64,000 nt of DNA from Campylobacteraceae bacterium (GTDB lineage: Bacteria; Campylobacterota; Campylobacteria; Campylobacterales; Campylobacteraceae). The DNA is taken from positions 62,001 to 126,000 of the forward strand of contig JAISGD010000001.1 of assembly GCA_031263195.1 (NCBI GenBank). The letters are read 5' to 3'. Of the stretch, positions 1 to 64,000 are shown in pieces. The notes beneath the pieces are model-generated. The model saw only the letters and a list, made by a program, of their open reading frames with translations, was not told the origin of the DNA and made no database searches. Made by a program: the position numbers and the translations under genes. Positions within the stretch are counted from its first letter, which is position 1. Each line of letters opens with the position of its first letter.

Positions 1-251
1 TCTTTTTTTATCATCAAAACATCAATATCGTACAAAATATCCATATCTTCAAATCTCTGCGCTCTGCTCGCAGTAGAGCGGATATCTACGCCATTTTGCG
101 TAATCTTATAATCTTTTATGTTAAAAAACTCTATTGTCGGCTTATTTTCGCCAAGATTTTCCAAATCAAGCGAGTATGAATCCTGCGACACAAGCATAAA
201 AATAACGACAAAAAAGATACATAAAAAGTAATAAAGTATTTTTATAGCCAA
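1..251 (-). CDS. lptC: LptC-like LPS export protein (partial, 3' end outside window)
   Basis: The reading frame is open from a TTG at 251 to the window edge, giving an N-terminal membrane anchor (ILYYFLCIFFVVIFMLV) followed by a periplasmic start with the segment IEFFNIKDYKITQNGVDI. This is the layout of LptC, the bitopic protein that hands LPS from LptBFG to LptA. The TTG start overlaps the kdsC stop by 8 bases, and kdsC-lptC-lptA is the usual order in Campylobacterota, which supports both the identity and the coupling. No ATG precedes the membrane segment, so TTG is the likely start. The identification rests on the anchor, the context and weak sequence resemblance; only about 83 residues are visible. 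Confidence 0.65.
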   Translation of the reverse strand, partial: MAIKILYYFLCIFFVVIFMLVSQDSYSLDLENLGENKPTIEFFNIKDYKITQNGVDIRSTASRAQRFEDMDILYDIDVLMIKK

Positions 252-736
252 GGTTTCTCAAACTCCTCGCGCAAATTCTCTTTATCAACGATAATCTCTA
301 TCATCTCTCTTACCGCACCCATACCGCCGTTACTTTTCAAAATCGTTGTAACATTTTCTCGAATAAACGGCAGCGCATCGGCAGGCGCAAATGACCAACC
401 CACGCTCTTTAACTGTTTATAATCATTCGTATCATCGCCGATAGCGGCTACATTATCAAGTTTTAAGTCAATATCTTTCAGCAACTCTTTTAACACTCCA
501 AGCTTATCCTGCACACCTTGAAAAACATATTTTATATTCAAATCTCTCGCTCTATATTTTACTATTTCGGAGCTTTTACCCGTGATAATTGCGCATTTTT
601 TACCTATTTTTTGCCAGCAGACAATACCAAAACCATCTCTTACATCAAAAGCTTTTGCCGCCTCTCCCTCATTTGTATAAAATATATTTCCATTAGTCAA
701 GCATCCATCAACATCCAACACTATAAGTTCTATCAT
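242..736 (-). CDS. kdsC: KDO-8-phosphate phosphatase (HAD family)
   Basis: Hydrolyses 3-deoxy-D-manno-octulosonate 8-phosphate to KDO for LPS inner-core synthesis in the cytoplasm. The 164-residue protein has the C0-type HAD architecture without a large cap. Motif I is DVDGCLTNG (nucleophile D8, acid D10), motif II is the ITGK segment at 51-54, and GDDTND at 100-105 binds magnesium. A C-terminal SNGG loop is also typical of KdsC. It overlaps hisB upstream by 4 bases and the lptC-like gene downstream, so translation is probably coupled. The length is normal for the family. Confidence 0.93.
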   Translation of the reverse strand: MIELIVLDVDGCLTNGNIFYTNEGEAAKAFDVRDGFGIVCWQKIGKKCAIITGKSSEIVKYRARDLNIKYVFQGVQDKLGVLKELLKDIDLKLDNVAAIGDDTNDYKQLKSVGWSFAPADALPFIRENVTTILKSNGGMGAVREMIEIIVDKENLREEFEKPWL

Positions 737-1305
737 AACACACCCTTAGTGCTTGGAATAGACGCTTTTTTATTTTCACTGACTGCTCTTCTAAGAGCTA
801 CAGCGAACGCTTTAAAAGCCGCTTCTATAATATGATGACGATTTTTGCCGCGTATAAACGTCAAGTGCACGCTCAAAGCTGCATTAGTCACTAAGGCTCT
901 AAAAAACTCCTCCGTAAGTTCGGCGTCAAACTCCCCTACTTTATTCTCAAGCGGCAAATCGCAAAAGAAAAATGAACGTCCACTCAAATCTATAATGCAA
1001 CTCACAGCGGCTTCGTCTAACAGTATAACCGCCTCACCGAATCGCTCCATATTTTTAACAGGAAATATCTCGTTATTTAAAGCCTGCCCGATAACGATAC
1101 CAACATCCTCCACGCTATGATGAAAATCGACATTAATATCACCTTTGCACACAAGCTCCAAATCTAAAAAAGCATGTTTGCTTAAAGCTTCCAGCATATG
1201 ATCAAAAAAACCTATCCCGGTATATATACTGCTCTTACCACTGCCGTTTAACTCCAAACTAAGCTCTATATCCGTCTCTTTCGTTTTGCGTGAAATATTT
1301 GTCAT
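733..1305 (-). CDS. hisB: Imidazoleglycerol-phosphate dehydratase
   Basis: Catalyses the sixth step of histidine synthesis, IGP to imidazole acetol phosphate. The protein has 190 residues and is the monofunctional dehydratase without the N-terminal phosphatase domain of enterics. It shows the two internal metal-binding repeats: FFDHMLEAL near 33 and FHHSVEDVGI at 61-70, matched by the later RHHIIEAAFKA segment. It sits between the RlpA gene and kdsC, with an ATGA overlap to kdsC. A lone hisB in an envelope operon is a position seen in other Campylobacterota (from memory). Confidence 0.96.
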   Translation of the reverse strand: MTNISRKTKETDIELSLELNGSGKSSIYTGIGFFDHMLEALSKHAFLDLELVCKGDINVDFHHSVEDVGIVIGQALNNEIFPVKNMERFGEAVILLDEAAVSCIIDLSGRSFFFCDLPLENKVGEFDAELTEEFFRALVTNAALSVHLTFIRGKNRHHIIEAAFKAFAVALRRAVSENKKASIPSTKGVL

Positions 1306-1314
1306 ATTTTTATC

Positions 1315-2070
1315 CTACTTTTCCCGCACTATAAATGCGCCTTGATATTTACTTTTTGAGATAAAATCTCTCGCCTCTGTCTCACTTCCAAAACCTCTAA
1401 GCCATACGCGGTAAATCTTCTCACCATTAAGGTAACCGTCTTTGATAAACGCCTCATATCTGTCGCCTGCCCTATTATGTTCATCTTGATAAATTCGAGC
1501 GCCGTTTGGATTTTTAAATGCGCCTATCTGCACATCAAAATCATTTATAACCACGCTTCTATCACCGGCGGTATTTCCTCTGCCCTCAAAACCAAGCACT
1601 TCTATCACTACAGGCGCCGTTCCGCTTATATCCAAGCCTATCTGTTTCGCGGCAGCGTAACTCAAGTCTATAATACGGTTGGCCACAAACGGACCTCTGT
1701 CGTTAATACGCACAGTAACGGTTTTATTGTTGCGTTTATTAGTAACTTTGACTATTGTATTCATTGGAAATGTCTTATGTGCGGCAGATACGGCATACAT
1801 ATTATATATTTCACCGTTTGAGGTTTTTTTACCATGAAAATCCTTACCGTACCAACTTGCTATACCGCTCATCGTATCTCCAACGCTAACCTGCGTAGGG
1901 TAGTAAGTCTTTCCCGATATTGTATACGGTTTCATCACAGTTTTATGCATTTGAGGAGAATCTTTTATGCCACCGCTATTTGCGTCAACACTGCTTTTAA
2001 ACGTACATCCGCTCAAAAACAGCAGCGCCAAGATTGCAATACCTGCATTAGTTACCAACTGGTATTTCAA
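1315..2070 (-). CDS. rlpA: RlpA-family septal ring lipoprotein with SPOR domain
   Basis: Predicted outer-membrane lipoprotein that binds or cleaves denuded septal glycan. There is a signal peptide with lipobox LSGC (acylated C22), a double-psi beta-barrel domain at about 65-160 containing GIASWYGKDFHGKKTSNGE and the RINDRGPF motif, and a C-terminal SPOR domain from about 178 to 251 (VQIGAFKN...YRVWLRGF). The 251-residue length is normal. The start overlaps the end of the MltD-like gene by 23 bases, which suggests coupled synthesis of two wall-remodelling enzymes. Lytic transglycosylase activity is known for the Pseudomonas family member; it is inferred here. Confidence 0.9.
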   Translation of the reverse strand: MKYQLVTNAGIAILALLFLSGCTFKSSVDANSGGIKDSPQMHKTVMKPYTISGKTYYPTQVSVGDTMSGIASWYGKDFHGKKTSNGEIYNMYAVSAAHKTFPMNTIVKVTNKRNNKTVTVRINDRGPFVANRIIDLSYAAAKQIGLDISGTAPVVIEVLGFEGRGNTAGDRSVVINDFDVQIGAFKNPNGARIYQDEHNRAGDRYEAFIKDGYLNGEKIYRVWLRGFGSETEARDFISKSKYQGAFIVREK

Positions 2071-3262
2071 GCTTAACTCCGGGGATTATAATCGAATCCT
2101 TGAGGTTATTAGTACGCATCAACTGAGCTACCGTTAATTTATATTTTGTTGAGATTGACTGCAAAGTATCACCGCTTTGTATCGTGTGATATCTAATCGC
2201 GTAAGATGCAGGAATAATAAGCTTTTGCCCCGCTCTAATCGTATCGGAATGCATACTGTTAAAGTCTTTTATAATTTTATAATTCATATCATATGTCTTC
2301 GCTATTTTTTGGAGCGAATCACCTTTGACTACCGTATAGACATAATATTTTGAGCCGCCCCTCTCCATTTTAAAGTCGCTTTTAAAACGAGCTAATTTAT
2401 TGGACGGAATATAAATATGGTATCTGTCTTGAGTCGGCGGAGTGAAAAAGTATTTTAAATGAGTGTTGTAAGAGAGTAAATCTTTAAGCGTCATATCGAT
2501 AGCTTCAGCTACATCGGCCAAAGATGAACCTCCGTATATGTCTACTTTCACAAAAGGAGAGTTCATATCTCCGCTGTTTAAGACATAACTCGCGCCGTTA
2601 TCCAGTAAAAAATTCACATCCTGAGAAAGATACGCCATAGTGATTATTTTACGTATATAATTTCTTGTCTCTAACGGCAAATACTTTTTGTTTTCATCTA
2701 AAAGCACATACAAATTATCCGTACCGGCCTGTGCGATAGCTCTTGAAACTTTACCTTCACCACAGTTGTAAGCCATAGCGGCAAGATACCATTTACCAAA
2801 TCTATTATGTAAAACCTGCAGATATTTTATCGCTGCTTCCGTAGATTTTACAGGGTCACGCCGTTCATCGATATAATCATCAATCAAAAGATCATACTTT
2901 TGCGCTGTAGCCGACATAAATTGCCAAAGCCCGCTCGCTTTTGCCTTGGAGTAAGCATTCACTGAAAAGCCTGATTCTGCCATCGCCAGATATAAAAAAA
3001 CATCCGGTATTTCAGCCTCTTCTATCATTTTTTTTAACACAGGAACAAATTGAGCACCATTTTCAAGCACTTTCAAAAACTGTTTTGTTTTGTAATTTCG
3101 CATATCGTCTTTCATAGACGTAAAAATAGAATCTTGTAAAAAAGAGGTATCTATATCGAGACTTTTCAATACTTCCACCTGTTTAGCATAATCGTCCTCC
3201 ACGACAAAATAACCGAAACAGTAACTTGTCGTCAAGATTAAAACTGCCAACAATCGTCTCAT
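2048..3262 (-). CDS. mltD: Membrane-bound lytic murein transglycosylase D with LysM repeats
   Basis: Cleaves the MurNAc-GlcNAc bond of peptidoglycan in the periplasm. A short signal peptide (about residues 1-17) precedes an SLT goose-type lysozyme domain at about 75-230 with catalytic Glu in AMAESGF (E96) and the AYNCGEGKV motif. Two clear C-terminal LysM modules (VYTVVKGDSLQKIAKTY near 310-353 and YHTIQSGDTLQSISTKY near 357-402) bind glycan; a more degenerate copy lies near 240-290. The signal peptide lacks a lipobox, unlike E. coli MltD. It is followed directly by rlpA with overlap. Confidence 0.92.
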   Translation of the reverse strand: MRRLLAVLILTTSYCFGYFVVEDDYAKQVEVLKSLDIDTSFLQDSIFTSMKDDMRNYKTKQFLKVLENGAQFVPVLKKMIEEAEIPDVFLYLAMAESGFSVNAYSKAKASGLWQFMSATAQKYDLLIDDYIDERRDPVKSTEAAIKYLQVLHNRFGKWYLAAMAYNCGEGKVSRAIAQAGTDNLYVLLDENKKYLPLETRNYIRKIITMAYLSQDVNFLLDNGASYVLNSGDMNSPFVKVDIYGGSSLADVAEAIDMTLKDLLSYNTHLKYFFTPPTQDRYHIYIPSNKLARFKSDFKMERGGSKYYVYTVVKGDSLQKIAKTYDMNYKIIKDFNSMHSDTIRAGQKLIIPASYAIRYHTIQSGDTLQSISTKYKLTVAQLMRTNNLKDSIIIPGVKLEIPVGN

Positions 3263-3283
3263 CTATATCCTTGAAAAAGAAAA

Positions 3284-4090
3284 TTAACTGAATATTTTAG
3301 CGGAGTTAGCCTTGCTAAAGGCTTTAAAAATATTCGCAGCATTATTAGAACTCAATTTTGATAATGCTTCTATACTGATATTTAAAATTTCACTGGCTTT
3401 TTGAATAACATATTTTGTATAAGCAGGTTCGTTCCTCTCTCCTCTATGCGGATGAGGGGTAAGATATGGAGCGTCTGTTTCAAACAAAAGTCTATCTTTT
3501 GGGATTTTAGGTAAAATATCTACCAAATTTTTCGCATTTTGAAAAGTTAAAATCCCGCCTATGGCAAAATAAAAATTCTCTTTTAATCCAAGCAGCAATT
3601 CGGATGCATTATAGCAATGCAATACTCCAATAACACCGGTATTTACGGCATACTTATTTAAAATATCAAAACTATCCTCATTTGCCTCTCTAATATGTAC
3701 GATTAAAGGCTTGTCAAATTTAGCCGCAAGTTTTATCTGAGCTATAAAAATCTCTTTTTGTGCCGCTTTCTCTTCTGCTTTTTTATTATCATCTTTCGGC
3801 AGCCTAAAGTAATCCAATCCGCACTCTCCCACCGCTATACAGCGCTCATCCTGTAAATATTCTTCCAAAACGCTTTGCTTATAATCTTTATAGTGGTATG
3901 GATGCACACCGGCCGCATAAAAGACATTATCATATTTGTATGAAATCTCTTTTGCTTTAGGCAAATCAAATATATCGGCCCCCGGTATCAGTATGCCTGA
4001 AATCCGCGACTCTTTAGCCCTTTGTATTACTTCGCTCAAATCACTGTCAAATCTGCTGTCATCCAAATGACAGTGAGTATCTATTATCAT
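3284..4090 (-). CDS. tatD: TatD-family metal-dependent DNase
   Basis: TIM-barrel amidohydrolase-type nuclease, 268 residues, full length. Metal ligands are visible: THCHLDD at 5-11, the VGECGLDYFR segment with its Glu, VHIREA, HCYN, and ETDAPYLTPHPHRGERNEP near 205. The family has 3'-5' exonuclease activity in E. coli and has been linked to DNA repair and to D-aminoacyl-tRNA deacylase-like folds. The ATG overlaps the recN stop by 4 bases (ATGA), so it is the third cistron of nadK-recN-tatD. The exact substrate cannot be told from sequence. Confidence 0.92.
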   Translation of the reverse strand: MIIDTHCHLDDSRFDSDLSEVIQRAKESRISGILIPGADIFDLPKAKEISYKYDNVFYAAGVHPYHYKDYKQSVLEEYLQDERCIAVGECGLDYFRLPKDDNKKAEEKAAQKEIFIAQIKLAAKFDKPLIVHIREANEDSFDILNKYAVNTGVIGVLHCYNASELLLGLKENFYFAIGGILTFQNAKNLVDILPKIPKDRLLFETDAPYLTPHPHRGERNEPAYTKYVIQKASEILNISIEALSKLSSNNAANIFKAFSKANSAKIFS

Positions 4091-5622
4091 CTATTATCCC
4101 GTCTTAAGCTCTTCGCAAATTCTCGCGCTTTATCGGTAATATTAGCTCCGCTTATCATACGGGACAACTCTTCTATTCTATCCTCTTCGTCCAACTCTTT
4201 TATATGACTCTCATTATCTTTTTTCAAGACAAGAAAGTGTTGATCGGCACAAGATGAGAGTTGAGGATGGTGAGAAATAGCAAATATCTGATAATTTGCC
4301 GAAATTTCTTTTAAGACATTTGCCACACTCATAGACTCTTTACCGCTTAGATTTGAGTCTATCTCGTCGAGTATTAAAACCCCGCCGCTATGCGCTTTTA
4401 TTTCATTTGCCACAGCTATGAGACTAAGGCGCAATCTGTTGAATTCTCCCGCACTTATCTTTTTTATCTCTGTATCCTGCAAAGTTATATTTATCTCCTC
4501 AGCACCCAAATCATACGGAAGCGTTTTGGATATATTTACACTGCAAGGTTTTAAATACATCTTTTCAAGATAATCGTTAATAAATTTTTCAAGCGGCTTT
4601 AAAAATTTTTCGCGTGAAGATGATAACTCCAGTGCCGCAGTATTAAGAGAACAATTTAACTTTTCAAGATTTGCTTCAAGTGATTTTTTTTCAAAGCTTA
4701 TATTTTCATAATGAGCTAACTCCTCTTTGCGTCTTTTCAAGTGCTCTTGTATTTCTTCTATGGAACCAAAACGATTTTTTAAGACTCTTATTTGTTCTAT
4801 TCTATCCAAAACGCTCTCTATATCGATATCTTCAAGTTCGCTTATCTTTTGTGTCTCTTCCTCAAATGCAGCACGTAAAAAATTCATTGCTTCATCAAAC
4901 AGCGCGCTCTCCTGTCCCATCAAATCAAGTGCGCTGTTTACGGCATGTTCACTCTCAAATATTACTTCAGCCTGCGCAATAGCCTCTTGTATTTTTTCTT
5001 TTTTGGAAACTCTTTTTTTAAACTCTATCAACTCTTCATCTTCGCCTATTTTTGGATTTACAGATTCAATTTTAGATATCTCGTAAGCGGCAAACTCTTT
5101 TAGCTCGTTTATTTTCGTCTCTTCGGCTTTTATTTTTTCAAGCGAGCTTTTTATTTGTATAAACTTTTCATAGCACTCTTTATAAAAAACAATCTTTTGC
5201 GCATGGGACGGGTCGTTTTTTGCTGCATATGTATCAAGCAGAGCCAAAAGCGAACTGTTTTCAAACTCACCCGCATCGCGTAACGAAAGATAACTGACAA
5301 AACTTGAAGCAAGTTGTTTAAGTGCTTTTTGAGAAATATTTTGCGAATTCACAAAATAACGCGCACTTTTTTGTTTGACAAATTTAAATATAGTTACCGC
5401 CTCTTTTTCTATGCCGTATTCATCCAATGACAACTCATTATCCGCGACCGCTTCAAGCAGTGCTGCATCGCTTACATTAAATCCGAAAACCGATAAAAGC
5501 GCATTGAAAAAGAGTGATTTTCCGGCACCGCTGGGACCGGAAAAAACAATAAGCCCATTTTTAAAGCGAAGATTTTCTTCCCTAAAGCTCAAATGTTCTT
5601 TCAAGGAAAAACTTTCTATCAT
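4087..5622 (-). CDS. recN: DNA repair protein RecN
   Basis: SMC-like ATPase acting early in double-strand-break repair. The 511-residue protein is on the short side of the family (about 550), as is common in Campylobacterota. Walker A is GPSGAGKS at 29-36. A long coiled-coil arm runs from about 145 to 345. The ABC signature ISAGEFNRL and the Walker [17 protein letters not shown] lie near 390-435. The hinge is compact. It overlaps nadK upstream (ATGA) and tatD downstream, so the three genes are probably one transcript. Confidence 0.92.
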
Positions 5623-6476
5623 TTATGTCCCCACAAAAGCTTCTCTTTAAGAACGCTAAAGTCACTTTGAACTGTTTTGCCTATTAATTTTGCTCTCTCT
5701 TTCGCATATTTGACACTCACAAAGTCAAAATCCTGCATATCATACACATCTTGCCCGTCTATAATAACAACGGTATTATCTCTACTTTTTAATGTTATCT
5801 CGTACTCGTTAAAAAGTACAATTGAGCGCTGTGTTAAGGAGTGCGGGCAGATAGGCGTCAGTATCATGGCTTGCGTTTGCGGCAGTACGATAGGACCGCC
5901 GCAAGAGAGATTGTAAGCCGTAGAGCCGTTAGGCGTTGAGAGCAGTACGCCATCCCCAAAATATGAGTTGAAATGCTCGCCGTTAGCATAAGCCTCTACT
6001 GTCGCCATAGAAGCGATTTTAGCGCGTGAGAAAACTACTTCGTTAAAGGCTGTACTTTTTATCTCTCTATCGCTGCTTTTAAGCGTTATGTCAAACATTG
6101 CTCTTTCATTTATTTTATACTCTTTGCGATATAACTGCGCTGCAAAGTCCTCAAGTTCATCCATTTTCAAAACGGTCAAATAGCCAAGTCTGCCAGCACA
6201 GATACCTAATATTGGGATTTGAAAATGAAAACTCTCTCTTACTGTCCATAAAAGCGTACCGTCTCCACCAAGTGAAATAAGTAAATCGCAAACAGTGCAT
6301 AGTTTTTGAATAGAAAATCCGTTTAAACCTATAGTCTTGGCGCTATTTTCTTCCAAGATAATCTCTGTATCATAAACAGCAAATATATCTTTAATCTTCT
6401 CATATTCATTTTTCAAATACGTATCTTTTCGTAATACAAGACCGATAGTTTTAGGATTGATTGATTTTTCTAACAT
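5619..6476 (-). CDS. nadK: NAD kinase
   Basis: Phosphorylates NAD to NADP. The 285-residue protein carries the diagnostic GGDGT motif at 70-74 and the NGSTAY motif ([18 protein letters not shown]) near 180, with the TPICPHSLT segment characteristic of the family. It is the first gene of the nadK-recN-tatD run. No obvious promoter consensus was found in the 163-base gap upstream (6477-6639), which is very T-rich. Confidence 0.95.
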
Positions 6477-6639
6477 GGATAAAATTGTAACATAATTTTT
6501 TTTAAAAATCAGAAAAATAGTTTTGCTTTTTTCCTCAAAAAATTTATTTTAACTAAAACAATACAGCAGTTTATCAAATCACATAAAATGCAAAACATGC
6601 TCAGACAAAATAAGTTTCAACTTATCTTATCCGCTGCCA
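6477..6639. other. Intergenic gap between nadK and a lipoprotein gene
   Basis: A 163-base AT-rich gap with several T and A runs. The 3' end of the lipoprotein gene points into the 5' end of nadK on the same strand. No convincing hairpin terminator or small ORF was seen. A promoter for nadK must lie here if nadK is not read through from 7077. Confidence 0.3.
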
Positions 6640-7077
6640 TCAAAACTGTATTTTATAGACTCGTCCATCGTTTGTTTTCGCTTCACCTATACCATTTTTT
6701 GCCCAGCTTCGCAACATAATTGCTATCTCCATTTTTAAAGATGAGGTCTCACTTGTTAAAAGCGCATATTTTTTATTCTCCGAACCAAAATTTATTCCCA
6801 TGCCGATACCGCCAAAACTGCCGCCTCTGCGATATCTACTGCCGGATGAATATCCTATGGTATTACCGAATGTCACTGCACCGTCATCATCAAATGAACT
6901 ATATTTGCCTTTTAGTATCTCGCCGTCTTCCATAGTAACGGTTACTATCTGATCTTTCTCATCAAAAACACCTTTCAAAATGCCCTCCGTATTAAATCCT
7001 ACAAGTGCAATATTGTGTTTCAAGGCGCAGCCTGTAAATAAAAACAGTGCAACTATAAATAATAAAATATGTCTCAT
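6640..7077 (-). CDS. Uncharacterised lipoprotein
   Basis: Not recognised. The 145-residue protein has a signal peptide ending in the lipobox FTGC (acylated C17). The mature part begins with a hydrophobic strand and a segment (QIVTVTMEDGEILKGKYSSFDDDG) that resembles a small SH3-like barrel, then a Gly/Arg/Ser-rich loop (about 77-95), then a second strand-rich part ending in GRVYKIQF. The sequence is consistent with an outer-membrane or periplasmic-facing lipoprotein. It is divergent from argG, with AAGGAT eight bases or so before its ATG. Function unknown. Confidence 0.75.
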   Translation of the reverse strand: MRHILLFIVALFLFTGCALKHNIALVGFNTEGILKGVFDEKDQIVTVTMEDGEILKGKYSSFDDDGAVTFGNTIGYSSGSRYRRGGSFGGIGMGINFGSENKKYALLTSETSSLKMEIAIMLRSWAKNGIGEAKTNDGRVYKIQF

Positions 7078-7156
7078 AAAATATCCTTTTTATTAAAATG
7101 AATTTATATTTTAACACACTTTATGTAACTAACAACCTTCAAATATCATTTTTTAA

Positions 7157-7162
7157 TATAAT
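7157..7162 (+). promoter_or_regulatory. -10 element for argG
   Basis: A perfect TATAAT 42 bases before the chosen argG start, in a T-rich upstream sequence. No clear -35 hexamer is seen, which is common for the housekeeping sigma factor of Campylobacterota. Confidence 0.5.
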
Positions 7163-7204
7163 TTTAGATATCATTTGGGCTTCATTTTATGCGAGGATTT
7201 TATG

Positions 7205-8434
7205 ATGAAAAAAAGCGTTAAAAAAGTAGTTTTAGCCTATTCTGGCGGACTTGACACAAGTATTATTTTAAAATGGTTGCAAGATGAGTATAGGTGTGAA
7301 GTCGTTACTTTTACCGCCGATATAGGGCAAGGCGAAGAGGTCGAACCTGCGCGTCAAAAAGCTATCTCTCTTGGAATAAAACCGGAAAATATCTATATAG
7401 AGGATTTAAAAGAGGAGTTTGTTAAAGAGTATATATTTCCGATGTTTAGAGCGAATGCGCTATATGAAGGCGAATATCTTTTGGGAACTTCCATAGCGCG
7501 CCCATTGATAGCTAAAAGACAAGCTCAAATAGCAGCTCTTACCGGAGCGGATGCTGTATCTCACGGAGCTACAGGCAAAGGAAACGATCAAGTGAGATTT
7601 GAGATAGGATATTTGAATTTTAACTCCGACCTTACAATAATAGCTCCATGGAGAGAATGGGATTTAAATTCGCGTGAAAAACTATTGCAATACGCGCAAA
7701 AATATGGCATCGATATAGAAAAAAGGGGTCAAAAATCACCATACTCTATGGATGCAAATTTACTGCATATCTCTTATGAAGGACTCCTTTTGGAAGACCC
7801 GAATAAAGAACCTGAAGAGAGTATGTGGAGATGGACTGTAAGCCCTGAAAAAGCGCCTGATAAAGCGGAAATTATAGAGATAGAATACAAAAACGGTGAT
7901 CCAATAAAACTAAACGGTAAAAATTTAAGTCCGGCACAAATGCTCACTGCATTAAATGATTTGGGCGCTAAAAACGGCATCGGCAGAGCAGACATAGTGG
8001 AAAACAGATATGTAGGCATGAAATCGCGCGGTTGCTACGAAACACCCGGCGGAACGATAATGTTAAAAGCACATCGAGCTATAGAGAGCATAACGCTTGA
8101 CAGAGAAGCAGCACACTTAAAAGATGAATTAATGCCTCGATACGCCAGCCTCATATACAATGGTTTTTGGTTTAGTCCCGAACGCGAAATGCTTCAAGCT
8201 GCTATAGATAAAACGCAAACAAGCGTAAACGGAACGGTAAGACTTAAACTATATAAAGGAAATGTCATAATCATAGGCAGAGATTCAAAAACAGATAATC
8301 TTTTCAATACCGCATTCAGTACTTTTGAGGAAGATGAGGTTTACAACCAAAAAGATGCGGAGGGCTTTATAAAGCTCAATGCCCTTAGATTTGTCATAAG
8401 CGGAAAAAATAGAAAAAACAGTAAAGGAAATTAA
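7205..8434 (+). CDS. argG: Argininosuccinate synthase
   Basis: Joins citrulline and aspartate with ATP in arginine synthesis. The N-terminal PP-loop motif AYSGGLDTS follows MKKSVKKVV, and the family signature [13 protein letters not shown] is present. I place the start at the second ATG of an ATGATG pair: GAGGA at 7193-7197 is 7 bases away, and this gives the usual N-terminus. An upstream in-frame ATG at 7175 would add an unconserved MGFILCEDF tail. The 409-residue length is normal. The stop overlaps the rplI start by one base. Confidence 0.96.
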
Positions 8435-8880
8435 TGAAGGTATTACTTTTAAAAGATGTAAAAGGACTTGGAAAAACAGGTGAAATAAAAGATGTCAAAG
8501 ATGGATACGGCAAAAATTTTCTTTTGGGAAAAGGATTTGCAAAGCTAGCCACAAACGATGTTGTACGCCAATATGAAGCCGGACAAAGAAAAAAAGCTGC
8601 CGAAATAGAAGCGGAATTAGAGAAGCTAAAAGCTACAGATAAAATACTTAGCAATATAAAACTTACTATTAAACGTTCTTTAGGCGCAAACGGGAGCTTG
8701 TTCGGCGCAATTACAAAAGAAGAAATAGCTAAAGAGCTTGAACTACAGCATCAAATAGAGATAGATAAAAAACATATAGAGATGGAACTGCCTATAAAAA
8801 GTACGGGTATTTTTGATATTCAGATAAAATTGGGACATGGCATACACTCGAACTTGACGATAGAGATTATAGGCGAATAG
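8434..8880 (+). CDS. rplI: 50S ribosomal protein L9
   Basis: 148-residue L9, which binds 23S rRNA domain V near the L1 stalk and extends from the ribosome. The N-terminal domain [20 protein letters not shown] and the [13 protein letters not shown] rRNA-binding stretch are canonical; a charged connecting helix (about 45-80) and the C-terminal domain follow. It starts on the last base of the argG stop and is followed after 2 bases by hslV. The gene is separated from rpsF-rpsR, its partners in many bacteria. Confidence 0.97.
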
Positions 8881-8882
8881 AG

Positions 8883-9431
8883 ATGTTTCACGCAACTACA
8901 ATTTTGGCTTTAAAAGGCAAGAGAAAATCGGTCATCGGCGGAGATGGGCAGGTAACTTTCGGCAATACCGTCTTAAAAGGCAATGCCGTCAAAATAAGGA
9001 AATTATACAACGGCAGTGTCCTTGGCGGTTTTGCAGGAAGCACAGCAGACGCCTTTAATCTATTTGATATGTTTGAGAAGATATTGGAACAGAAAAAGGG
9101 CGACCTTTTAAAATCGGCAGTAGAGTTTTCCAAAGAGTGGCGCAAAGACAAATACCTAAGACGTTTGGAAGCTATGATGATAGTGCTAAATCGTGAAAAT
9201 ATCTTTATACTAAGCGGCACAGGAGATGTCGTAGAGCCTGAAGACGGACAGATAGCAGCTATCGGCAGCGGCGGTAACTATGCTATTTCAGCCGCGCGCG
9301 CTTTAAATAAACACACCGATATGGACGAAGAAGTTTTAGTCAGAGAGAGTCTTGGGATAGCGGCAGATATTTGTATCTACACAAATCACTCCATAAAAAT
9401 TTTTACACTAAAGGATAATAAACAGCAATGA
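8883..9431 (+). CDS. hslV: ATP-dependent protease peptidase subunit HslV
   Basis: Proteasome-like threonine peptidase that forms a double hexamer capped by HslU. The protein has a four-residue propeptide MFHA before the catalytic Thr of TTIL, rather than the single Met of E. coli. [10 protein letters not shown] and FAGSTADAF are family hallmarks, and [11 protein letters not shown] precedes the C-terminal part. 182 residues, normal. It overlaps hslU by 4 bases. The N-terminus matches C. jejuni HslV closely as I recall it. Confidence 0.97.
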
Positions 9432-10756
9432 ATTTGACTCCAAAAGAGATTGTTGCGTACTTGGATGAGTATATTATAGGTCAATTTGAAGCAAAAAAAG
9501 CTATTTCTATAGCGCTTAGAAACAGATATAGAAGGCTTAGATTGGAACCATCTATGCAACAAGAGGTTATGCCGAAAAATATTCTTATGATAGGTTCTAC
9601 GGGCGTAGGAAAAACCGAAATCGCAAGAAGACTTGCCAAAATGATGAATCTGCCGTTTATCAAAGTGGAAGCAAGTAAATACACAGAAGTAGGTTTTGTC
9701 GGACGAGATGTCGAATCCATGGTAAGAGACTTAGCGCTTGCAGCTCTAAATCTTGTTAAAAACGAACACAAAGAGAAAAACAGAGAAGCTATAGAAAAGC
9801 ATGTAGAAAAAATTATACTGGAAAAACTCTTACCGCCTCTTCCCAAAGGAGCAAGCGAAGATAAGCAAAACGCTTATAAGCAGGGCTATGAGAAAATGAG
9901 GGAGAGATTAAAAAGCGGAGATTTGGACAATTTAAACATAGAAGTAGAACTCTCGCATAAAAGTGGAGAATTTGACAATAAAAACGATATATCGCCGGAG
10001 ATAATAAAAGCACAGGAATCTTTTATAAAACTTTTAAGTATAGGACAAGACAATATCAAAAAAGAGATGTCCATAAAAGAAGCGAAAGAAGCTCTTAAAG
10101 CCGAAGCCGCCGATAAAATATTGAATGATGAGACAATAAAAAGAGAAGCCGCGAAAAGAGCGCAGGAAGAGGGAATAATTTTTATAGACGAAATAGATAA
10201 AATAGCCGTTTCAAGCGCATCCCAAGGCAGACAAGACCCGAGCAAAGAAGGCGTCCAACGTGACTTACTGCCAATAGTAGAGGGTTCTGCCGTTTCCACT
10301 AAACTCGGCTCAATAGATACGGATCATATCCTTTTTATCGCGGCGGGCGCATTTCACTTAAGCAAACCAAGTGACCTCATTCCGGAACTTCAAGGCAGAT
10401 TTCCACTAAGAGTAGAACTTAATTCGCTTGATGAAGATACGCTTTATAAAATACTAACTCAACCTAAAAATTCACTTTTGCGTCAATATAAGGCATTACT
10501 CTTTGCAGAAGAAGTTGAGCTTATATTTGATGATGATGCGATAAAGGAAATAGCTAAAATAGCACATATCACAAATGAAAAGACCGAAGATATAGGTGCA
10601 CGAAGACTGCATACTATCATAGAAAAAGTTATTGAAGATATAAGTTTTGATGCCGATGCTCACAAAGGCGAAAAAATAAATGTGACAGCGCAGCTTGTAC
10701 ACGATAAACTTGATACGATAGTGGAAGATGAGGATACGGCAAGGTATATATTGTGA
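9428..10756 (+). CDS. hslU: HslUV ATPase subunit (ClpY)
   Basis: AAA+ unfoldase that feeds HslV. N-terminal [17 protein letters not shown] is diagnostic; Walker A is [10 protein letters not shown] near 55-64, Walker B is [12 protein letters not shown] near 247, sensor region [20 protein letters not shown], and the C-terminal tail ends in ARYIL, the peptide that docks into HslV. A central intermediate domain of about 120-230 is present. 442 residues, normal. It is flanked by hslV and era with 4-base overlaps on both sides. Confidence 0.97.
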
Positions 10757-11628
10757 GTGAGCAAAGAGCCGGATTTGTTGCAGTAATAGGCAAGCCAAAT
10801 GCTGGCAAAAGCTCGCTTTTAAATTGGCTTTTGGATGAAAAAATCGCTATGGTTTCCAAAAAAGCTAACGCTACAAGAAAAAGAACTAACGCGATAGTTA
10901 TGTACGGCTTAACGCAATTTGTTTTTATTGATACTCCTGGAATCCACAATAGTGAGAAACTTTTAAATAAATTTATGCTTGAAGAAACCATAAAAGCTAT
11001 TGGAGATGCAGACTTAATACTATTTTTATCACCGGCAACCGACTTTTTGCAAAGTTACAAAGATTTTCTATCTAAAGAACCAAAAACTCCTCATATAGTG
11101 CTGCTAACAAAATGTGATAAAATCACTAACAAACAACTTTTGGAAAAACTATCTGAATTTGAGCCTTATAAATCAAACTTCAAAACGCTTATACCAATAT
11201 CCATAAAACAAAAAGGCGCAAAAAACTATCTACTGAATGAACTGCAAAAATTTATCCCGAAGCACCCGTATTTTTACGATCCGGAACTTATTAGCACACA
11301 AATGATGCGAGAGATTTACGCCGAATATATAAGAGAAGCTATTTTTGAATTTGTCAGCGAGGAAGTACCATACTCTTCTCATGTACTCATAGATAGAGTT
11401 GAAGAAAATGAAAAAATTGATAGAGTGTACGCAACTATTATAGTTGAAAAAGAGAATCAAAAAAATATACTTATCGGACAAGGCGGAAAAACAATAAAAA
11501 AGATAAGTATTTATGCAAGACAGATGATGGAAAAGTTAACCGGTAAGCAAATTTTCATCAAGATATCTATAAATTGTAATAAAAATTGGACAAAAAACGA
11601 AAAAATATTGATAAATTTCGGTTTTTAA
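10753..11628 (+). CDS. era: GTPase Era
   Basis: Ribosome-assembly GTPase that binds the 3' end of 16S rRNA. G1 is GKPNAGKSS, G3 DTPGIH and G4 TKCD; the C-terminal KH domain carries GQGGKTIKKI. The 291-residue length is typical. The start is a GTG inside the hslU stop overlap (GTGA). The tail IFIKISINCNKNWTKNEKIL replaces the commoner VKVKKDWR but keeps the W-K-N core. Confidence 0.96.
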   Translation: MSEQRAGFVAVIGKPNAGKSSLLNWLLDEKIAMVSKKANATRKRTNAIVMYGLTQFVFIDTPGIHNSEKLLNKFMLEETIKAIGDADLILFLSPATDFLQSYKDFLSKEPKTPHIVLLTKCDKITNKQLLEKLSEFEPYKSNFKTLIPISIKQKGAKNYLLNELQKFIPKHPYFYDPELISTQMMREIYAEYIREAIFEFVSEEVPYSSHVLIDRVEENEKIDRVYATIIVEKENQKNILIGQGGKTIKKISIYARQMMEKLTGKQIFIKISINCNKNWTKNEKILINFGF

Positions 11629-11690
11629 TGAACGCAAACAGTGTTTTTTATGTTACAATAACCTCGTTATAGTCTTAAGGATGGGTATTA

Positions 11691-13241
11691 ATGGCAAAGT
11701 TAAAAAAAGAAAAATCTGGTAACTACGCTTCGTCTATAGTAACAATAGATCCGTATTCTGTTACATCTTATACATTTGATTCTAACGAGATGAGAGAGAA
11801 TGATTTACATAAGTCATCTTTCAAAAACAGTAGTTTTTTTATATCTTACGTAATGACAAAAGATATTGTTTCCGGAACACTTGAAATTAGCAGAAGTATT
11901 CCTGAAAGTGACCTTAAAGATGCTCTTGAGATAAAAGCGTATGAAGATTTAGGGTTGGACTCATCTATAAACTATAAAATCAATTATATCGAAACAGCAG
12001 CTTCTGCTAGCGATCAAAAGAATTACATATATGATGTATTTGCGGTTAATAGCGACATCATAATGCAAAATTTTCTACCATTAAGAAAAAAAATATCTTA
12101 TGTGGATTATATTACGGCCGCTCCGTTTCTTATCGGCGCACTCTATAGAAAAGGTATCATAGACCAACATGGCGGTGCGGAGTGTTTTATCTACTTTCAA
12201 AAAAATGATGCATTTTTAGCTTTATACCAAAACGGACATTACCTATACTCCAAATCTTTGCGTTATTCGCTTCGTGAAATAAATGAGAGATTTTGTTCTT
12301 TGCTCGGAGAGAGAATAGATGAAGATACATTCTTTTCAATGTTAAAAAAAGATGGATTGAATACAACAGATATAAAATACCAGCAACAGTTTATGAAGCT
12401 TTTCGGGGAGATATTTTTATATATAAACGATATCTCCGTTTATGCGAAAAGATATTGCAATATCTCACAAATAGCAAGAGTTTATATAGGCACGGATATC
12501 GGTATTATATTTGGCATGAATGAATACGCTAAAAGTTACATGGGCGTTGAGGCGTTTGATTTCAACTTTAATATTTCAATTAATTCAAGAGAAAATTATA
12601 TAGATCAAATACATGTAATGATGGCTCTGGCCGCTCAAATATATGAAGAGTCGGATGACAACAGCACAACTACTAACTTTACTATTTTTAAGCGTCCGGA
12701 TCCGCTCTCAAAAAGACCGGCTGGTAAGTTCCTTGCTGTAGCTGGATTAGCACTTGCTGTTTCATTGGCATATCCGGCATATCAGTATGGTGTTGGAGCT
12801 TATAAATTAATATCTTACAATATCAAAAAATCAAAATATAATGACGTAAAACCTCAAGCTGATGCTCTTAGAGTACAGCTTAGTAGTTTAAAATCGCAAA
12901 GTGAAGCAATTAATGAACAATTGACTGCCGAGAGAACCATCCTAAGAACGAGAACAAGTTTGTTGGAAGAGATTCGTTCTAAAAGAATTGATTACGCGAT
13001 GAAAGCTACTGTTATATCCGATATGGTTAGCTTGTCTAATAATAATAGCGTTAAAATAGAAAAGATAGAACAGCACAATAACACAGTAGTGATATCGCTT
13101 GTCGGACCTGACGAGAAGCGATTTACGGAATTTATAAACGCTATAGCCGATACTAAAAAATACAGCGTAAGGACAAAAGAGATAAGTAAAGACGCTAATA
13201 CTAGCAGATACAGAAGCGACATCAATATGGAGATATTATAA
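11691..13241 (+). CDS. mshI: MshI/GspL-like (PilM-PilN type) assembly platform protein
   Basis: First gene of a type IV pilus/type II secretion-like cluster. The 516-residue protein has a long cytoplasmic N-terminal region (1-345) that looks like a degenerate actin-like PilM/GspL domain, one transmembrane segment at about 349-368 (FLAVAGLALAVSLAYPAY), a coiled coil at about 380-430 and a small periplasmic alpha/beta domain of PilN type at about 440-516. This fused PilM-PilN plan is that of MshI and GspL, which link the ATPase to the inner-membrane platform. The identity relies mainly on gene order (I-J-K-L-M-N-E-G) and domain layout, not on strong motifs. Confidence 0.65.
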   Translation: MAKLKKEKSGNYASSIVTIDPYSVTSYTFDSNEMRENDLHKSSFKNSSFFISYVMTKDIVSGTLEISRSIPESDLKDALEIKAYEDLGLDSSINYKINYIETAASASDQKNYIYDVFAVNSDIIMQNFLPLRKKISYVDYITAAPFLIGALYRKGIIDQHGGAECFIYFQKNDAFLALYQNGHYLYSKSLRYSLREINERFCSLLGERIDEDTFFSMLKKDGLNTTDIKYQQQFMKLFGEIFLYINDISVYAKRYCNISQIARVYIGTDIGIIFGMNEYAKSYMGVEAFDFNFNISINSRENYIDQIHVMMALAAQIYEESDDNSTTTNFTIFKRPDPLSKRPAGKFLAVAGLALAVSLAYPAYQYGVGAYKLISYNIKKSKYNDVKPQADALRVQLSSLKSQSEAINEQLTAERTILRTRTSLLEEIRSKRIDYAMKATVISDMVSLSNNNSVKIEKIEQHNNTVVISLVGPDEKRFTEFINAIADTKKYSVRTKEISKDANTSRYRSDINMEIL

Positions 13242-13882
13242 TGAACAACGATACGCTTTTAGACAAACTGGACAATTATCTTTCCTCAAAAAAAGTAAGT
13301 GAAACTTATTTGATTTACCTTGTAGTGGTAGGTATCATTGCTTTTATTGTATATTATCTTGTATTTCCGGAGGCGGAAAAGTTTTATAATCGATATACGG
13401 CGCAATTAACTCAAATTACACTAGACCTTAGAAACGAAGAGGTATATATAGAAAACGGTAAACCTCAAGTAATTGTCTTTGAGACTGAAAACAAGAATAA
13501 TGGCGAACTGTTGAAAGATATGCAATATGTAAACAGCTATGTGAACGGAAAACTAAAAGAATTATCATATCTTCTTTTCAATGATAAAAGCTGGGCTTCG
13601 TTTATGGATAGGATAACAGCTTTGGCCAAAGACTATAAAATCAATATTTTAAAAATAGAAAATGATTTCAAAGACAATAAAGACTTGCAAAATGGAAAAA
13701 TTGAACAAGTCTTAAATATAGATATAGATTCTCGCGGTTCTTTTCATAACGTCATAAAATTTATCAATGCCCTCGAAGAGAGTCAATTGGTTGTTGATGT
13801 TTATGAGAGTAAAATATCAAGCAATACTACAAGTGTACTTGATAGCAATATTAAACTTGCAGTATGGGGGATGTTATATTGA
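13241..13882 (+). CDS. mshJ: MshJ/PilO-like (GspM-type) platform protein
   Basis: 213 residues. A short cytoplasmic tail, one transmembrane helix at about 23-42 (YLIYLVVVGIIAFIVYYLVF), a coiled-coil stretch to about 105, and a C-terminal ferredoxin-like periplasmic domain fit the PilO/GspM/MshJ family, which pairs with the PilN-like part of the upstream protein. The start overlaps the previous stop by one base. Sequence motifs are weak in this family, so the assignment is by size, topology and position before a PilP-like gene and a secretin. Confidence 0.6.
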   Translation: MNNDTLLDKLDNYLSSKKVSETYLIYLVVVGIIAFIVYYLVFPEAEKFYNRYTAQLTQITLDLRNEEVYIENGKPQVIVFETENKNNGELLKDMQYVNSYVNGKLKELSYLLFNDKSWASFMDRITALAKDYKINILKIENDFKDNKDLQNGKIEQVLNIDIDSRGSFHNVIKFINALEESQLVVDVYESKISSNTTSVLDSNIKLAVWGMLY

Positions 13883-14289
13883 AAAAATATTTTTTAATGG
13901 CTGCCATATTAATTGGTATGCTTAATCTATTTGGAGATAGCAGTAGCGCGGATATAGCAAAATACGACAGGTACTTTAATGAGATCAATGAAGTGCGTGT
14001 TGGTATTTCTGGTGATGAAATAGACAAATTGGCTGATCCTTTCGCCGTTATAAGGACAGCAGCTGTTGAAAACACTGGTAACAACACTGCAGGCCCTACA
14101 TTTCAACTAAATGCCATACTTGAAAATAAGGTTAAAATTAATGACTCTTGGTTAAAACAGGGTTCATTGATACACGGTTTAAGAGTTATTGCCATAAAAC
14201 AAAAAAGTGTTGTTTTAAGCAATGAAAATAGAAGATTAGAATTATTCTTAAGGGAAAAAAATGAAAATAGCATCATTACAGCAAATTAA
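13879..14289 (+). CDS. mshK: MshK/PilP-like periplasmic protein
   Basis: Small exported protein ahead of the secretin, the position of MshK/PilP, which in related systems connects the inner-membrane platform to the secretin. I start it at the TTG that overlaps the previous stop (TTGA), with GGGGG 8 bases upstream; an in-frame ATG at 13864 is an alternative. From the TTG the protein is 136 residues with a signal peptide MKKYFLMAAILIGMLNLFG. The mature part ends in a short strand-rich domain (TFQLNAILENKVKINDSWLK...GLRVIAIKQKSVVLS), like the beta-domain of PilP/GspC. Acidic-free motif evidence is lacking, so confidence is moderate. Confidence 0.58.
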   Translation: MKKYFLMAAILIGMLNLFGDSSSADIAKYDRYFNEINEVRVGISGDEIDKLADPFAVIRTAAVENTGNNTAGPTFQLNAILENKVKINDSWLKQGSLIHGLRVIAIKQKSVVLSNENRRLELFLREKNENSIITAN

Positions 14290-15874
14290 GAAAAGCTTTG
14301 CTTTCGCAGCTTGCGTGGCGTTACTTGCTTTATTGCCTCAATATTCGTTTGCGGCTCCTCAAAGCAACAAAACTTTGCAAACAAAAAAAGGGTGCGAGTA
14401 TAAAAATTTAAATATAAAAATAAATGCTAATGTGCAGTTAGTAGAAGTACTGTCGCAGTTATCCGAATTATGTGACTTTAGTGTTGTTTTTGCCGATGCT
14501 CCGGCAATAGAGATAGCAAATCAGCCGCTATACGGTACAAACATTAAAGATAAATCGCTTTTTGAAACGCTGGATATTTTGTTGGCCTCAAATAATCTTA
14601 ATTATGAATATAAAAACAGCGTTCTCAAATTATCAGCGCTTGAAACAAAAAGTTTTAAAGTTGATTATATAACATCTATCAGGCAAGGAACCGCAACCAT
14701 GAGCGCTTCCGTAAGCGCTACGCCTCAAGAAGCCGGTGGTACCAGTGAGGCTCCGGATAAAGCGGATAATTCCATAACCGTTAAAGAAGAGTTTGATTTT
14801 TGGAAAACTATTGATGCTGAAGTACAAGCTGTAGTTAATACGGGCAGAGAGATATATGTCGCAAAACCACCTATTATAAATCCTAAAGCCGGTCTTGTAA
14901 CCATAACAGCCACCAAAGAGCAATTACAAAGAGCTCAAGACTATTTCGACGCACTTAAAAATAGACTTTTAAAACAAGTATTGATTGATGTTACAATCTT
15001 ATCGGTTGACTTAAACGACGACAATAGAATGGGTATAGACTGGTCAAAATTTCAACTTGGATTTATCGCTGATGCAGCAAGCGATATAATAGGTATAAAC
15101 ACAGGTTCATCATGGTCAAATAATAATTGGAAAATGCAAAATGGGCCCAATGCGGCAGCAGCCGGTGAAAGGATAGCCAGATTCGGCAGCAGCGGACACA
15201 TTGATTCCAATGATATAGGAAAATTTGTCGCTTTCAATGCCGGTGTCTCTTTCTCTCTTGACGGTGTTTTTGATTTCCTAAAAGAAAAAGGTAAAACAAA
15301 CGTCGTATCTAATCCTAAAGTTCTAACTCTTAATAATCAGCAAGCGCTTATCACTGTAGGTGACACGATAAATTATCAAACAACAGAGACAACAAGCAAT
15401 GCCGGAAGTGGCAATGGTAACGTTATCTCCGAAGATGTTACCAACTACTCCGTATTTATCGGCATTTTACTAAACTTACTACCGACAATATCGGATGATA
15501 ACAATATCATGTTAAGGATTAACCCTTCTATTAGCGATTTTAAATATGTAGAAGATAATCAAAAACAGACGACGCCAAGAAGGATAGCTCCGGATACAAC
15601 TGAGAAAAAACTCTCAACTGTAGTAAATGTTAAAAATGGTGATACTATTGTGCTTGGCGGACTAATAACAAACTCTGTTGTACATACAAATAAAGGCGTT
15701 CCGGTATTAGGAAGTATTCCTTTGCTTGGATATGCATTTAAATATGCCGGTGAAGAGACAAAAACAAAAGAGCTTGTATTTATAATTACTCCTAAAATTA
15801 TAGGTGAAGAGGATACATCGGCTATTTCAGCTAAATCCTTAGATGATTTAGGCTATAAATCTCTTGGTAGATAA
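14261..15874 (+). CDS. mshL: Secretin (MshL/CtsD/GspD family)
   Basis: Outer-membrane channel of the assembly apparatus. 537 residues. The signal peptide ends at about 32 (QYSFAA). An STN/N0-like domain at about 50-115 carries the repeatable LSELCDFSVVFAD pattern; an N1-like domain lies near 190-235; the C-terminal secretin domain (about 320-525) contains NVVSNPKVLTLNNQQA, LGGLITNSVVHTNKGVPVLGS and TKELVFIITPKII, typical of the family. It overlaps the upstream gene by 29 bases, and AAGGGA 7 bases before the ATG supports this start. It corresponds to CtsD in the C. jejuni transformation locus. Confidence 0.9.
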   Translation: MKIASLQQIKKSFAFAACVALLALLPQYSFAAPQSNKTLQTKKGCEYKNLNIKINANVQLVEVLSQLSELCDFSVVFADAPAIEIANQPLYGTNIKDKSLFETLDILLASNNLNYEYKNSVLKLSALETKSFKVDYITSIRQGTATMSASVSATPQEAGGTSEAPDKADNSITVKEEFDFWKTIDAEVQAVVNTGREIYVAKPPIINPKAGLVTITATKEQLQRAQDYFDALKNRLLKQVLIDVTILSVDLNDDNRMGIDWSKFQLGFIADAASDIIGINTGSSWSNNNWKMQNGPNAAAAGERIARFGSSGHIDSNDIGKFVAFNAGVSFSLDGVFDFLKEKGKTNVVSNPKVLTLNNQQALITVGDTINYQTTETTSNAGSGNGNVISEDVTNYSVFIGILLNLLPTISDDNNIMLRINPSISDFKYVEDNQKQTTPRRIAPDTTEKKLSTVVNVKNGDTIVLGGLITNSVVHTNKGVPVLGSIPLLGYAFKYAGEETKTKELVFIITPKIIGEEDTSAISAKSLDDLGYKSLGR

Positions 15875-16695
15875 TGGAAGGTACTTTAAATAGATTTTCG
15901 GATGTCAAGAATATATTTGTTGAAGGCAGAGTCTTTGACTATATAAATCTTGACAAGTCCGTAATCGCTTATGGCAAACTATCCAACGCTATAAGCAAGC
16001 CGCTGAAACTTGTCCTCTTTTATGGTAAACCAGGTAGCGGTAAAACATTTTTACTGGAGAAGATATATAGCGACCTTAGAGGCAAATACCCTATTGTCTT
16101 TTTTCCAAGACCTTTTTTTGACGAGAAACAGTTTTTAAAATCTCTATTTGAAGAGGTATTCGCCGTCAAAGCACCTCTATTTAGCGGCTATGAAGAGTTC
16201 TTGGCAATATATAAAGCAAAAGTACCGAAGATTTCCGAACAAACTACCGTAACAGTTCTTTTAGACGAAGCCCAGCTCTATCCTAAAGATTTAACGGAGA
16301 AGGTTCGTTTAATGGCTGATACAAGGCTATTTAAATTTCTTTTTACTGTTCACAAAACGGAAAAAGAGGAAATTTTGGCAAAAGACTACTTTAAAACAAG
16401 AATCTGGGAGAGTATAGAACTTGGTAATTCAGAAATGGCTGAAATCCGTTCATATTTAGAAAAAAAGTTCTTATATCATAACAAATTTGAATATTTTACA
16501 TATCTTAAAGACTATATTTCACTTATATTTTTAATAACACATGGCAATCTTAGAACAGTCAACAAACTTTTGTTTAAACTGTTTGAGATATACGAATACT
16601 ATGAATCAAATAAGCCGTCAATCGCATCCGATAAAAGTAATAGAAAAAAATTGATTGAAATGGCAGGAATCGCAACAGGACTAATCAATGCTTAA
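15874..16695 (+). CDS. mshM: ExeA-like AAA ATPase (MshM/CtsP position)
   Basis: 273-residue P-loop ATPase of the ExeA/MshM type. Walker A is GKPGSGKTF near 52-60 and Walker B VLLDEAQ near 130. ExeA-family members interact with peptidoglycan during secretin assembly, but this one has no visible transmembrane or peptidoglycan-binding domain, as in MshM. In Campylobacter the gene at this position (ctsP) encodes an NTP-binding protein needed for transformation. It starts on the last base of the secretin stop. Confidence 0.8.
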   Translation: MEGTLNRFSDVKNIFVEGRVFDYINLDKSVIAYGKLSNAISKPLKLVLFYGKPGSGKTFLLEKIYSDLRGKYPIVFFPRPFFDEKQFLKSLFEEVFAVKAPLFSGYEEFLAIYKAKVPKISEQTTVTVLLDEAQLYPKDLTEKVRLMADTRLFKFLFTVHKTEKEEILAKDYFKTRIWESIELGNSEMAEIRSYLEKKFLYHNKFEYFTYLKDYISLIFLITHGNLRTVNKLLFKLFEIYEYYESNKPSIASDKSNRKKLIEMAGIATGLINA

Positions 16696-17458
16696 AACCG
16701 AAGAGATAATAACACTTGAGGAGCGCTGGAAAGAGTACAAAAACAGAATTGTTTTTAGAAGACTTGTAGCTATTTTCCTTGTACTTCTCTTTATAGCATC
16801 GCTTATACTCCTCTTTCTTGTTCTAAGAGACAGTTCAATAAACAATACTAAAATAGACAACAATCAAACAGAGCGTAATGAAATAAATCAAACCTTAAAC
16901 ACCAATACGACAACAATCACTATTAAGCCGGAAGAGACAGATACCACTGCAGCGTCAATAATAAATAACCAAACGATAAAAACAGAAGCCGTCAAGCCCA
17001 CAGAAACATCAACGACAAATACTTCTACTAAAAGCAATGCTATAATTGACGATTCTACAAAAAAGATTAATAACACTACTGATGAACAACTTCCTAAAAT
17101 GCAAGAAATTATCAAACCTCCTGCAGAAAATAAGATTATTATAGAGACAAACGATATACAAAATATAGAAGAGTTGATAAAAAAATTTGAGGCTTCAAAT
17201 AACATAGTTTTTGCCACAATGATTTCCGAAGAGTATTTTGAGAGAAAAAACTATAGAAAATCACTAGAGTGGGCATTGAGAGCTAATGAAGTAGATTCAC
17301 AAAATGAATTAAGTTGGATTATGTTTGCCAAAAGCCAGGTAAAACTTGGTAAAATAGATGATGCCATACGGGCTTTAGAGATATATACCGATTATGCTAA
17401 AGGCGCGACAAGCTCAGCTAATCTATTAAAAAATATTAGAAGCGGCGAATATAGATAA
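16688..17458 (+). CDS. mshN: MshN/CtsX-position TPR membrane protein
   Basis: 256 residues. A charged cytoplasmic N-terminus, one transmembrane helix at about 22-43 (LVAIFLVLLFIASLILLFLV), a long low-complexity periplasmic linker rich in Thr, Asn and Ile (about 50-150), and a C-terminal region of two TPR-like helical hairpins (about 165-256, with RKNYRKSLEWALRANEVD and LGKIDDAIRALEIYTD). MshN has the same membrane-linker-TPR layout and the same place between mshM and mshE. It overlaps mshM by 8 bases. Confidence 0.65.
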   Translation: MLKTEEIITLEERWKEYKNRIVFRRLVAIFLVLLFIASLILLFLVLRDSSINNTKIDNNQTERNEINQTLNTNTTTITIKPEETDTTAASIINNQTIKTEAVKPTETSTTNTSTKSNAIIDDSTKKINNTTDEQLPKMQEIIKPPAENKIIIETNDIQNIEELIKKFEASNNIVFATMISEEYFERKNYRKSLEWALRANEVDSQNELSWIMFAKSQVKLGKIDDAIRALEIYTDYAKGATSSANLLKNIRSGEYR

Positions 17459-17485
17459 AGTGTTATAGATAATAGGAGTTTTTAG

Positions 17486-19240
17486 ATGGAAGAATTAGGA
17501 GCGGCAGACGCTATTATTAATTACCTTGTTGGAAATAGAATTATAGATGAGCAAACCGCTGAAAAAATTAAAAGCGAAGCCGCTAACGATGACTCTTCTT
17601 TAGGTTCTGTTCTTATCGACAGTGGTTACTTTTCAAAAGACGACCTTCTTATTTTACTTTTGGGATTTTATAAAAGCGGAACAATTACGTTAGATAGCAT
17701 CACAACTGAGTTCGGCATACAGCCGGAGGTATTTTTAAGTTTTCTTGCAAAAGAGTCAGGACTTGAATATATAGATTTGGATGCTATAGATATTGACTAT
17801 AAATTATCAAAAAGAGTTGCACTCCCACAATTAAAAAAATATGACGCTCTACCCGTAAAAGAAGATGATATCAATATATATATTGCAGTAAAAGACCCTT
17901 CAAATATGGCGACTATTGACGGACTGCAAAGATTGTTCAATAGAAAAATGGTTAAGGCAGTCATAGCTGATCCGACTTTAATTGAAAAATATTTCAATAA
18001 AATAGAACTTAGCGAAAGTATCAACGGTATCATCAATGAGATAAGACGCGAGATAACAACAAGTGCAGCAAATAATCCTCAGGAATCTTCCGGTATTTTG
18101 AAACTTATAGAGGCGATATTAAAAACATCTATCCTTGCACGAGCGAGCGATATTCACATAGAACCGACTGAAAAAAACTGTATAGTCAGAAGTAGAATAG
18201 ATGGCATGCTCGCGGAAACATTCGTATTTGAAAAGGATATATATCCGCCCTTGTCTTCCAGAATAAAACTTTTATCTAATATGGATATAGCCGAAAAAAG
18301 AAAGCCTCAAGACGGTAGATTTTCAGCCAAAATATTAAGTAAAGAGTATGACTTTCGTATCTCTGCTTTGCCTACGCTATTTGGCGAATCGATAGTTTTG
18401 AGAATTTTGGACAAATCAAAAATTATGATCAAACTTGAAAACCTCGGCATGCACCCGTTAAATTATGAAAAATTCTCACGCTCCATGAGGGCTCCTTACG
18501 GTATTATTTTAGTTACCGGACCAACAGGAAGCGGTAAAAGCACAACGCTTTACGCAGCACTTAATGCTATAAAAAGTGTCGAATCAAAAATTATCACCGT
18601 TGAAGATCCGGTAGAGTACCAACTAAACCTTGTACAACAAGTACATGTAAACGAAAAAGCAAATCTTACATTCTCTTCGGCTTTGCGTTCTATCCTAAGA
18701 CAAGATCCGGATATTATAATGATAGGCGAGATTAGAGATCAGGAAACGCTTAGAATAGCCGTGCAAGCTGCTCTAACAGGGCACTTGGTTTTTTCAACGC
18801 TTCACACAAATGACGCTATAAGCGCGGTAACGAGAGTTATAGACATGGGTATAGAACCATATCTTATAAGCGGCGCTTTAGTAGCAATAGAAGCACAAAG
18901 ACTTGTAAGAAGACTTTGCCCTAACTGCAAGGCAAAAATCAATATACCAACAAATATGCTTAATAAAATAAAACCGTTCATTCCTGAAAATTATACATTC
19001 TACAAAGCCGTAGGATGTGAAAAATGTTCACAAACAGGTTATCTTGGACGCGAGATGATATCGGAGATTTTACCTATTAGTGAAAAAATTGCAAGCATGA
19101 TCGCTCAAGGCACTACTAAAGACGAGATTAAAAGGCAAGCCTATGCCGAAGGATTTATAGATATTTTCAAAGATGGCATTATCCGTGCGGCAAAAGGCAT
19201 AACATCTGTAGATGAAGTATTAAGGGTGGCAAAATCATGA
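17486..19240 (+). CDS. mshE: GspE/PilB-type assembly ATPase (MshE/CtsE)
   Basis: Hexameric ATPase that powers pilus or pseudopilus extension. 584 residues with an N-terminal MshEN/T2SSE_N domain (about 1-160), then the ATPase core: Walker A GPTGSGKSTT near 345-354, Asp box VEDPVEYQ, Walker B DPDIIMIGEIRD, and His box GHLVFSTLHTNDA. A tetracysteine zinc site (CPNC ... CEKCSQTGYLGR) is present near 475-515, typical of GspE/PilB extension ATPases and not of PilT. It is separated from mshN by 27 bases containing AGGAG, and overlaps mshG by 4 bases. Confidence 0.93.
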   Translation: MEELGAADAIINYLVGNRIIDEQTAEKIKSEAANDDSSLGSVLIDSGYFSKDDLLILLLGFYKSGTITLDSITTEFGIQPEVFLSFLAKESGLEYIDLDAIDIDYKLSKRVALPQLKKYDALPVKEDDINIYIAVKDPSNMATIDGLQRLFNRKMVKAVIADPTLIEKYFNKIELSESINGIINEIRREITTSAANNPQESSGILKLIEAILKTSILARASDIHIEPTEKNCIVRSRIDGMLAETFVFEKDIYPPLSSRIKLLSNMDIAEKRKPQDGRFSAKILSKEYDFRISALPTLFGESIVLRILDKSKIMIKLENLGMHPLNYEKFSRSMRAPYGIILVTGPTGSGKSTTLYAALNAIKSVESKIITVEDPVEYQLNLVQQVHVNEKANLTFSSALRSILRQDPDIIMIGEIRDQETLRIAVQAALTGHLVFSTLHTNDAISAVTRVIDMGIEPYLISGALVAIEAQRLVRRLCPNCKAKINIPTNMLNKIKPFIPENYTFYKAVGCEKCSQTGYLGREMISEILPISEKIASMIAQGTTKDEIKRQAYAEGFIDIFKDGIIRAAKGITSVDEVLRVAKS

Positions 19241-20496
19241 GTTTAAAATATTTTGAAGTCATATATTCGACTAAAGGTAAACAATCAAAAGTTGTTTTGC
19301 AGGCTGCGAACAGAGCTGAAACCATCAAGATTTTTAAAGCGAGAAATCCGGATAGCTCCATTGCAAAAATTACGGAAACATCGGTTCCGTTAAATGAAAC
19401 AATTGAAAAATTTAAAAATACTCTTATTGATGCAATATTTAAAAAAAGTGTAAAAACAGAGTTTCTTATCGCCTCATTCAGACAATTAGCCGTTATGGCA
19501 AATGCCGGTATTCCTATACACGACAGCGTCAAAGAAGTAGGAAAAGCGGCAGCCGATGAAAGATTGAGATCGATTTTTGCTAAAATAGATGATGATTTAA
19601 ACTCAGGTCTCAGTTTAACCGCTTCAGCTTCAGCTTTTAAAGAGGAGTTGGGAGATATCAGTATAGCTATGATAGAGCTTGGTGAAAATACCGGCAATAT
19701 GGCAGATTCACTAAAAAAACTTGCCGATATACTTGAAGAGGTTAATGACAATAAAAAGAAATTTAAAAAAGCCATCAGATATCCTCTGACTATTGTTACG
19801 GCAATGGCAATAGCGTTCATTATTTTGATGACTCAAGTTGTACCGAAGTTTAGAGATATTTTCAAACAACTCGGCGCAGAAGAGAAACTGCCGATACCGA
19901 CAAAAATACTGCTTAGCACAGAAAGTGTGCTTACTAACTATGGTTTGTATATCTTAGGTGTTGGTATTGTCGGATTTATATTTATTGCCCGTTCATACAA
20001 ACAAAATCCGATTTTTCATGCGCAGTGCGATAAATACATGCTTAAAACATATCTCATAGGAAAAATTATATTTTTTTCAAATCTAAACAGATTCACGCTT
20101 GTTCTATCAGAGTTGATACGTGCCGGTATTCCTGTCGTTGAAGCACTTGATACATCGCTTTTGACTATTACCAATACAACTCTTCAAGAGAGGCTGGCAT
20201 TAGTTAAAATATCCATCCAAAGAGGCGTATCACTCACCGACGCATTCAGAGAAACGGGACTTTTTGAAAATATGCTTATACAGATGATCCAAGCAGGAGA
20301 ACAGAGCGGCACTCTTGATATGATGTTATCAAAAGTTACGGATTACTTCAGGGATAGATTTAATGCGATTATAGATAACCTTTCAAGCTACATAGAGCCG
20401 ATTTTATTGGCGTTTTTGGCTTGTATGGTCTTACTTTTGGCGCTTGGTATATTTATGCCTATGTGGGAGATGGGAGCAGCCGCAAGAGGCGGATAA
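19237..20496 (+). CDS. mshG: GspF/PilC-type inner-membrane platform protein (MshG/CtsF)
   Basis: 419 residues with the two tandem T2SSF domains of the family: the first at about 85-205 (SFRQLAVMANAGIPIHDSV) and the second at about 285-410 (RFTLVLSELIRAGIPVVEALD). Transmembrane helices lie at about 183-203, 228-252 and 383-406. It is the rotary platform engaged by the GspE-type ATPase. It ends the cluster: after it comes a terminator and an unrelated pta promoter, so no minor pilin genes follow. Confidence 0.92.
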   Translation: MSLKYFEVIYSTKGKQSKVVLQAANRAETIKIFKARNPDSSIAKITETSVPLNETIEKFKNTLIDAIFKKSVKTEFLIASFRQLAVMANAGIPIHDSVKEVGKAAADERLRSIFAKIDDDLNSGLSLTASASAFKEELGDISIAMIELGENTGNMADSLKKLADILEEVNDNKKKFKKAIRYPLTIVTAMAIAFIILMTQVVPKFRDIFKQLGAEEKLPIPTKILLSTESVLTNYGLYILGVGIVGFIFIARSYKQNPIFHAQCDKYMLKTYLIGKIIFFSNLNRFTLVLSELIRAGIPVVEALDTSLLTITNTTLQERLALVKISIQRGVSLTDAFRETGLFENMLIQMIQAGEQSGTLDMMLSKVTDYFRDRFNAIIDNLSSYIEPILLAFLACMVLLLALGIFMPMWEMGAAARGG

Positions 20497-20566
20497 ATAG
20501 ACAGTTTTTCAAAACCACTTTATTATTACAAATAGTTACACTATTTATACTTCACTTTTTTAAAAC

Positions 20567-20597
20567 ATACTTTATTTCTCGCAATAAAGTATTTTTT
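20567..20597 (+). terminator. Rho-independent terminator of the Msh/Cts-like operon
   Basis: A 10-bp stem ATACTTTATT / AATAAAGTAT with a 6-base loop (20567-20592) followed directly by TTTTT. It lies 70 bases after the mshG stop. Confidence 0.8.
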
Positions 20598-20624
20598 ACA
20601 TATAATAATTTCTATTAATATAAT
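20595..20624 (+). promoter_or_regulatory. Predicted sigma-70 promoter for pta-ackA
   Basis: TTTACA at 20595-20600, an 18-base spacer, and TATAAT at 20619-20624; the -35 abuts the T tract of the upstream terminator. A second TATAAT sits at 20601-20606. AAAGGAAG just before 20666 serves as ribosome-binding site. Confidence 0.55.
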
Positions 20625-20665
20625 TTAATGCAAAAAATTTTAATAATTAATAAAGGAAGTATCAA

Positions 20666-22768
20666 ATGAAGATCAAAAGCCTTTACATAACATCTCTGGA
20701 ACCTTATTCGGGAACACTTTTTATCGGTATGGGTTTTATGGATATATTAAGGCGTAAAGTCAAAAACATAGCCTTTTTCAGACCTGTAGTTCTCTCAAAA
20801 GAAGAAGATAATATTACTTCATTTATGCTTAAATATTATAAACTTGATATGACAATTGAACAAGCTTTGGGATTTACTCTTGATGAAGTCAAATCCGCCG
20901 CCGCCAAAGGCAAACTGAGCGAGTTGACGCAAAGCCTTATAACTAAGTTTAAAGAGTTTGAGCAAAGATATGATTTTATCATATGCGAAGGTATTGAACG
21001 CTCTTTGCTCCCGGCAACTTTTGATTTTGATATCAATCTTGAGTTTGCGAAACATTTAGGCACTCCTGTTGTCAATATTATAAACGGTAAAGAACGCGAA
21101 ACAGAACAAATAGCCGAAGCTGTAAATATAGAAGCTAATATCATCAAAAATTCTGACTGTACACATTTTAACACTTTTATCAACCGCCTTAATATAGATA
21201 CTCTCAAAGAGTTAAAAACAAACAAAAAAGAGTTGTTCCAAACAAGCGTACCTATATATATGTTACCTGAAGCAGAAGATTTAAACAGTCCAACGATCGA
21301 GGATATCAGAAACGCTTTAAAATGCAAATTTGTTTTCGGCAAAAAAGAGGACTTGCGCCGTGTAGTAAAGCAAATAAGGATTATCTCAACTACTATAGAC
21401 ACTATGCTTACATTTCTCAAAGAAGGTGACCTTATCATTACCGGAGGCGATAGGTCGGATATCATTTTGGCAGCTATTATGGCGAACAATTCAGGTGCTT
21501 ATCCGATGATAGCAGGTATTCTTTTAAGCGGCAATGTACTGCCCAAAAGCTCATTTTTAAAACTCATAGAGGGTTTCCCAAAAATATCCATTCCCATTTT
21601 AAGCTCGGAGGGCGATACTATCTCGACTCTAATGAAAACAAAAGATATACAACCGCAGATTAAGCCGGCAAATGAACGTAAAATAGCTCTTATGTCGGGA
21701 CTGTTCAATAAATATGTAAAAATCAATGAGATAGAGAAAAACATAGATGCTGCAAATGCTCCTGCGGCAATGACACCGATTATGTTTGAGCATACTCTCT
21801 TTGAAAGAGCCAGACAAAATAGACAAAGAATTGTTCTGCCCGAAAGCAATGACGATAGAATCTTACGAGCAAGCGAAATACTTTTAAGGCGCGATGTTGC
21901 TGACATTATACTCTTGGGTAAACCGGAAGATGTCGCGCAAAGAGCTTCGAGTCTCGGTATAGACATCAAGAAAGCAACAGTCATTGAACCGGAAAAATCC
22001 ACATTTATGGAACAATATATATACGATTTTTACGAACTGCGCAAATCAAAAGGCATAACATTCGAACAAGCTCGCGAAATAATGCAAGATTGCAGTTACT
22101 TCGGCACAATGATGGTTTATAAAGGCGATGCTGACGGTATGGTATCCGGTGCAGTACACACTACCAGCGATACTATACGTCCCGCTTTACAGATTATTAA
22201 AACAAAACCCGGCATTTCTATTATCTCAAGTATATTTTTTATGTGTCTCGATACTAAAGTGCTTGTTTACGGCGATTGTGCGGTAAATAAAGATCCAAGC
22301 GCGGAAGAGCTTGCACAAATCGCCATATCTTCGGCCGATACTGCAAAAAGTTTCGGCATAGAGCCAAAAGTCGCTATGCTCTCCTACTCCACAGGAGATT
22401 CGGGCAGCGGTGAAGAGGTAGAAAAAGTAAGACTTGCTGCAAAACTTGCTAAAAAAAGCCATCCTGGCCTCTTAATAGAGGGACCTATTCAATATGACGC
22501 TGCGATAGACCCGATTGTAGCCAAGACAAAACTGCCTGATAGTAAAGTAGCGGGGAACGCCAGCGTATTTGTATTTCCGGATTTAAATACCGGCAATAAC
22601 ACTTACAAAGCAGTCCAGCGCTCATCAAATGCTTTAGCTATAGGTCCGGTACTTCAGGGGCTTAAAAAACCAGTCAATGATTTAAGTCGTGGTTGTCTTG
22701 TAGCAGACATAGTAAATACAGTCGTCATCACCGCCATCCAAGCGGCCCAAATCAAAACGGAGCAATAA
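20666..22768 (+). CDS. pta: Phosphate acetyltransferase (long form)
   Basis: Interconverts acetyl-CoA and acetyl phosphate. The 700-residue protein is the long three-domain form: an N-terminal BioD-like P-loop-fold domain with an eroded P-loop (SLEPYSGTLF), a DRTGG domain at about 205-320, and the C-terminal PTA/PTB catalytic domain from about 375 (RQNRQRIVLPESNDDRIL ... VAMLSYSTGDSGSG ... IEGPIQYDAA). It is followed after one base by ackA, forming the acetate module. In these bacteria it may serve overflow, ATP gain or acetate uptake. Confidence 0.96.
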   Translation: MKIKSLYITSLEPYSGTLFIGMGFMDILRRKVKNIAFFRPVVLSKEEDNITSFMLKYYKLDMTIEQALGFTLDEVKSAAAKGKLSELTQSLITKFKEFEQRYDFIICEGIERSLLPATFDFDINLEFAKHLGTPVVNIINGKERETEQIAEAVNIEANIIKNSDCTHFNTFINRLNIDTLKELKTNKKELFQTSVPIYMLPEAEDLNSPTIEDIRNALKCKFVFGKKEDLRRVVKQIRIISTTIDTMLTFLKEGDLIITGGDRSDIILAAIMANNSGAYPMIAGILLSGNVLPKSSFLKLIEGFPKISIPILSSEGDTISTLMKTKDIQPQIKPANERKIALMSGLFNKYVKINEIEKNIDAANAPAAMTPIMFEHTLFERARQNRQRIVLPESNDDRILRASEILLRRDVADIILLGKPEDVAQRASSLGIDIKKATVIEPEKSTFMEQYIYDFYELRKSKGITFEQAREIMQDCSYFGTMMVYKGDADGMVSGAVHTTSDTIRPALQIIKTKPGISIISSIFFMCLDTKVLVYGDCAVNKDPSAEELAQIAISSADTAKSFGIEPKVAMLSYSTGDSGSGEEVEKVRLAAKLAKKSHPGLLIEGPIQYDAAIDPIVAKTKLPDSKVAGNASVFVFPDLNTGNNTYKAVQRSSNALAIGPVLQGLKKPVNDLSRGCLVADIVNTVVITAIQAAQIKTEQ

Positions 22769-22769
22769 A

Positions 22770-23963
22770 ATGAAAATACTTGTAATCAACTCAGGCAGTT
22801 CCTCTATAAAGTTTCAACTCTTTTCAATGAAAGAGCGCAAAGTTTTGGCTTCAGGCTTGATTGAGCAGATAGGTGAACCTTTGGGTAAAGTTAAATTAAA
22901 TTCATCGCACCACAAAGAGCCGGTAACGCAAAAACTTGCGATACCAACCCACGAACACGGCATAGAGATAATCTCATCATTTTTGATTGACAGTAAAATT
23001 ATCAAAAGTCTTGATAATTTGGATGGTATAGGACATAGAGTTGTGCATGGCGGAAAATTTAATGAATCACAATTAATTGATGATAATATTATGCAAGAAA
23101 TTATTAACAACACACCTCTTGCGCCTATTCACAGTCCTGCCAATATAGCCGGTATCAAAGCTGCTGAAATTGAAGCGCCAAACGTCCCTCAAGTAGCGGT
23201 ATTTGACACGGCATTTCATCAAACAATGCCTCCATATGCTTATACATACGCCCTACCGTATGATTTATGCAAAAGACTTCATATCAGACGTTACGGTTTT
23301 CACGGCACTTCACATAAATATATTGCCGAAGAGGCGTCAAAAATACTCAAAAAACCGCTTAGCAAATGTAACTTTATCACACTTCATCTTGGTAATGGCA
23401 CAAGTGCAGCAGCCATCAAAAATGGTAAATGTATCGACACAAGTATGGGGCTTTCGCCTTTGGAAGGGCTTATTATGGGTACGAGAAGCGGTGATTTGGA
23501 TCCTGCCATCATATTTTATTTGGAGAGGATGGAAAAATTAAAACCATATGAAATTGATATGCTTTTAAATAAACAGAGCGGTTTAAAAGGTATCTGCGGT
23601 ACAAATGATTTGCGCGAAGTGCAAGACAAGATGAGTAGCGGTGATGAGAGAGCTAAACTTGCATTTGATATGTTTTGCTATCGTATAAAAAAATATATCG
23701 GTGCATACTATGCTATTTTAGGGCGTGTGGACGCGATAATTTTTACGGGCGGTATTGGTGAAAACTCCGCAAGCGTACGGTATCAATCCTGCAAAGATTT
23801 ATCGCATTGCGGTATTTTAATTGATAAAAAGAAAAACGACAAAAATAGCACACACATTGAAAGCAGGAGTGAGGTAAAAATACTTGTTGTACCAACTAAT
23901 GAGGAACTTGAAATAGCCAAACTCACAGAATACATCATTCAAAAAAACAGTAAGGCAAATTGA
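22770..23963 (+). CDS. ackA: Acetate kinase
   Basis: Transfers phosphate between acetyl phosphate and ADP. 397 residues of the ASKHA fold. Signature 1 NSGSSSIKFQLF is at 6-17, signature 2 HFDTAFH-like VAVFDTAFHQTMP near 145, GTSHKYI, GNGTSAAAIKNGK near 210 and the FTGGIGENSASVR phosphate-binding stretch near 325. Full length. Its TGA stop overlaps a possible small ORF with a TTG start. Confidence 0.97.
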   Translation: MKILVINSGSSSIKFQLFSMKERKVLASGLIEQIGEPLGKVKLNSSHHKEPVTQKLAIPTHEHGIEIISSFLIDSKIIKSLDNLDGIGHRVVHGGKFNESQLIDDNIMQEIINNTPLAPIHSPANIAGIKAAEIEAPNVPQVAVFDTAFHQTMPPYAYTYALPYDLCKRLHIRRYGFHGTSHKYIAEEASKILKKPLSKCNFITLHLGNGTSAAAIKNGKCIDTSMGLSPLEGLIMGTRSGDLDPAIIFYLERMEKLKPYEIDMLLNKQSGLKGICGTNDLREVQDKMSSGDERAKLAFDMFCYRIKKYIGAYYAILGRVDAIIFTGGIGENSASVRYQSCKDLSHCGILIDKKKNDKNSTHIESRSEVKILVVPTNEELEIAKLTEYIIQKNSKAN

Positions 23964-24067
23964 AAACCACCATACTAAAGACAATTCCTTTAGCCAATAA
24001 AATTTTAAAAACAATGCAATACGGCAAATACAATGTTGCCGGACGAGCGCTAAAACATCTGAGATAA
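23960..24067 (+). CDS. Possible 35-residue basic small ORF coupled to ackA
   Basis: A TTG overlapping the ackA stop (TTGA) opens a 35-codon frame to TAA at 24067, with AAGG five bases upstream. The product starts MKTTILKTIPLANKILK, passes QYGKYNVAGRALK and is strongly basic, with an amphipathic look. It nearly fills the otherwise empty 127-base gap before the convergent murF gene. The only evidence is the overlap, the ribosome-binding-like bases and the plausible composition, so it may be chance. Confidence 0.35.
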   Translation: MKTTILKTIPLANKILKTMQYGKYNVAGRALKHLR

Positions 24068-24090
24068 AAGTTTAAAAATTTCTATTTCAG

Positions 24091-25590
24091 CTACATATAA
24101 GTCGAGGTATCGTTTGAAAATAGTATCAAATCCCCAGCTTTCGTATTTTGCGCCAATACAGTTGTAAGCTGCGATTTGTCGGATAAGACTATCTTATGAG
24201 CATGTGAAATCGTTTGACTGAGTATTTGTGCATTCACGCTTCCTGTGATAATAATAACATCAAATACCTTGTCCATGATTCTGGCGAGCTTTTCATTCTC
24301 CTCTTTTGTACTCTCAACAATGCCCGGTGTTATCAAAACTTTTCTGCCCTCATATGTTTTGACCAGCTCATAAGAACTTTTCATGCCTTCAAAATTGCCG
24401 TTAAAACTATCGTCAAGTATGATTTTGCCATTGGAATCTATTCTTTGCAAGCGATGCTCCACACTATTTACGGAGTTAACAGCTTTTTGTATCTCTTCAA
24501 TCTTTAGCCCAAGGTATAAAGCCGCATGCACGCAAGCAGCAAGATTAACAGTATTAAAGCTTCCCAACAGTTTAGTTTGGAACTCTACCGTTTTTCTGCC
24601 TATCTTCATAGAAAATCTTGTTCCGCTCAAATCAGCTTCTATACTATTTATCTCATGTCCGAATATACTTATACGCCTATCTTCGTTTGGATTAACATTC
24701 AGGCTTTCATGAATAAAGGCTTTGAGAAGTTTAGGCGAAGAGATAAGTTCCATCTTTGTATCGCGTATTGCTTCCAAACTCTTAAAATACTCTATATGCT
24801 GTGCTCCGATTTGACCGATAATAGCTATGTCAGGTTCTAGAAATTCGGCAATTTCACTTATATCGCCACTCTCTCTTGCTCCTGCTTCAGCAATGTAAAT
24901 CTGCGTATTTAAAGGCAATGTTGTATTTATATCCTGTATAAGTCCCATGATAGTATTGACACTGCGAGGTGTTTTGTAGCAGTTGTATTTAATCGACAGG
25001 ATATGATATAGAAAATTTTTAATACTTGTCTTGCCATAACTTGCCGTAATAGCTACAACACGCAGATTTTTAATTGATTTGAGTTTTCTTCCGGCTTCAT
25101 ATTTGTAATAAAAAAACAGTATCTTCTCATACAAAAAGCTGACAAAAATAGCGATAAAAAGCGGCATTACAACAGCAGGAGATTGTAAAAACGGATATTG
25201 TTTTGGCGATAGAAAAAACAGCATATCTGCAAATAATATAGTTATGGACAAAAATAAAAAAAAGCGTTTGACTCTTTTGGTAAATTGCAATGGCTTGTCA
25301 AGCTTGCTATTCCAAAACAGTAGCGCAAGCGGATAGAGTATAAAAAGATAATATAAAAAACCGTCATCATAAAATAATATAAAATAATATAACGCCAGCG
25401 GCAATATAAAAAAAAGTAAGTGCCACAAAGGTTTATTGTAGTGAAAAATAGTTCTAAGCGGTCTATACGAATACCACTGCATAGCGCTTAAGATATAGTA
25501 TCCCAAGGCAAAAACAAATGTTGCATGCGTAAGAAATATTAACGCAATAAAAAATATGTGCATTATTGATTGCAATGTTAAAGCAGTCAT
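24091..25590 (-). CDS. murF: MurF-like UDP-MurNAc-tripeptide D-Ala-D-Ala ligase with membrane N-terminus
   Basis: Adds D-Ala-D-Ala to the UDP-MurNAc-tripeptide. Residues from about 175 form the Mur ligase ATP-binding core: VVAITASYGKTSIKNFL near 178-194 (GKT/S P-loop), SVNTIMG near 208, AEAGARESGDI near 228, IGAQHIEYF, and a C-terminal ligase domain with VEHRLQ and LDDSFNGN. The first ~170 residues are not the usual UMP-binding Mur domain: they form about five to six hydrophobic helices (for example MHIFFIALIFLTHATFVFAL and LWHLLFFILPLALYYFILFY). The same plan is, from memory, found in other Campylobacterota MurF proteins. It overlaps the hydrolase gene upstream by 4 bases. Confidence 0.85.
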   Translation of the reverse strand: MTALTLQSIMHIFFIALIFLTHATFVFALGYYILSAMQWYSYRPLRTIFHYNKPLWHLLFFILPLALYYFILFYDDGFLYYLFILYPLALLFWNSKLDKPLQFTKRVKRFFLFLSITILFADMLFFLSPKQYPFLQSPAVVMPLFIAIFVSFLYEKILFFYYKYEAGRKLKSIKNLRVVAITASYGKTSIKNFLYHILSIKYNCYKTPRSVNTIMGLIQDINTTLPLNTQIYIAEAGARESGDISEIAEFLEPDIAIIGQIGAQHIEYFKSLEAIRDTKMELISSPKLLKAFIHESLNVNPNEDRRISIFGHEINSIEADLSGTRFSMKIGRKTVEFQTKLLGSFNTVNLAACVHAALYLGLKIEEIQKAVNSVNSVEHRLQRIDSNGKIILDDSFNGNFEGMKSSYELVKTYEGRKVLITPGIVESTKEENEKLARIMDKVFDVIIITGSVNAQILSQTISHAHKIVLSDKSQLTTVLAQNTKAGDLILFSNDTSTYM

Positions 25591-26315
25591 TTGTCTTCCT
25601 TTAAGATATCCATTGTCAGCTCTTCTATGATTTTACTTTTATCCAAAAAGAAAAAATGGTCTCCGTCAAGCATATGAAGCATTGAATTTTTAACAAAAGT
25701 TTTTATCCTGAAAGCGGCGGCAGGAGGCGTAACAGTATCATTTTTACCCCAAAATATAACCGCCCTGCCACCATAATCTCTAAAATGCTCGCTCATATCT
25801 TCATCTACGACTTTTTTAAATGTCTCATACATCACGATATTCATACCCCTAACATCTCTTGAGGCAAAAAGTGTGTAAAATTTACCCAAACCCAAAAATT
25901 TAAACATTTTAAAAAGCTTTATCTTAAAGCGCACGGAAAATCTTTTAGGAAGTATTATGCCTGCACTGCTAAGCAAAACAAGTGTTTTTGGATTCAAAAG
26001 CAGAGCTATTTTACCGCCAAGACTATGTCCGATAATAATTTGCGGGGCTTTACCGATAGAATGCAAAAACTTTTTTATTATCTCTTTTATATCATAGGAG
26101 TTCATCGCCTTGCTGACAGATGAACCGCCAAAACCCGGAAAATCAAGATATATATGGCAATAATCTTTAAAAAAAGTTCCAAAAGAGTTTTTCATTAACT
26201 CTTTATTGGCGCCCCAGCCATGTAAAAAAAGGATAGACTCTTCTCTCTCTTGATTTAAAAACAGATACGAAAGATTAAGTTGCGTACCTTTAAAATTAAC
26301 TGTTTTTATTGCCAT
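25587..26315 (-). CDS. Alpha/beta hydrolase
   Basis: 242 residues of the alpha/beta-hydrolase fold. Visible are the oxyanion-hole motif LHGWG near 32, the nucleophile elbow GHSLGGK near 98, an Asp in WGKNDTVTPP near 192 and a His in LDGDHFFF near 222. The substrate is not predictable; such enzymes in this position are annotated as putative hydrolases in relatives. It lies between murF and the Phd-like gene in the same operon, with a 4-base overlap to murF and no gap upstream. Confidence 0.85.
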   Translation of the reverse strand: MAIKTVNFKGTQLNLSYLFLNQEREESILFLHGWGANKELMKNSFGTFFKDYCHIYLDFPGFGGSSVSKAMNSYDIKEIIKKFLHSIGKAPQIIIGHSLGGKIALLLNPKTLVLLSSAGIILPKRFSVRFKIKLFKMFKFLGLGKFYTLFASRDVRGMNIVMYETFKKVVDEDMSEHFRDYGGRAVIFWGKNDTVTPPAAAFRIKTFVKNSMLHMLDGDHFFFLDKSKIIEELTMDILKEDK

Positions 26316-26540
26316 TTAAACTCTATTTCTATTTTTTGCGTAGATTTTTTCTAAAACATTGAGTGCGTTTTTTAACTTCTCATACTCTTTAAAATCCACC
26401 AATACAGCTCTAAAATGACTATTTTTGACAATAACGGCATGCTCAATTTCGCGGGAGCTGACCTTTTTTAATACAGAGCTGAAATCCCTTACCATCTCTG
26501 TTGCTGTAAATATCTCCTCTTTATTATAGAAAGTAGCCAT
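26316..26540 (-). CDS. Phd/YefM-like antitoxin-fold protein without a toxin gene
   Basis: 74 residues resembling the Phd/YefM antitoxin fold: a hydrophilic N-terminus leading to TATEMVRDFSSVLKKVSSREIEHAVIVKN (DNA-binding type beta-alpha-alpha-beta core), RAVLVDFKEYEKL, and a basic C-terminal helix. It abuts the hydrolase gene (no intergenic base) and lies 54 bases after ddl. No RelE/ParE/Doc-like toxin neighbour exists. A homologous small protein occurs at the same place in C. jejuni as I recall, so it is probably a conserved regulator rather than half of a broken toxin pair. AGAGG five bases before the ATG supports the start. Confidence 0.7.
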   Translation of the reverse strand: MATFYNKEEIFTATEMVRDFSSVLKKVSSREIEHAVIVKNSHFRAVLVDFKEYEKLKNALNVLEKIYAKNRNRV

Positions 26541-26594
26541 AAAAACCTCTTTTAGGTAGAATATTGCGTAAAATTTTACACGATTTTTTTGAAA

Positions 26595-27632
26595 TTACGC
26601 TTTACCTTTAGCGGATTGGATAGAATTGATATATTTATACTCAATGGCAATTTTTTTGCGTTTAGGGAGTGAACGTGCCAAATCCTGCACAAGCGCATCA
26701 AACTCCTCAAAAAGATAGTTTGCCAAAGAGCCCGGATTTGGATTTATCTCATTTAAGTAGATTTTATTTTTTACAAGGAAAAAGTCGCACCGTATGATAG
26801 CTCCTTCAAAAAGCGGCTCGTAAATAAGTTTAAAAATTTTTCTCATTTCCTCGTTTCTTATCTCCGTGAGTCTTGCTTTGTAAACCTTAGCTGTCCTCGA
26901 AAAATCAAGATACTTTTTATCAAAATCCAAAATCAACTCTTTTTGCGGTTCTTCTATGATAGAGTAGCGCACAGTATCGCCTATTTTACAACCTGCTATA
27001 TTATATTCCGCCACTCCTTCCATAAACGGCTCTACCAATACCTCATCATCAAACTCAAAAGCTACATCCAAAGCATATTCAAGTTCTTTCGGTTCTCTCA
27101 CTACGCTAACGCCTATAGAGCTGCCAAGCCTTAACGGTTTGATGATAACAGGCAAAGCGATAGTAATGTTGGGATTGTCTTTACTTATGACTTCATAATC
27201 AAGCGTTTTAACGCCAACGGCTTTAGCGTATAATTTTGTGAAAAACTTATTGTAACTAAGAACGCTTGCTTCTATATTCGGGCCTATATAATCAATACCG
27301 AAAAAGTCAAAAAGCGCGGCGATTTTACCATCTTCACCGTCACAACCATGTATAATATTGATAGCGCAGTCAAACTCCACCTTGCGTTCTTTAAAGAGTT
27401 TGGTATAATAAAAACCGCCTCTTTTTAGTGTAAGTTTTGTATCGTTTAGATATTTACCGTCGCTGAAACGCTTTGAGTTTATCTCTGATGTCGGTATCAA
27501 ATAAAAGTTGCGGTTTTTGTCACAAAATATGTATACAAGCTCGCAAAAAATTACCTTTTTAAGAGCTATGGCGCTTACTATGCTTATCTCATGCTCAAAA
27601 CTCTCTCCGCCGAAAATAATAGCCAATTTCAT
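26595..27632 (-). CDS. ddl: D-alanine--D-alanine ligase
   Basis: ATP-grasp enzyme making the D-Ala-D-Ala dipeptide used by the adjacent MurF. Visible are the N-terminal LAIIFGGESFEHEISIVSA motif, PVIIKPLRLGSSIGVSVV near 160, and the C-terminal RCDFFLVKNKIYLNEINPNPG metal/ATP site. I start at the second ATG of an ATGATG pair (27632), five bases after GAGGA, giving 345 residues, slightly long for the family. A longer frame to 27710 would invade ruvA and add no conserved residues. Confidence 0.94.
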   Translation of the reverse strand: MKLAIIFGGESFEHEISIVSAIALKKVIFCELVYIFCDKNRNFYLIPTSEINSKRFSDGKYLNDTKLTLKRGGFYYTKLFKERKVEFDCAINIIHGCDGEDGKIAALFDFFGIDYIGPNIEASVLSYNKFFTKLYAKAVGVKTLDYEVISKDNPNITIALPVIIKPLRLGSSIGVSVVREPKELEYALDVAFEFDDEVLVEPFMEGVAEYNIAGCKIGDTVRYSIIEEPQKELILDFDKKYLDFSRTAKVYKARLTEIRNEEMRKIFKLIYEPLFEGAIIRCDFFLVKNKIYLNEINPNPGSLANYLFEEFDALVQDLARSLPKRKKIAIEYKYINSIQSAKGKA

Positions 27633-27648
27633 CATATTCCTCACAATA

Positions 27649-28203
27649 TTATTGAAGTTTAGAAAGAGCCTCTTTAATGAGCTCTTGAGTATCGACGCCT
27701 TTGCAGGCAAACAAAACCGCCTTTATTTTATCACTCTTAAATCCCAATGCCTCAAGGGCAAGTCTTGCTTCCATTTGGCTCTGACTTGAAGCGTTAAGTC
27801 CGCTCTCTAAGACAAATTCGCCAAGTTCCACTAAAATCCTCTTTGCACTTTTGAGCCCAATGCCAGGCACTTTCACAAAAGTATTAGCATCCGATGAAGC
27901 AAGAGCTTTCGCAAATTCTTCAGGCGTTATCGTGGAACAAACAGCAAGTGCGGTCGCCGTGCCTATACCGTTTAATTTTATAAGTTGCTCAAACATTCTC
28001 TGTTCATCTTTATTTAAAAAGCCAAACAGCAGATCCGCGTCATCTCTTATAATCTGTGTGATATTCAACTCTATCACATCTTGTTGTATGGCTGCGGCGC
28101 AATGCAGTGAAACAGCCACTTTGTAAGTTACGCCGCTAAGTGTTTTAAGGTATATAAACGCCGGCTCTTTTTTGACTACGCGCCCTTCAATGGCTGCTAT
28201 CAT
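27649..28203 (-). CDS. ruvA: Holliday junction branch migration protein RuvA
   Basis: 184 residues. N-terminal OB-fold (MIAAIEGRVVKKEPAFIYLKT), a tandem helix-hairpin-helix middle domain with LNGIGTATALAVC near 73 and VPGIGLKSAKRILVEL near 108, and a C-terminal three-helix domain (ARLALEALGFKSDKIKAVLF) that contacts RuvB. It is separated from ddl by 16 bases and from the FapA-like gene by 2, inside a cell-wall operon. Confidence 0.95.
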   Translation of the reverse strand: MIAAIEGRVVKKEPAFIYLKTLSGVTYKVAVSLHCAAAIQQDVIELNITQIIRDDADLLFGFLNKDEQRMFEQLIKLNGIGTATALAVCSTITPEEFAKALASSDANTFVKVPGIGLKSAKRILVELGEFVLESGLNASSQSQMEARLALEALGFKSDKIKAVLFACKGVDTQELIKEALSKLQ

Positions 28204-28205
28204 AG

Positions 28206-29129
28206 TTACTCTTTTTTATTGATTTTTATTTCGAATTCACCATTTGCGTCAAGCAAAAGTTCGCAATTATACCACAAATATATTTCGGCAGCATTTTCAT
28301 TATTTAACGGATGATATGACAAGTCACATTTGGGCAAAGAAAATGTGATTTTATTACCGTCTTTCCAAGTAGAATTACAAATAACTTTTTGCGAATATAC
28401 AAATTCTCCCTCTTCCAGATAAGCCTTAAACTCTGCTGTAGCGATGTCTATGTGCGTTTTTAAACTTTCAGTCATATTTGTCAACTGCTGATAACTCTTG
28501 CTTAAAATATCAAATTCTCTTACTTTTACCAATAGTTCGCTATCTGGAATTTTCCCTTCAGCTCTTATAAGTTTAATCTTTGCACGGCAACCTTGAGCAT
28601 CCAAAAGCTTGTTTTCTACTTCCAAACGCTTTGAATAAACCATTTTTTGGGTCTTTTCAAACTCCTTTTTGTAAAACATTATCTTTTCATAAAGGGTCGA
28701 CACGGCATTATATTTTTCTACATCAAAAATCGGCTTTAGTGTTATAGTATTTTTCGCACCGTCTATTTTATCTATTTCTATAATATCCGCACCGATAAGT
28801 CTATTTCTTGAGCCAATTTTTTTGATGTGTATATAATTTGCCTCTATAACGCCATTTTCCATAAAATCAATATTGACGGTATTGGCGCATATTTTACCGC
28901 CTTTGAGATATTTTACTTTTATATCGCCGCCCTCAATGACGCCTTGATGAGTATGTATATCGGCATATTCGGCGTTTATATAAGATGTTTTATGAGTTGT
29001 CTTTTTAATCTCAACTTGAAGAGCCTGTACGCTGTTGCCGCTTTTTAAATGAGTCGCCGTAAAATACTTTTCATTACTCTTGTTCAAGCTATTTTTATTG
29101 CTAAAGTTGATTATACTAAGAAATTTCAA
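28206..29129 (-). CDS. FapA-like (DUF342) protein, short form
   Basis: 307 residues. The middle part (about 45-135) has a right-handed beta-helix-like run of short strands (YADIHTHQGVIEGGDIKV, GGKICANTVNIDFM, GVIEANYIHIKKIGS), followed by a long coiled coil (about 145-225) and a small C-terminal strand domain. This matches the C-terminal half of the DUF342/FapA family, linked elsewhere to polar flagella and to membrane-proximal scaffolds. The N-terminal half of long FapA proteins is missing. A similar gene lies next to murJ in C. jejuni as I recall. Function unknown. Confidence 0.65.
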   Translation of the reverse strand: MKFLSIINFSNKNSLNKSNEKYFTATHLKSGNSVQALQVEIKKTTHKTSYINAEYADIHTHQGVIEGGDIKVKYLKGGKICANTVNIDFMENGVIEANYIHIKKIGSRNRLIGADIIEIDKIDGAKNTITLKPIFDVEKYNAVSTLYEKIMFYKKEFEKTQKMVYSKRLEVENKLLDAQGCRAKIKLIRAEGKIPDSELLVKVREFDILSKSYQQLTNMTESLKTHIDIATAEFKAYLEEGEFVYSQKVICNSTWKDGNKITFSLPKCDLSYHPLNNENAAEIYLWYNCELLLDANGEFEIKINKKE

Positions 29130-29187
29130 AAATTACCCCATTAATTTATATATATAAAAAACATATAATTTTACAGCATTTTTCATT

Positions 29188-29207
29188 AATCATAATTAAA
29201 TATGATT
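29188..29207. repeat. Inverted repeat in the fapA-like/murJ divergent gap
   Basis: AATCATA, 6 bases, TATGATT. It lies in a 136-base divergent promoter region just upstream of a TATACT element (29226-29231) that could serve murJ. It could be an operator, but the AT-rich background makes chance plausible. Confidence 0.3.
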
Positions 29208-29265
29208 GATTTAACCTACTTTTGATATACTAACAGACTAATTTCAAGTTTATATATAAGTTAAA

Positions 29266-30675
29266 ATGATGATTATAAAGAACTTTTTTACCAACAGCAG
29301 CGGTATCCTCGTATCGCGATTATTCGGCTTTATCCGAGACCTCTTAACGGCTAACATTTTAGGCGCAAATATCTATAGCGATATGTTTATGGTGGCATTT
29401 AAATTGCCCAATCTTTTTCGTCGTATCTTTGCCGAAGGCGCGTTTACCCAAGCTTTTTTACCGGCTTTCACAAAATCGCGTTCAAAAGGTATCTTTGCAG
29501 TTAATGTATTTGTGAGATTTTTTTTATTTATACTTTTTTTAACTCTTCTTGTTGTGCTGTTCAGCCCTGCAATAACTAAAATATTTGCCTACGGTTTTGA
29601 TGATGAAACAATAGCAAATACTGCTCCGCTGGTAAGTATCAACTTTTTCTATCTTATACTAATTTATATCGTAACATTCATAGCATCCCTTTTACAATAC
29701 CGCGGACGGTTTGCCGTAACAGCTTTTTCTACCTCGCTCTTAAATATATCAATGATAATAGCTCTACTTTTAAGCGACCCTGCGGTACCGCAAAATACGG
29801 TATATTATTTGAGCTTTGGCGTTGTTATAGGCGGTATTTTACAGCTTTTAGTTCATATATATGCTTTATATAAAACCAGACTTTTTTCACTCCTGTTCAA
29901 CGCTGTAAAACATAGAAAAAAGCATAAACAAAATGAACTTGAACGCAAAGGTTTTTATAAAAACTTTTTTCATTCCGTGTTGGGCGGCAGTACAGTACAA
30001 TTATCGGCTTTTGTAGATACCTGGCTGGCCAGTTTTTTGGTCGCCGGAAGCATTAGCTATCTTTTTTACGCTAATAGAATATTTCAACTGCCGTTAGCGC
30101 TTTTCGCCATTGCATTCTCTATAGGTATATTTCCACGTATCTCTATTCTTATAAAAAGAGAAGAGAAAGACGAAGCTATCAGACTGCTTTCAAAAGGTTT
30201 TTGGATATTGACGTTTTTACTCTGCGCTTCAGCTCTCGGCGGTATTATATTATCTAAACCAATTGTAAAATTACTGTTTGAAAGAGGTCAATTTAATGCA
30301 GAAGATACTATAATATGCGCACAGGTTTTATCCATGTATTTTGCGGGACTTATCCCTTTTGGACTGTCGCGCATCTTCTCATTGTGGTTGTTCGCGCACC
30401 AAAGACAAAAAGAAGCGGCAGTTATCTCGGCAATAGCTCTTGGCGGAGGCATACTTTTTTCATTTATACTTGTCTATCCCATGGGAGTGGTAGGTTTAGC
30501 CTTGGCAAACTCTATCGGCGGGCTTTTTCTGTTCGTTTTGACGATTAGGGCATTTGGCTTTAAAATTTTTTTTAATATTATTCGTTCCAAAAAATTACCT
30601 CTTTTAATACTCTTTTTGACTGTTGAATCTTTTATACTGATAGTTTTAAAAGAGGTATTGCAAAAGCTTTTATAG
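29266..30675 (+). CDS. murJ: Lipid II flippase MurJ
   Basis: 469-residue MOP-superfamily membrane protein with about 14 helices that moves lipid II across the inner membrane. The diagnostic start ILVSRLFGFIRDLLTANILG and the FKLPNLFRRIFAEGAFTQAFLPAF segment near 46-70 are present. The first two codons are both ATG; the ribosome-binding site is poor, so the start could be either. It is transcribed divergently from the FapA-like gene, opposite to the ddl-murF operon that feeds the same pathway. Confidence 0.95.
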   Translation: MMIIKNFFTNSSGILVSRLFGFIRDLLTANILGANIYSDMFMVAFKLPNLFRRIFAEGAFTQAFLPAFTKSRSKGIFAVNVFVRFFLFILFLTLLVVLFSPAITKIFAYGFDDETIANTAPLVSINFFYLILIYIVTFIASLLQYRGRFAVTAFSTSLLNISMIIALLLSDPAVPQNTVYYLSFGVVIGGILQLLVHIYALYKTRLFSLLFNAVKHRKKHKQNELERKGFYKNFFHSVLGGSTVQLSAFVDTWLASFLVAGSISYLFYANRIFQLPLALFAIAFSIGIFPRISILIKREEKDEAIRLLSKGFWILTFLLCASALGGIILSKPIVKLLFERGQFNAEDTIICAQVLSMYFAGLIPFGLSRIFSLWLFAHQRQKEAAVISAIALGGGILFSFILVYPMGVVGLALANSIGGLFLFVLTIRAFGFKIFFNIIRSKKLPLLILFLTVESFILIVLKEVLQKLL

Positions 30676-30726
30676 TTATATCACTATAGCAAGCATATTT
30701 AAAGCTAAAAATTATATAAAATTGTA

Positions 30727-30755
30727 TTGACATTGTTTTATTTTTAATATATAAT
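30727..30755 (+). promoter_or_regulatory. Consensus sigma-70 promoter for the DUF805 gene
   Basis: TTGACA at 30727-30732, a 17-base spacer and TATAAT at 30750-30755. AAAGGAG at 30773-30779 follows, 8 bases before the ATG. It is the most canonical promoter in the window. Confidence 0.8.
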
Positions 30756-30787
30756 TCGTAATTATTTTTTTTAAAGGAGTATCAAGG

Positions 30788-31150
30788 ATGGAATATTTCA
30801 TAGATCCGATTAAAAATCATTATTTTGATTTTGAAGGCAGAGAGAGGAGAAAAGCGTATTGGCTTTTTGTGTTGTTTAGTTTTATAGTAAGTATTATAAT
30901 TAATATTGTCGATGCTTTTACTCTTGCAAACATAATAGGTGTTCCTGTCTTGGGTCTTGTGTTTAGCCTTGCTATTTTTTTGCCTTCGCTTGGTCTTGCA
31001 GTCAGAAGATTGCACGATATAGGCAAAAGCGGTTGGTGGGTACTTATTACACTTGTTCCTCTTGTAGGAGGCATATGGTTTATTATCCTTGCTGCGACTG
31101 ACAGCCAAAAAGGAAACAATCAATACGGACCAAATCCAAAAGGCGAATAG
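30788..31150 (+). CDS. DUF805 family inner-membrane protein
   Basis: 120 residues with the DUF805 pattern: FEGRERRKAYWLF near 16, membrane helices at about 24-48, 52-72 and 88-108, RRLHDIGKSGWW near 76-87 and a C-terminal GNNQYGPNP motif. Related to YhaH/YhaI of E. coli; no biochemical role is established. The gene is monocistronic, bounded by a consensus promoter and a strong terminator, which suggests substantial constitutive expression. Confidence 0.9.
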   Translation: MEYFIDPIKNHYFDFEGRERRKAYWLFVLFSFIVSIIINIVDAFTLANIIGVPVLGLVFSLAIFLPSLGLAVRRLHDIGKSGWWVLITLVPLVGGIWFIILAATDSQKGNNQYGPNPKGE

Positions 31151-31162
31151 CTTTTAAATTTT

Positions 31163-31192
31163 GAGCGAAAACTAAAAAGTTTTCGCTCTTTT
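31163..31192 (+). terminator. Rho-independent terminator after the DUF805 gene
   Basis: Perfect 10-bp stem GAGCGAAAAC / GTTTTCGCTC with a 6-base A-rich loop, followed by TTTT, starting 13 bases after the stop codon. Confidence 0.9.
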
Positions 31193-31247
31193 ATAAATAT
31201 TTGTTCTTTTTTTAACTTCTCATATTTATATTTTTCAACCTCTTTAG

Positions 31248-31253
31248 TATATA
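31248..31253 (+). promoter_or_regulatory. -10 element for cysS
   Basis: TATAAT 62 bases before the cysS ATG, downstream of the DUF805 terminator. AAGGAAATTTT stands directly before the start codon. Confidence 0.45.
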
Positions 31254-31315
31254 ATAACAGTTTTGGAAAATTATGTTACCGATACTATCTTAAAAGCTTT
31301 AAGGAAATTTTAATT

Positions 31316-32719
31316 ATGCGTATTTACGATTCGGCGAAAAAGATAAAATTACTGTTTGAGCCCATCAATAAAGGCGAAGCGCTTATATATGTTTGCGGAC
31401 CGACCGTATACGACGACGCTCATTTGGGACACGCCAGAAGCGCTTTGGCGTTTGATTTGCTTCGCCGCGTGTTGACGCATTTGGGATATAAAGTAACTTT
31501 TGTAAAAAATTTCACCGATATTGACGATAAAATAATAAAAAAAATGAATGAGAGCGGTAAAAGTTTAGATGATATAACCTCTTTTTATACCAAACGATAC
31601 AAAGACGATATGAGAGCCATCGGTGTGCAAGACGCAGATATAGAGCCAAAAGCGACGCAATCTCTAAAGACAATCATAGATTTTACGCAAAATCTTTTAA
31701 ATAAAGGATATGCCTACGTAACTTCAAGCGGCGTCTATTTTGACACTTCAAAAGACGATAAATATCTCTCTATCTCGCACAGACATGTAGATGAAAACGA
31801 TATGCGTTCAAGAGTGGAAGAGGATGAGGAAAAAAGAGATATTAAAGATTTCGCATTGTGGAAATTTGCTAAAAAGAACGATGTATCATATCCGGCGCCA
31901 TTTGGAGATGGAAGACCGGGCTGGCATATAGAGTGCTCTGCTATGATAAAAGAGCATTTGGCTGATAAAAACGGCGAATACCAGATAGATATACACGGCG
32001 GCGGAGCGGATCTACTCTTTCCCCATCACGAAAACGAAGCGGCGCAAACGAGAAAAGAGAGTTCTCAAGAGATAGCTAAATATTGGATGCATAACGGTTT
32101 TGTTACTATAAACGGCGAAAAGATGAGCAAATCGCTTGGAAACAGCTTTTTTTTAAAAGATATTTTGAGAATTTATGACGGCGAGATAGTGCGTTTTTAT
32201 CTACTATCAACTCATTATAGAGCGAATATCAACTTCAACGAAACAGACCTTTTGCAAAGTAAAAAAAGACTTGACAAGATTTACCGCCTTAAACAGCGTA
32301 TAGAAGGAATTACTCCAAAAGAGTGCGCCAAAGAGTTTAAAAAAGAGTTTTTGGACGCTTTTAAAGATGACCTTAATATCTCCGTGGCTTTAAGTGTCAT
32401 TGATACGATGATAGCCAAATCTAACGAAGTACTTGATAAAAACTCAAAAGATGACACTTTAAAAAAAGTATTGGCGGGAAATTTACGGTTTATAAACGAA
32501 ATTTTGGGTATTGGCGGGAAAGATGTCAAAAAATATTTTCAACTTGGAATAAGTGAAAATGATAAGACAAGAGTGGAAGAGCTAATAGCCAATCGTACAG
32601 CGGCAAAACAGCAAAGAGATTTTATACAAGCTGATGCGATAAGAGATGAACTTACCAAAATGGGCATTATGTTGATGGACAGTATAGAGGGTACAAAATG
32701 GGAGAAAATTTTAGATTAA
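31316..32719 (+). CDS. cysS: Cysteinyl-tRNA synthetase
   Basis: 467-residue class I synthetase. VCGPTVYDDAHLGHARS (HIGH-type motif HLGH) is near 25-40, zinc ligands include this Cys and WHIECSAM near 205, HHENEAAQT near 240, and the KMSKSLGN motif near 264. The C-terminal DALR/anticodon region is complete. The gene opens a plus-strand run that continues with pyrD after 69 bases. Confidence 0.97.
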   Translation: MRIYDSAKKIKLLFEPINKGEALIYVCGPTVYDDAHLGHARSALAFDLLRRVLTHLGYKVTFVKNFTDIDDKIIKKMNESGKSLDDITSFYTKRYKDDMRAIGVQDADIEPKATQSLKTIIDFTQNLLNKGYAYVTSSGVYFDTSKDDKYLSISHRHVDENDMRSRVEEDEEKRDIKDFALWKFAKKNDVSYPAPFGDGRPGWHIECSAMIKEHLADKNGEYQIDIHGGGADLLFPHHENEAAQTRKESSQEIAKYWMHNGFVTINGEKMSKSLGNSFFLKDILRIYDGEIVRFYLLSTHYRANINFNETDLLQSKKRLDKIYRLKQRIEGITPKECAKEFKKEFLDAFKDDLNISVALSVIDTMIAKSNEVLDKNSKDDTLKKVLAGNLRFINEILGIGGKDVKKYFQLGISENDKTRVEELIANRTAAKQQRDFIQADAIRDELTKMGIMLMDSIEGTKWEKILD

Positions 32720-32754
32720 ACCTTTGTATGTACTATTTTTTATATTTACTTAGC

Positions 32755-32760
32755 TATAAT
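32755..32760 (+). promoter_or_regulatory. -10 element for pyrD
   Basis: TATAAT 28 bases before the chosen pyrD ATG in the 69-base cysS-pyrD gap. It suggests that pyrD and the genes behind it have their own promoter. Confidence 0.45.
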
Positions 32761-32788
32761 CCAAAAAAGAGTGCAGGATAAAAAATAT

Positions 32789-33847
32789 ATGTTTGATTAT
32801 CAAAGTTTAAAAAATATATTGTTTAAATTAGATCCGGAAAAAGCGCATATGCTGGCTGAGTTCGCTATGAGGCTCGGAAATTTCGCACCGTCACTGTTAA
32901 ACCCTATAGCTTCAAGATGTGTTGTAACGGATGAGCGACTTAGTCAGGAAATTTTCGAGGTTAAATTTCTAAATCCCGTAGGTATAGCGGCAGGCTTTGA
33001 TAAAAATGCTTCAATGATAAGAGCTTTGTGTGCACTTGGGTTCGGTTATATAGAGTACGGTACGGTTACACCAAAACCTCAAAGCGGCAACGCCAAACCA
33101 CGCCTGTTTCGCCACATCAAAGAAAAATCGCTTCAAAACGCTATGGGTTTTAATAACAACGGCAGTGCAAAAATAGCCAAAAGAGCCGGTGCGCTATACC
33201 CGTTTGTGATACCGCTTGGCGCAAATATCGGTAAAAATAAAGCGACTCCTCAAGAAAAAGCGATAGATGATTATATATATCTTACAAAAACTCTCGCCCC
33301 TGTATGTGACTATTTGGTTGTTAATATCTCGTCGCCGAATACGCCAAACCTTCGTGATTTGCAAAATGAGAGTTTTATAAAAGAGCTCTTTAGTCAATGT
33401 TCAACGCTTACAAATAAACCGATTTTACTTAAAATCGCGCCGGACATAACTCCAAAAAACGCTGTCTCTTTATGCTCTGCAGCGATTGAGAGCGGTGCAA
33501 ATGGTATCATAGCGACAAATACGACTATAGACTATTCGTTAGTTGAAAATCCTAAAGATGTCGGCGGTATTAGCGGAGAAGTTTTGTGCGAAAAGAGTTT
33601 TAAACTTTTTAACGCTATAGCAAAAGAGTTTTTTAAAACTACGATTTTAATCAGTGCCGGCGGTATATCCACTCCAAAAGAGGCATACAAAAGGCTGAAA
33701 GCTGGAGCATCGCTTGTACAAATTTACACAAGTTTTATATATGAGGGTCCCAAAATAGCAAACAATATCAACAGGGGAATTTTAGAACTTATGGATAAAG
33801 ATGGATTTCACACTATCAATGATGTTATAGGGGCAGATAGAAATTGA
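32789..33847 (+). CDS. pyrD: Dihydroorotate dehydrogenase (quinone, class 2)
   Basis: Oxidises dihydroorotate to orotate with quinone at the inner membrane. 352 residues from the ATG at 32789, which has AGGA ten bases upstream; an in-frame GTG six codons earlier is less likely. The N-terminal helical extension of class 2 enzymes (DYQSLKNILFKLDPEKAHML) is present, then the FMN barrel: PVGIAAGFDKNA, GYIEYGTVTPKPQSGN, NAMGFNNNG, VVNISSPNTPNLR and LISAGGISTPKEAY. It overlaps the M16 protease gene by 4 bases. Confidence 0.96.
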   Translation: MFDYQSLKNILFKLDPEKAHMLAEFAMRLGNFAPSLLNPIASRCVVTDERLSQEIFEVKFLNPVGIAAGFDKNASMIRALCALGFGYIEYGTVTPKPQSGNAKPRLFRHIKEKSLQNAMGFNNNGSAKIAKRAGALYPFVIPLGANIGKNKATPQEKAIDDYIYLTKTLAPVCDYLVVNISSPNTPNLRDLQNESFIKELFSQCSTLTNKPILLKIAPDITPKNAVSLCSAAIESGANGIIATNTTIDYSLVENPKDVGGISGEVLCEKSFKLFNAIAKEFFKTTILISAGGISTPKEAYKRLKAGASLVQIYTSFIYEGPKIANNINRGILELMDKDGFHTINDVIGADRN

Positions 33848-35145
33848 AACAATTATGTTTGATTATATCTCTATTTTTAGGAGTTTTAATGGCTGATTCT
33901 TTGCCAAAATATGAAAATCAAACGCTTCCAAACGGACTTCAGGTATTTGTCATACCAATGAATGCCAGAAGCGATGTTATCACCACGGATATTTTTTATA
34001 AAGTCGGAAGCGGTAATGAGATAATGGGTAAAAGTGGGATCGCGCATATGCTTGAACATCTTAATTTCAAATCCACAAAAAACCTCAAAGCCGGCGAATT
34101 TGATGAGACGGTCAAAGGCTTCGGCGGCATCACAAACGCTAATACCGGTTTTGACGCTACGCACTATTTTATAAAAAGCAGTAGTAAAAATCTCTCCAAA
34201 TCGCTTGAGCTGTTCAGCGAACTCATGGCGAATCTATCGCTTAAAAACGAAGAATTTCAGCCTGAACGAGATGTTGTGATGGAGGAGCGTAAATGGCGCA
34301 CAGATAATAGTCCTATGGGGTATTTGTACTTTAGACTGTTTAACAGTGCGTTCATATATCACTCTTACCATTGGACGCCGATCGGTTTTAAAGATGATAT
34401 AAAAAATTGGACGATAGAGGATATCAAATCATTCCACTCTGCATACTATCAACCATCAAATGCGATAATAGTTGTTGCGGGTGATATAGAACCAAAAAAA
34501 GTATTTGATGAAGCAAAAAAATATTTCGGCGGTATAAAACAACAAACTCAACTGCCTAAAAACCACCAAATAGAGCCTGAACAAGACGGTGCCAGAAGAG
34601 TTCATGTACACAAAGACAGTGAAACGGAAATGGTAGCTATCGCTTATAAAATACCCTCATATGAACATGGTGACCAAGTAGCTTTAAGTGCTTTAAGCCA
34701 GCTTTTAAGCGCCGGAAAAAGCAGTAAACTGTATGAAACATTAGTTAATCAAAAGCAACTTGTTAATCAAGTCTACGCCTATAACATGGATACAAAAGAT
34801 CCAAACCTTTTCATATTTATGGCTGTCTGCAACGAGGGTGTAAAAGCCGAAGAAGTTGAATCTGAGATTTTGGCAATCATTGACAGAATTAAAAAAGGAG
34901 ATATCAGTGAGGAGGAATTGCGTAAAATCAAGACAAATACAAAAGCAGATTTTATATTCACGCTTGAGAGTTCAAGCAGTGTGGCAAACCTCTTTGGAAG
35001 CTTTCTGGTACGAGGCTCTTTGGAACCGCTTTTGAGATACGAGGAGCAAATTTATGCACTTGATGCTAACACCCTGAAAGAGACTGCCAACAAGTACTTT
35101 AAAAACAAAACATCAACCACAATCATTTTAAGAAAGGAAGAGTAA
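33844..35145 (+). CDS. Exported M16-family zinc protease
   Basis: 433 residues. The start is a TTG overlapping the pyrD stop; this choice keeps a signal peptide [16 protein letters not shown], which a downstream ATG would lose. The inverted zinc motif HMLEH (HxxEH) lies near 63-67, with the distal Glu in the [11 protein letters not shown] segment near 140. Both N- and C-terminal M16 domains are present. It is a PqqL/YmxG-type periplasmic peptidase of unknown substrate; a gene of this type sits before dapA in C. jejuni as well. Confidence 0.9.
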
Positions 35146-35146
35146 A

Positions 35147-36040
35147 ATGAGCGAATTTTTACAAGGTGCAATGACTGCGCTTATCACGCCATTTAAAAAC
35201 GGTGCTATAGATGAACTTCAGTATGAAAAACTTATTCGCCGCCAAATAAAAAACGGTATAGATGTAGTGGTGCCCGTCGGCACTACCGGAGAAAGCGCAA
35301 CTTTAAATCACGAAGAGCATAAACGCTGCATAGAAGTAGCGGTCGCTGTTTGTAAAGGTACAAATGTAAAAGTTATGGCCGGCGCAGGAAGTAATGCCAC
35401 CCATGAAGCTGTGGATTTGGCTAAATTCGCGCAAAAATGCGGCGTAGATGCTCTATTGTCAGTTACTCCATACTACAACAAGCCAACGCAAGAAGGACTT
35501 TATCAACACTATAAAACAATAGCAGCAGAGGTTGACGTACCCGTACTCTTATATAATGTTCCGGGACGCACCGGCTGCGATATACAAACAAACACCGTCA
35601 TAAGACTCTTCAAAGACTGCCCTAATATCTTCGGTGTCAAAGAGGCAAGCGGTTCCATAGACAAATGTGTAGACTTATTGGCGCATGAACCAAAACTCTA
35701 TCTCATAAGCGGCGAAGATGCGATAAATTACCCTATTCTGTCAAATGGCGGCAAAGGCGTCATCTCCGTTACGGCAAATCTGCTTCCGGACAAAATATCG
35801 GAACTTACGCATAAAGCTTTAAATTCCGACTATCTTGGTGCAAAAACGATAAATGACGAGCTTTACGCGATAAATAAAGCGCTTTTTTGCGAAAGTAACC
35901 CGATACCGATAAAAGCTGCCATGTATATCGCAGGACTGTTGGATAGTCTGGAATACCGTTTACCACTTGTAGCACCAAGCAGCGAACATTTTAACTTTAT
36001 AGAACAAACTATGAAAAAATATACAATAGGAGGTTTTTAA
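35147..36040 (+). CDS. dapA: 4-hydroxy-tetrahydrodipicolinate synthase
   Basis: Condenses pyruvate and aspartate semialdehyde in lysine and diaminopimelate synthesis. 297 residues. Signature [17 protein letters not shown] near 43-59, catalytic Tyr in [10 protein letters not shown] near 134, Schiff-base Lys in FGVKEASG near 163. Preceded by GGAAGAG and followed with a one-base overlap by the SDR gene. It provides DAP for the wall enzymes encoded elsewhere in the window. Confidence 0.97.
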
Positions 36041-36807
36041 TGAGGGGAAAAACATTGGTTGTAAGCGGCGGCACAAGAGGTATAGGCAAAGCTATTGTAG
36101 ATGAATTTGCCACTCAAGGCGTGAATATTGCATTCACATACAACTCAAATGAAGAGTTGGCTAAAGCGCAGGTAACAGAGCTTGAAGCCAAATACAACAT
36201 CAAAGCAAGAGCCTACCCTTTTAATATTCTGGAACCTGAAAAATACAAAGAGTTATTTTTACAGATAGATAAAGATTTTGACAAAATAGATTTTTTTATC
36301 TCAAGTGCGATAATTTCGGGACGCGCCGTTGTAGGCGGATATACAAAATTTATGAAACTGAAACCAAAAGGGATTAACAACATCTTCACAGCCACCGTAA
36401 ACGCCTTTGTAGTCGGCTCACAAGAAGCTGCCAAAAGGATGGAAAAAACAGGCGGCGGCAGTATTATTTCCATCTCTTCTACCGGCAATCTTGTATATAT
36501 AGACAATTACGCCGGACACGGCACTTGTAAAGCTGCCGTTGAAACTATGGTGCGGTATGCCGCTACGGAACTTGGAGAAAAAAATATTAGAGTAAATGCC
36601 GTAAGCGGCGGACCTATAGATACAGATGCTTTAAAGGCTTTCGTAAATTACGAAGAGGTACGCGACAAAACGGCCGAATGCTCACCGCTTAAGCGTATGG
36701 GGCAGCCCACAGATATGGCTGGAGCATGTCTGTTTTTATGTTCTGATAAAGCTTCATGGGTAACCGGACACACATTTATCATAGACGGAGGCACGACTTT
36801 TAAATGA
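36040..36807 (+). CDS. fabL: SDR-family enoyl-ACP reductase-like protein (FabL type)
   Basis: 255-residue Rossmann-fold short-chain dehydrogenase. SGGTRGIGKAI near 9-19 is the NADP-binding loop. The active-site spacing is Tyr-X6-Lys (YAGHGTCK near 158-165) rather than the Tyr-X3-Lys of ordinary SDRs, the hallmark of FabI/FabL enoyl-ACP reductases; the C-terminus WVTGHTFIIDGG is complete. This supports a role in fatty-acid elongation, but many family members in Campylobacterota are only annotated as oxidoreductases, and a separate fabI may exist elsewhere. It sits between dapA and pgsA with overlaps on both sides. Confidence 0.75.
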   Translation: MRGKTLVVSGGTRGIGKAIVDEFATQGVNIAFTYNSNEELAKAQVTELEAKYNIKARAYPFNILEPEKYKELFLQIDKDFDKIDFFISSAIISGRAVVGGYTKFMKLKPKGINNIFTATVNAFVVGSQEAAKRMEKTGGGSIISISSTGNLVYIDNYAGHGTCKAAVETMVRYAATELGEKNIRVNAVSGGPIDTDALKAFVNYEEVRDKTAECSPLKRMGQPTDMAGACLFLCSDKASWVTGHTFIIDGGTTFK

Positions 36808-37352
36808 GGCTAAACCTCCCGAATATTCTTGCATTTTTGAGAATACTAATCGCGCCTATAATGTTTTGGCTTTTAATAGACAGAAACAATTCACTATTTG
36901 ATGGAATCCACGGTTCGTGGATAAATTTTTTGACGGCTATTTTGTTTGTACTCGCAGCTACTACGGACTTTTTTGACGGCTATATCGCCAGAGCGTGGAA
37001 TCAAAGAACAACCCTTGGCGGCATACTTGACCCGCTAGCGGATAAAATGCTTATATTGGCGGCATTTTTGGGACTTATGTTGATTGCACGCGCAAATGCA
37101 TGGATTATCTATCTTATACTGCTGCGTGAATTTTTTATAACGGGTCTTCGTGTGGCGGCAGCATCCGAAGGCAAAGAGGTAGCCGCCTCAATGTCCGGTA
37201 AAGTTAAAACAGTATTTCAGATGATAGCAATAGGATTTTTAATCATGGATTGGCGTCCGCTTGGAGATATACTTCTTTGGATAGCTCTGGTTCTGACACT
37301 CTATTCCGGCTTTATATATACATTCAATTACACAAAAAGTATCAAAAAATGA
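36804..37352 (+). CDS. pgsA: CDP-diacylglycerol--glycerol-3-phosphate phosphatidyltransferase
   Basis: Makes phosphatidylglycerol phosphate at the inner membrane. 182 residues, with the CDP-alcohol phosphotransferase motif spread over TDFFDGYIARAW and GGILDPLADK (near 51-79, D-G-x2-A-R-x8-G-x3-D-x3-D), and about five hydrophobic helices. ATGA overlaps link it to the SDR gene upstream and rseP downstream. Confidence 0.95.
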   Translation: MRLNLPNILAFLRILIAPIMFWLLIDRNNSLFDGIHGSWINFLTAILFVLAATTDFFDGYIARAWNQRTTLGGILDPLADKMLILAAFLGLMLIARANAWIIYLILLREFFITGLRVAAASEGKEVAASMSGKVKTVFQMIAIGFLIMDWRPLGDILLWIALVLTLYSGFIYTFNYTKSIKK

Positions 37353-38407
37353 GTGGAATTATCTACTCCGTTATAGCGTTATCGCTGTTGATATTTTTTC
37401 ATGAATTGGGACATTTTATCGCCGCACGCGCTTTCAGGGTAAAAGTCGAAGTTTTCAGCATAGGATTTGGCAAAAAACTCTTTAAAAAAGTCTGGGGCGG
37501 AACGGAGTATTGCTTAAGCGCTATTCCTCTTGGCGGATATGTGCAGATGAAAGGCCAAAATGATTTCAATCCTAATGAACGAAGCGGAGATTTTGACAGT
37601 TATGACACAAAAGCAACTTGGCAGAGGATAATCATACTCTTTGCCGGACCATTCGCCAATTTCATACTGGCATTTTTTTTATATATCTGGATTGGTTCGC
37701 TTATCGCACCATTAGCGCCGCAAATCGGTGGTTTTTCGGAAGATTCTGTAGCCAAAGTTGCTGGAATTCAAGTAGATGACACAATAAAAACTATCAACGG
37801 CATAGAAGTAAATATTTGGCAGGATATCAGAAAAATCATTAATGAAAGCTCTGGCGAATTGGACTTGACAATTCTAAGAGGCAGTGAGCTTTTAAATTTC
37901 AAACTTACTCCGCTAACAGTAAACGATGAAAATATATTTCAGGAAAAAATACAGGTAAAACTCATAGGCATAAGTCCGTCAGGAGCATCGCTGGATGGAT
38001 ATTATAAAGGCTTAAACGGTATCAAATACGCTTGGGATGAGTTGGTATTTGCCTCAACGCTTACGATTAAAAGTCTTGAAAAATTGATAATAGGTGAAGT
38101 TTCACCCAAAAATCTCGGCGGTATCATCGCTATAGTCGATATCGGTTCTACTGCCGTCAAAACCGGACTTGCAGCATTTTTGATGATCGTCGCAATCATA
38201 TCGGTAAATCTCGGTATATTAAATCTGCTCCCAATTCCGGCGCTTGACGGCGGGCACATTATGTTCAACCTTTATGAAATGATATTCAGACGTGCACCGA
38301 ATGAAAAGGTTTTTTATTATATGACGGTAGCCGGCTGGATATTTTTACTTTCACTCATATTCTTTACTATTTATAACGATATAGCAAGACTGCTTACGGG
38401 AAACTAG
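37349..38407 (+). CDS. rseP: RseP-family site-2 protease
   Basis: Intramembrane zinc metalloprotease. From the ATG at 37349, which overlaps the pgsA stop (ATGA), the protein is 352 residues. HELGH is at 17-21, a single PDZ domain spans about 125-195 (VAKVAGIQVDDTIKTINGIEV), and the third active-site motif NLLPIPALDGGH lies near 294. A frame open from 37250 adds only sequence inside pgsA and is not used. RseP in other bacteria cleaves anti-sigma factors and signal-peptide remnants; no anti-sigma gene is nearby. Confidence 0.95.
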   Translation: MSGIIYSVIALSLLIFFHELGHFIAARAFRVKVEVFSIGFGKKLFKKVWGGTEYCLSAIPLGGYVQMKGQNDFNPNERSGDFDSYDTKATWQRIIILFAGPFANFILAFFLYIWIGSLIAPLAPQIGGFSEDSVAKVAGIQVDDTIKTINGIEVNIWQDIRKIINESSGELDLTILRGSELLNFKLTPLTVNDENIFQEKIQVKLIGISPSGASLDGYYKGLNGIKYAWDELVFASTLTIKSLEKLIIGEVSPKNLGGIIAIVDIGSTAVKTGLAAFLMIVAIISVNLGILNLLPIPALDGGHIMFNLYEMIFRRAPNEKVFYYMTVAGWIFLLSLIFFTIYNDIARLLTGN

Positions 38408-39076
38408 ATGGATTATTGTTCAAAATTGCGCGATATATCGCTGCGCATAGAAAATGCCAAACAAAACTCCCGCTTTAAAGAGGACATAAAGCTTGTAGCC
38501 GTAAGTAAAACGGTAACTTCTACAGAAGTCGCCGAACTTTACAAAGCCGGCTGCACAGCATTTGGCGAAAATAGAGTACAAGCTTTAAAAGATAAATGCG
38601 AAGAGCTATACATATTGCCGATAGAATGGCACTTTATAGGGCGTCTTCAAACAAATAAAATAAATCAACTTATCGCTTTACATCCTATCCTTATTCATTC
38701 GTGTGACAGCTTGAAATTGGCTTTAGAGATAGATAAACGCTTAAAAGCGGTAAATCAAACACTTGATGCGCTTTTACAAATAAACAGCGCGAAAGAACCG
38801 ACAAAAGCCGGTGTTAAACCTGAAAATGCAATGGAAGTTTACAAAGAGATTATACACACTTGTCAACACTTGAAATTAAAAGGCGTTATGAGTATCGGAG
38901 CGCATACCAACAACATCAGCGCGATACATAAGAGTTTCGAAACCACGAGAGAGATTTATGAGCTTGCTCTGCCTTTTGGCGCAAAATACTGTTCCATGGG
39001 AATGAGCGCGGATTTTGAGCTTGCCATAAAATGCGGCGCAAATATTATAAGACTCGGAAGTATTCTATTTAAATAG
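38408..39076 (+). CDS. YggS-family pyridoxal-phosphate homeostasis protein
   Basis: 222-residue single-domain alanine-racemase-fold protein. The PLP lysine lies in KLVAVSKTV near 31, with GENRVQALKDK near 54, WHFIGRLQTNKI near 75 and the phosphate-binding C-terminal SMGMSADFELAI near 197. The family buffers PLP and prevents toxic vitamin B6 accumulation. It starts directly after the rseP stop and ends the plus-strand run. Confidence 0.93.
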   Translation: MDYCSKLRDISLRIENAKQNSRFKEDIKLVAVSKTVTSTEVAELYKAGCTAFGENRVQALKDKCEELYILPIEWHFIGRLQTNKINQLIALHPILIHSCDSLKLALEIDKRLKAVNQTLDALLQINSAKEPTKAGVKPENAMEVYKEIIHTCQHLKLKGVMSIGAHTNNISAIHKSFETTREIYELALPFGAKYCSMGMSADFELAIKCGANIIRLGSILFK

Positions 39077-39435
39077 AACATATTTTATCACTGCGAGCAA
39101 AATGCAACAATACGATAAATGCAAAGTAATAATTAGATTTCGTTGTAACTTATAAATTATTTAATGTAATTTTCTCCGGTTACTTCATCGTTAATACTTT
39201 TTTCTATGACTAAAGTGATCAAGTTTAGAACTGATAGTCAATAGTCTTGCTTTTATCAATAAAGGGCAATTCGGTATTGAATCCATATAACATTTTCGGA
39301 TCTCATAATGACAAAATGATGTGAAGCATGGAGAAAAAGCGCATTCCGTCAATAATGAAATATCCGAAAAATATTTATTTTCATATATAACATAAAATCA
39401 TCGCACGTAAATTAATATTGTCTTTCAAAAGTCAA
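39077..39435. other. Intergenic region without a recognisable gene
   Basis: About 360 AT-rich bases between convergent genes. I saw no tRNA cloverleaf, no ORF with a ribosome-binding site and no strong direct repeats. The minus-strand terminator hairpin of the TonB receptor gene closes its right edge. Confidence 0.4.
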
Positions 39436-39457
39436 CCGCACATAAGCTTATGTGCGG
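39436..39457 (-). terminator. Palindromic hairpin after the TonB-receptor gene
   Basis: A 22-base perfect palindrome with arms CCGCACATAAG and its complement, 9 bases beyond the receptor stop codon. On the minus strand it is followed only by a weak T-rich sequence (TTGACTTTTGA), so it may be a terminator or an mRNA 3' stabiliser. Confidence 0.55.
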
Positions 39458-39466
39458 CTAAAACCA

Positions 39467-41488
39467 TTAAAAATCCGCATTAAAACCTAAAGCGATTCGC
39501 CTGCCCTCTATATATTTTCCATGAGTTTCAAACGTTATCTCTTTATTAAAAATATTATAGATACCTGCCGTAACCTTTAAGTCCTCTTTGAGTTTATATA
39601 CGGCTCCCACATCAACAAAATAATATCCTTTATTTTTGACAGATTCATTAGTCTCAGGATATTTGCTCTTATAGTTATATTGTCCCCATAAACTAAATTT
39701 ATTTGTAGGTCTGTAATCAATATTTGCATTTAGCATATGTTTTGGGATATTATTTAAAGGCGCTCCGGCGTTCGCTCCTGTTTTTTGTTCCGTTTTTGTG
39801 TGCGTGTATGTATAACCAAGCGCAAGATTGGGCAAAACATCGTAGTTAAGCGTAAATTCAAGTCCTTCTATGATAGCTTTGTCCACATTGTCATACGTTC
39901 TGAGACTACGGTACATATTTCCGCCATACGCACAACTCATAGGCGCCGGGCTTGGAATATTGCAAATCGTTACGGTTGTGATTTTATCTTTAAAATCCGT
40001 ATGATAAGCGGTTATGCTGGCGTCAACTCCCATATCTATATTAGAGTATGCGGCTGAAACTTCATAGCTTAGACTTGTCTCCGGTTTAACATCAGGATTT
40101 CCTATCATCATCACGGTATTACCCGGTATATTGCCGCCGGAAACACCACCGAAATCATCCGCTGCCTGTCTTAAGGTAGGTGCTTTATAACCGCTGGCTA
40201 CGCCGCCTTTAAATGTGAAATCGCCAAGACCGCTATAAACGACATAAAGACGCGGATTTATATATGTTCCGAAGTTCTCATCCTCGTTCCATCTAAGTCC
40301 GCCCGTTAATGATAAATCATCTATAATATTCCACTCATCTTCAGCAAAAAGCGCATAAGAGTATCTTTCCATGACAACCGGCGGATTACCTGGCATCGCG
40401 TTTGTGGCGCGGTCATCAAGTTTCTCATTCTTATACTGAATGCCCGCTGTCAAAGCGTTACTCTCAAAGAAGTAAGTGCCTTGCGTGTTTGCCGTCAAAA
40501 CATAATAGTCTATACCGTTGCCTCGTGTAGGATTTTTTGCTGAAGTGTCTTGAATATAAGTATTTAAGATAAAATCCTCCAACTTCAAGTCGTGACCTCC
40601 GGATATGCCCTGCTTAACAGCCAAACCGTTTACACGATTAGAGGCATTCGCCGCATATGACACACCTTCAGTCTCTTTTTTTTCCTGTTTGGAATAATCG
40701 TAATTCACCCATAAGCTGTTGTAATCATCAACAGTCAAAGTAGCCTTTGTACCAAATCGTCTGACTTTAAATTCCGGTGCAGGTGCCGAACTTTTATCGC
40801 CGCAATCTGCTCCTAGCGTACCGGCATCCAAACAACGACTCTCATCCTGCTGCAAAACAGAGCCATAAGCCTGCAATGATAACAAATCTCGAATGACAGG
40901 ACCGGCGACATTGACGCTGCCTTGATAGCCGTCTTCACTGATATCGTTGATAGATTTTGTATATTCGCCTTTAAAACTGCCGCCCCACTCTTGCGGAGTT
41001 TTTTTCGTAATGATATTGATAACGCCGCCCATAGCTTCGGAGCCATACAGTGACGACATAGGACCTCTTACGATCTCTATCCTCTCTATCATAGACACAG
41101 GAGGCAACGAATTTATCGCCACGCCGCCGGACATCCCGTTTGGACTGTGAGCCTCATTTCCGGATACCGGTCTTCCATCAATAAGATAGAGCGTGTAGGA
41201 GCTGCTCATACCGCGAATAGATATATCCTTAAAGACACTTCCGCCTTCTATGGAAATACCGGGAACATTTTTTAAAACTTCCGTCAAATCATTAAAAGAT
41301 TTGTTTTCCAACTCCTCTTTTGTGATGACAAACATACTCGCAGGCGCATCAGCGATATTTTGCTCATAACCCGTTGCGCTGATAACCTTTATGGCTTCTA
41401 CTTCCGTAGCGTTATTATCCGGAGCCGCCAGTAACGCCCCCCCCTCGCAGCACAACAAAACAGAAGCGACACAAAGACTTCTTCTCAT
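39467..41488 (-). CDS. TonB-dependent outer-membrane receptor, phase-variable candidate (ON)
   Basis: 673 residues. The signal peptide is followed by the plug domain (about 30-155: KVISATGYEQNIADAPASMFVITKEEL, IDGRPVSGNE, RIEIVRGPMSSLYGSEAMGGVINI) and a 22-strand barrel ending in the terminal aromatic FNADF. It is of the catecholate siderophore/colicin I receptor class. GGGAG five bases before the ATG sets the start. Oddity: codons 15-18 hold a run of eight G (C8 at 41437-41444) inside the signal peptide, and changes of one base in either direction lead to early stops. Fur-like sites upstream point to iron control. Confidence 0.92.
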   Translation of the reverse strand: MRRSLCVASVLLCCEGGALLAAPDNNATEVEAIKVISATGYEQNIADAPASMFVITKEELENKSFNDLTEVLKNVPGISIEGGSVFKDISIRGMSSSYTLYLIDGRPVSGNEAHSPNGMSGGVAINSLPPVSMIERIEIVRGPMSSLYGSEAMGGVINIITKKTPQEWGGSFKGEYTKSINDISEDGYQGSVNVAGPVIRDLLSLQAYGSVLQQDESRCLDAGTLGADCGDKSSAPAPEFKVRRFGTKATLTVDDYNSLWVNYDYSKQEKKETEGVSYAANASNRVNGLAVKQGISGGHDLKLEDFILNTYIQDTSAKNPTRGNGIDYYVLTANTQGTYFFESNALTAGIQYKNEKLDDRATNAMPGNPPVVMERYSYALFAEDEWNIIDDLSLTGGLRWNEDENFGTYINPRLYVVYSGLGDFTFKGGVASGYKAPTLRQAADDFGGVSGGNIPGNTVMMIGNPDVKPETSLSYEVSAAYSNIDMGVDASITAYHTDFKDKITTVTICNIPSPAPMSCAYGGNMYRSLRTYDNVDKAIIEGLEFTLNYDVLPNLALGYTYTHTKTEQKTGANAGAPLNNIPKHMLNANIDYRPTNKFSLWGQYNYKSKYPETNESVKNKGYYFVDVGAVYKLKEDLKVTAGIYNIFNKEITFETHGKYIEGRRIALGFNADF
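41437..41444. repeat. Homopolymeric C8/G8 tract in signal-peptide codons
   Basis: Eight consecutive C on the plus strand, read as G on the coding strand (GAG GGG GGG GCG). G9 gives a TAA stop 8 codons later (TCC GGA TAA); G7 gives a TAG about 14 codons later. Poly-G tracts of this length are known contingency elements in Campylobacter. Confidence 0.75.
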
Positions 41489-41527
41489 TTAAACTCCCTC
41501 TCTTATGCAAATTTTAATTTATTAAAT

Positions 41528-41552
41528 AATAATAGTATTGATAACTATTATT
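41528..41552. promoter_or_regulatory. Fur-box-like inverted repeat upstream of the TonB receptor
   Basis: AATAATAGT, 7 bases, ACTATTATT: a perfect 9-bp inverted repeat 40 bases upstream of the receptor start, overlapping a minus-strand TATAAT at 41550-41555. The AT-rich palindromic form is Fur-like, and its position over the -10 would fit iron-dependent repression. Confidence 0.5.
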
Positions 41553-41596
41553 ATAAAAGTGGCTATGTTATCCAAAATAAGATAAAAATAATCTTA

Positions 41597-41617
41597 GATA
41601 AAACAGTAATCATTATC
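41597..41617. promoter_or_regulatory. Second Fur-box-like site
   Basis: The right half TAATCATTATC matches the Fur consensus exactly and 14 of 19 positions match overall (41599-41617). It lies in the divergent gap between the TonB receptor and the PepSY gene. Confidence 0.45.
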
Positions 41618-41682
41618 AAAAAATATCGACATTTTGTTGCACACCATTTACAAAATACCATTTTTTAGGGTACCTCTTAATG

Positions 41683-41688
41683 TATAAT
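41683..41688 (+). promoter_or_regulatory. -10 element for the leader ORF and PepSY gene
   Basis: TATAAT preceded by TG, 38 bases before the leader ATG at 41726. No clear -35. Confidence 0.45.
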
Positions 41689-41725
41689 AATTTTCCTCAA
41701 ATCAATATTTTTTTAAGGTAAGAAG

Positions 41726-41794
41726 ATGTACAATCCAATTTTTGATACTGAATATCAATACATATATAAAATTAGAAGGGATTTGCTTGCTTAG
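41726..41794 (+). CDS. Possible 22-residue leader peptide overlapping the PepSY start
   Basis: ATG at 41726 has AAGG seven bases upstream and opens 22 codons ending at TAG 41792-41794. The product starts MYNPIFDTEYQYIYK and is Tyr-rich. It overlaps the proposed TTG start of the PepSY gene by 8 bases, an arrangement that would couple translation. Support is limited to the ribosome-binding site and the overlap. Confidence 0.35.
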   Translation: MYNPIFDTEYQYIYKIRRDLLA

Positions 41795-42911
41795 AATATT
41801 TAAAAAAAGTTGGTGGTTTAATATCCATATGATACTTGGGCTTTTATTGGGCATTACTATTATGATAGTAGGAGTAACAGGAGCTCTACTCTCATATAGA
41901 CCTGAAATAATGGCTCTTATCAATTCCAAGAGTTTACATGTGTCAAAATCGACCGACACGCTGTTAAGTCTTGCCGAACTTGTAGAAAAAATCTCAAAAC
42001 AAGGCGCAAACGTCTCAATCAGTTCGCTTACAATATATACAGACGAAACAAGGTCTGTATCGGTAAATACCATAAGCGAACAAGGACGCATATCGTATCT
42101 TATCGATCCCTACACAGGTGAAATATTGCCCGAAATGAAAGGCGGCGAGTTTTTCAATATTATGCTTAGCTTGCATAGATGGATGACTTTTAAAGGCTTT
42201 CAAGGCATGAGTCAAACGGGTAAACAGATAGTGGCCATATCCACTGTAGCTATTATCATTCTATCCATAAGCGGACTTTGGCTGTATCTGCCGTCCATAA
42301 GACGAAATTTTTTGAAAAGTATGGCGATAAATTTTAAAAGAGGCTGGTTTGCACTTTTATATAAACTGCATATCGTTATTGGTGTCTATACGCTGATATT
42401 TGTCTTGATAATGTGTTTGACCGGACTTTATTGGAGTTACGGCTGGTATAGAACAATGTTATATAAGATATCGGGGGTAGAACAGCCTGTACGTATGCAT
42501 ATGCAGCGTCAGTCAAAAATAGAGAGCGTCAATGATTTGAGTTACCTTGATACGGTTTATACGGTATTTAAAGATAATATTGGAGAAGATTACACAAGCT
42601 CAACTTTGAATACATTAGCGCAAAACGGCACATATTCTATCTCGTATCAAAATATTAAAGGCGATACAAATAGAGTGCAAGTAGATATAGAAAAAAATGA
42701 AATTGTATCCAATAGTAAATCCGCCAACAGAACATTGGGCGAAAAATTTATGTCTAATATTTACCCACTGCACAGCGGATACTTTTTTGGAGAAACAGGC
42801 AAATTTTTATGGTGCATATCATCAGCCGCTATGGCGCTGTTTATAATAAGCGGCTTTGTGATGTTTTACAAAAGGATAAAGGCACGATATCGTTTTGGGA
42901 AACGGTCTTAA
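41787..42911 (+). CDS. PepSY-associated transmembrane protein (siderophore-iron reductase-like)
   Basis: 374 residues from a TTG at 41787 with AGAAGGG six bases upstream; an ATG at 41742 in frame would add 15 residues without a ribosome-binding site. The N-terminal SWWFNIHMILGLLLGITIMIVGVTGALLSY is the first PepSY_TM helix, followed by a PepSY domain (about 50-115), LHRWMTFKG, helices near 150-170, 190-215 and 335-355, and a second PepSY-like periplasmic domain. His residues in helices (LHIVIGVYTLIF, LHSGYFFGE) could bind haem. Such proteins next to TonB receptors act in periplasmic ferric-siderophore reduction. It converges with bioB, overlapping it by 4 bases. Confidence 0.85.
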   Translation: MLRIFKKSWWFNIHMILGLLLGITIMIVGVTGALLSYRPEIMALINSKSLHVSKSTDTLLSLAELVEKISKQGANVSISSLTIYTDETRSVSVNTISEQGRISYLIDPYTGEILPEMKGGEFFNIMLSLHRWMTFKGFQGMSQTGKQIVAISTVAIIILSISGLWLYLPSIRRNFLKSMAINFKRGWFALLYKLHIVIGVYTLIFVLIMCLTGLYWSYGWYRTMLYKISGVEQPVRMHMQRQSKIESVNDLSYLDTVYTVFKDNIGEDYTSSTLNTLAQNGTYSISYQNIKGDTNRVQVDIEKNEIVSNSKSANRTLGEKFMSNIYPLHSGYFFGETGKFLWCISSAAMALFIISGFVMFYKRIKARYRFGKRS

Positions 42912-43756
42912 TGGCACGCTGAAGCAATACCCAAACCATATGAAGAGAGCATATTTTTATCTCTCTCTATCTCGCCGCCTTTAGCATTTAGATAGCCGCC
43001 GATGACAACAGCATCTATCCCTGCTTCAAAAATCTCTCTTTGGTCATCACCGAATACCGCCTCTCTGCCGCCGGCCATCATAAGTCGGGTATTCGGTAGA
43101 TAGCGGCGTGCCAATTTTATACATTCTATAGCCTCTGTTCTTTGCATAATATCGTTTTTTATCGGCAAAGCTTTGTGCGGTATATAAAAATTGATATTGG
43201 AAGTAAAAGGTTGAAGCGAGTTTACGGATTTATAAAATTCCGCCCTGTCTTCCCAAGTCTCGCCTATACCTAATATCCCGCCGACACACAGCATAAGTCC
43301 GACACTTGCAGCGTTTTCGCAAGTTTGATAACGCTCCTCCCAAGTGTGCGTTCGGCAGATTGTTGGGAAAAACTCTTTTGATGTTTCAAGATTGTGATTG
43401 TAACTATCCACACCGTTATTTTTAAGCTCCTGCAAAGACTTTTTATCTGCACTGCCGCAGCAAGCTATCAAATGAAAATTATATCCTGCATCTTTTATCA
43501 TACGGGCGGCTTTACTGATATATTCGGTCTTGCGTGATGTTAAACTTCGTCCTGAAGTTACAAGGCAAAATCCAAGCGCACCGGCTTCGTAAAAAAATTT
43601 GGCCTCTTTTACTATATCTTCGTGCGATTTCTCTTTATAAATTTCCACTCCGGTATTATGTTTAAGACTTTGCGTACAGTACGCGCAATCCTCTTTACAT
43701 CCTCCATTGGAGACATTGCATATGGAACACAAAAACACCTCTTTCACTAAATCCAT
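42908..43756 (-). CDS. bioB: Biotin synthase, short form
   Basis: Radical SAM enzyme inserting sulfur into dethiobiotin. The 282-residue protein lacks the usual N-terminal extension. The radical-SAM cluster motif CKEDCAYC at about 20-27 is followed by TQS; GFCLVTSGR, HNLETS, GGILGIGETWEDR and the MMAGGREAVF segment, including the Arg that bridges the [2Fe-2S] cluster, are present. The short form is typical of Campylobacter. It overlaps the corA-like gene by 10 bases. Confidence 0.92.
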   Translation of the reverse strand: MDLVKEVFLCSICNVSNGGCKEDCAYCTQSLKHNTGVEIYKEKSHEDIVKEAKFFYEAGALGFCLVTSGRSLTSRKTEYISKAARMIKDAGYNFHLIACCGSADKKSLQELKNNGVDSYNHNLETSKEFFPTICRTHTWEERYQTCENAASVGLMLCVGGILGIGETWEDRAEFYKSVNSLQPFTSNINFYIPHKALPIKNDIMQRTEAIECIKLARRYLPNTRLMMAGGREAVFGDDQREIFEAGIDAVVIGGYLNAKGGEIERDKNMLSSYGLGIASACH

Positions 43757-44706
43757 CCTTTTTTCTTAAATATCGCAAGAGGCGTCACGGATGAAAGTAT
43801 CATCAATACTATAGAAAGAGCATACCCATACTGCCAACCAATCTCCGGCATGATCTTAAAGTTCATACCGTAAATACTTGCTATCAAAGTCGGCGGTAAA
43901 AAGATAACATTGACTATCGTAAATATTTTGATGACCTTGTTTTGCTCAATAGACAAAGTTCCTAAAAATATATTTTGCAGATAATCAAGCCTCTCAAAAT
44001 TAAAATCCGTATGTTCTATCAAAGAACGTACGTCTTTTAACATTATCGTTATCTCTTTTTTTAGATTTTCCGGAAATTTAGATGATTTTAAAAGCGATGT
44101 TAAGATACGTTGTTTGTCGGTAACATTTTCTCGTATTTTCATATTCAAATCCTCAAATACAGAAATCTTCTCCAATATCTCCTCATCTTCTTCATTTACC
44201 GTATCGGCAAACACTTGGCGTCTGACCTTTGTAATCTCGCGCGCCAAACCCTCTATAGTATCAGCATCGGCGTCTATTCTGATGTCTATTATCTTTGTGA
44301 AAATATCAAATCCGTCTTTAAGCTCTTTATGCGAAAGAAAAAGTTTGCCTGCAAATTCATCAAAACTTTTCAATATTTTATAGCGAATGGATATCAAAAG
44401 TTTATCTTGCAGCATAAACGAAACCGTCTCATTGTAGGGATTTTCGTCATTATTTACAAGAAAATAGCTGTTTATTTCTATTCTTTCACCCTCTTCCCAA
44501 TATCTCGAACTTATCTCTATCTCTTCGCTCTCCTGTTTTGTCGGAAATTTCATATTGAAAAGTTTCTCAACAGTACGTATCTCGCTAATAGTAGGAGTTA
44601 GCATGTCTATCCAAATAATCTCTTGAAGTCTGTCGTCTTTGCTTAATTCATTTATGTTATCAAGAGCCTCAAGGCGAAGTCCCCCTTGCAAATAGTATCT
44701 TATCAT
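43747..44706 (-). CDS. corA: CorA-family magnesium/cobalt channel
   Basis: 319 residues. A large cytoplasmic alpha/beta N-terminal funnel is followed by two C-terminal helices (about 262-283 and 295-313). The signature motif is YGMNFKIMPE, in the loop between them, at about 283-292. It is a homopentameric divalent-cation channel. It is cotranscribed with bioB downstream; the upstream efflux gene is separated by 40 bases. Confidence 0.93.
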   Translation of the reverse strand: MIRYYLQGGLRLEALDNINELSKDDRLQEIIWIDMLTPTISEIRTVEKLFNMKFPTKQESEEIEISSRYWEEGERIEINSYFLVNNDENPYNETVSFMLQDKLLISIRYKILKSFDEFAGKLFLSHKELKDGFDIFTKIIDIRIDADADTIEGLAREITKVRRQVFADTVNEEDEEILEKISVFEDLNMKIRENVTDKQRILTSLLKSSKFPENLKKEITIMLKDVRSLIEHTDFNFERLDYLQNIFLGTLSIEQNKVIKIFTIVNVIFLPPTLIASIYGMNFKIMPEIGWQYGYALSIVLMILSSVTPLAIFKKKGWI

Positions 44707-44746
44707 TAACGGCCTCCTTAAAACAAAGCGTGTTATTATAAAACTT

Positions 44747-45928
44747 TTATACTAAATTTTTACTACGAATCACACCAAAAATCAAAATCGCTGTCCCGAT
44801 AAGCGATGAGAGTAATATAACGCACATCAGCGCAAATAGCGAACCGTCTTCATGAAAAAAGTTAGCCAGCATTCCTGCTCCTGCACCGAAGCCGTATTGC
44901 AAAACGCCGATAACGGCATTAGTCGATGCGCTTGTTTTGGGAAAATATTCCAAGATTATAGATAAAGCATTGCCGAATACAAAGCCCAAAGTCCCTACAA
45001 ATAGAGCTATAAGCGGCGCCATAAAAATAATTTGTGTAGTATTATGCAAAATCATCATTAAAATACTCAAAACTATCTGTGCAAAAAGCCCGAACTTAAG
45101 CAATGTTAAAGGCGATATCTTTTTAACAAGCCTCACATTTATTTTTGTAGCTATCATAAGGCTTATGATATTGACGGAAAAACAGACTACAAACATAGAT
45201 CGCGACAGTTTAAAATAGTCTATATAGATAACCGATGATGATGTCAATATCGCGTAAAAGCCGCTTCCGCTGATGACAAGCGCAGCAATAAGTATCATTG
45301 GTTTGCCGCTTTTTAGTATCTCAAGGTAGTTTTTGATAGGAGTAATTTTAGCGCGTTCTTTATTATTCGGCGCAGTAAAACATACATTGTACAACACAAA
45401 AGCCAAAAGTGAATATATACATAAAAAGACAAAAATGCTTTCCCACTTTCCAAACAGCGATACCAAACCAAGTCCCATAGCCGGAGCCAAAAGCGGAGCA
45501 AGAATGGTAATAGAACCTATCATTGAGAAAATCCTGGCGCTCTCGCTGCCATTGAAGAAATCCCTTACCGTAGCCGATACATTCACAGTCGCTACACCTC
45601 CTCCAAATGCCTGCAAAAACCTTAAAGCCCACAACATATACACATCATTTACAAATAAAATCAAAAAACTTGTCGCACAGAATATGCCAAGCCCGGTTAA
45701 AACTATCGGCTTTCTGCCATAAGCGTCCGATATGGGTCCGCCGAAGAGCTGCCCCAAAGCAAGTCCGAGAAAAAAAATACTGATAGAGATAGAGATTAAC
45801 GGTTCGGTTGAATTTAATTCTTTACTCATAAGCGTGATAGAAGGCAGATACATATCTATGGCCAACGGCGTAATAGCCGACAAAGCCGCTAAAACCAATA
45901 CCATTTTTTTCTCAGATAATGCTTTCAT
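44747..45928 (-). CDS. Bcr/CflA-family MFS multidrug efflux transporter
   Basis: 393 residues with twelve predicted helices of the major facilitator superfamily. The DHA1/Bcr-type motif LGQLFGGPISDAYGRKPIVLTGL is near 60-82, and MYLPSITLMSKELN near 29 matches the family N-terminus. I start at the ATG at 45928, five bases after AAGGA; an ATG ten codons upstream (45958) has no ribosome-binding site. The family exports bicyclomycin, chloramphenicol or sulfonamides in other species; the substrate here is unknown. Confidence 0.88.
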   Translation of the reverse strand: MKALSEKKMVLVLAALSAITPLAIDMYLPSITLMSKELNSTEPLISISISIFFLGLALGQLFGGPISDAYGRKPIVLTGLGIFCATSFLILFVNDVYMLWALRFLQAFGGGVATVNVSATVRDFFNGSESARIFSMIGSITILAPLLAPAMGLGLVSLFGKWESIFVFLCIYSLLAFVLYNVCFTAPNNKERAKITPIKNYLEILKSGKPMILIAALVISGSGFYAILTSSSVIYIDYFKLSRSMFVVCFSVNIISLMIATKINVRLVKKISPLTLLKFGLFAQIVLSILMMILHNTTQIIFMAPLIALFVGTLGFVFGNALSIILEYFPKTSASTNAVIGVLQYGFGAGAGMLANFFHEDGSLFALMCVILLSSLIGTAILIFGVIRSKNLV

Positions 45929-46247
45929 GAATATCCTTATGTTTAGTAATCCGCTCATGTGAGATTTTGAAGACAGAATTCATGTTATTTTATCTAAATT
46001 TTGATAATTTGCAACAAGTCAATCTTTTAATTTATCGCTATTTTTGAGAACTGTTTTAACATGCAAGTTATAAAATAAATATGATAAAAATACCTTTTAA
46101 TATAAAAATTCAATGTCTCAAACACAAAATTTTGCGAGTGTTTTAATTAGATCAGGAATGATAAGTATGAATTTTATAAAAAAGCTTTTTAAAAAGGGAT
46201 AGCGATAATAATACTTAGTAAACAGATTGGTTTAATAATATTTACTG

Positions 46248-46253
46248 TATAAT
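46248..46253 (+). promoter_or_regulatory. -10 element for the alkyl sulfatase gene
   Basis: TG followed by TATAAT, 22 bases before the ATG. AAGGGG at 46265-46270, five bases before the start, is the ribosome-binding site. The other 290 bases upstream hold no convincing gene. Confidence 0.5.
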
Positions 46254-46275
46254 TCGCATAAAAAAAGGGGCAATA

Positions 46276-48123
46276 ATGGCAAACAAAGCTACTAAATATA
46301 CACTAATAAAACAAAAGCAATATCTGAAATGTCTGCCGTTTGAAGAAACAAAGGATTTTGAACGCGCAAAAAGAGGGTTGATCGCTAAGGCTAAAAATTT
46401 GGTCATAAAAAACGATAACGGACGAATCGTATGGAAGTTAAACGAGCTGGAAAATCTTATGCAAGGCGACACTCCCGACACGGTAAATCCAAGTTTATGG
46501 CGGCATGAAAAGCTAAATACAATAGCGGGGCTTTTTGAAGTTACGCACGGTATTTATCAAATTCGCGGTTTTGATCTGGCAAATCTTACGCTGATTAAAT
46601 CGCAAAACGGCTATATCGCTATTGATCCGCTTGGTTGCGTTGAGACAGCAAAAGCGGCGATTAAGTTTGCTGAAAAGAGTTTAGGCAATATAAAAATCAC
46701 CGCAATCGTCGTTACGCATAGTCATTGGGATCATTTTGGTGGAGTCGGCGCGCTGACAAATCAAACAGATATAGACAACGGCGCTGTGCCGCTTATAGTT
46801 CCCGATAAATTTACGCAAGAGCTTGTAAGTGAAAATATCTTTGTCGGCGCGGCTATGAATCGCAGATCTGTTTATCAATTTGGCAATGCGCTTAAAACAG
46901 ACGCCAAAGGCTTTATTGGAAGCGGACTTGGCAAAGGCACAAGTACTGGCATTTCTATGCCGTTAAAGCCAAATACTATCATCAAAAATAAAGTCGAAGA
47001 GTTTGCGATTGACGGCGTAAAGTTCGTCTTTTTACTTACGCCTGATGCGGAAGCTCCTTCGGAGATGTGTTTTTATCTGCCTGATTTTAGCGTTTTGTGC
47101 GCAGCGGAGATAGTAACGTATCATCAACATAATATATTACCGTTTCGCGGCGCGCAGGCTCGATCGGCGTTATCATGGTCAAAACATATCGATGATATGC
47201 TATATCTTTTTGGCGACAAGAGCGAGGCGCTTATTTTAACGCACCATTTTCCGCAGTGGGGTACGCAAAATATAATAAAATTACTTACCGAACAGCGCGA
47301 TCTATATAAATATATAAACGATCAAACCGTAAGGCTGGCAAATAAAGGCTATACTCCAAGCGAAATTGCCGAATCCTTAGAACTTCCCAACTCTCTTGCT
47401 AAGCTCTGGCATGCACGCGGCTATTACGGGCATCTAAACCATAATGTCAAAGCTACATATCAACGTTATTTGGGCTGGTTTGATTGCAACCCTTCAAACC
47501 TAAATCCACTACCTCCCGAAGAGAGTGGAAGAAAATTTGTCGAGTTGATGGGCGGAGTAAACGAAGTCATACAAAAAGCAAAAAAACTCTATGAAAACGG
47601 CGAATATCGATTTTCGGCGCAGGTTCTAAATCACATCATTTTCGGCTATCCGCAAAATGAGGCTGCAAAAGAGCTTTTAGCATGCGCGTATGAACAGCTT
47701 GGCTATCAAGCAGAAAGCGCAACTTGGCGCAACTTATATCTAACGGGCGCATTGGAATTAAGAGACGGTACGAAAAAACATGGCGGACTAAGCACATTGG
47801 GAAAAGAAATTATCAAATTTGTGCCGATCGGAATGTTATTTGACTATATCGCCGTTTGGTTAAACCCGCAAAATGCGGATGGCAAAACGATTGTTATTAA
47901 CATCTCTATTGACAATGAGATATGGAATGTTCGCCTCTCTAACAGCGTTATAAGCGCGCAAAAGGGCGCAAGTAACCCAGCGCAAGCGTCATATGCGCTT
48001 GTTCGCGACGAATTAAACGCTATCGCGATTACTTTTGAAGCGCCCAAATATCCGCTGTTTAATGAGATACTCTCGTTTCTTGATCGTCCAACGTCAAATG
48101 ATTTTGATATAGTTGCACCATAA
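46276..48123 (+). CDS. Alkyl/aryl sulfatase (SdsA1/BDS1-type metallo-beta-lactamase fold)
   Basis: 615 residues. Metallo-beta-lactamase-fold zinc site THSHWDHFGG near 151-160; EAPSEMCFYLPDF, AAEIVTYHQHN and ILTHHFPQWG supply further ligands; DQTVRLANKGYTPSEIAE and QRYLGWFDCNP mark the dimerisation domain; a C-terminal SCP2-like lipid-binding domain spans about 495-615. The family hydrolyses alkyl sulfates such as SDS to alcohol and sulfate. There is no signal peptide, unlike secreted SdsA1, so it is probably cytoplasmic. Base use is slightly more GC-rich than neighbours and the gene stands alone, which suggests acquisition. Confidence 0.88.
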   Translation: MANKATKYTLIKQKQYLKCLPFEETKDFERAKRGLIAKAKNLVIKNDNGRIVWKLNELENLMQGDTPDTVNPSLWRHEKLNTIAGLFEVTHGIYQIRGFDLANLTLIKSQNGYIAIDPLGCVETAKAAIKFAEKSLGNIKITAIVVTHSHWDHFGGVGALTNQTDIDNGAVPLIVPDKFTQELVSENIFVGAAMNRRSVYQFGNALKTDAKGFIGSGLGKGTSTGISMPLKPNTIIKNKVEEFAIDGVKFVFLLTPDAEAPSEMCFYLPDFSVLCAAEIVTYHQHNILPFRGAQARSALSWSKHIDDMLYLFGDKSEALILTHHFPQWGTQNIIKLLTEQRDLYKYINDQTVRLANKGYTPSEIAESLELPNSLAKLWHARGYYGHLNHNVKATYQRYLGWFDCNPSNLNPLPPEESGRKFVELMGGVNEVIQKAKKLYENGEYRFSAQVLNHIIFGYPQNEAAKELLACAYEQLGYQAESATWRNLYLTGALELRDGTKKHGGLSTLGKEIIKFVPIGMLFDYIAVWLNPQNADGKTIVINISIDNEIWNVRLSNSVISAQKGASNPAQASYALVRDELNAIAITFEAPKYPLFNEILSFLDRPTSNDFDIVAP

Positions 48124-48451
48124 CGGTTTCGACGCATTATAAAATAAGTTAGAAACGCTAATATGCAAGCATAACAAACATTATTTTATGACTTGGGGCG
48201 CTACGTTTTATATGATTTCAGAGAATAAGATTTGACGCTAAGATTTAAATCAGTAAATTAAAACAGACTGTATAGAAACAACACACTTGAGAAATATGGA
48301 TCATTTTCATTAATTTATACTATCCGCACCTCCAACGCGTCGCTTCTTTGCAAATTACTTTTAAAAAATAACATGTCGTATTGTGCTATTAAACAAAATT
48401 GTGTAAAAAATAAAAGATAAAAAAAATGATTTAAATTTTAATATTTTATAC
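48124..48451. other. Intergenic region before the P-type ATPase operon
   Basis: About 330 AT-rich bases with no ORF having a ribosome-binding site, no tRNA and no clear terminator for the sulfatase gene. The right edge contains the -10 of the next operon. Confidence 0.35.
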
Positions 48452-48457
48452 TATAAT
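48452..48457 (+). promoter_or_regulatory. -10 element of the P-type ATPase operon
   Basis: TATAAT ending 16 bases before the first start codon. Transcription would begin near 48464, leaving only about 10 bases of leader and part of the AAAGG at 48463-48467, so the first message may be almost leaderless. Confidence 0.45.
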
Positions 48458-48473
48458 ATCAGAAAGGCGACAA

Positions 48474-48809
48474 ATGACAACAATCTCTGAGCAGCGAGTT
48501 TTAGAGCTATCGCAGTATTTTACTATCCTGCATCATACCAAAGGACGTATCAGACTTGCTATAAATCCGAATATTAAAAAAATACTAAAAGAGTATAAAA
48601 CACTCTCTATAGATAAAGCAAAAGAATTTATCAAAAAGATTGACGGGATAAAAGAGTTTAAATTTATCGCTCTTTTGGGAACTGTAACGATTATTTACGA
48701 CAGCGATATTTTGAACGCGCAATTAATAGAAGACTTTATAAACGGTAAAAATATGAAACAGATAACAGAATTTATAAATACATTTATATTCAATATTACA
48801 GGAGGATAA
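48474..48809 (+). CDS. HMA-like small protein without CxxC
   Basis: First gene of a five-gene operon. The 111-residue protein looks like a ferredoxin-like HMA fold (HHTKGRIRLAI strand near 20-30, helix, then IKEFKFIALLGTVTIIYDSD strands and LIEDFI helix) but has no Cys at all, so it cannot bind metal as CxxC chaperones do. The H-x-x-G-R-x-R-L strand pattern recurs at the start of the ATPase in the same operon. It is cytoplasmic, with no signal or membrane segment. The role is unknown; partner or regulator of the ATPase by position. Confidence 0.7.
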   Translation: MTTISEQRVLELSQYFTILHHTKGRIRLAINPNIKKILKEYKTLSIDKAKEFIKKIDGIKEFKFIALLGTVTIIYDSDILNAQLIEDFINGKNMKQITEFINTFIFNITGG

Positions 48810-48811
48810 AT

Positions 48812-49060
48812 ATGGCGTTACCTTTTTTTGTAGCAGGTCTTGCTGTAGGCGGACTTGCCATAGTGGCTTTCAACAATAGGACAAAAATAGCCGATGAATT
48901 TCAAAAAGGCGTAAAACAAGCTAAAAAAATAGCTCGTAAAGAGTTGGATGAGGCTTTTAATTTTGCTGCAAAAGTTAAACAGGAATTAAAACCGCAAAAA
49001 CCAAAGCGCACGAGAAGCAAAAAGAAGAAACCAGAGGAAGAGAACAAAAATGCCTCTTGA
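48812..49060 (+). CDS. Small glycine-zipper membrane protein with basic tail
   Basis: 82 residues. One N-terminal membrane helix of glycine-zipper type (PFFVAGLAVGGLAIVAFN, about 4-21) is followed by an amphipathic helix (KIADEFQKGVKQAKKIARKEL) and a very basic, Pro- and Lys-rich C-terminus (KPKRTRSKKKKPEEE). GGAGG sits seven bases before the ATG. YtxH-like proteins have this layout. It is separated by 2 bases from the HMA-like gene and overlaps the next by 11 bases. Confidence 0.7.
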   Translation: MALPFFVAGLAVGGLAIVAFNNRTKIADEFQKGVKQAKKIARKELDEAFNFAAKVKQELKPQKPKRTRSKKKKPEEENKNAS

Positions 49061-49580
49061 TACCGGCGCTCCGCGTTCTGTAATGGGACATTTCATAAGC
49101 GCTTTGGCCGCAAGCGGAGCTATGTCCGCAAATGTTCACAAAAAACGCAAAGTCTTTAAAAAGATTTTTCAAGCCGCTATAGCGGCAGCGAGTGCAATTG
49201 CGACGGCAAATAATATCGGCGAAGGCAAATACACAAATGCGGCGGGCTCTTTATGCGTAGGTGCAGGAGGAGTCTATATACTTGAAAAATTCTTTAAAAA
49301 GGTAAAAAAAATGGGCAAAAAAAATAAAAAAACAGGTAAAAAACAGAAAAATACCAAAAACGGTTCATCTTTATTGGATACAAATTTTGGTTTCACCGGC
49401 GGAGATTTTGTAGTCGGAGCATTGATAGGCGCAGCCGTAACTTACGTTTTAACTAACGAAAAGGCGAGCACGGCGCTTTTAAAAACGGTAGCTAAGGGAA
49501 CAAACTTTTTGCAAGCTGGCTTTGAAGAACTAAAAGAGCGTTTTGAGGATGCTAAAGCCGAAGCGCAGATAAAGAGCTAA
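49050..49580 (+). CDS. Uncharacterised protein with two glycine-zipper helices and a Lys-rich loop
   Basis: 176 residues, not recognised. A first small-residue helix pair lies at about 42-52 and 65-83 (AAIAAASAIATA, AAGSLCVGAGGVYIL), then a Lys/Asn-rich loop at about 85-110 (FFKKVKKMGKKNKKTGKK), then a second glycine-zipper helix at about 123-140 (GGDFVVGALIGAAVTYVL) and an amphipathic C-terminal helix. The C-terminal half resembles YtxH-type proteins and the upstream 82-residue protein. It overlaps its upstream neighbour by 11 bases and precedes the ATPase by 2. Confidence 0.65.
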   Translation: MPLDTGAPRSVMGHFISALAASGAMSANVHKKRKVFKKIFQAAIAAASAIATANNIGEGKYTNAAGSLCVGAGGVYILEKFFKKVKKMGKKNKKTGKKQKNTKNGSSLLDTNFGFTGGDFVVGALIGAAVTYVLTNEKASTALLKTVAKGTNFLQAGFEELKERFEDAKAEAQIKS

Positions 49581-49582
49581 AT

Positions 49583-51676
49583 TTGAGCCGCATTTTTCTA
49601 AAACATCAAAGTCCTCTAAGAAGGCGTTACGGCTCTTTTGATATAAACAGTAAGTGCGATACTGACGCGCTTACTATACGACTTGAGAGTTTAAACGGCG
49701 TAAAAAGAGCGAAAGTAAACGATAAAGCGCGTACTTTTACGCTCTATTCGGACGGATCGTGGGATGTGAAGAGTTTAGAAAAAGAGCTTTCAAAAATAGA
49801 TTTTGGGTCTTTCGCAAATTCAAATAAAACCTCAAAAAACAGGCTAAATACCAACGAACCCGATATGTCGGGACTTTTACGCTCTATTGCCGCTTTAGCT
49901 TTAACGCCTGTAAGCTCGAACAATGGCGTAAAATTTACCATCTCCGCTGTCGGTTGCGCTCCGCTGTTAGTTAGAGGGATTGACGATTTGATAAAAAACG
50001 GTCTTACGTCAAGAGTATTGGAAGCTATGGCTGTTAGCGTGTCGCTCGCGAGAAAGGACTATACTGCCGCTAACAGCACTAACGCGCTTTTAGAACTTGG
50101 AGAATACATAGAGGAGACTACCGCTCAAAAAAGCGACGATTTGGTTAAAGAACTTGGAAAACCGAATGTAGATAAAGTTTGGGTTGAGGAGATGGTTGAA
50201 AGTCAAAAAGTTTTAAAACAGATATCTTCACATTTGGTTAAAGTTGGAGATATAGTCGTGATAGGCGCGGGAGAAACGGTAGCCGTAGACGGACATGTGA
50301 TAGCGGGCGAAGCTATGGTAAATCAAGCCTCTATGACAGGGGAAAGCGAACCGATTAAAAAAGAGCGCGGCGATAGGATAATGTCCGGCGTTATCGTAAA
50401 AGAGGGGCAAATAAAAATATGGGCGGAGCAAGTAGGCGACAATACCGCGACAGCCAGAATTAAACACTATATCCTAAGTTCTCTTGAAGAAAAATCCGCC
50501 ATAGGATTAAAAGCTTCCAAATTAGCCGACAAATTAGTTCCCGTTACTTTGGGATTATCGGCGCTATCGTATCTTGTCACGCAAAATATGCAAAATGTAG
50601 CTTCTGTATTGCAAGCTGATTACTCTTGCGCTCTTAGACTGGCTACTCCGGTAGCGTTTAAGTCCGCTATAGCGCAAGCGGGCAAAAACGGCATTTTGGT
50701 AAAAGGCGCGAAAGTCCTTGAGGCGCTTTCGTCTGCCGATACTTTTGTTTTTGATAAAACCGGAACTTTGACATACGGCGAACTTGAAGTTATCTCAGTT
50801 ACTTCGTTTGATAAAAATTGGACTAAAGAGGAGATTTTAAATCTAACGGCTAGTACGGAAGAACACTATTTTCATCCTGTGGCAGAAGCGGTGGTAAAAG
50901 CCGCCAAAAAGCTTGGTTTTATACATATGCATCATGAAGAAGTTGAGTTTATAGTTGCGCATGGGGTTAAAACCGTAGTCTCGAACAAAGACGTCACGAT
51001 AGGAAGCCGACACTTTTTGGAAGACGATGAAAGAATAAACTTTAAAGAGTACGAAAACGAAATCAACAAAAGTTTAGAAGAGGGAAAAACGATACTTTAC
51101 GTAGGATACGACGGTAAACTTTTGGGTATGATAGAGATGTTTGACAAAGTAAGGCAAAATGCGAAAGACGTCATTGAGAGATTAAAAACTTTAGGAGCGA
51201 AAAAGATAGTTATGCTAACGGGCGACGTTAGTTCGCGCGCGAAAGCCATAGGAGAAGAGTTGGGGATTGATGAAGTATACGCCAATATGCTTCCGCGCTC
51301 AAAAGCTAAAATCATTAACGAACTAAAAAGCAAAGGTTCAAAAGTAGTATTTGTAGGAGACGGCATAAACGACGCGCCAGCTCTTATGAGCGCCGATGTG
51401 GGAATTAGTATGTTTAAGGGTGCTGATATAACAAAAGCGACAGCGGACATAAGTCTTATGAAAGACGATATCGAGGCTTTAACGCAGATAAAAACATTGG
51501 CAAACAAAGCTATCGAGAGAATTCATAAAAATTTCAATACCACAGTAGGCGTAAACAGCGCGATTTTACTTGGCGCGAGTACCGGGGTTTTTACGCCTAT
51601 AATTACGGCGGTATTGCACAACAGCACAACAATCTCGCTTCTTTTAAATTCAATGAAAAAACTTAAAATGAGTTAA
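49583..51676 (+). CDS. P1B-type heavy-metal P-type ATPase with SCA motif (CtpC-like)
   Basis: 697 residues from a TTG start. A degenerate N-terminal HMA-like domain without CxxC (about 1-75) is followed by three hydrophobic segments (96-112, 117-132, 141-156), the actuator domain with MTGES at 251-255, two helices (318-334 and 339-360), the P-domain with DKTGT at 391-395, HP at 431-432, GDGINDAP at 592-599, and C-terminal helices. The helix-6 motif is Ser-Cys-Ala-Leu-Arg (DYSCALRLATP, 346-356) in place of CPC/CPH/SPC, resembling mycobacterial CtpC (Zn/Mn exporters) as I recall it. A His cluster IHMHHEE lies near 447-453. The transported ion is not predictable with certainty. Confidence 0.85.
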   Translation: MSRIFLKHQSPLRRRYGSFDINSKCDTDALTIRLESLNGVKRAKVNDKARTFTLYSDGSWDVKSLEKELSKIDFGSFANSNKTSKNRLNTNEPDMSGLLRSIAALALTPVSSNNGVKFTISAVGCAPLLVRGIDDLIKNGLTSRVLEAMAVSVSLARKDYTAANSTNALLELGEYIEETTAQKSDDLVKELGKPNVDKVWVEEMVESQKVLKQISSHLVKVGDIVVIGAGETVAVDGHVIAGEAMVNQASMTGESEPIKKERGDRIMSGVIVKEGQIKIWAEQVGDNTATARIKHYILSSLEEKSAIGLKASKLADKLVPVTLGLSALSYLVTQNMQNVASVLQADYSCALRLATPVAFKSAIAQAGKNGILVKGAKVLEALSSADTFVFDKTGTLTYGELEVISVTSFDKNWTKEEILNLTASTEEHYFHPVAEAVVKAAKKLGFIHMHHEEVEFIVAHGVKTVVSNKDVTIGSRHFLEDDERINFKEYENEINKSLEEGKTILYVGYDGKLLGMIEMFDKVRQNAKDVIERLKTLGAKKIVMLTGDVSSRAKAIGEELGIDEVYANMLPRSKAKIINELKSKGSKVVFVGDGINDAPALMSADVGISMFKGADITKATADISLMKDDIEALTQIKTLANKAIERIHKNFNTTVGVNSAILLGASTGVFTPIITAVLHNSTTISLLLNSMKKLKMS

Positions 51677-51677
51677 A

Positions 51678-51905
51678 ATGACAAAAATGCAAACTAAAAA
51701 CAGTTTAAGAGCAAAACAAGAGATAGCAAAAGTCGGCATGACGGCGTCTTTGGGTATTTTAACCATAAGCGCGTTTATGCTAAAAAACAGAGCCGCTAAA
51801 AAACTGCATGTAACGGCAGGCGTCGCGCTTATAGGATTTTCTTATTGGCACTATAAACTAAATCAACCGCAAAAAGTAGAACAAAGTAAAAAACAAACCG
51901 TTTAA
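51678..51905 (+). CDS. Small hairpin membrane protein at the end of the ATPase operon
   Basis: 75 residues. Two hydrophobic helices (about 19-34, MTASLGILTISAFMLK; about 44-58, VTAGVALIGFSYWHY) joined by a short basic turn, with basic flanks inside the cell. A His in each of LHVTAG and YWHYKLN could face each other. It starts one base after the ATPase stop and closes the operon. Function unknown; possibly a small subunit or stabiliser of the ATPase. Confidence 0.65.
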   Translation: MTKMQTKNSLRAKQEIAKVGMTASLGILTISAFMLKNRAAKKLHVTAGVALIGFSYWHYKLNQPQKVEQSKKQTV

Positions 51906-52465
51906 AACTAGCTTCCAAACTTCAAATAAATTTTATGGTTTAATGTGGACAATTCGCCAAAAATTTAAGAATTATCGTTATTTTTTTTGGATTTCTAACC
52001 AAAAGCCGTTTTACGAGTGTTTTTTGTAAAACTAACCGTCGATTTTGCCAATACAAAATATACGTAGTAAAATTGACAAATTCTTTCTATTCATAAAGCG
52101 GCATAGTAATCAATAAAACGCCAAATGCTAAACCGCATTTTTATATGTTTCGTCATCGTGAACGAGAAGCGACAATCTAAAGTGTGAAATATTTTACATG
52201 TAAAAGCTCGAAAAGAGTGTGCGAAACCTGCATGTAAATGTTTACATGTAAAAGTTTAAGGAACAAAACAACATCGCATTTAATATAAAAAATAAGACAT
52301 AACAAGCTCTTACATGTAAGAGCTTGAGAAGCTAATATGAATAATAAAAGGCTACTTTATTCTTGCAAAAAACTAACATGTAAGAGCTGAAAACAATTAT
52401 TGTGTTTAAATTCTTCATTTGTTTCTTTTGTGCGAAGCATTAACATGCAAGAGTTAAAAACATGT
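51906..52465. repeat. Intergenic field of ACATGTAA palindromic repeats
   Basis: The stretch has no credible gene. It holds at least six elements built on (T)TACATGTAA, often continued as GAGCT: 14 bases at 52192-52205, 12 bases at 52241-52252, a 24-base perfect palindrome at 52303-52326, variants at 52374-52390 and 52441-52456, and a further copy at 52624-52639. Successive copies at 52244, 52312, 52376 and 52443 are 68, 64 and 67 bases apart. A partly similar CATGTAAATG lies at 52231. Confidence 0.6.
52303..52326. repeat. 24-base perfect palindrome in the repeat field
   Basis: Arms CAAGCTCTTACA and its complement. It is the longest of the ACATGTAA elements and could form a hairpin or bind a dimeric protein. 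Confidence 0.6.
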
Positions 52466-52626
52466 ATTTCAATACAACACTTGTTTCAGTTCAACAAAAA
52501 GGATAAGAGCGTTTGTCAAGGATTTTCTTTCATTTCAATACAATCCTTGTTTCAATTCAACAAAGCTTGGGCGGATGAACAAGCCGAAGCTTACTTATTT
52601 CAATGCAACACTTGCTTAAAAACGCT
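52466..52626 (-). CRISPR. CRISPR-like remnant: three repeats, two spacers, no cas genes
   Basis: Three 30-base units begin at 52466, 52532 and 52597 (periods 66 and 65). Units 1 and 2 agree at 27 of 30 positions; unit 3 matches over its first 21 bases with 2 changes and then decays. The units start ATTTCAAT on the plus strand, so on the minus strand they end in ATTGAAAT, the usual 3' end of type I/III repeats. Spacers are 36 and 35 bases. A weaker unit may start near 52404. The open frame across this stretch is a by-product of the repeat period. No cas gene is in the window. Confidence 0.5.
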
Positions 52627-52639
52627 TTACATGTAAAGC
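52624..52639. repeat. 16-base palindrome GCTTTACATGTAAAGC
   Basis: Perfect palindrome at the right end of the CRISPR-like remnant and 49 bases downstream of the GLUG lipoprotein stop. It is a member of the ACATGTAA family and could also act as a weak terminator for that gene. Confidence 0.5.
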
Positions 52640-52687
52640 TTGGAGCCGACATTGCGTCAACTCCAAATCAGATAAACAAGTTATACC

Positions 52688-54006
52688 CTATAACTCTTGC
52701 CAATAAAAATAGGGATAACCATTGTTTTTATTGCTCTCTATTTTCCAAGGAGCCGTGTTGTTATCTCCAAACTGCCAGCCAAGACCGCCTAAACCGTCGC
52801 CCTCTATTGCGTCGCTATAAGTCTCTTGTATTTTTAGTTCGGCTTCTGTTTTGTCTGTTCCATGATAACTTATATTGCCACTGTTTGAAAAACTGTTTGT
52901 TGCACCATCGTAATTTACTCCTCCTGTCATATTATCTAACGCAAAATTGTTTGAAACAACAGAGTTTACACTACTGGTACCAATATAACCTACAACACGA
53001 CTTGTATAATTGCTTCCATTAACCAAACTATTGATTGCGATATTATTTGAGATATTTGAACCATAATCAATATACCCTGCTATACCGCCTATATACTTGT
53101 TGCCACTGATATTTCCAATTGAGTAAGTGTTGGTTATATTGCTATAGACGGCAGCTTGCCCTGCAATACCGCCGACTTCCCCACTACCATTAATATTTCC
53201 AATTGAGTAAGCGTTGATTATACTGACACACTCAGTACCTCCTACAATACCGCCAACATGAGTTATTCCATTGATATTTCCTAATGAGTAAACATTAGTT
53301 ATGAAGCTATCTTCCAAATATCCTACGATACCACCAACACGATTGTCACCTCTAACGCTTTTTCCTTCCGCTATTTCAACTCCAAGATTGCTTATTTTGG
53401 CTTTGTAAGTAGTATAACCAAAAAGCCCTACATAAGTATTAAGCGGTCTATTTATCCAAAGATTTGTTATCTTATATCTGTTGCCGTTAAAGACACCCGT
53501 AAATACATTTGGATAACTTCCTATCGGTATCCAGCCGTCACTGTCAAAACCAGCTTCGTTTTCGTTTAATACTATATCGTTCAAAAGAATATAGTTTCCG
53601 GCAAGGTCGGTACTGATAGCTGCCAAATCATCTTGAGAAGTTACCTCAATGACATTTGGTACTGCGTAAAAGTTTACGCTTTTATCTGTTAGAGTATAAG
53701 AAGTTACCGATAAACTGCTATTTGCAAAATACCAGTTGCTGATGCCGTACGCTTGGTTAAACAATATTTCATGACCTGACGGCAGATTGTCATATTTACC
53801 TAACAAATCCAAGTTTTCATCATAAAAACTTACAGAGTAAGTTGTAATCGGAGAGTTATTTGCATTTGACGAACTTCCTCCACCTCCACCGCAACCAACT
53901 AAAGAAAAACTAAAAAAGAGAGTTAATAAGAGAGAGAGAGAGAGAGAGAGAACGCTTTAAACTTAAATAATAATAAAGCTTTAAAATTAGTCGTCGAAGA
54001 CAACAT
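52688..54006 (-). CDS. Phase-variable GLUG-repeat surface lipoprotein, frame OFF in this sequence
   Basis: The body (stop at 52688) has GLUG-type repeats: VGGIVGYLEDSFITNVYSLG, VGGIVGG...INAYSIGN, VGGIAGQ...ITNTYSIGN and IGGIAGYIDYG, and ends in YPYFYWQEL. The frame is open upstream through a Gly-rich start and lipobox LVGC (Cys at 53893-53891) and a leucine-rich h-region, but has no start codon there before a TAA at 53959-53957. An ATG at 54006 with AAGGGG five bases upstream begins a fitting n-region (MLSSTTNFKALLLFKFKAF) in another frame. Both meet in a (CT)11 tract. With 10 or 13 units they join; with 11 the ATG frame stops at 53925-53923. A TTG at 53812 gives only a signal-less 374-residue piece. 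Probably a surface adhesin. Confidence 0.8.
53929..53950. repeat. (AG)11 dinucleotide tract, slipped-strand switch
   Basis: Eleven AG units on the plus strand, (CT)11 on the coding strand, within the signal-peptide codons of the GLUG lipoprotein gene. Loss of one unit or gain of two restores the frame. No other dinucleotide run of this length was seen in the window. Confidence 0.9.
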
Positions 54007-54174
54007 ATAGACCCCTTGTAGTTTGAGATATATTCATGAAAAATAAATTTTGGATATTATATAAAGATTAGAATTAAATTAATATAAACTACTTAATGAA
54101 ATATTTTATTCGGATAAATTCGCGTGGCTTGGATTTTAGCTTTTTTGCATGTGCTGCAAAAGCTCTTGATAGTT

Positions 54175-54406
54175 TTATCTCACTATTTTGATTTGTAAAA
54201 TATTTTGCGCTTTTAGCTCATCTATCACGATACTGCCATGAAGATTTGGGACCAAATTTCGGAGATAAAAATGCCCCCGCTGCCGAACTTGCGTTAAGAG
54301 CGGGGTCATCTTTTTCGATAATAACGGTATTTAATCCCTCAAGTTTAGCGTGATATGCCGCCGTTACGCCGGCTATTCCGCAGCCAACAACCGCGACGTC
54401 ATACAC
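54175..54406 (-). pseudogene. Decayed FAD-dependent oxidoreductase (N-terminal remnant)
   Basis: From ATG 54406 the first 62 codons encode the ADP-binding beta-alpha-beta motif VVGCGIAGVTAAYHA, IIEKDD and AGAFLSPKFG of the DAO/FAD oxidoreductase type, then stop at 54218. A second frame over the same end reads HGSIVIDELKAQNILQIK and stops at 54175, which looks like another piece of a coding sequence. An internal deletion plus frameshift of a roughly 400-residue protein is the simplest reading. Its ATG overlaps the glyS stop by 8 bases, so it was once coupled to glyS. Confidence 0.65.
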
Positions 54407-56453
54407 TAATTTCCTTAATATCCGCTATCGATTTAAACGCTTTATAGATAGAAGCTATGATATTTAGGCGATTTTGCTTGATTTTTTGGTCGTCGACATT
54501 AACCATAACATTATCAAAAAACGTATCGATAAAAGGCTTTAAGGCAAAAAGTGCTTTTAATTTTTCATCAAAATTATTGTACTCTTTGGAGAGCGTTTTA
54601 TTATACGCCTCAAAAAGCGCTTTTTCGGCTTCGTCTTGCAAAAGCACTTCGTATACGGCGTGTTCGGCGTCGCAATTTATATCTTTTATGATATTTGCGA
54701 CTCTTTTAAACGTTGAGAAAACCTCTTTAAAACTCTCCTCTTGAGAGATATTTTTCAGTACTTCAATCTTTTGTGCAATCTTTACTATATCTCTTTCGCC
54801 GCCCTCAATAACGGCGGTTATGATAGACGAATTCACATTATCGAATAGTTGATAGAGTCTTTCGATAAAAAAGCTCTCAAGCTGCAATATATCAAAAGGA
54901 GAGTAAAGTGCGCAAAGCTCTCCAAAAACGGTTCTTATATTAAAATTAAGGTTGTATTTTAAAACGATTTTTATTATGCCGTTCACGGCGCGGCGCAGAG
55001 CGAATGGATCTTTTGTGCCTGTAGGAATTTTACCTATACTAAACAGAGCCATAAGAGAATCCACTTTGTTGCTAAGAGCTACAATCGCGCTAAAAAGAGT
55101 GCTTGGAAGCGCGCTTTCTTCGTTGTTTGGCAAATACTGCTCTTTCAAAGCCAACGCTAACATTTTATCCTCTTTAGCCTCCAAAGCATAGTAGTATCCC
55201 ATAACGCCTTGAAGTTCGGGAAATTCGCCCACCATTTCGCTAAGCAAATCCGCCTTCGCCAAAGTCAAAGTTCTTGCCAGCAGAGCGTTTAACCCGTCCT
55301 CGTTCAAATCTTCTCTTTGTGCCAAAAACGCCTTTTTGTTAGCGTTCGCGAGATACGCCCCTATACGCTCTTCTCTGCGCGATTTATCATAAAGCGAACC
55401 CAAACCTTCAATGTAAACGATAGATTTTAATCCCTCGGTTTGTAACCCTTTTTTCAAATCGTTTTCATAGAAAAACAGAGCGTCGCTAAGTCTTGCATGT
55501 AAGACTTTCTCATTTCCTTTGATTATCAAAATATAGTCGTTGCTAACGGCGTTTGAAACGACCACAAAGTGATTGCTTAAATTGTTATTTTCAAAAACGG
55601 GAAAATAGCGCTGATTTTCTTTCATTGAAGTTATAATAACTTCCGGAGGCAGTTTTAAAAACAGTTCGTCAAAATTTCCCATTAAAACCGTAGGATGTTC
55701 GGTAATGGCGACAACTTCATCAAGTAGTCTCGCATCGTGCTCTATAGTTACATCATTTATTGCTTCCATAGCATCCATTTGCGAAAGGATTTTTTCTCTG
55801 CGCTCATCTTGTGAAAGCACGATAAAACCACGTTTTAACTCTTCAAAATAGTTTTCAGGTGTACTGAATGTAAATTTATTTGCTGTGAGCGAGCGGTGAG
55901 GATATGTAAAACTATTTGATTTAACACCAAAAACCTCTATCTGTAAAGCTTCATCGCCAAGCATTACCGTCACCCAGCGAACAGGTCTGATAAAACTCTC
56001 TTCGCAATTTCCCCAACGCATCGATTTACCGAAATTTAAAGATTTTAAAAAATTCTTAAGCATATTTTCTATCAACTCTTTAGACTCTTTACCTTCAATA
56101 TCTTTTTTATAATAAAGCACGATTTTATCGTTTCTTTCGGTTCTTAAGAGTTCATTTACTCCAACTCCGCATTTCTTGGCGAAACCTATAGCTGCCGCTG
56201 TTGGTTCACCGTCAATAAAAGCACTCTCTTCAGGCGCACCAAAAAATTCTTCAAAATGGTTGGGTTGTTTGGTCAAAAATTCTTTATGCCACAAAACAAG
56301 GCGGCGAGGTGTGTAAAAAAACTCAAAATCGCTCTTAAGTTCATTGAGCTCCAAAATAGCATCCCATTTGGGTTTTATATTTGGAAATTCCTTCAGAAAA
56401 GGGACAGCCGGTAGTTCCTCTACGCCGATTTCAATTAATAAGGGTTTTTGCAT
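54399..56453 (-). CDS. glyS: Glycyl-tRNA synthetase beta subunit
   Basis: 684 residues from the ATG at 56453; a GTG five codons upstream is in frame but less likely. N-terminal LLIEIGVEELPAVPFLKEF, FYTPRRLVL near 55, SMRWG near 160, RWVTVMLG, PHRSLTANKF and the HD-like and anticodon-binding C-terminal region (TGTKDPFALRRAVNGIIKI near 480) are family hallmarks. The beta subunit binds tRNA and supports the separate alpha subunit; glyQ is not in the window. Confidence 0.96.
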   Translation of the reverse strand: MQKPLLIEIGVEELPAVPFLKEFPNIKPKWDAILELNELKSDFEFFYTPRRLVLWHKEFLTKQPNHFEEFFGAPEESAFIDGEPTAAAIGFAKKCGVGVNELLRTERNDKIVLYYKKDIEGKESKELIENMLKNFLKSLNFGKSMRWGNCEESFIRPVRWVTVMLGDEALQIEVFGVKSNSFTYPHRSLTANKFTFSTPENYFEELKRGFIVLSQDERREKILSQMDAMEAINDVTIEHDARLLDEVVAITEHPTVLMGNFDELFLKLPPEVIITSMKENQRYFPVFENNNLSNHFVVVSNAVSNDYILIIKGNEKVLHARLSDALFFYENDLKKGLQTEGLKSIVYIEGLGSLYDKSRREERIGAYLANANKKAFLAQREDLNEDGLNALLARTLTLAKADLLSEMVGEFPELQGVMGYYYALEAKEDKMLALALKEQYLPNNEESALPSTLFSAIVALSNKVDSLMALFSIGKIPTGTKDPFALRRAVNGIIKIVLKYNLNFNIRTVFGELCALYSPFDILQLESFFIERLYQLFDNVNSSIITAVIEGGERDIVKIAQKIEVLKNISQEESFKEVFSTFKRVANIIKDINCDAEHAVYEVLLQDEAEKALFEAYNKTLSKEYNNFDEKLKALFALKPFIDTFFDNVMVNVDDQKIKQNRLNIIASIYKAFKSIADIKEISV

Positions 56454-56624
56454 TTTATTTTCTCGCACATTGTAAAATCTTTTAAAAAATAGGTTTTTAT
56501 TTTAGCCAAAGGAATGTTAAATACGGCTTTTTTAAAAGAGTTTTTAAAAACCCGGACATAAACCGCTTAAAAGGCAAAAATAGTTACAATTTTATTAGCC
56601 TATCTTATTTTTTAAGGATTACCA

Positions 56625-57860
56625 ATGGAACAATTTCTCATAAAAGCTAAAAAAGCGACAAGAGCAATAGCAAATTTAAAACCATCTTTCAAAACAGCCG
56701 TTCTGATGGAGTTTGCTAGCGCGATAAGAGATTATTCCTTAGATATTATAGAGGCTAACGCGCTTGATTTGAAACAAGCTGAAGAGAATAACTTAAGCTA
56801 TGCGCTAAGAGAGAGATTGATGCTAAATAAAAAACGTGTGGAAGATATGGCTAAAGCTATTGAGGATATCGCCGCTTTAAGAGAGCCTGTCGGAAGAGTT
56901 TTGGACGGATGGGTAGTGCCAAACGGACTTAGAATAGAAAAAATAACGACTCCCATAGGCGTTGTGGGTATCATCTATGAAAGTCGTCCGAATGTCACAA
57001 GCGATACCGCAGCGCTTTGTTTTAAAAGCGGAAATATATGCGTTTTAAAGGGCGGGAAAGAGGCTGAAAGAAGCAATAAAGCGATAGTTATCGCCATTCA
57101 AGAAGCTCTTCAAAAGTTTGATTTGCCGCTTGAAGCTATCTCGCTATTACCCGATTCCTCAAGAGAGGGCGTAGCGCAACTAATCAAAATGGACAAATAT
57201 GTTGATGTCATAATACCAAGAGGCGGGGAATCGCTCATAAATTTTATAAGCAAAAATTCCACAATTCCGGTTGTTAAACACGACAAAGGCGTATGTCACG
57301 TATATATAGACAGCGAAGCGGATATAAAAAAAGCGATAGACATAACCGTGAATTCAAAATGCAGTAAACCAAGCGCTTGCAACGCTCTTGAAACGCTTTT
57401 GGTGCATAAAAATATAGCGAATGAGATTTTACCGAAATTAAGAGAAGTATTTGTAGATATGGGTACCGAACTTAGAGGTTGCGAAAATACGGCTGAAATC
57501 ATAAAAGTCAAAAACGCTACCGACGACGATTACGGACACGAATATCTTGACAATATCTTGTGCATAAAAATAGTTAACGATTTGGAAGAGGCGATAGAGC
57601 ATATAGCAAAATACGGCTCTTTGCATTCTGAGGTTATAATCACCGAAAATTACACAAAAGCGGAAAAATTTATGCAAGATATCGACGCCGCTTGTCTTTA
57701 TGTGAACGCCTCAAGTCGTTTTACAGACGGCGGAGAGTTCGGGTTTGGCGCCGAAGTTGGTATCAGTACAAATAAATTGCACGCGAGAGGTCCTATGGGC
57801 ATAAACGAGCTCACTACTTACAAGTACAAAATTTACGGCGAGGGGCAAATCCGCCAATGA
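56625..57860 (+). CDS. proA: Gamma-glutamyl phosphate reductase
   Basis: 411-residue aldehyde-dehydrogenase-superfamily enzyme that reduces glutamyl phosphate to the semialdehyde in proline synthesis. IGVVGIIYESRPNVTSDTAALC near 118-139, LKGGKEAERSN near 147, IPRGGESLI, the catalytic Cys in KCSKPSACNALE near 246-257, and the C-terminal FTDGGEFGFGAEVGIST are diagnostic. TTAAGGATTACCA precedes the ATG. It is divergent from glyS and overlaps the ABC gene by 4 bases. Confidence 0.97.
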   Translation: MEQFLIKAKKATRAIANLKPSFKTAVLMEFASAIRDYSLDIIEANALDLKQAEENNLSYALRERLMLNKKRVEDMAKAIEDIAALREPVGRVLDGWVVPNGLRIEKITTPIGVVGIIYESRPNVTSDTAALCFKSGNICVLKGGKEAERSNKAIVIAIQEALQKFDLPLEAISLLPDSSREGVAQLIKMDKYVDVIIPRGGESLINFISKNSTIPVVKHDKGVCHVYIDSEADIKKAIDITVNSKCSKPSACNALETLLVHKNIANEILPKLREVFVDMGTELRGCENTAEIIKVKNATDDDYGHEYLDNILCIKIVNDLEEAIEHIAKYGSLHSEVIITENYTKAEKFMQDIDAACLYVNASSRFTDGGEFGFGAEVGISTNKLHARGPMGINELTTYKYKIYGEGQIRQ

Positions 57861-58447
57861 GCGTAGTTTTAGATATAAAAAATCTAACCTTTTCGTATCC
57901 TAACGGCGATTTTTTATATAAAAACTTCTCGCTTAACGTGAAAAAGGGCGAGTTTGTTTGCCTGCTTGGTCCCAGCGGTTCCGGGAAAAGCACGCTTTTT
58001 GAACTTATATGCGGCAATTTAAAGCAAAACGATGGTTATATATCGCACAAAAAATTGGCTCAAATTTATCAAGATCCATACTCGTCTTTCCATTCTACTT
58101 ACTCCATTATTTCGCAGATAAAAGATACCGTAAAACGAAATTTGACAAAAGATGAATACTTGCCGCTTTGCGAAAAACTGGCGCTTGATGAAAATCTGCT
58201 ATATCAAAAACCGCATAAATTAAGCGGCGGAGAACTTCAAAGATGCTCAATTTTACGAGCTATACTTTTAAATCCGGAGATGCTTTTGGCAGATGAGCCG
58301 ACTTCGGCACTTGACAGTCTGACACAGCTTGAGGTTTTAAAATATATGCTTGATATGCTGAGTTTCAGCGGCATACTGCTCATCACACACGATACGACGT
58401 TAGCCAAATGGTGTGCCGATAGCGCGGTGAGATTGGGGGATTTATGA
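57857..58447 (+). CDS. Compact OppF/NikE-type ABC ATPase without a permease
   Basis: 196 residues. Walker A LGPSGSGKST near 37-46, Q-loop YQDPYSSFHS of the peptide/nickel subfamily near 75, signature LSGGELQRCSILRAI near 119, Walker B MLLADEPTSALDS near 141, H-loop LITHD. The length is below the 250-330 residues of NikE/OppF, lacking the C-terminal oligopeptide tail. No permease or binding protein is next to it; it lies between proA and an MscS-type gene with overlaps on both sides. The partner is unknown. Confidence 0.85.
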   Translation: MSVVLDIKNLTFSYPNGDFLYKNFSLNVKKGEFVCLLGPSGSGKSTLFELICGNLKQNDGYISHKKLAQIYQDPYSSFHSTYSIISQIKDTVKRNLTKDEYLPLCEKLALDENLLYQKPHKLSGGELQRCSILRAILLNPEMLLADEPTSALDSLTQLEVLKYMLDMLSFSGILLITHDTTLAKWCADSAVRLGDL

Positions 58448-59934
58448 GATTTTTGGCTATTTTTATTATTTTATGCGGTTTTATATCTGCAGAGGTCAAA
58501 ACGGAAAACAGTTACAAAACAGATAATATTTGGCTCGTATCGCTTCAAGCATACCGTTCCTATATGAGTTCGGTTTCAGAGTTTGATATGTTACAAAACA
58601 GACTTAAACACGATAGTAACTCTATCGCACTGAAAGAGGAGATAGATATCTTAAAAAGCAATCTCAAGCTCTACAATTATGAAAACCGCCAACCGCTTTA
58701 TGAGATATTTCAACCTTTTGAAAATGTGTTAAAGCTCATTGAAAATGCCAATATTTCACATGTTTCATTGCTTTCAAACGATATAGACAAAAGCGTCAAA
58801 GAGTTAAATGGACTGATGAAAAATTATGAAAATGAGTACAAAAAAGCCTTTGATATTATTGATGGTTTTGAAAACGAAGCTAAAAATCAAAACACTTCAA
58901 AAGAGACTGTATCAGCTTTCCAAAATGATAAGCGTCTGTTAAAAATCTCACTTGATACACTGCGAAAAACTTTTGACAGTGTTATTAAACAGTATGATAT
59001 TTACAATAAAAGAGTAACCGATTTTAAGTATAAAGAGATAAAAAAGCTCTCCTATATACTTATCTCCATCATATTTTTATTTGCTGTTATGACGTTTGTA
59101 AAACTATTTTTAAAAAAGAGTCTTAAAAAAGAGAGAAGCGAAGAGAATGACCGCCGCCTATTTTTAATCAAAAAGATTATGAATATCTTGTTTGTTATCA
59201 TAACAATTTTAATATTTGCGTTTTCATATATCGATAATATGGCGCGGGCATTGGCAGTATTTGGCGTGATAGGCGCCGGACTTACCGTTGTGATGAAAGA
59301 GTGGGTTTTGAGTTATGTGGGGTGGTTTGTACTGATAACAAGCAACTCCATACAACTTGGTGACAGGATAAAAATCTCTAAAGACGGTCGTTCCATTATA
59401 GGCGACGTTATAAACATAAGCCTCACAAAAATCACACTCTATGAAAATATAACAAACGATGCTCTTACGGAACACAAAAAAGCGGGACGTGTGATATTTG
59501 TACCAAATTATTATCTTATTATGGGCGAAGTGTATAATTATACACATTTATCTTTGAAAACGATTTTGGATTTGGTTGAAATATACATATCATTTGACAG
59601 TAATATCGCCAAGGCTGAAAAGATAGCTCTTGAGAGTGCAAATGCGATCACGGAAAAATTCACTGAAATGGCAAAAAAACAGTATGATGCTCTTAAAAAA
59701 TACTACACATTGAGAAATATGACGCAATACCCAAAAGTCTTTTTCTATCCAAGTATATATGGCAACGGTATAGTGATGGGTGTGTGGTACGTATCACCTT
59801 ATCGCGAAATACTAAAACATAAAAGCGAAGTTACAAAAGAAATAATCGCGCGATTTAAAAATGAAGATGATATCAATCTCATCTATTCTGCAAATACTGT
59901 CTTTTTAGAAAGCGGCATCGAAAAAACATTGTGA
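58444..59934 (+). CDS. MscS-family mechanosensitive channel with periplasmic coiled coil
   Basis: 496 residues. A signal peptide or first helix (about 1-17), a periplasmic coiled-coil domain to about 195, helices near 200-220, 240-262 and 272-298 (pore helix AVFGVIGAGLTVVMKEWVLSYVGW), and the MscS beta domain containing IQLGDRIKISKDGRSIIGDVINISL near 300-325, then a C-terminal alpha/beta domain. The pore helix has the small-residue pattern of MscS TM3. Gating and ion are not deducible. Confidence 0.9.
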   Translation: MRFLAIFIILCGFISAEVKTENSYKTDNIWLVSLQAYRSYMSSVSEFDMLQNRLKHDSNSIALKEEIDILKSNLKLYNYENRQPLYEIFQPFENVLKLIENANISHVSLLSNDIDKSVKELNGLMKNYENEYKKAFDIIDGFENEAKNQNTSKETVSAFQNDKRLLKISLDTLRKTFDSVIKQYDIYNKRVTDFKYKEIKKLSYILISIIFLFAVMTFVKLFLKKSLKKERSEENDRRLFLIKKIMNILFVIITILIFAFSYIDNMARALAVFGVIGAGLTVVMKEWVLSYVGWFVLITSNSIQLGDRIKISKDGRSIIGDVINISLTKITLYENITNDALTEHKKAGRVIFVPNYYLIMGEVYNYTHLSLKTILDLVEIYISFDSNIAKAEKIALESANAITEKFTEMAKKQYDALKKYYTLRNMTQYPKVFFYPSIYGNGIVMGVWYVSPYREILKHKSEVTKEIIARFKNEDDINLIYSANTVFLESGIEKTL

Positions 59935-59977
59935 AGAATAAAACAGGACAACCTGTCTGCTCGCGAAAATGCGATAT

Positions 59978-61330
59978 TTATCTTTTAAGACTTTTCTTTA
60001 AATTATCCGCCAATAAAAACGCGAGTTCCAACGCTTGATCGGCATTGAGTCTTGGATCGCACATGGTCTCATATCTGCTTTCCAATCCCTCTTCCGTTAT
60101 CGCTTTCGCGCCTCCAACGCACTCAGTGACGTCTTGTCCTGTCATCTCAAGATGAACGCCTCCGGCGTATGTGCCCTCATTTTGATGTATCGCAAAAAAG
60201 CTGTTTACTTCGGACAAAATGCTGTCAAACGCTCTTGTTTTATAGTTATTTGACGTTTTTATAGTATTTCCGTGCATTGGATCTATGCTCCAGAGTATCT
60301 CCCTGCCCTCTTTTTTCAAAGCTTTTAAAAGCGGAGGAAATAGATTTTCTATTTTATCGTAACCCATTCTTATGATGATATTTATTCTGCCGACGTCATT
60401 GTTTGGATTTAACTTATCTATCGCGCGAAGCAAATCATCGGCTTCGGTTTTGGGTCCGGCTTTTATGCCTATTGGATTGTGCACTCCTCGCAAAAACTCT
60501 ATATGAGCGCCATCGGCGTCTCTTGTCCTATCGCCTATCCACAAAAGATGAGCCGAACAATCGTACCAATCGCCCGTCAGACTATCTTGTCTTGTTAGAG
60601 CCTCTTCATAGTTTAGTAAAAGCGCTTCATGCGAAGTATAAATCTCGGTTTCGTGCAACATCGGAGTATTTTTTGAGGTAATTCCGCAAGCTTCCATAAA
60701 ATTTAACGTTTGCGTGATTTGTTCAGCCAGCTTCTCGTACTTTTCACCAAGTCTGCTGTTTTTCATAAAACCTAAATTCCACTTATGCACTTCCCGTAAA
60801 TCCGCCAAACCGCCTCTTGCGAACGCTCGCAAAAGGTTCATTGTAGCGGCTGATTGGTTATAAGCTTTTAGCATTCTTTTTGGTTCCGGTATTCTGGCTT
60901 TAGTGTCAAACGATATATCGTTTATGATATCGCCGCGATAACTTGGCAATTTTACTCCGTCAATCTCTTCGTAGTCGCTTGAACGAGGTTTCGCAAACTG
61001 CCCTCCCATACGACCTACTTTGACCACAGGACAACCTCCAGCGAATGTTAGAACTATCGCCATTTGCAAAATGACTTTGAACATATCTCTTATATTTACC
61101 GCTCCAAACTCGGCGAAACTCTCCGCGCAATCCCCGCCTTGCAATAAAAATGCTTTTCCTTTTGTAACTTCAGCCAAACTTTTTGTGAGATTTCTAACTT
61201 CACCCGCGAAAACAAGCGGCGGCACTTTTTTTAATTCCAACTCAACTTTATTTAATTTTTCAAGATTTGGGTAGACAGGCTGCTGTTTTATCGGCTTATC
61301 TCTCCACGACGTTTTAGTCCAATTATTCAT
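59978..61330 (-). CDS. DAHP synthase, class II
   Basis: First enzyme of the shikimate pathway, of the class II (plant-like) type found in Campylobacter and Helicobacter. 450 residues from the ATG at 61330, six bases after AAGGA; an ATG 13 codons upstream has no ribosome-binding site. Visible are [11 protein letters not shown] near 62, [41 protein letters not shown], the [12 protein letters not shown] segment and [16 protein letters not shown]. No N-terminal regulatory extension is obvious. Confidence 0.95.
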
Positions 61331-61369
61331 CTTGTATCCTTGAAGTGTAAAAGTTTTAATTATATTCAT

Positions 61370-61677
61370 TTAAACCCATAAATAGCCTTAAAAACAGCTG
61401 ATTATAGTCTCTGTTTTTACAATCCGCCATTGTTTTAATATAAGAAAAGAAAATTTTTACGGTTAATTTCTATCAACATATCGATTATGGAAAACTATTT
61501 TACAGAGTGGTTTTCGTATTTTACCAAAATATAGCGTATACTGTTGTTCATCACTATCAATTCATTTTTACTCGCAAAAAATCACAATCAAACTAACTTT
61601 TGACTGCGAAACAATAGCAAATATAAGTTTCTTTTAACATTCTAAAAACTACAATTACGCCAAAAAAGAAGTTTACA
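61370..61677. other. Divergent gap between DAHP synthase and rarD
   Basis: 308 AT-rich bases. A minus-strand TATAAT (plus-strand ATTATA at 61401-61406) could drive the DAHP synthase gene. No small ORF, tRNA or repeat of note was seen; a GCGTATACTGTTG segment near 61530 could hold a promoter for rarD. Confidence 0.35.
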
Positions 61678-62571
61678 TTGCCAAGTTCACTTTCACAACA
61701 CCGTATAGGCATTATTTGTGCATTTGCGGCATTCTTTTTATGGGGTATCTTTCCTGTCTACTTTAAAATGGTAGATTATATACAGCCTTTTGAGATGCTA
61801 TGCCATCGTATCATTTGGTCTGTTCTTTTGCTGCTGGCAGCGCTATATTTTTCAAGAGGATTTAGTGAGTTAAAGATAGTTTTCAGTTCTCTGCGCACGG
61901 TTACTCTACTCTTCATCACCGGAGTTTTGATAACATTAAACTGGTTTACTTACATATATGCCGTAATGCATAATATGATAGCCGAGGCAAGCCTTGGATA
62001 TTTCATAAATCCACTTGTAAATATCACTCTGGGGATGCTTTTTTTAAAAGAGAAAACCAGTATACTGGAAAAAATCGCCATATTTATAGCCTTTTTAGCT
62101 ATTGCGCTTGAAATTATCAAACTTGGCAGCATACCGTATATCGCCCTTACTCTGGCATTTAGTTTCGGATTTTACGGGCTTATCAGAAAAATGATGAGGG
62201 TTGGCTCATTTACTGGGCTGTTTGTCGAAACATTGCTCATTGCACCATTAGCCGTTGGTTACTTAATATATTTGGGTTTTTCAAACAAGCTCAATTTCTC
62301 ATTTGACAGCACTATCTGGCTTATAGCTCTATCCGGTCCCATTACCGTCATACCGCTTCTACTTTTCGCCAACGCCGCTTCAAGAATAAGACTCACTACG
62401 GTTGGTTTTATACAGTATTTGAGTCCTACTATAACTTTATCTTTAGCGATACTTGTATATAATGAACCCTTATCAATAAGCAGAGCAATAACATTTGCGC
62501 TAATCTGGCTCTCATTGATATTTGTTATAGCAGACTCTTTTATACAAAAACAGAAAAGGAATATCAAATGA
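61678..62571 (+). CDS. rarD: RarD-family EamA transporter
   Basis: 297 residues with ten predicted helices in two EamA repeats. RIGIICAFAAFFLWGIFPVYFK, LCHRIIWSVLL near 41 and TLNWFTYIYAVMHNMIAEASLGYFINPLVN near 88-117 match RarD (chloramphenicol-sensitive protein). The start is a TTG with a weak AGAAG upstream. The family exports amino acids or drugs; the substrate is unknown. It overlaps the next gene by 4 bases. Confidence 0.88.
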   Translation: MPSSLSQHRIGIICAFAAFFLWGIFPVYFKMVDYIQPFEMLCHRIIWSVLLLLAALYFSRGFSELKIVFSSLRTVTLLFITGVLITLNWFTYIYAVMHNMIAEASLGYFINPLVNITLGMLFLKEKTSILEKIAIFIAFLAIALEIIKLGSIPYIALTLAFSFGFYGLIRKMMRVGSFTGLFVETLLIAPLAVGYLIYLGFSNKLNFSFDSTIWLIALSGPITVIPLLLFANAASRIRLTTVGFIQYLSPTITLSLAILVYNEPLSISRAITFALIWLSLIFVIADSFIQKQKRNIK

Positions 62572-63041
62572 GTCCTCAACTTTTAGGAGCTATCATTATT
62601 GTCGCGGTAGTTATCATTATCATGATAAAGCAGATAAACAGAGTCACTGATAATGTTGACGCCAACCTGCCAGTTATAGAACCGGCACGTTTGTATGCCA
62701 ACTTTGCCTCTCTTGTACAAGAAAAAATCCGCGCCATAAGACTTGATATAGATACACCTAAAAATGAAGCTAAATTTGTGCTTTTAGATGGAGTAAACGC
62801 CTCCGAAGCTCTTGAAAAACTATCTGATATGATAAGAAAACTTGTGTTTTTTGAGACAATGATAGGTATGAAAAACAGCTCTCCAAACACTGAAAACGGA
62901 CTTTTTGAGATACTAAACAATCTTGACAATTTCATTACAACGTCGATTTTTAACGGTAAAGAATTGGCTGATGAGATAAGAGAAGAACTTGCGATATCAT
63001 ACGATAGATTAAAAAACAACTATATGATAGAAAATATGTAG
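62568..63041 (+). CDS. Uncharacterised bitopic membrane protein
   Basis: 157 residues, not recognised. One N-terminal helix (about 3-22, LLGAIIIVAVVIIIMIKQI) is followed by a soluble, helix-rich domain with alternating acidic and basic patches (RAIRLDIDTPKNEAKFVLLDG, ASEALEKLSDMIRKLVFFE, LFEILNNLDNFITT). No Cys, no signal-peptidase site. It overlaps rarD by 4 bases and converges with ilvA 6 bases away. Confidence 0.7.
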   Translation: MSPQLLGAIIIVAVVIIIMIKQINRVTDNVDANLPVIEPARLYANFASLVQEKIRAIRLDIDTPKNEAKFVLLDGVNASEALEKLSDMIRKLVFFETMIGMKNSSPNTENGLFEILNNLDNFITTSIFNGKELADEIREELAISYDRLKNNYMIENM

Positions 63042-63047
63042 AGTATT

Positions 63048-64000
63048 CTACAGCAACTCTTCAAAATTATATTGAGCTTCAAGCAATTTGCGTCTTATAC
63101 TCTCTTGATGGTCTTTACCTTTAGTCTCTAACGTTATGGTTATGTTGGCGTCGCCAAACTCAAGCGTGGTTGAAACCCTGTCATAGTCTATCTTAACAAT
63201 ATTGGCGTTAGTCTCTTTAAATATGTCGGTAAGTCTCATAAGCGCTCCTGGTTTATCCACAAGGGTTATTATTAAAGTCATCTTTCTGGCTGATTTGACA
63301 AGACCTTTTTCTATGATGACTGAGAGCATTTGAACGTCTATATTCCCGCCGCTTAAAATCGTTCCTATCTTATCTTTTGGAAAAAACGGAAATTTTTGAT
63401 GCATTATAGCGGCTACTCCGGCAGCTCCCGCTCCCTCAACCACAAGTTTTTGACGTTCCAGCAAAAATAAAATCGCCGACGCTATCTCTTCGTCGTCTAC
63501 CAAAACAACCTCGTCAACGCACTCAATCATAGTATCAAGCGCGTAAGAACTTACGTCTCTTACGGCGATACCGTCGGCGATTGTGCGTACGCTTTTTGAA
63601 TTTATGGCTTTTTTAGCGTTAAAAGAGTTATGCAAAGCCGGCGCGCCTTTCGCTCCAACTCCTATAACTCTTATCTTGGGATCAATCTGTTTTATGGCGG
63701 ACGCTACACCGCTTATAAGCCCGCCTCCGCCTATTGGTACGACTACAATATCAAGCGAACTTATATCGTCTATCATCTCAAGCGCTATAGTTCCTTGTCC
63801 AGCCATCACTTCGCTGTCTTCAAAAGGGTGAATAAACGTTAAGTTATGCTCTTTGGCGTAATCAATGGCAAACGCGAACGCTTCGTCAAAATTATCGCCG
63901 TGCAAAATAACTTCCGCGCCCAAAGATTTAGTGCCCATAACTTTCAAAAGCGGAGTGGCTTCGGGCATAACTATGACGGCTTTAACATCAAATTCTCGAG
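63048..64000 (-). CDS. ilvA: Threonine ammonia-lyase (partial, start outside window)
   Basis: Deaminates threonine to 2-oxobutanoate for isoleucine synthesis. Only the last 317 or so codons are present. They include VKAVIVMPEATPLLK, the PLP phosphate-binding GGGGLISG near the middle, LVVEGAGAAGVAA, ILSGGNIDV and a single C-terminal ACT domain (MTLIITLVDKPGALMRLTDIFKE, then VSTTLEFGDANITITLETK) as in short-type enzymes. The PLP lysine lies outside. The frame is open to base 64000. Confidence 0.94.
   Translation of the reverse strand, partial: REFDVKAVIVMPEATPLLKVMGTKSLGAEVILHGDNFDEAFAFAIDYAKEHNLTFIHPFEDSEVMAGQGTIALEMIDDISSLDIVVVPIGGGGLISGVASAIKQIDPKIRVIGVGAKGAPALHNSFNAKKAINSKSVRTIADGIAVRDVSSYALDTMIECVDEVVLVDDEEIASAILFLLERQKLVVEGAGAAGVAAIMHQKFPFFPKDKIGTILSGGNIDVQMLSVIIEKGLVKSARKMTLIITLVDKPGALMRLTDIFKETNANIVKIDYDRVSTTLEFGDANITITLETKGKDHQESIRRKLLEAQYNFEELL

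Follow-up and report, generated by a model that had tools for sequence, protein, structure and literature searches.

A P1B6-type ATPase operon in a Campylobacteraceae genome is probably a ferrosome (fez) cluster for iron storage

The window analysed here, a 64 000-nucleotide stretch (positions 62001–126000 of its contig) from a Campylobacteraceae genome of 1.79 Mb that is 99.7% complete, carries a P-type ATPase gene in a row with four genes for small proteins, and the question raised by this locus is what such a pump and its partners do together. A first-pass annotation had described a compact five-gene set spaced by −11 to +2 bases, with small partners that it termed unrecognised, and had favoured metal export. 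The spacing is as described, the five ORFs lying co-directionally on the + strand with junctions of +2, −11, +2 and +1 bases (ORF listing; Table 1). The function is probably another one. From homology, operon structure, the P1B6 signature, co-occurrence and the distribution of ferritin we conclude that the module is probably a ferrosome (fez) cluster, whose FezB-type ATPase would move Fe(II) into membrane sacs for storage and release. Ferrosomes are small sacs of membrane that serve some bacteria as iron stores, and a fez gene cluster is also present in Shewanella putrefaciens; the founding papers are Grant 2022 and Pi 2023, the first of which reportedly calls FezB a P1B-6 ATPase.

Table 1. 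Features of the operon and its surroundings, in window coordinates.
Feature	Coordinates	Strand	Basis
Putative TATAAT −10 element	48452..48457	+	Alignment of upstream regions
HMA_2 protein, 111 aa	48474..48809	+	Pfam PF19991, alignment of relatives
One-TM glycine-zipper protein (gz1), Lys-rich tail, 82 aa	48812..49060	+	Same operon position in relatives
Fused 176-aa protein, whole ORF	49050..49580	+	
Fused protein, N-terminal part ('fusN' of relatives, a separate small membrane gene)	49050..49310	+	
Fused protein, C-terminal part ('fusC' of relatives, a separate YtxH-like gene)	49311..49580	+	
Predicted P1B6-type (FezB-type) P-type ATPase, 697 aa	49583..51676	+	TIGR01525, M4/M6 signature
ATPase M4 motif DYSCAL (Cys349), replacing CPC	50621..50638	+	
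ATPase M6 His679-Asn680, HN signature of P1B6	51617..51622	+	Signature per PMC9374683
FezC-like two-helix protein, 75 aa, DUF4405-like	51678..51905	+	
Likely recombination breakpoint region between two operon lineages	49290..49440	+	

The ATPase matches the heavy-metal P1B family TIGR01525 at 473 bits, carries an N-terminal HMA-like domain and has intact DKTGT, GDGxND and HP motifs (its matches to ADH and CoA_binding are spurious). M4 reads DYSCAL, that is YSC and not CPC, which rules out a CPC-type P1B-1 or P1B-2 ATPase, and M6 reads HNSTT. When two other P1B pumps of the same genome were aligned at these positions CPC was present and HN absent. As HN in TM6 is the mark of P1B6 ATPases (PMC9374683), the ATPase is, by its sequence signature, of the P1B6 (FezB) type. 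An HN[G/S]TT M6 together with a DYSCAL-type M4 is common to the ATPases of the Campylobacterota members and of the Azospirillum, Vibrio and Fusobacterium clusters; Roseburia and Enterococcus plasmid matches were set aside as ordinary metal pumps, which lack both the HN[G/S]TT motif and the small partners.

The small proteins proved to be less anonymous than first thought. Protein 1 matches HMA_2 (PF19991) at 35.1 bits against a curated Pfam cut-off of 30; it has no Cys, as had been noted, and an aligned HH..GR.R motif is kept across 29 relatives. In the 82-aa glycine-zipper protein a single TM segment with an F..G...G motif precedes the Lys-rich tail, and F6, G9 and G13 are invariant across 28 relatives. 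The 176-aa protein is a fusion of two genes, fusN and fusC, which adjoin each other in most Campylobacterota and form one ORF in the window; weak YtxH-like matches were obtained for fusC in 11 of 26 relatives. Five other MAGs (L035, L036, L038, L040 and L043) carry the same fusion, so that it is not a sequencing error, and because Met88 of the fused protein (position 49311) aligns with the ancestral start, the start codon of the separate fusC, the fusC part may still be translated on its own. Neither DUF1490 (PF07371) nor DUF6110 (PF19605), a PacL-like family associated with P1B6 pumps, was matched by the window proteins or their relatives in individual scans. The DUF6110 profile gave zero matches in 61 genomes and 14 controls, which makes the genome-level search uninformative alone, and its rejection for the glycine-zipper proteins comes from the relatives scanned singly. 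DUF5132 was matched, weakly, only by the YtxH-like proteins of Azospirillum and Cereibacter, and 'smalltalk'/DUF6486 matches of the fused protein were discarded as single-sequence and under cut-off.

The last gene encodes a two-helix protein. DUF4405 (PF14358) was matched by 21 of its 24 relatives (best E 1.7e-4), the window protein itself scoring 18.7 bits, below the Pfam cut-off of 26.7. His44 (51807–51809) and His58 (51849–51851), 14 residues apart, are invariant in the 24 relatives, and the claim that none of the small proteins has obvious metal ligands therefore fails for this one. FezC of Desulfovibrio magneticus is likewise DUF4405-like, with cytochrome-like properties and a heme site predicted via a homodimer, and FezB of the same organism is a putative ferrous iron transporter (PMC10979944). 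A resemblance of the 75-aa protein to the FezC family is thus supported at the level of sequence, with heme binding putative. With protein 1 an HMA_2 protein, fusC YtxH-like and protein 5 DUF4405-like, the label 'unrecognised' does not hold for these partners; of the first-pass description the layout and the Cys-free protein stand, and proteins 1, 3 and 5 and the full gene set needed correction.

That full set is seen in relatives. L037, L041, L042, L044, L045 and L048 share the arrangement [Fur family]–HMA_2–ferritin-like–gz1–fusN–fusC–ATPase–FezC-like, which was also found, with variations, in most of 20 further genomes (L051–L070); in L052 an amino-acid symporter stands before FezC, in G007 and G117 FezC lies on a different contig, and in L055, L056, L061 and L062 a first search gave no match for the ferritin-like gene. 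The Fur-family genes of these clusters match PF01475 strongly. Of 24 members of the ferritin-like family, 13 match Rubrerythrin and nine DUF2202; the protein bears a C-terminal glycine-rich hydrophobic tail similar to the one found in a Cereibacter cluster protein (E 1e-4). Its Glu/ExxH/Glu/His pattern (E35, E62, H65, E106 and H140 in L044) persists in most free-living-type members and has been lost in L041, L042, L037 and L048, apart from E106, which all 24 retain. The five genes first described are real, and elsewhere the operon adds a ferritin-like gene and often an upstream Fur-family gene.

Co-occurrence was counted in 298 genomes of the class, with an ATPase threshold of E ≤ 1e-120; as these genomes are related to one another, a nominal chance value for the pairing is no true probability. 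The fusC protein and the ATPase were found in exactly the same 102 genomes, from 20 genera, and the two genes were always adjacent on the same contig and strand with a gap of −13 to 289 nt. The FezC-like profile matched 99 genomes, all among these 102 fez-positive ones and in 97 within 1.75 kb; the ferritin-like profile (E < 1e-14) matched 95, again all among the 102 and all within 2.1 kb. The first-pass annotation had let its reading depend on whether the small genes accompany this ATPase in other genomes, and the neighbourhood count is 102 of 102; the single functional module that it proposed is supported.

The operon in the window lacks both a Fur-family and a ferritin-like gene, and no remnant of either was found within the window, a Fur-family protein 33% identical to the cluster-linked one being encoded elsewhere in the genome. 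The closest relatives by fez locus are Campylobacteraceae MAGs, apparently from insect guts to judge by their isolate codes. From 48435 to about 49350 the DNA is nearest to the fused-gene clade (mostly 73–88% identity vs 40–67% to L041/L042), and a block ATTTTAATATTTT..TATAAT upstream of the operon is common to L035, L038, L040 and L043 in the upstream alignment; from about 49380 on the operon is nearest to L042 (85–94% DNA identity). Protein trees of the two halves conflict, the 5′ part falling within the fused-gene clade (support 94/99) and the 3′ part grouping the window with L041 and L042 (95/99). By these sequence comparisons the operon is a mosaic of two lineages, which probably arose through recombination. 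A chimeric assembly could produce the same picture, but would require two false joins, because the upstream gene at 46276–48123 is again L041-like, at 81%.

The fez clusters of D. magneticus, Rhodopseudomonas palustris, S. putrefaciens and Clostridioides difficile likewise combine a P1B6 ATPase, a DUF4405-like small protein and small membrane proteins in a compact operon, a comparison made by description and not by protein sequence. The window cluster differs from them in that two small genes are fused, in that its FezC-like protein is a stand-alone 3′ two-helix gene, and in having no Fur-family or ferritin-like gene; the other Campylobacterota clusters add both of these to the known set. Six fez genes build the ferrosomes of R. 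palustris CGA009 (PMC12016538), and C. difficile ferrosomes need FezA and FezB, both repressed by Fur (PMC12574912), a control that does not define all fez clusters. In many relatives of the window cluster, though not in the window itself, a Fur-family gene adjoins the cluster, and no Fur box is claimed from inspection of the upstream region by eye. No report of ferrosomes in Campylobacterota was found in the literature searched, where one of two papers that mention both ferrosomes and Campylobacter (PMC12574912) treats the ferrosomes of C. difficile; such clusters may be listed in the supplementary material of the founding papers, and no priority is claimed. ATPase relatives are also found on plasmids of Azospirillum (44–50% identity), Vibrio and Cereibacter. 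All component types of the window module stand in one six-gene row in Azospirillum brasilense (L073): an HMA–FezC fusion, HMA_2, a glycine-zipper protein (E 0.017, a weak match), a fusN-like protein (4.9e-8), a YtxH-like fusC-like protein (7.9e-15) and the ATPase, and the FezC-like domain likewise has two His 14 residues apart. This row differs in that the FezC-like part is HMA-fused and placed first and that fusN and fusC are separate. The Cereibacter cluster is flanked by FeoA, a siderophore receptor and sigma/FecR-family genes, and these neighbours, with the Fur-family genes and the rubrerythrin/DUF2202-like gene of the relatives, make up the iron context of the family. Counting against a fez assignment are the window copy's missing ferritin-like and Fur-family genes, the sub-cut-off DUF4405 match and the lack of a DUF6110 match.

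Ferritin and Dps are generally regarded as the iron stores of Campylobacterota. In the sampled genomes the scores of the ferritin family PF00210 split into two groups which, from the motifs of sampled sequences, we take to be classical ferritin and Dps. The classical ferritin group was present in 5/102 fez-positive and 111/196 fez-negative genomes (Fisher p 6e-21, kinship ignored). Within genus g8 the figures were 0/11 and 4/6 and within g29 0/3 and 1/1; in the other four mixed genera (g4, g6, g13 and g25) fez-positive and fez-negative genomes alike are without classical ferritin, which makes these genera uninformative. Part of this exclusion is shared ancestry, genera being unevenly sampled. 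Five fez-positive genomes have no PF00210 protein of any kind, and the profile (ferritin, bacterioferritin and Dps) had no match in the genome of the window or in the sampled congener G232, whereas 14/14 controls matched. As the five genes match the ferrosome gene set component by component and the genome has no detectable ferritin or Dps gene, they probably serve the bacterium for storing iron rather than for exporting heavy metals.

The likeness to mycobacterial PacL1 and CtpC that led the first-pass annotation to metal export is nevertheless a true one. Genes for P1B6 ATPases (HN in TM6) are accompanied by genes for PacL-like small membrane proteins without a metal-binding motif, and the stability of CtpC needs PacL1 (PMC9374683); glycine motifs in the PacL TM segment matter for assembly (PMC13043812). 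The PacL1–CtpC (DUF1490) and DUF6110–P1B6 pairs, like the window module, join small one-TM glycine-rich proteins to a P1B ATPase with HN in TM6. On this basis a divalent metal could be expelled to the periplasm for tolerance by a pump that the small proteins stabilise and cluster. We consider this unlikely: the module has four to six partners instead of one and no metal-binding tail, M4 has YSC where CtpC has CPC in TM4, the DUF1490 and DUF6110 matches are wanting, and the FezC-like protein, the ferritin-like partner and the near-exclusion of ferritin would be left unexplained. Gene content and the ferritin pattern point to iron storage in ferrosomes; of the earlier interpretation the single module, the co-occurrence and the PacL/CtpC likeness are supported, and metal export for tolerance and unrecognised partners are not supported.

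Rather less probable still is an Fe(II) efflux pump that exports iron to the periplasm against poisoning, in the manner of P1B4 PfeT or FrvA. Against it, P1B4-type efflux is not known to require anything beyond the pump, and the near-exclusion of ferritin fits storage better; the Cereibacter neighbours and the Fur-family genes are consistent with efflux, and P1B4 Fe(II) exporters do exist (PMC10654040). That the window copy is decaying and no longer works is the most improbable reading. In its favour are the loss of the Fur-family and ferritin-like genes, the fusion of two others and the fact that in the related L041, L042, L037 and L048 the ferritin-like protein no longer has its di-iron ligands. 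Against it, none of the five reading frames is broken, the ATPase has its full set of motifs, five other MAGs keep the fused form and no second store with a ferritin fold (PF00210) was detected in the organism.

In the ferrosome reading, the FezB-type ATPase would pump cytosolic Fe(II) into small sacs whose membrane the glycine-zipper proteins and the YtxH-like protein may shape or scaffold. Metal handling, gating or regulation might fall to the HMA_2 protein together with the N-terminal HMA-like domain of the ATPase. The FezC-type DUF4405-like protein would dimerise around heme and move electrons across the sac membrane, setting the Fe(II)/Fe(III) balance such that iron is oxidised for storage and reduced for later release.

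About one-third of the sampled species carry fez, and nearly all of these are without classical ferritin. The chances seem to us about even that in Campylobacterota fez is a store that replaces ferritin, with the ferritin-like protein anchored by its tail at the membrane of the ferrosome and since discarded by the lineage of the window. If the ferrosome assignment is true, a recently found bacterial organelle would be widespread in Campylobacterota, and iron sacs are predicted in ferritin-less species. The minimal ferrosome parts would then be a pump, HMA_2, two to three glycine-zipper proteins and a FezC-like cytochrome, and the window copy, with two parts fused and the ferritin-like protein missing, would be a natural variant that helps to tell which parts are essential.

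The operon (48435-51905) is a mosaic drawn from two lineages; trees built from its two halves conflict. The metallo-beta-lactamase gene on its upstream side is common to the window and the related locus L041, with a DNA identity of 81%, and none was seen on that side of the operon at L035, L038, L040 or L043, loci that carry a fused gene like that of the window. At another relative's locus, L052, an AGCS-type amino-acid symporter gene (L052:9531-10989) is sited between the ATPase and FezC-like genes, and many genomes of genus g2 have a similar gap of 1.5 kb. Downstream, the 33-nt repeats, of which the third copy is degenerate, look like the remnant of a small CRISPR array; the 22-nt elements lie within the intergenic region 3' of the operon.

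Features in and around the operon
Feature	Window position	Details
Alkyl-sulfatase-type metallo-beta-lactamase gene	46276-48123	adjoins operon upstream
Mosaic breakpoint	near 49290-49440	inside fused gene
22-nt elements, four copies	52194-52395	start TTACATGTAA (palindromic); spacing 48-68 nt
33-nt direct repeats, three copies	52466-52629	ATTTCAATACAACACTTGTTTCAGTTCAACAAA; spacing 66 and 65 nt

No match to PF00210 (ferritin, bacterioferritin or Dps) was found in the two sampled genomes of the genus, G000 (the window's own) and G232, with controls matching in 14/14. Most di-iron ligands are gone from the ferritin-like proteins of L041 (4419-5105), L042, L037 and L048 and are retained in other relatives, a loss that may have been the forerunner of that of the ferritin-like gene in the window's lineage.

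What the first reader, a model, noticed from the sequence alone, without database searches (positions are those of the whole stretch)
52688..54006. Phase-OFF contingency lipoprotein switched by a (CT)11 tract
Seen directly: an ATG with a good ribosome-binding site at 54006 leads into (CT)11; the GLUG-repeat body, with a lipobox LVGC, is open on the other side in a different frame. Eleven units put the ATG frame into a TAA at 53925-53923; ten or thirteen units join start, h-region and lipobox seamlessly. This is the design of a slipped-strand phase-variable surface protein. Dinucleotide contingency loci are unusual in Campylobacterota, where poly-G dominates.
Basis: seen in the sequence. Interest (0 to 1): 0.82.

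Follow-up and report, generated by a model that had tools for sequence, protein, structure and literature searches.

The report
Slippage-switched surface lipoprotein, one of dozens
A gut-type relative of Campylobacter has a surface lipoprotein gene held out of frame by an 11-unit CT repeat, and its genus carries at least 33 genes with the same slip-prone start fused to unrelated surface proteins, a repertoire of on/off coats not reported in the papers we could search.

Summary
ATG 54006, RBS AAGGGG, a (TC)11T tract at 53951-53929, and an open GLUG-repeat lipoprotein body in another frame (lipobox LVGC 53902-53891, stop 52690-52688). Eleven units end at TAA 53925-53923 after 27 codons; ten units give 438 codons.

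It is not a one-off. Whole-genome searches and ORF modelling found 33 loci in 10 genomes of the genus with the same plan: RBS+ATG, a short leader, a CT tract of 6.5-15.5 units in the signal-peptide core, then a lipobox. At every locus only one of three phases gives full length. Eight are ON as assembled and 25 OFF, all with intact bodies. The leader is shared between unrelated passengers (GLUG solenoid, RCC1 propeller, an unknown ~200-aa family). Leaders cluster by genome, not by passenger.

The mechanism is known: H. pylori oipA/sabA/hopZ/babA switch through 5' CT repeats. New here are the lipoprotein products, the interchangeable leader and the breadth. Switching in cells was not observed (no reads available).

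By-product: a second design, (GA)n inside an upstream leader ORF that in one phase stays open to the start of a surface gene (11 of 11 tested); possibly the more novel finding.

The parts
54056..54061 (-). -10 element TATAAT, 55 nt before the ATG
   Evidence: sequence; TATAAT lies 51-55 nt before the ATG in most sister loci whose upstream DNA is held
54012..54017 (-). ribosome-binding site AAGGGG
   Evidence: sequence; AAGGGG or AAGGAG at nearly all sister loci
53923..54006 (-). OFF-state ORF at n=11: ATG to TAA, 27 codons
53952..54006 (-). leader coding MLSSTTNFKALLLFKFKA, the signal-peptide n-region shared by sister loci
53929..53951 (-). (TC)11T slippage tract coding the SLSLSL core of the signal peptide
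53891..53902 (-). lipobox LVGC
   Evidence: Cys is the only invariant column of 27 aligned bodies
52688..53956 (-). open body frame (422 codons stop to stop): end of signal peptide, lipobox, poly-Gly linker, GLUG beta-solenoid
53270..53347 (-). GLUG repeat, 21.1 bits (cut-off 20.5)
   Evidence: C27:115270-115347
53105..53188 (-). GLUG repeat, weak, 16.3 bits
53045..53104 (-). GLUG repeat, weak, 17.1 bits
54116..54424 (-). remnant of a DAO-family FAD oxidoreductase (start and end kept, middle deleted, internal stop) between glyS and the lipoprotein; neighbour, not part of the switch

Best explanation
A phase-variable (contingency) gene for an exported lipoprotein. Shown from sequence: the CT tract codes the hydrophobic core of the signal peptide, and its unit number sets the frame between the only usable start and the lipobox plus GLUG body; n=1 mod 3 (10, 13) gives a 438-codon pre-lipoprotein, while n=11 (the assembled state) and n=12 stop at 27 and 32 codons. 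Shown by comparison: the same switchable leader precedes at least 32 other surface-type lipoproteins of the genus. Inferred: slipped-strand mispairing in replication adds or removes CT units; ON cells lipidate the protein at Cys(LVG|C) and display a beta-solenoid; the mixed ON/OFF states at many loci give each population a combinatorial surface repertoire, and recombination keeps the leaders alike within a genome.
For: Tract and frames. Tract far beyond chance. 33 sister loci, exactly one full-length phase each, 8 ON / 25 OFF, not different from one third (binomial P=0.36), as random phase predicts. The same leader with a short (TC)4 tract at G000:C3 is in frame with an intact ORF, and GLUG lipoproteins of G000 without a tract have ordinary in-frame starts. 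Purifying selection on OFF/OFF pairs. Model pLDDT 80.5; best PDB match 3n6z, annotated as a putative IgA1 protease of Bacteroides ovatus, TM 0.58/0.69. Leader identity 0.75 for the same genome with a different passenger, against 0.58 for different genomes with the same passenger family; 0 of 2000 permutations reach the genome effect, 1539 of 2000 the passenger effect.
Against: No reads could be examined, so unit number was never seen to vary at this one locus. The genomes are draft assemblies, and n is a consensus value. Translation from ATG 54006 and surface exposure are not shown. The GLUG match of the whole protein is below Pfam's cut-off (15.9 against 20.5). The start of the G006 locus is poorly defined.
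Confidence: 0.88

Rival explanations
1. Decayed gene: the frameshift is a fixed mutation and the locus is a pseudogene.
For: OFF as assembled; the adjacent DAO gene is a true remnant.
Against: The 412-codon body is intact and conserved (dN/dS about 0.44 against G004). The frame break lies exactly at the tract at 25 loci in different species, with the bodies beyond it open; genuine decay would scatter.
Confidence: 0.05
2. Assembly artefact: the true tract is in frame and the assembler miscounted CT units.
For: Short-read metagenome-type assemblies; several sister contigs end in the leader.
Against: A 23-base tract fits well inside a read. AG tracts of similar length inside a TetR-family ORF are in frame 4 of 4, and eight sister loci are in frame.
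Confidence: 0.05
3. Switching is mainly by recombination: leaders are exchanged between expression sites and bodies, and the tract is a homology patch as much as a slippage site.
For: Contig C30 ends with another leader, n=10 and in frame, joined to 97 bases identical to this body (118-base match to C27). C10 and C13 share a 119-base leader start before different bodies, and G008 C5 and C14 put two leaders on one body start. Leaders are homogenised within genomes. H. pylori babA/babB recombine in a similar way (PMC3960876).
Against: Contig ends at a k=119 fork are also expected from recent paralogues or chimeras. Random ON/OFF phase at 33 loci still requires slippage. This rival could also act together with slippage.
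Confidence: 0.2

Closest known systems
H. pylori Hop adhesins switched by 5' CT repeats (oipA/hopH, sabA, hopZ, babA/babB)
   Same: CT dinucleotides in the 5' (signal-peptide) coding region of an exported surface protein; slippage toggles full length and early stop; paralogues recombine (PMC3960876, PMC10564699).
   Different: Products there are outer-membrane adhesins; here lipoproteins with a lipobox and GLUG, RCC1 or unknown passengers behind one shared leader. No sequence relationship was found.
Campylobacter phasome (poly-G tracts)
   Same: Same phylum; the genus here also carries G>=8 tracts (13 in the window's genome).
   Different: 91% of Campylobacter SSRs are poly-G/C and only 44 dinucleotide tracts were listed (PMC6321876); TA repeats are called unexplored (PMC8355987).
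GLUG-motif proteins and the GLUG-containing region of IgA1 protease structures (3n6z, 6xja, 7uvl)
   Same: GLUG repeats; predicted beta-solenoid with a similar fold.
   Different: No protease domain in the window protein. A proposed adhesion role for GLUG proteins in a cockroach-gut archaeon (PMC9723798) is itself untested.
Neisseria opa (CTCTT repeats in the signal peptide)
   Same: Pyrimidine repeat in the signal peptide, multi-gene family (from memory).
   Different: Pentamer, not dinucleotide; beta-barrel product. Not tested here.

Membership tests
SSR-driven phase-variable (contingency) gene | long SSR, unit not a multiple of 3, in the 5' coding region | tested here: met
   (TC)11T
SSR-driven phase-variable (contingency) gene | unit gain or loss toggles full-length and truncated product | tested here: met
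   n-1 438 aa, n 27 aa, n+1 32 aa; same at 33 loci
SSR-driven phase-variable (contingency) gene | variable unit number within the population | tested here: inconclusive
   6.5-15.5 units across loci; C30 carries n=10 before the same body start; no reads
SSR-driven phase-variable (contingency) gene | switching and altered expression in cells | not testable with these tools
   needs reads or reporters
Bacterial lipoprotein | n-region, hydrophobic core, lipobox [LVI][ASTVI][GAS]C | tested here: met
   MLSSTTNFKALLLFKFKAFSLSLS..LVGC in the n=10 model
GLUG (PF07581) | GLUG repeats above Pfam's cut-off | tested here: inconclusive
   one repeat 21.1 bits against 20.5; whole protein 15.9
IgA1 protease | metalloprotease domain | tested here: not met
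   no peptidase family in Pfam scan; similarity limited to the repeat region
H. pylori Hop family | outer-membrane Hop protein related in sequence | tested here: not met
   no Hop or porin family in Pfam scan; lipobox present

The most novel reading that the evidence does not exclude
The genus runs a second, different slippage switch beside the signal-peptide one. (GA)n lies inside an upstream leader ORF (M-I-K-I-x-L-R-x-F-x-RERERD-x-LKRxLN). In one phase the leader stays open up to, or overlapping, the start codon of a surface gene; in the other two it stops at about 20 codons, at TAA codons inside the conserved motif CTTAAAAGAAGCTTAA. Expression would then depend on translational coupling or relief of Rho-type polarity. 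Together the two designs would form a modular phasome of surface proteins. Evidence.
Probability: 0.55. Interest if true: 0.8.

Novelty: new variant of a known kind. Interest (0 to 1): 0.6.

Why it matters
It shows a large dinucleotide-driven repertoire of switchable surface lipoproteins in an uncultured Campylobacterota genus, a group in which phase variation is described mostly for poly-G tracts and pathogens. One slip-prone leader used with GLUG, RCC1 and unknown domains suggests a general expression module, which can be tested in existing metagenome reads. The leader-ORF tracts would add a route by which a repeat can switch a gene without lying in it.

Tried and rejected
A first Pfam call used a wrong frame, and one glyS locating script had a wrong pattern. 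My first open-frame control for the leader ORFs (37 of 73) counted mis-called starts of the genes themselves; the refined control still contains unannotated coding sequence and is conservative. A G008 search for a body start used a mistyped pattern, repeated properly. A termite-gut origin for the genus was considered from the record names, but the termite study read (PMC9137090) used SPAdes with k up to 71 while the records are named k119, so the host is left open. My motif-based passenger classes were replaced by phmmer clusters. Searches for papers on repeat-switched leader ORFs gave nothing matching; absence from this library is weak evidence.

Full report
Observation. On the minus strand an ATG at 54006 with AAGGGG five bases upstream opens a frame that enters (TC)11T at 53951-53929 and ends at TAA 53925-53923. 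The long open frame is 53956-52688, beginning after a stop just before the tract, and carries the lipobox LVGC at 53902-53891. A modelled loss of one unit joins start, core and lipobox into 438 codons; gain of one gives 32 codons. The body frame has no start codon before the lipobox, so the OFF state yields no exported product. (CT)7 is not expected at all in shuffled sequence.

The locus in its genome. The window is C27:62001-126000 of a 1.79-Mb, 32-contig genome. That genome has about ten CT tracts of seven or more units. Six sit in the same leader: C27 (this one, OFF), C2:38250 (OFF), C10:141583 (ON), C10 end (OFF), C13 end (ON) and C30 start (ON). C3:27.0 kb has the leader with only (TC)4, in frame: a natural 'locked' version. 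Other GLUG lipoproteins of the genome have no CT tract in the signal peptide and ordinary starts.

The genus. Pattern searches over 14 genomes of the genus gave 61 tracts. Thirty-three, in ten genomes, have start, leader, tract of 6.5-15.5 units and lipobox; at all 33 exactly one of three phases gives full length, 8 ON and 25 OFF. G008:C68 is a 34th by eye, ON, missed by my lipobox pattern. The ON share does not differ from one third. Tracts inside a TetR-family ORF in four of the genomes are all in frame, the expected result where a tract is not a switch and a control on the assemblies.

Passengers. Bodies fall into a GLUG-type cluster of 18, an RCC1 cluster of 4 (Pfam RCC1 to E=5e-72), a cluster of 3 without Pfam match, and four singletons. 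Leader similarity follows genome and not passenger. So the leader is a module whose copies are homogenised within a genome. At the slot between glyS and the P-type ATPase, G000 has this GLUG gene and G005 a CT-switched gene with an unrelated passenger; after glyS, G004 has two GLUG genes without CT tracts. The neighbours are conserved and the occupants exchanged.

Product. An AlphaFold2 model from ten relatives (mean pLDDT 80.5, pTM 0.82) is nearly all beta, with a repeat core above 90. The closest solved structure is 3n6z, a Bacteroides ovatus protein annotated as a putative IgA1 protease (TM 0.58/0.69); IgA1 protease repeat regions follow. No protease domain is present. A surface-exposed, adhesin-like solenoid is the likely role; that is inference. 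An adhesion role has been proposed for GLUG proteins of a cockroach-gut archaeon (PMC9723798).

Selection. NG86 dN/dS between this locus and G004:C14:22338, both OFF, is 0.44; other OFF/OFF pairs listed range 0.26-0.54. The values are rough at this divergence but do not fit abandoned genes.

Possible recombination. Contigs C10, C13 and C30 end inside or just past the leader. C30 carries another leader, n=10 in frame, then 97 bases identical to this body (118 bases shared with C27). C10 and C13 share exactly 119 bases before different bodies. G008 C5 and C14 put two leaders before one body start, again sharing 119; no further copy of that body is in the bin. Relatives' record names carry k119, so 118-119 is probably the assembler's k. 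Either recent paralogues or a population in which leaders and bodies are recombined would produce this; it stays open.

A second switch class. Most remaining tracts are (GA)n on the coding strand in a short leader ORF 140-370 nt upstream of lipoprotein or outer-membrane genes. In the long phase the leader is open to the start codon of the surface gene, often overlapping it (ATGA at L017, L150, L160), or fused in frame (L129, L154); in other phases it stops near codon 20. All 11 loci with a clear downstream start reach it. Shuffled spacers do so in 0.5-17% of cases, joint P about 3e-18; a crude genomic control gives 27-33%, for which 11 of 11 is still of order 1e-6. The spacers are C-rich and G-poor (C 0.14-0.23, G 0.06-0.11; controls about 0.15 and 0.17), compatible with Rho loading. 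An anchored motif search found such elements in 9 of 14 genomes, with no match of the reversed pattern. The two orthologous elements at G000:C1 and G002:C3 have no surface gene behind them. The 11 loci were chosen because a start was clear, so the shuffle P is somewhat optimistic.

Verdict. As a mechanism it is a known kind (H. pylori Hop genes: PMC3960876, PMC10564699), rare in Campylobacter (PMC6321876, PMC8355987). The variant lies in lipoprotein products, one interchangeable leader, and scale.

Noticed in passing
G000:C30:33078 (L017), C31:117794 (L018), C10:31544 (L129); L128, L133, L141, L142, L150, L160, L163, L170: (GA)n tracts inside upstream leader ORFs which in one phase stay open to the start codon of a lipoprotein or OMP gene: 11 of 11 tested loci. 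Possible second kind of phase switch.
   Followed up: partly
L014, L162, L164, L157 (G000:C24:35650, G004:C14:100099, G012:C2:16914, G013:C116:8207): TetR-family regulator (AefR-like C-terminal domain) with an AG tract of 8-9.5 units coding RERERE, in frame in all four genomes.
   Followed up: partly
G000 C10 end, C13 end, C30 start; G008 C5 and C14 starts: Contigs break inside the shared leader at 118-119-base overlaps; C30 joins a different leader (n=10, ON) to this locus's body start.
   Followed up: partly
window 54116-54424: FAD oxidoreductase (DAO) remnant with internal deletion after glyS; the intact 368-aa gene is at the same place in G004.
   Followed up: yes
G001:C46:10831-28038 (L172): Tandem array of about a dozen GLUG lipoprotein paralogues.
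   Followed up: no
L188 (G005:C189), L184 (G004:C18): The slot after glyS holds different occupants in different species, including a CT-switched gene with an unrelated passenger in G005.
   Followed up: partly
G007:C32:18077, G007:C46:23248, G008:C14:2046, G005:C144:605: RCC1-repeat (beta-propeller) lipoproteins behind the same CT-switch leader.
   Followed up: partly
genus-wide: G>=8 tracts are also present (13 in G000, up to 41 in G009), so poly-G and dinucleotide tracts coexist.
   Followed up: no
G000:C10:141588-141616: The signal-peptide leader of one CT locus, read on the other strand, matches the leader-ORF motif GAGAG..CTTAAA..TTAA; the two switch elements may share an origin in opposite orientation.
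   Followed up: no
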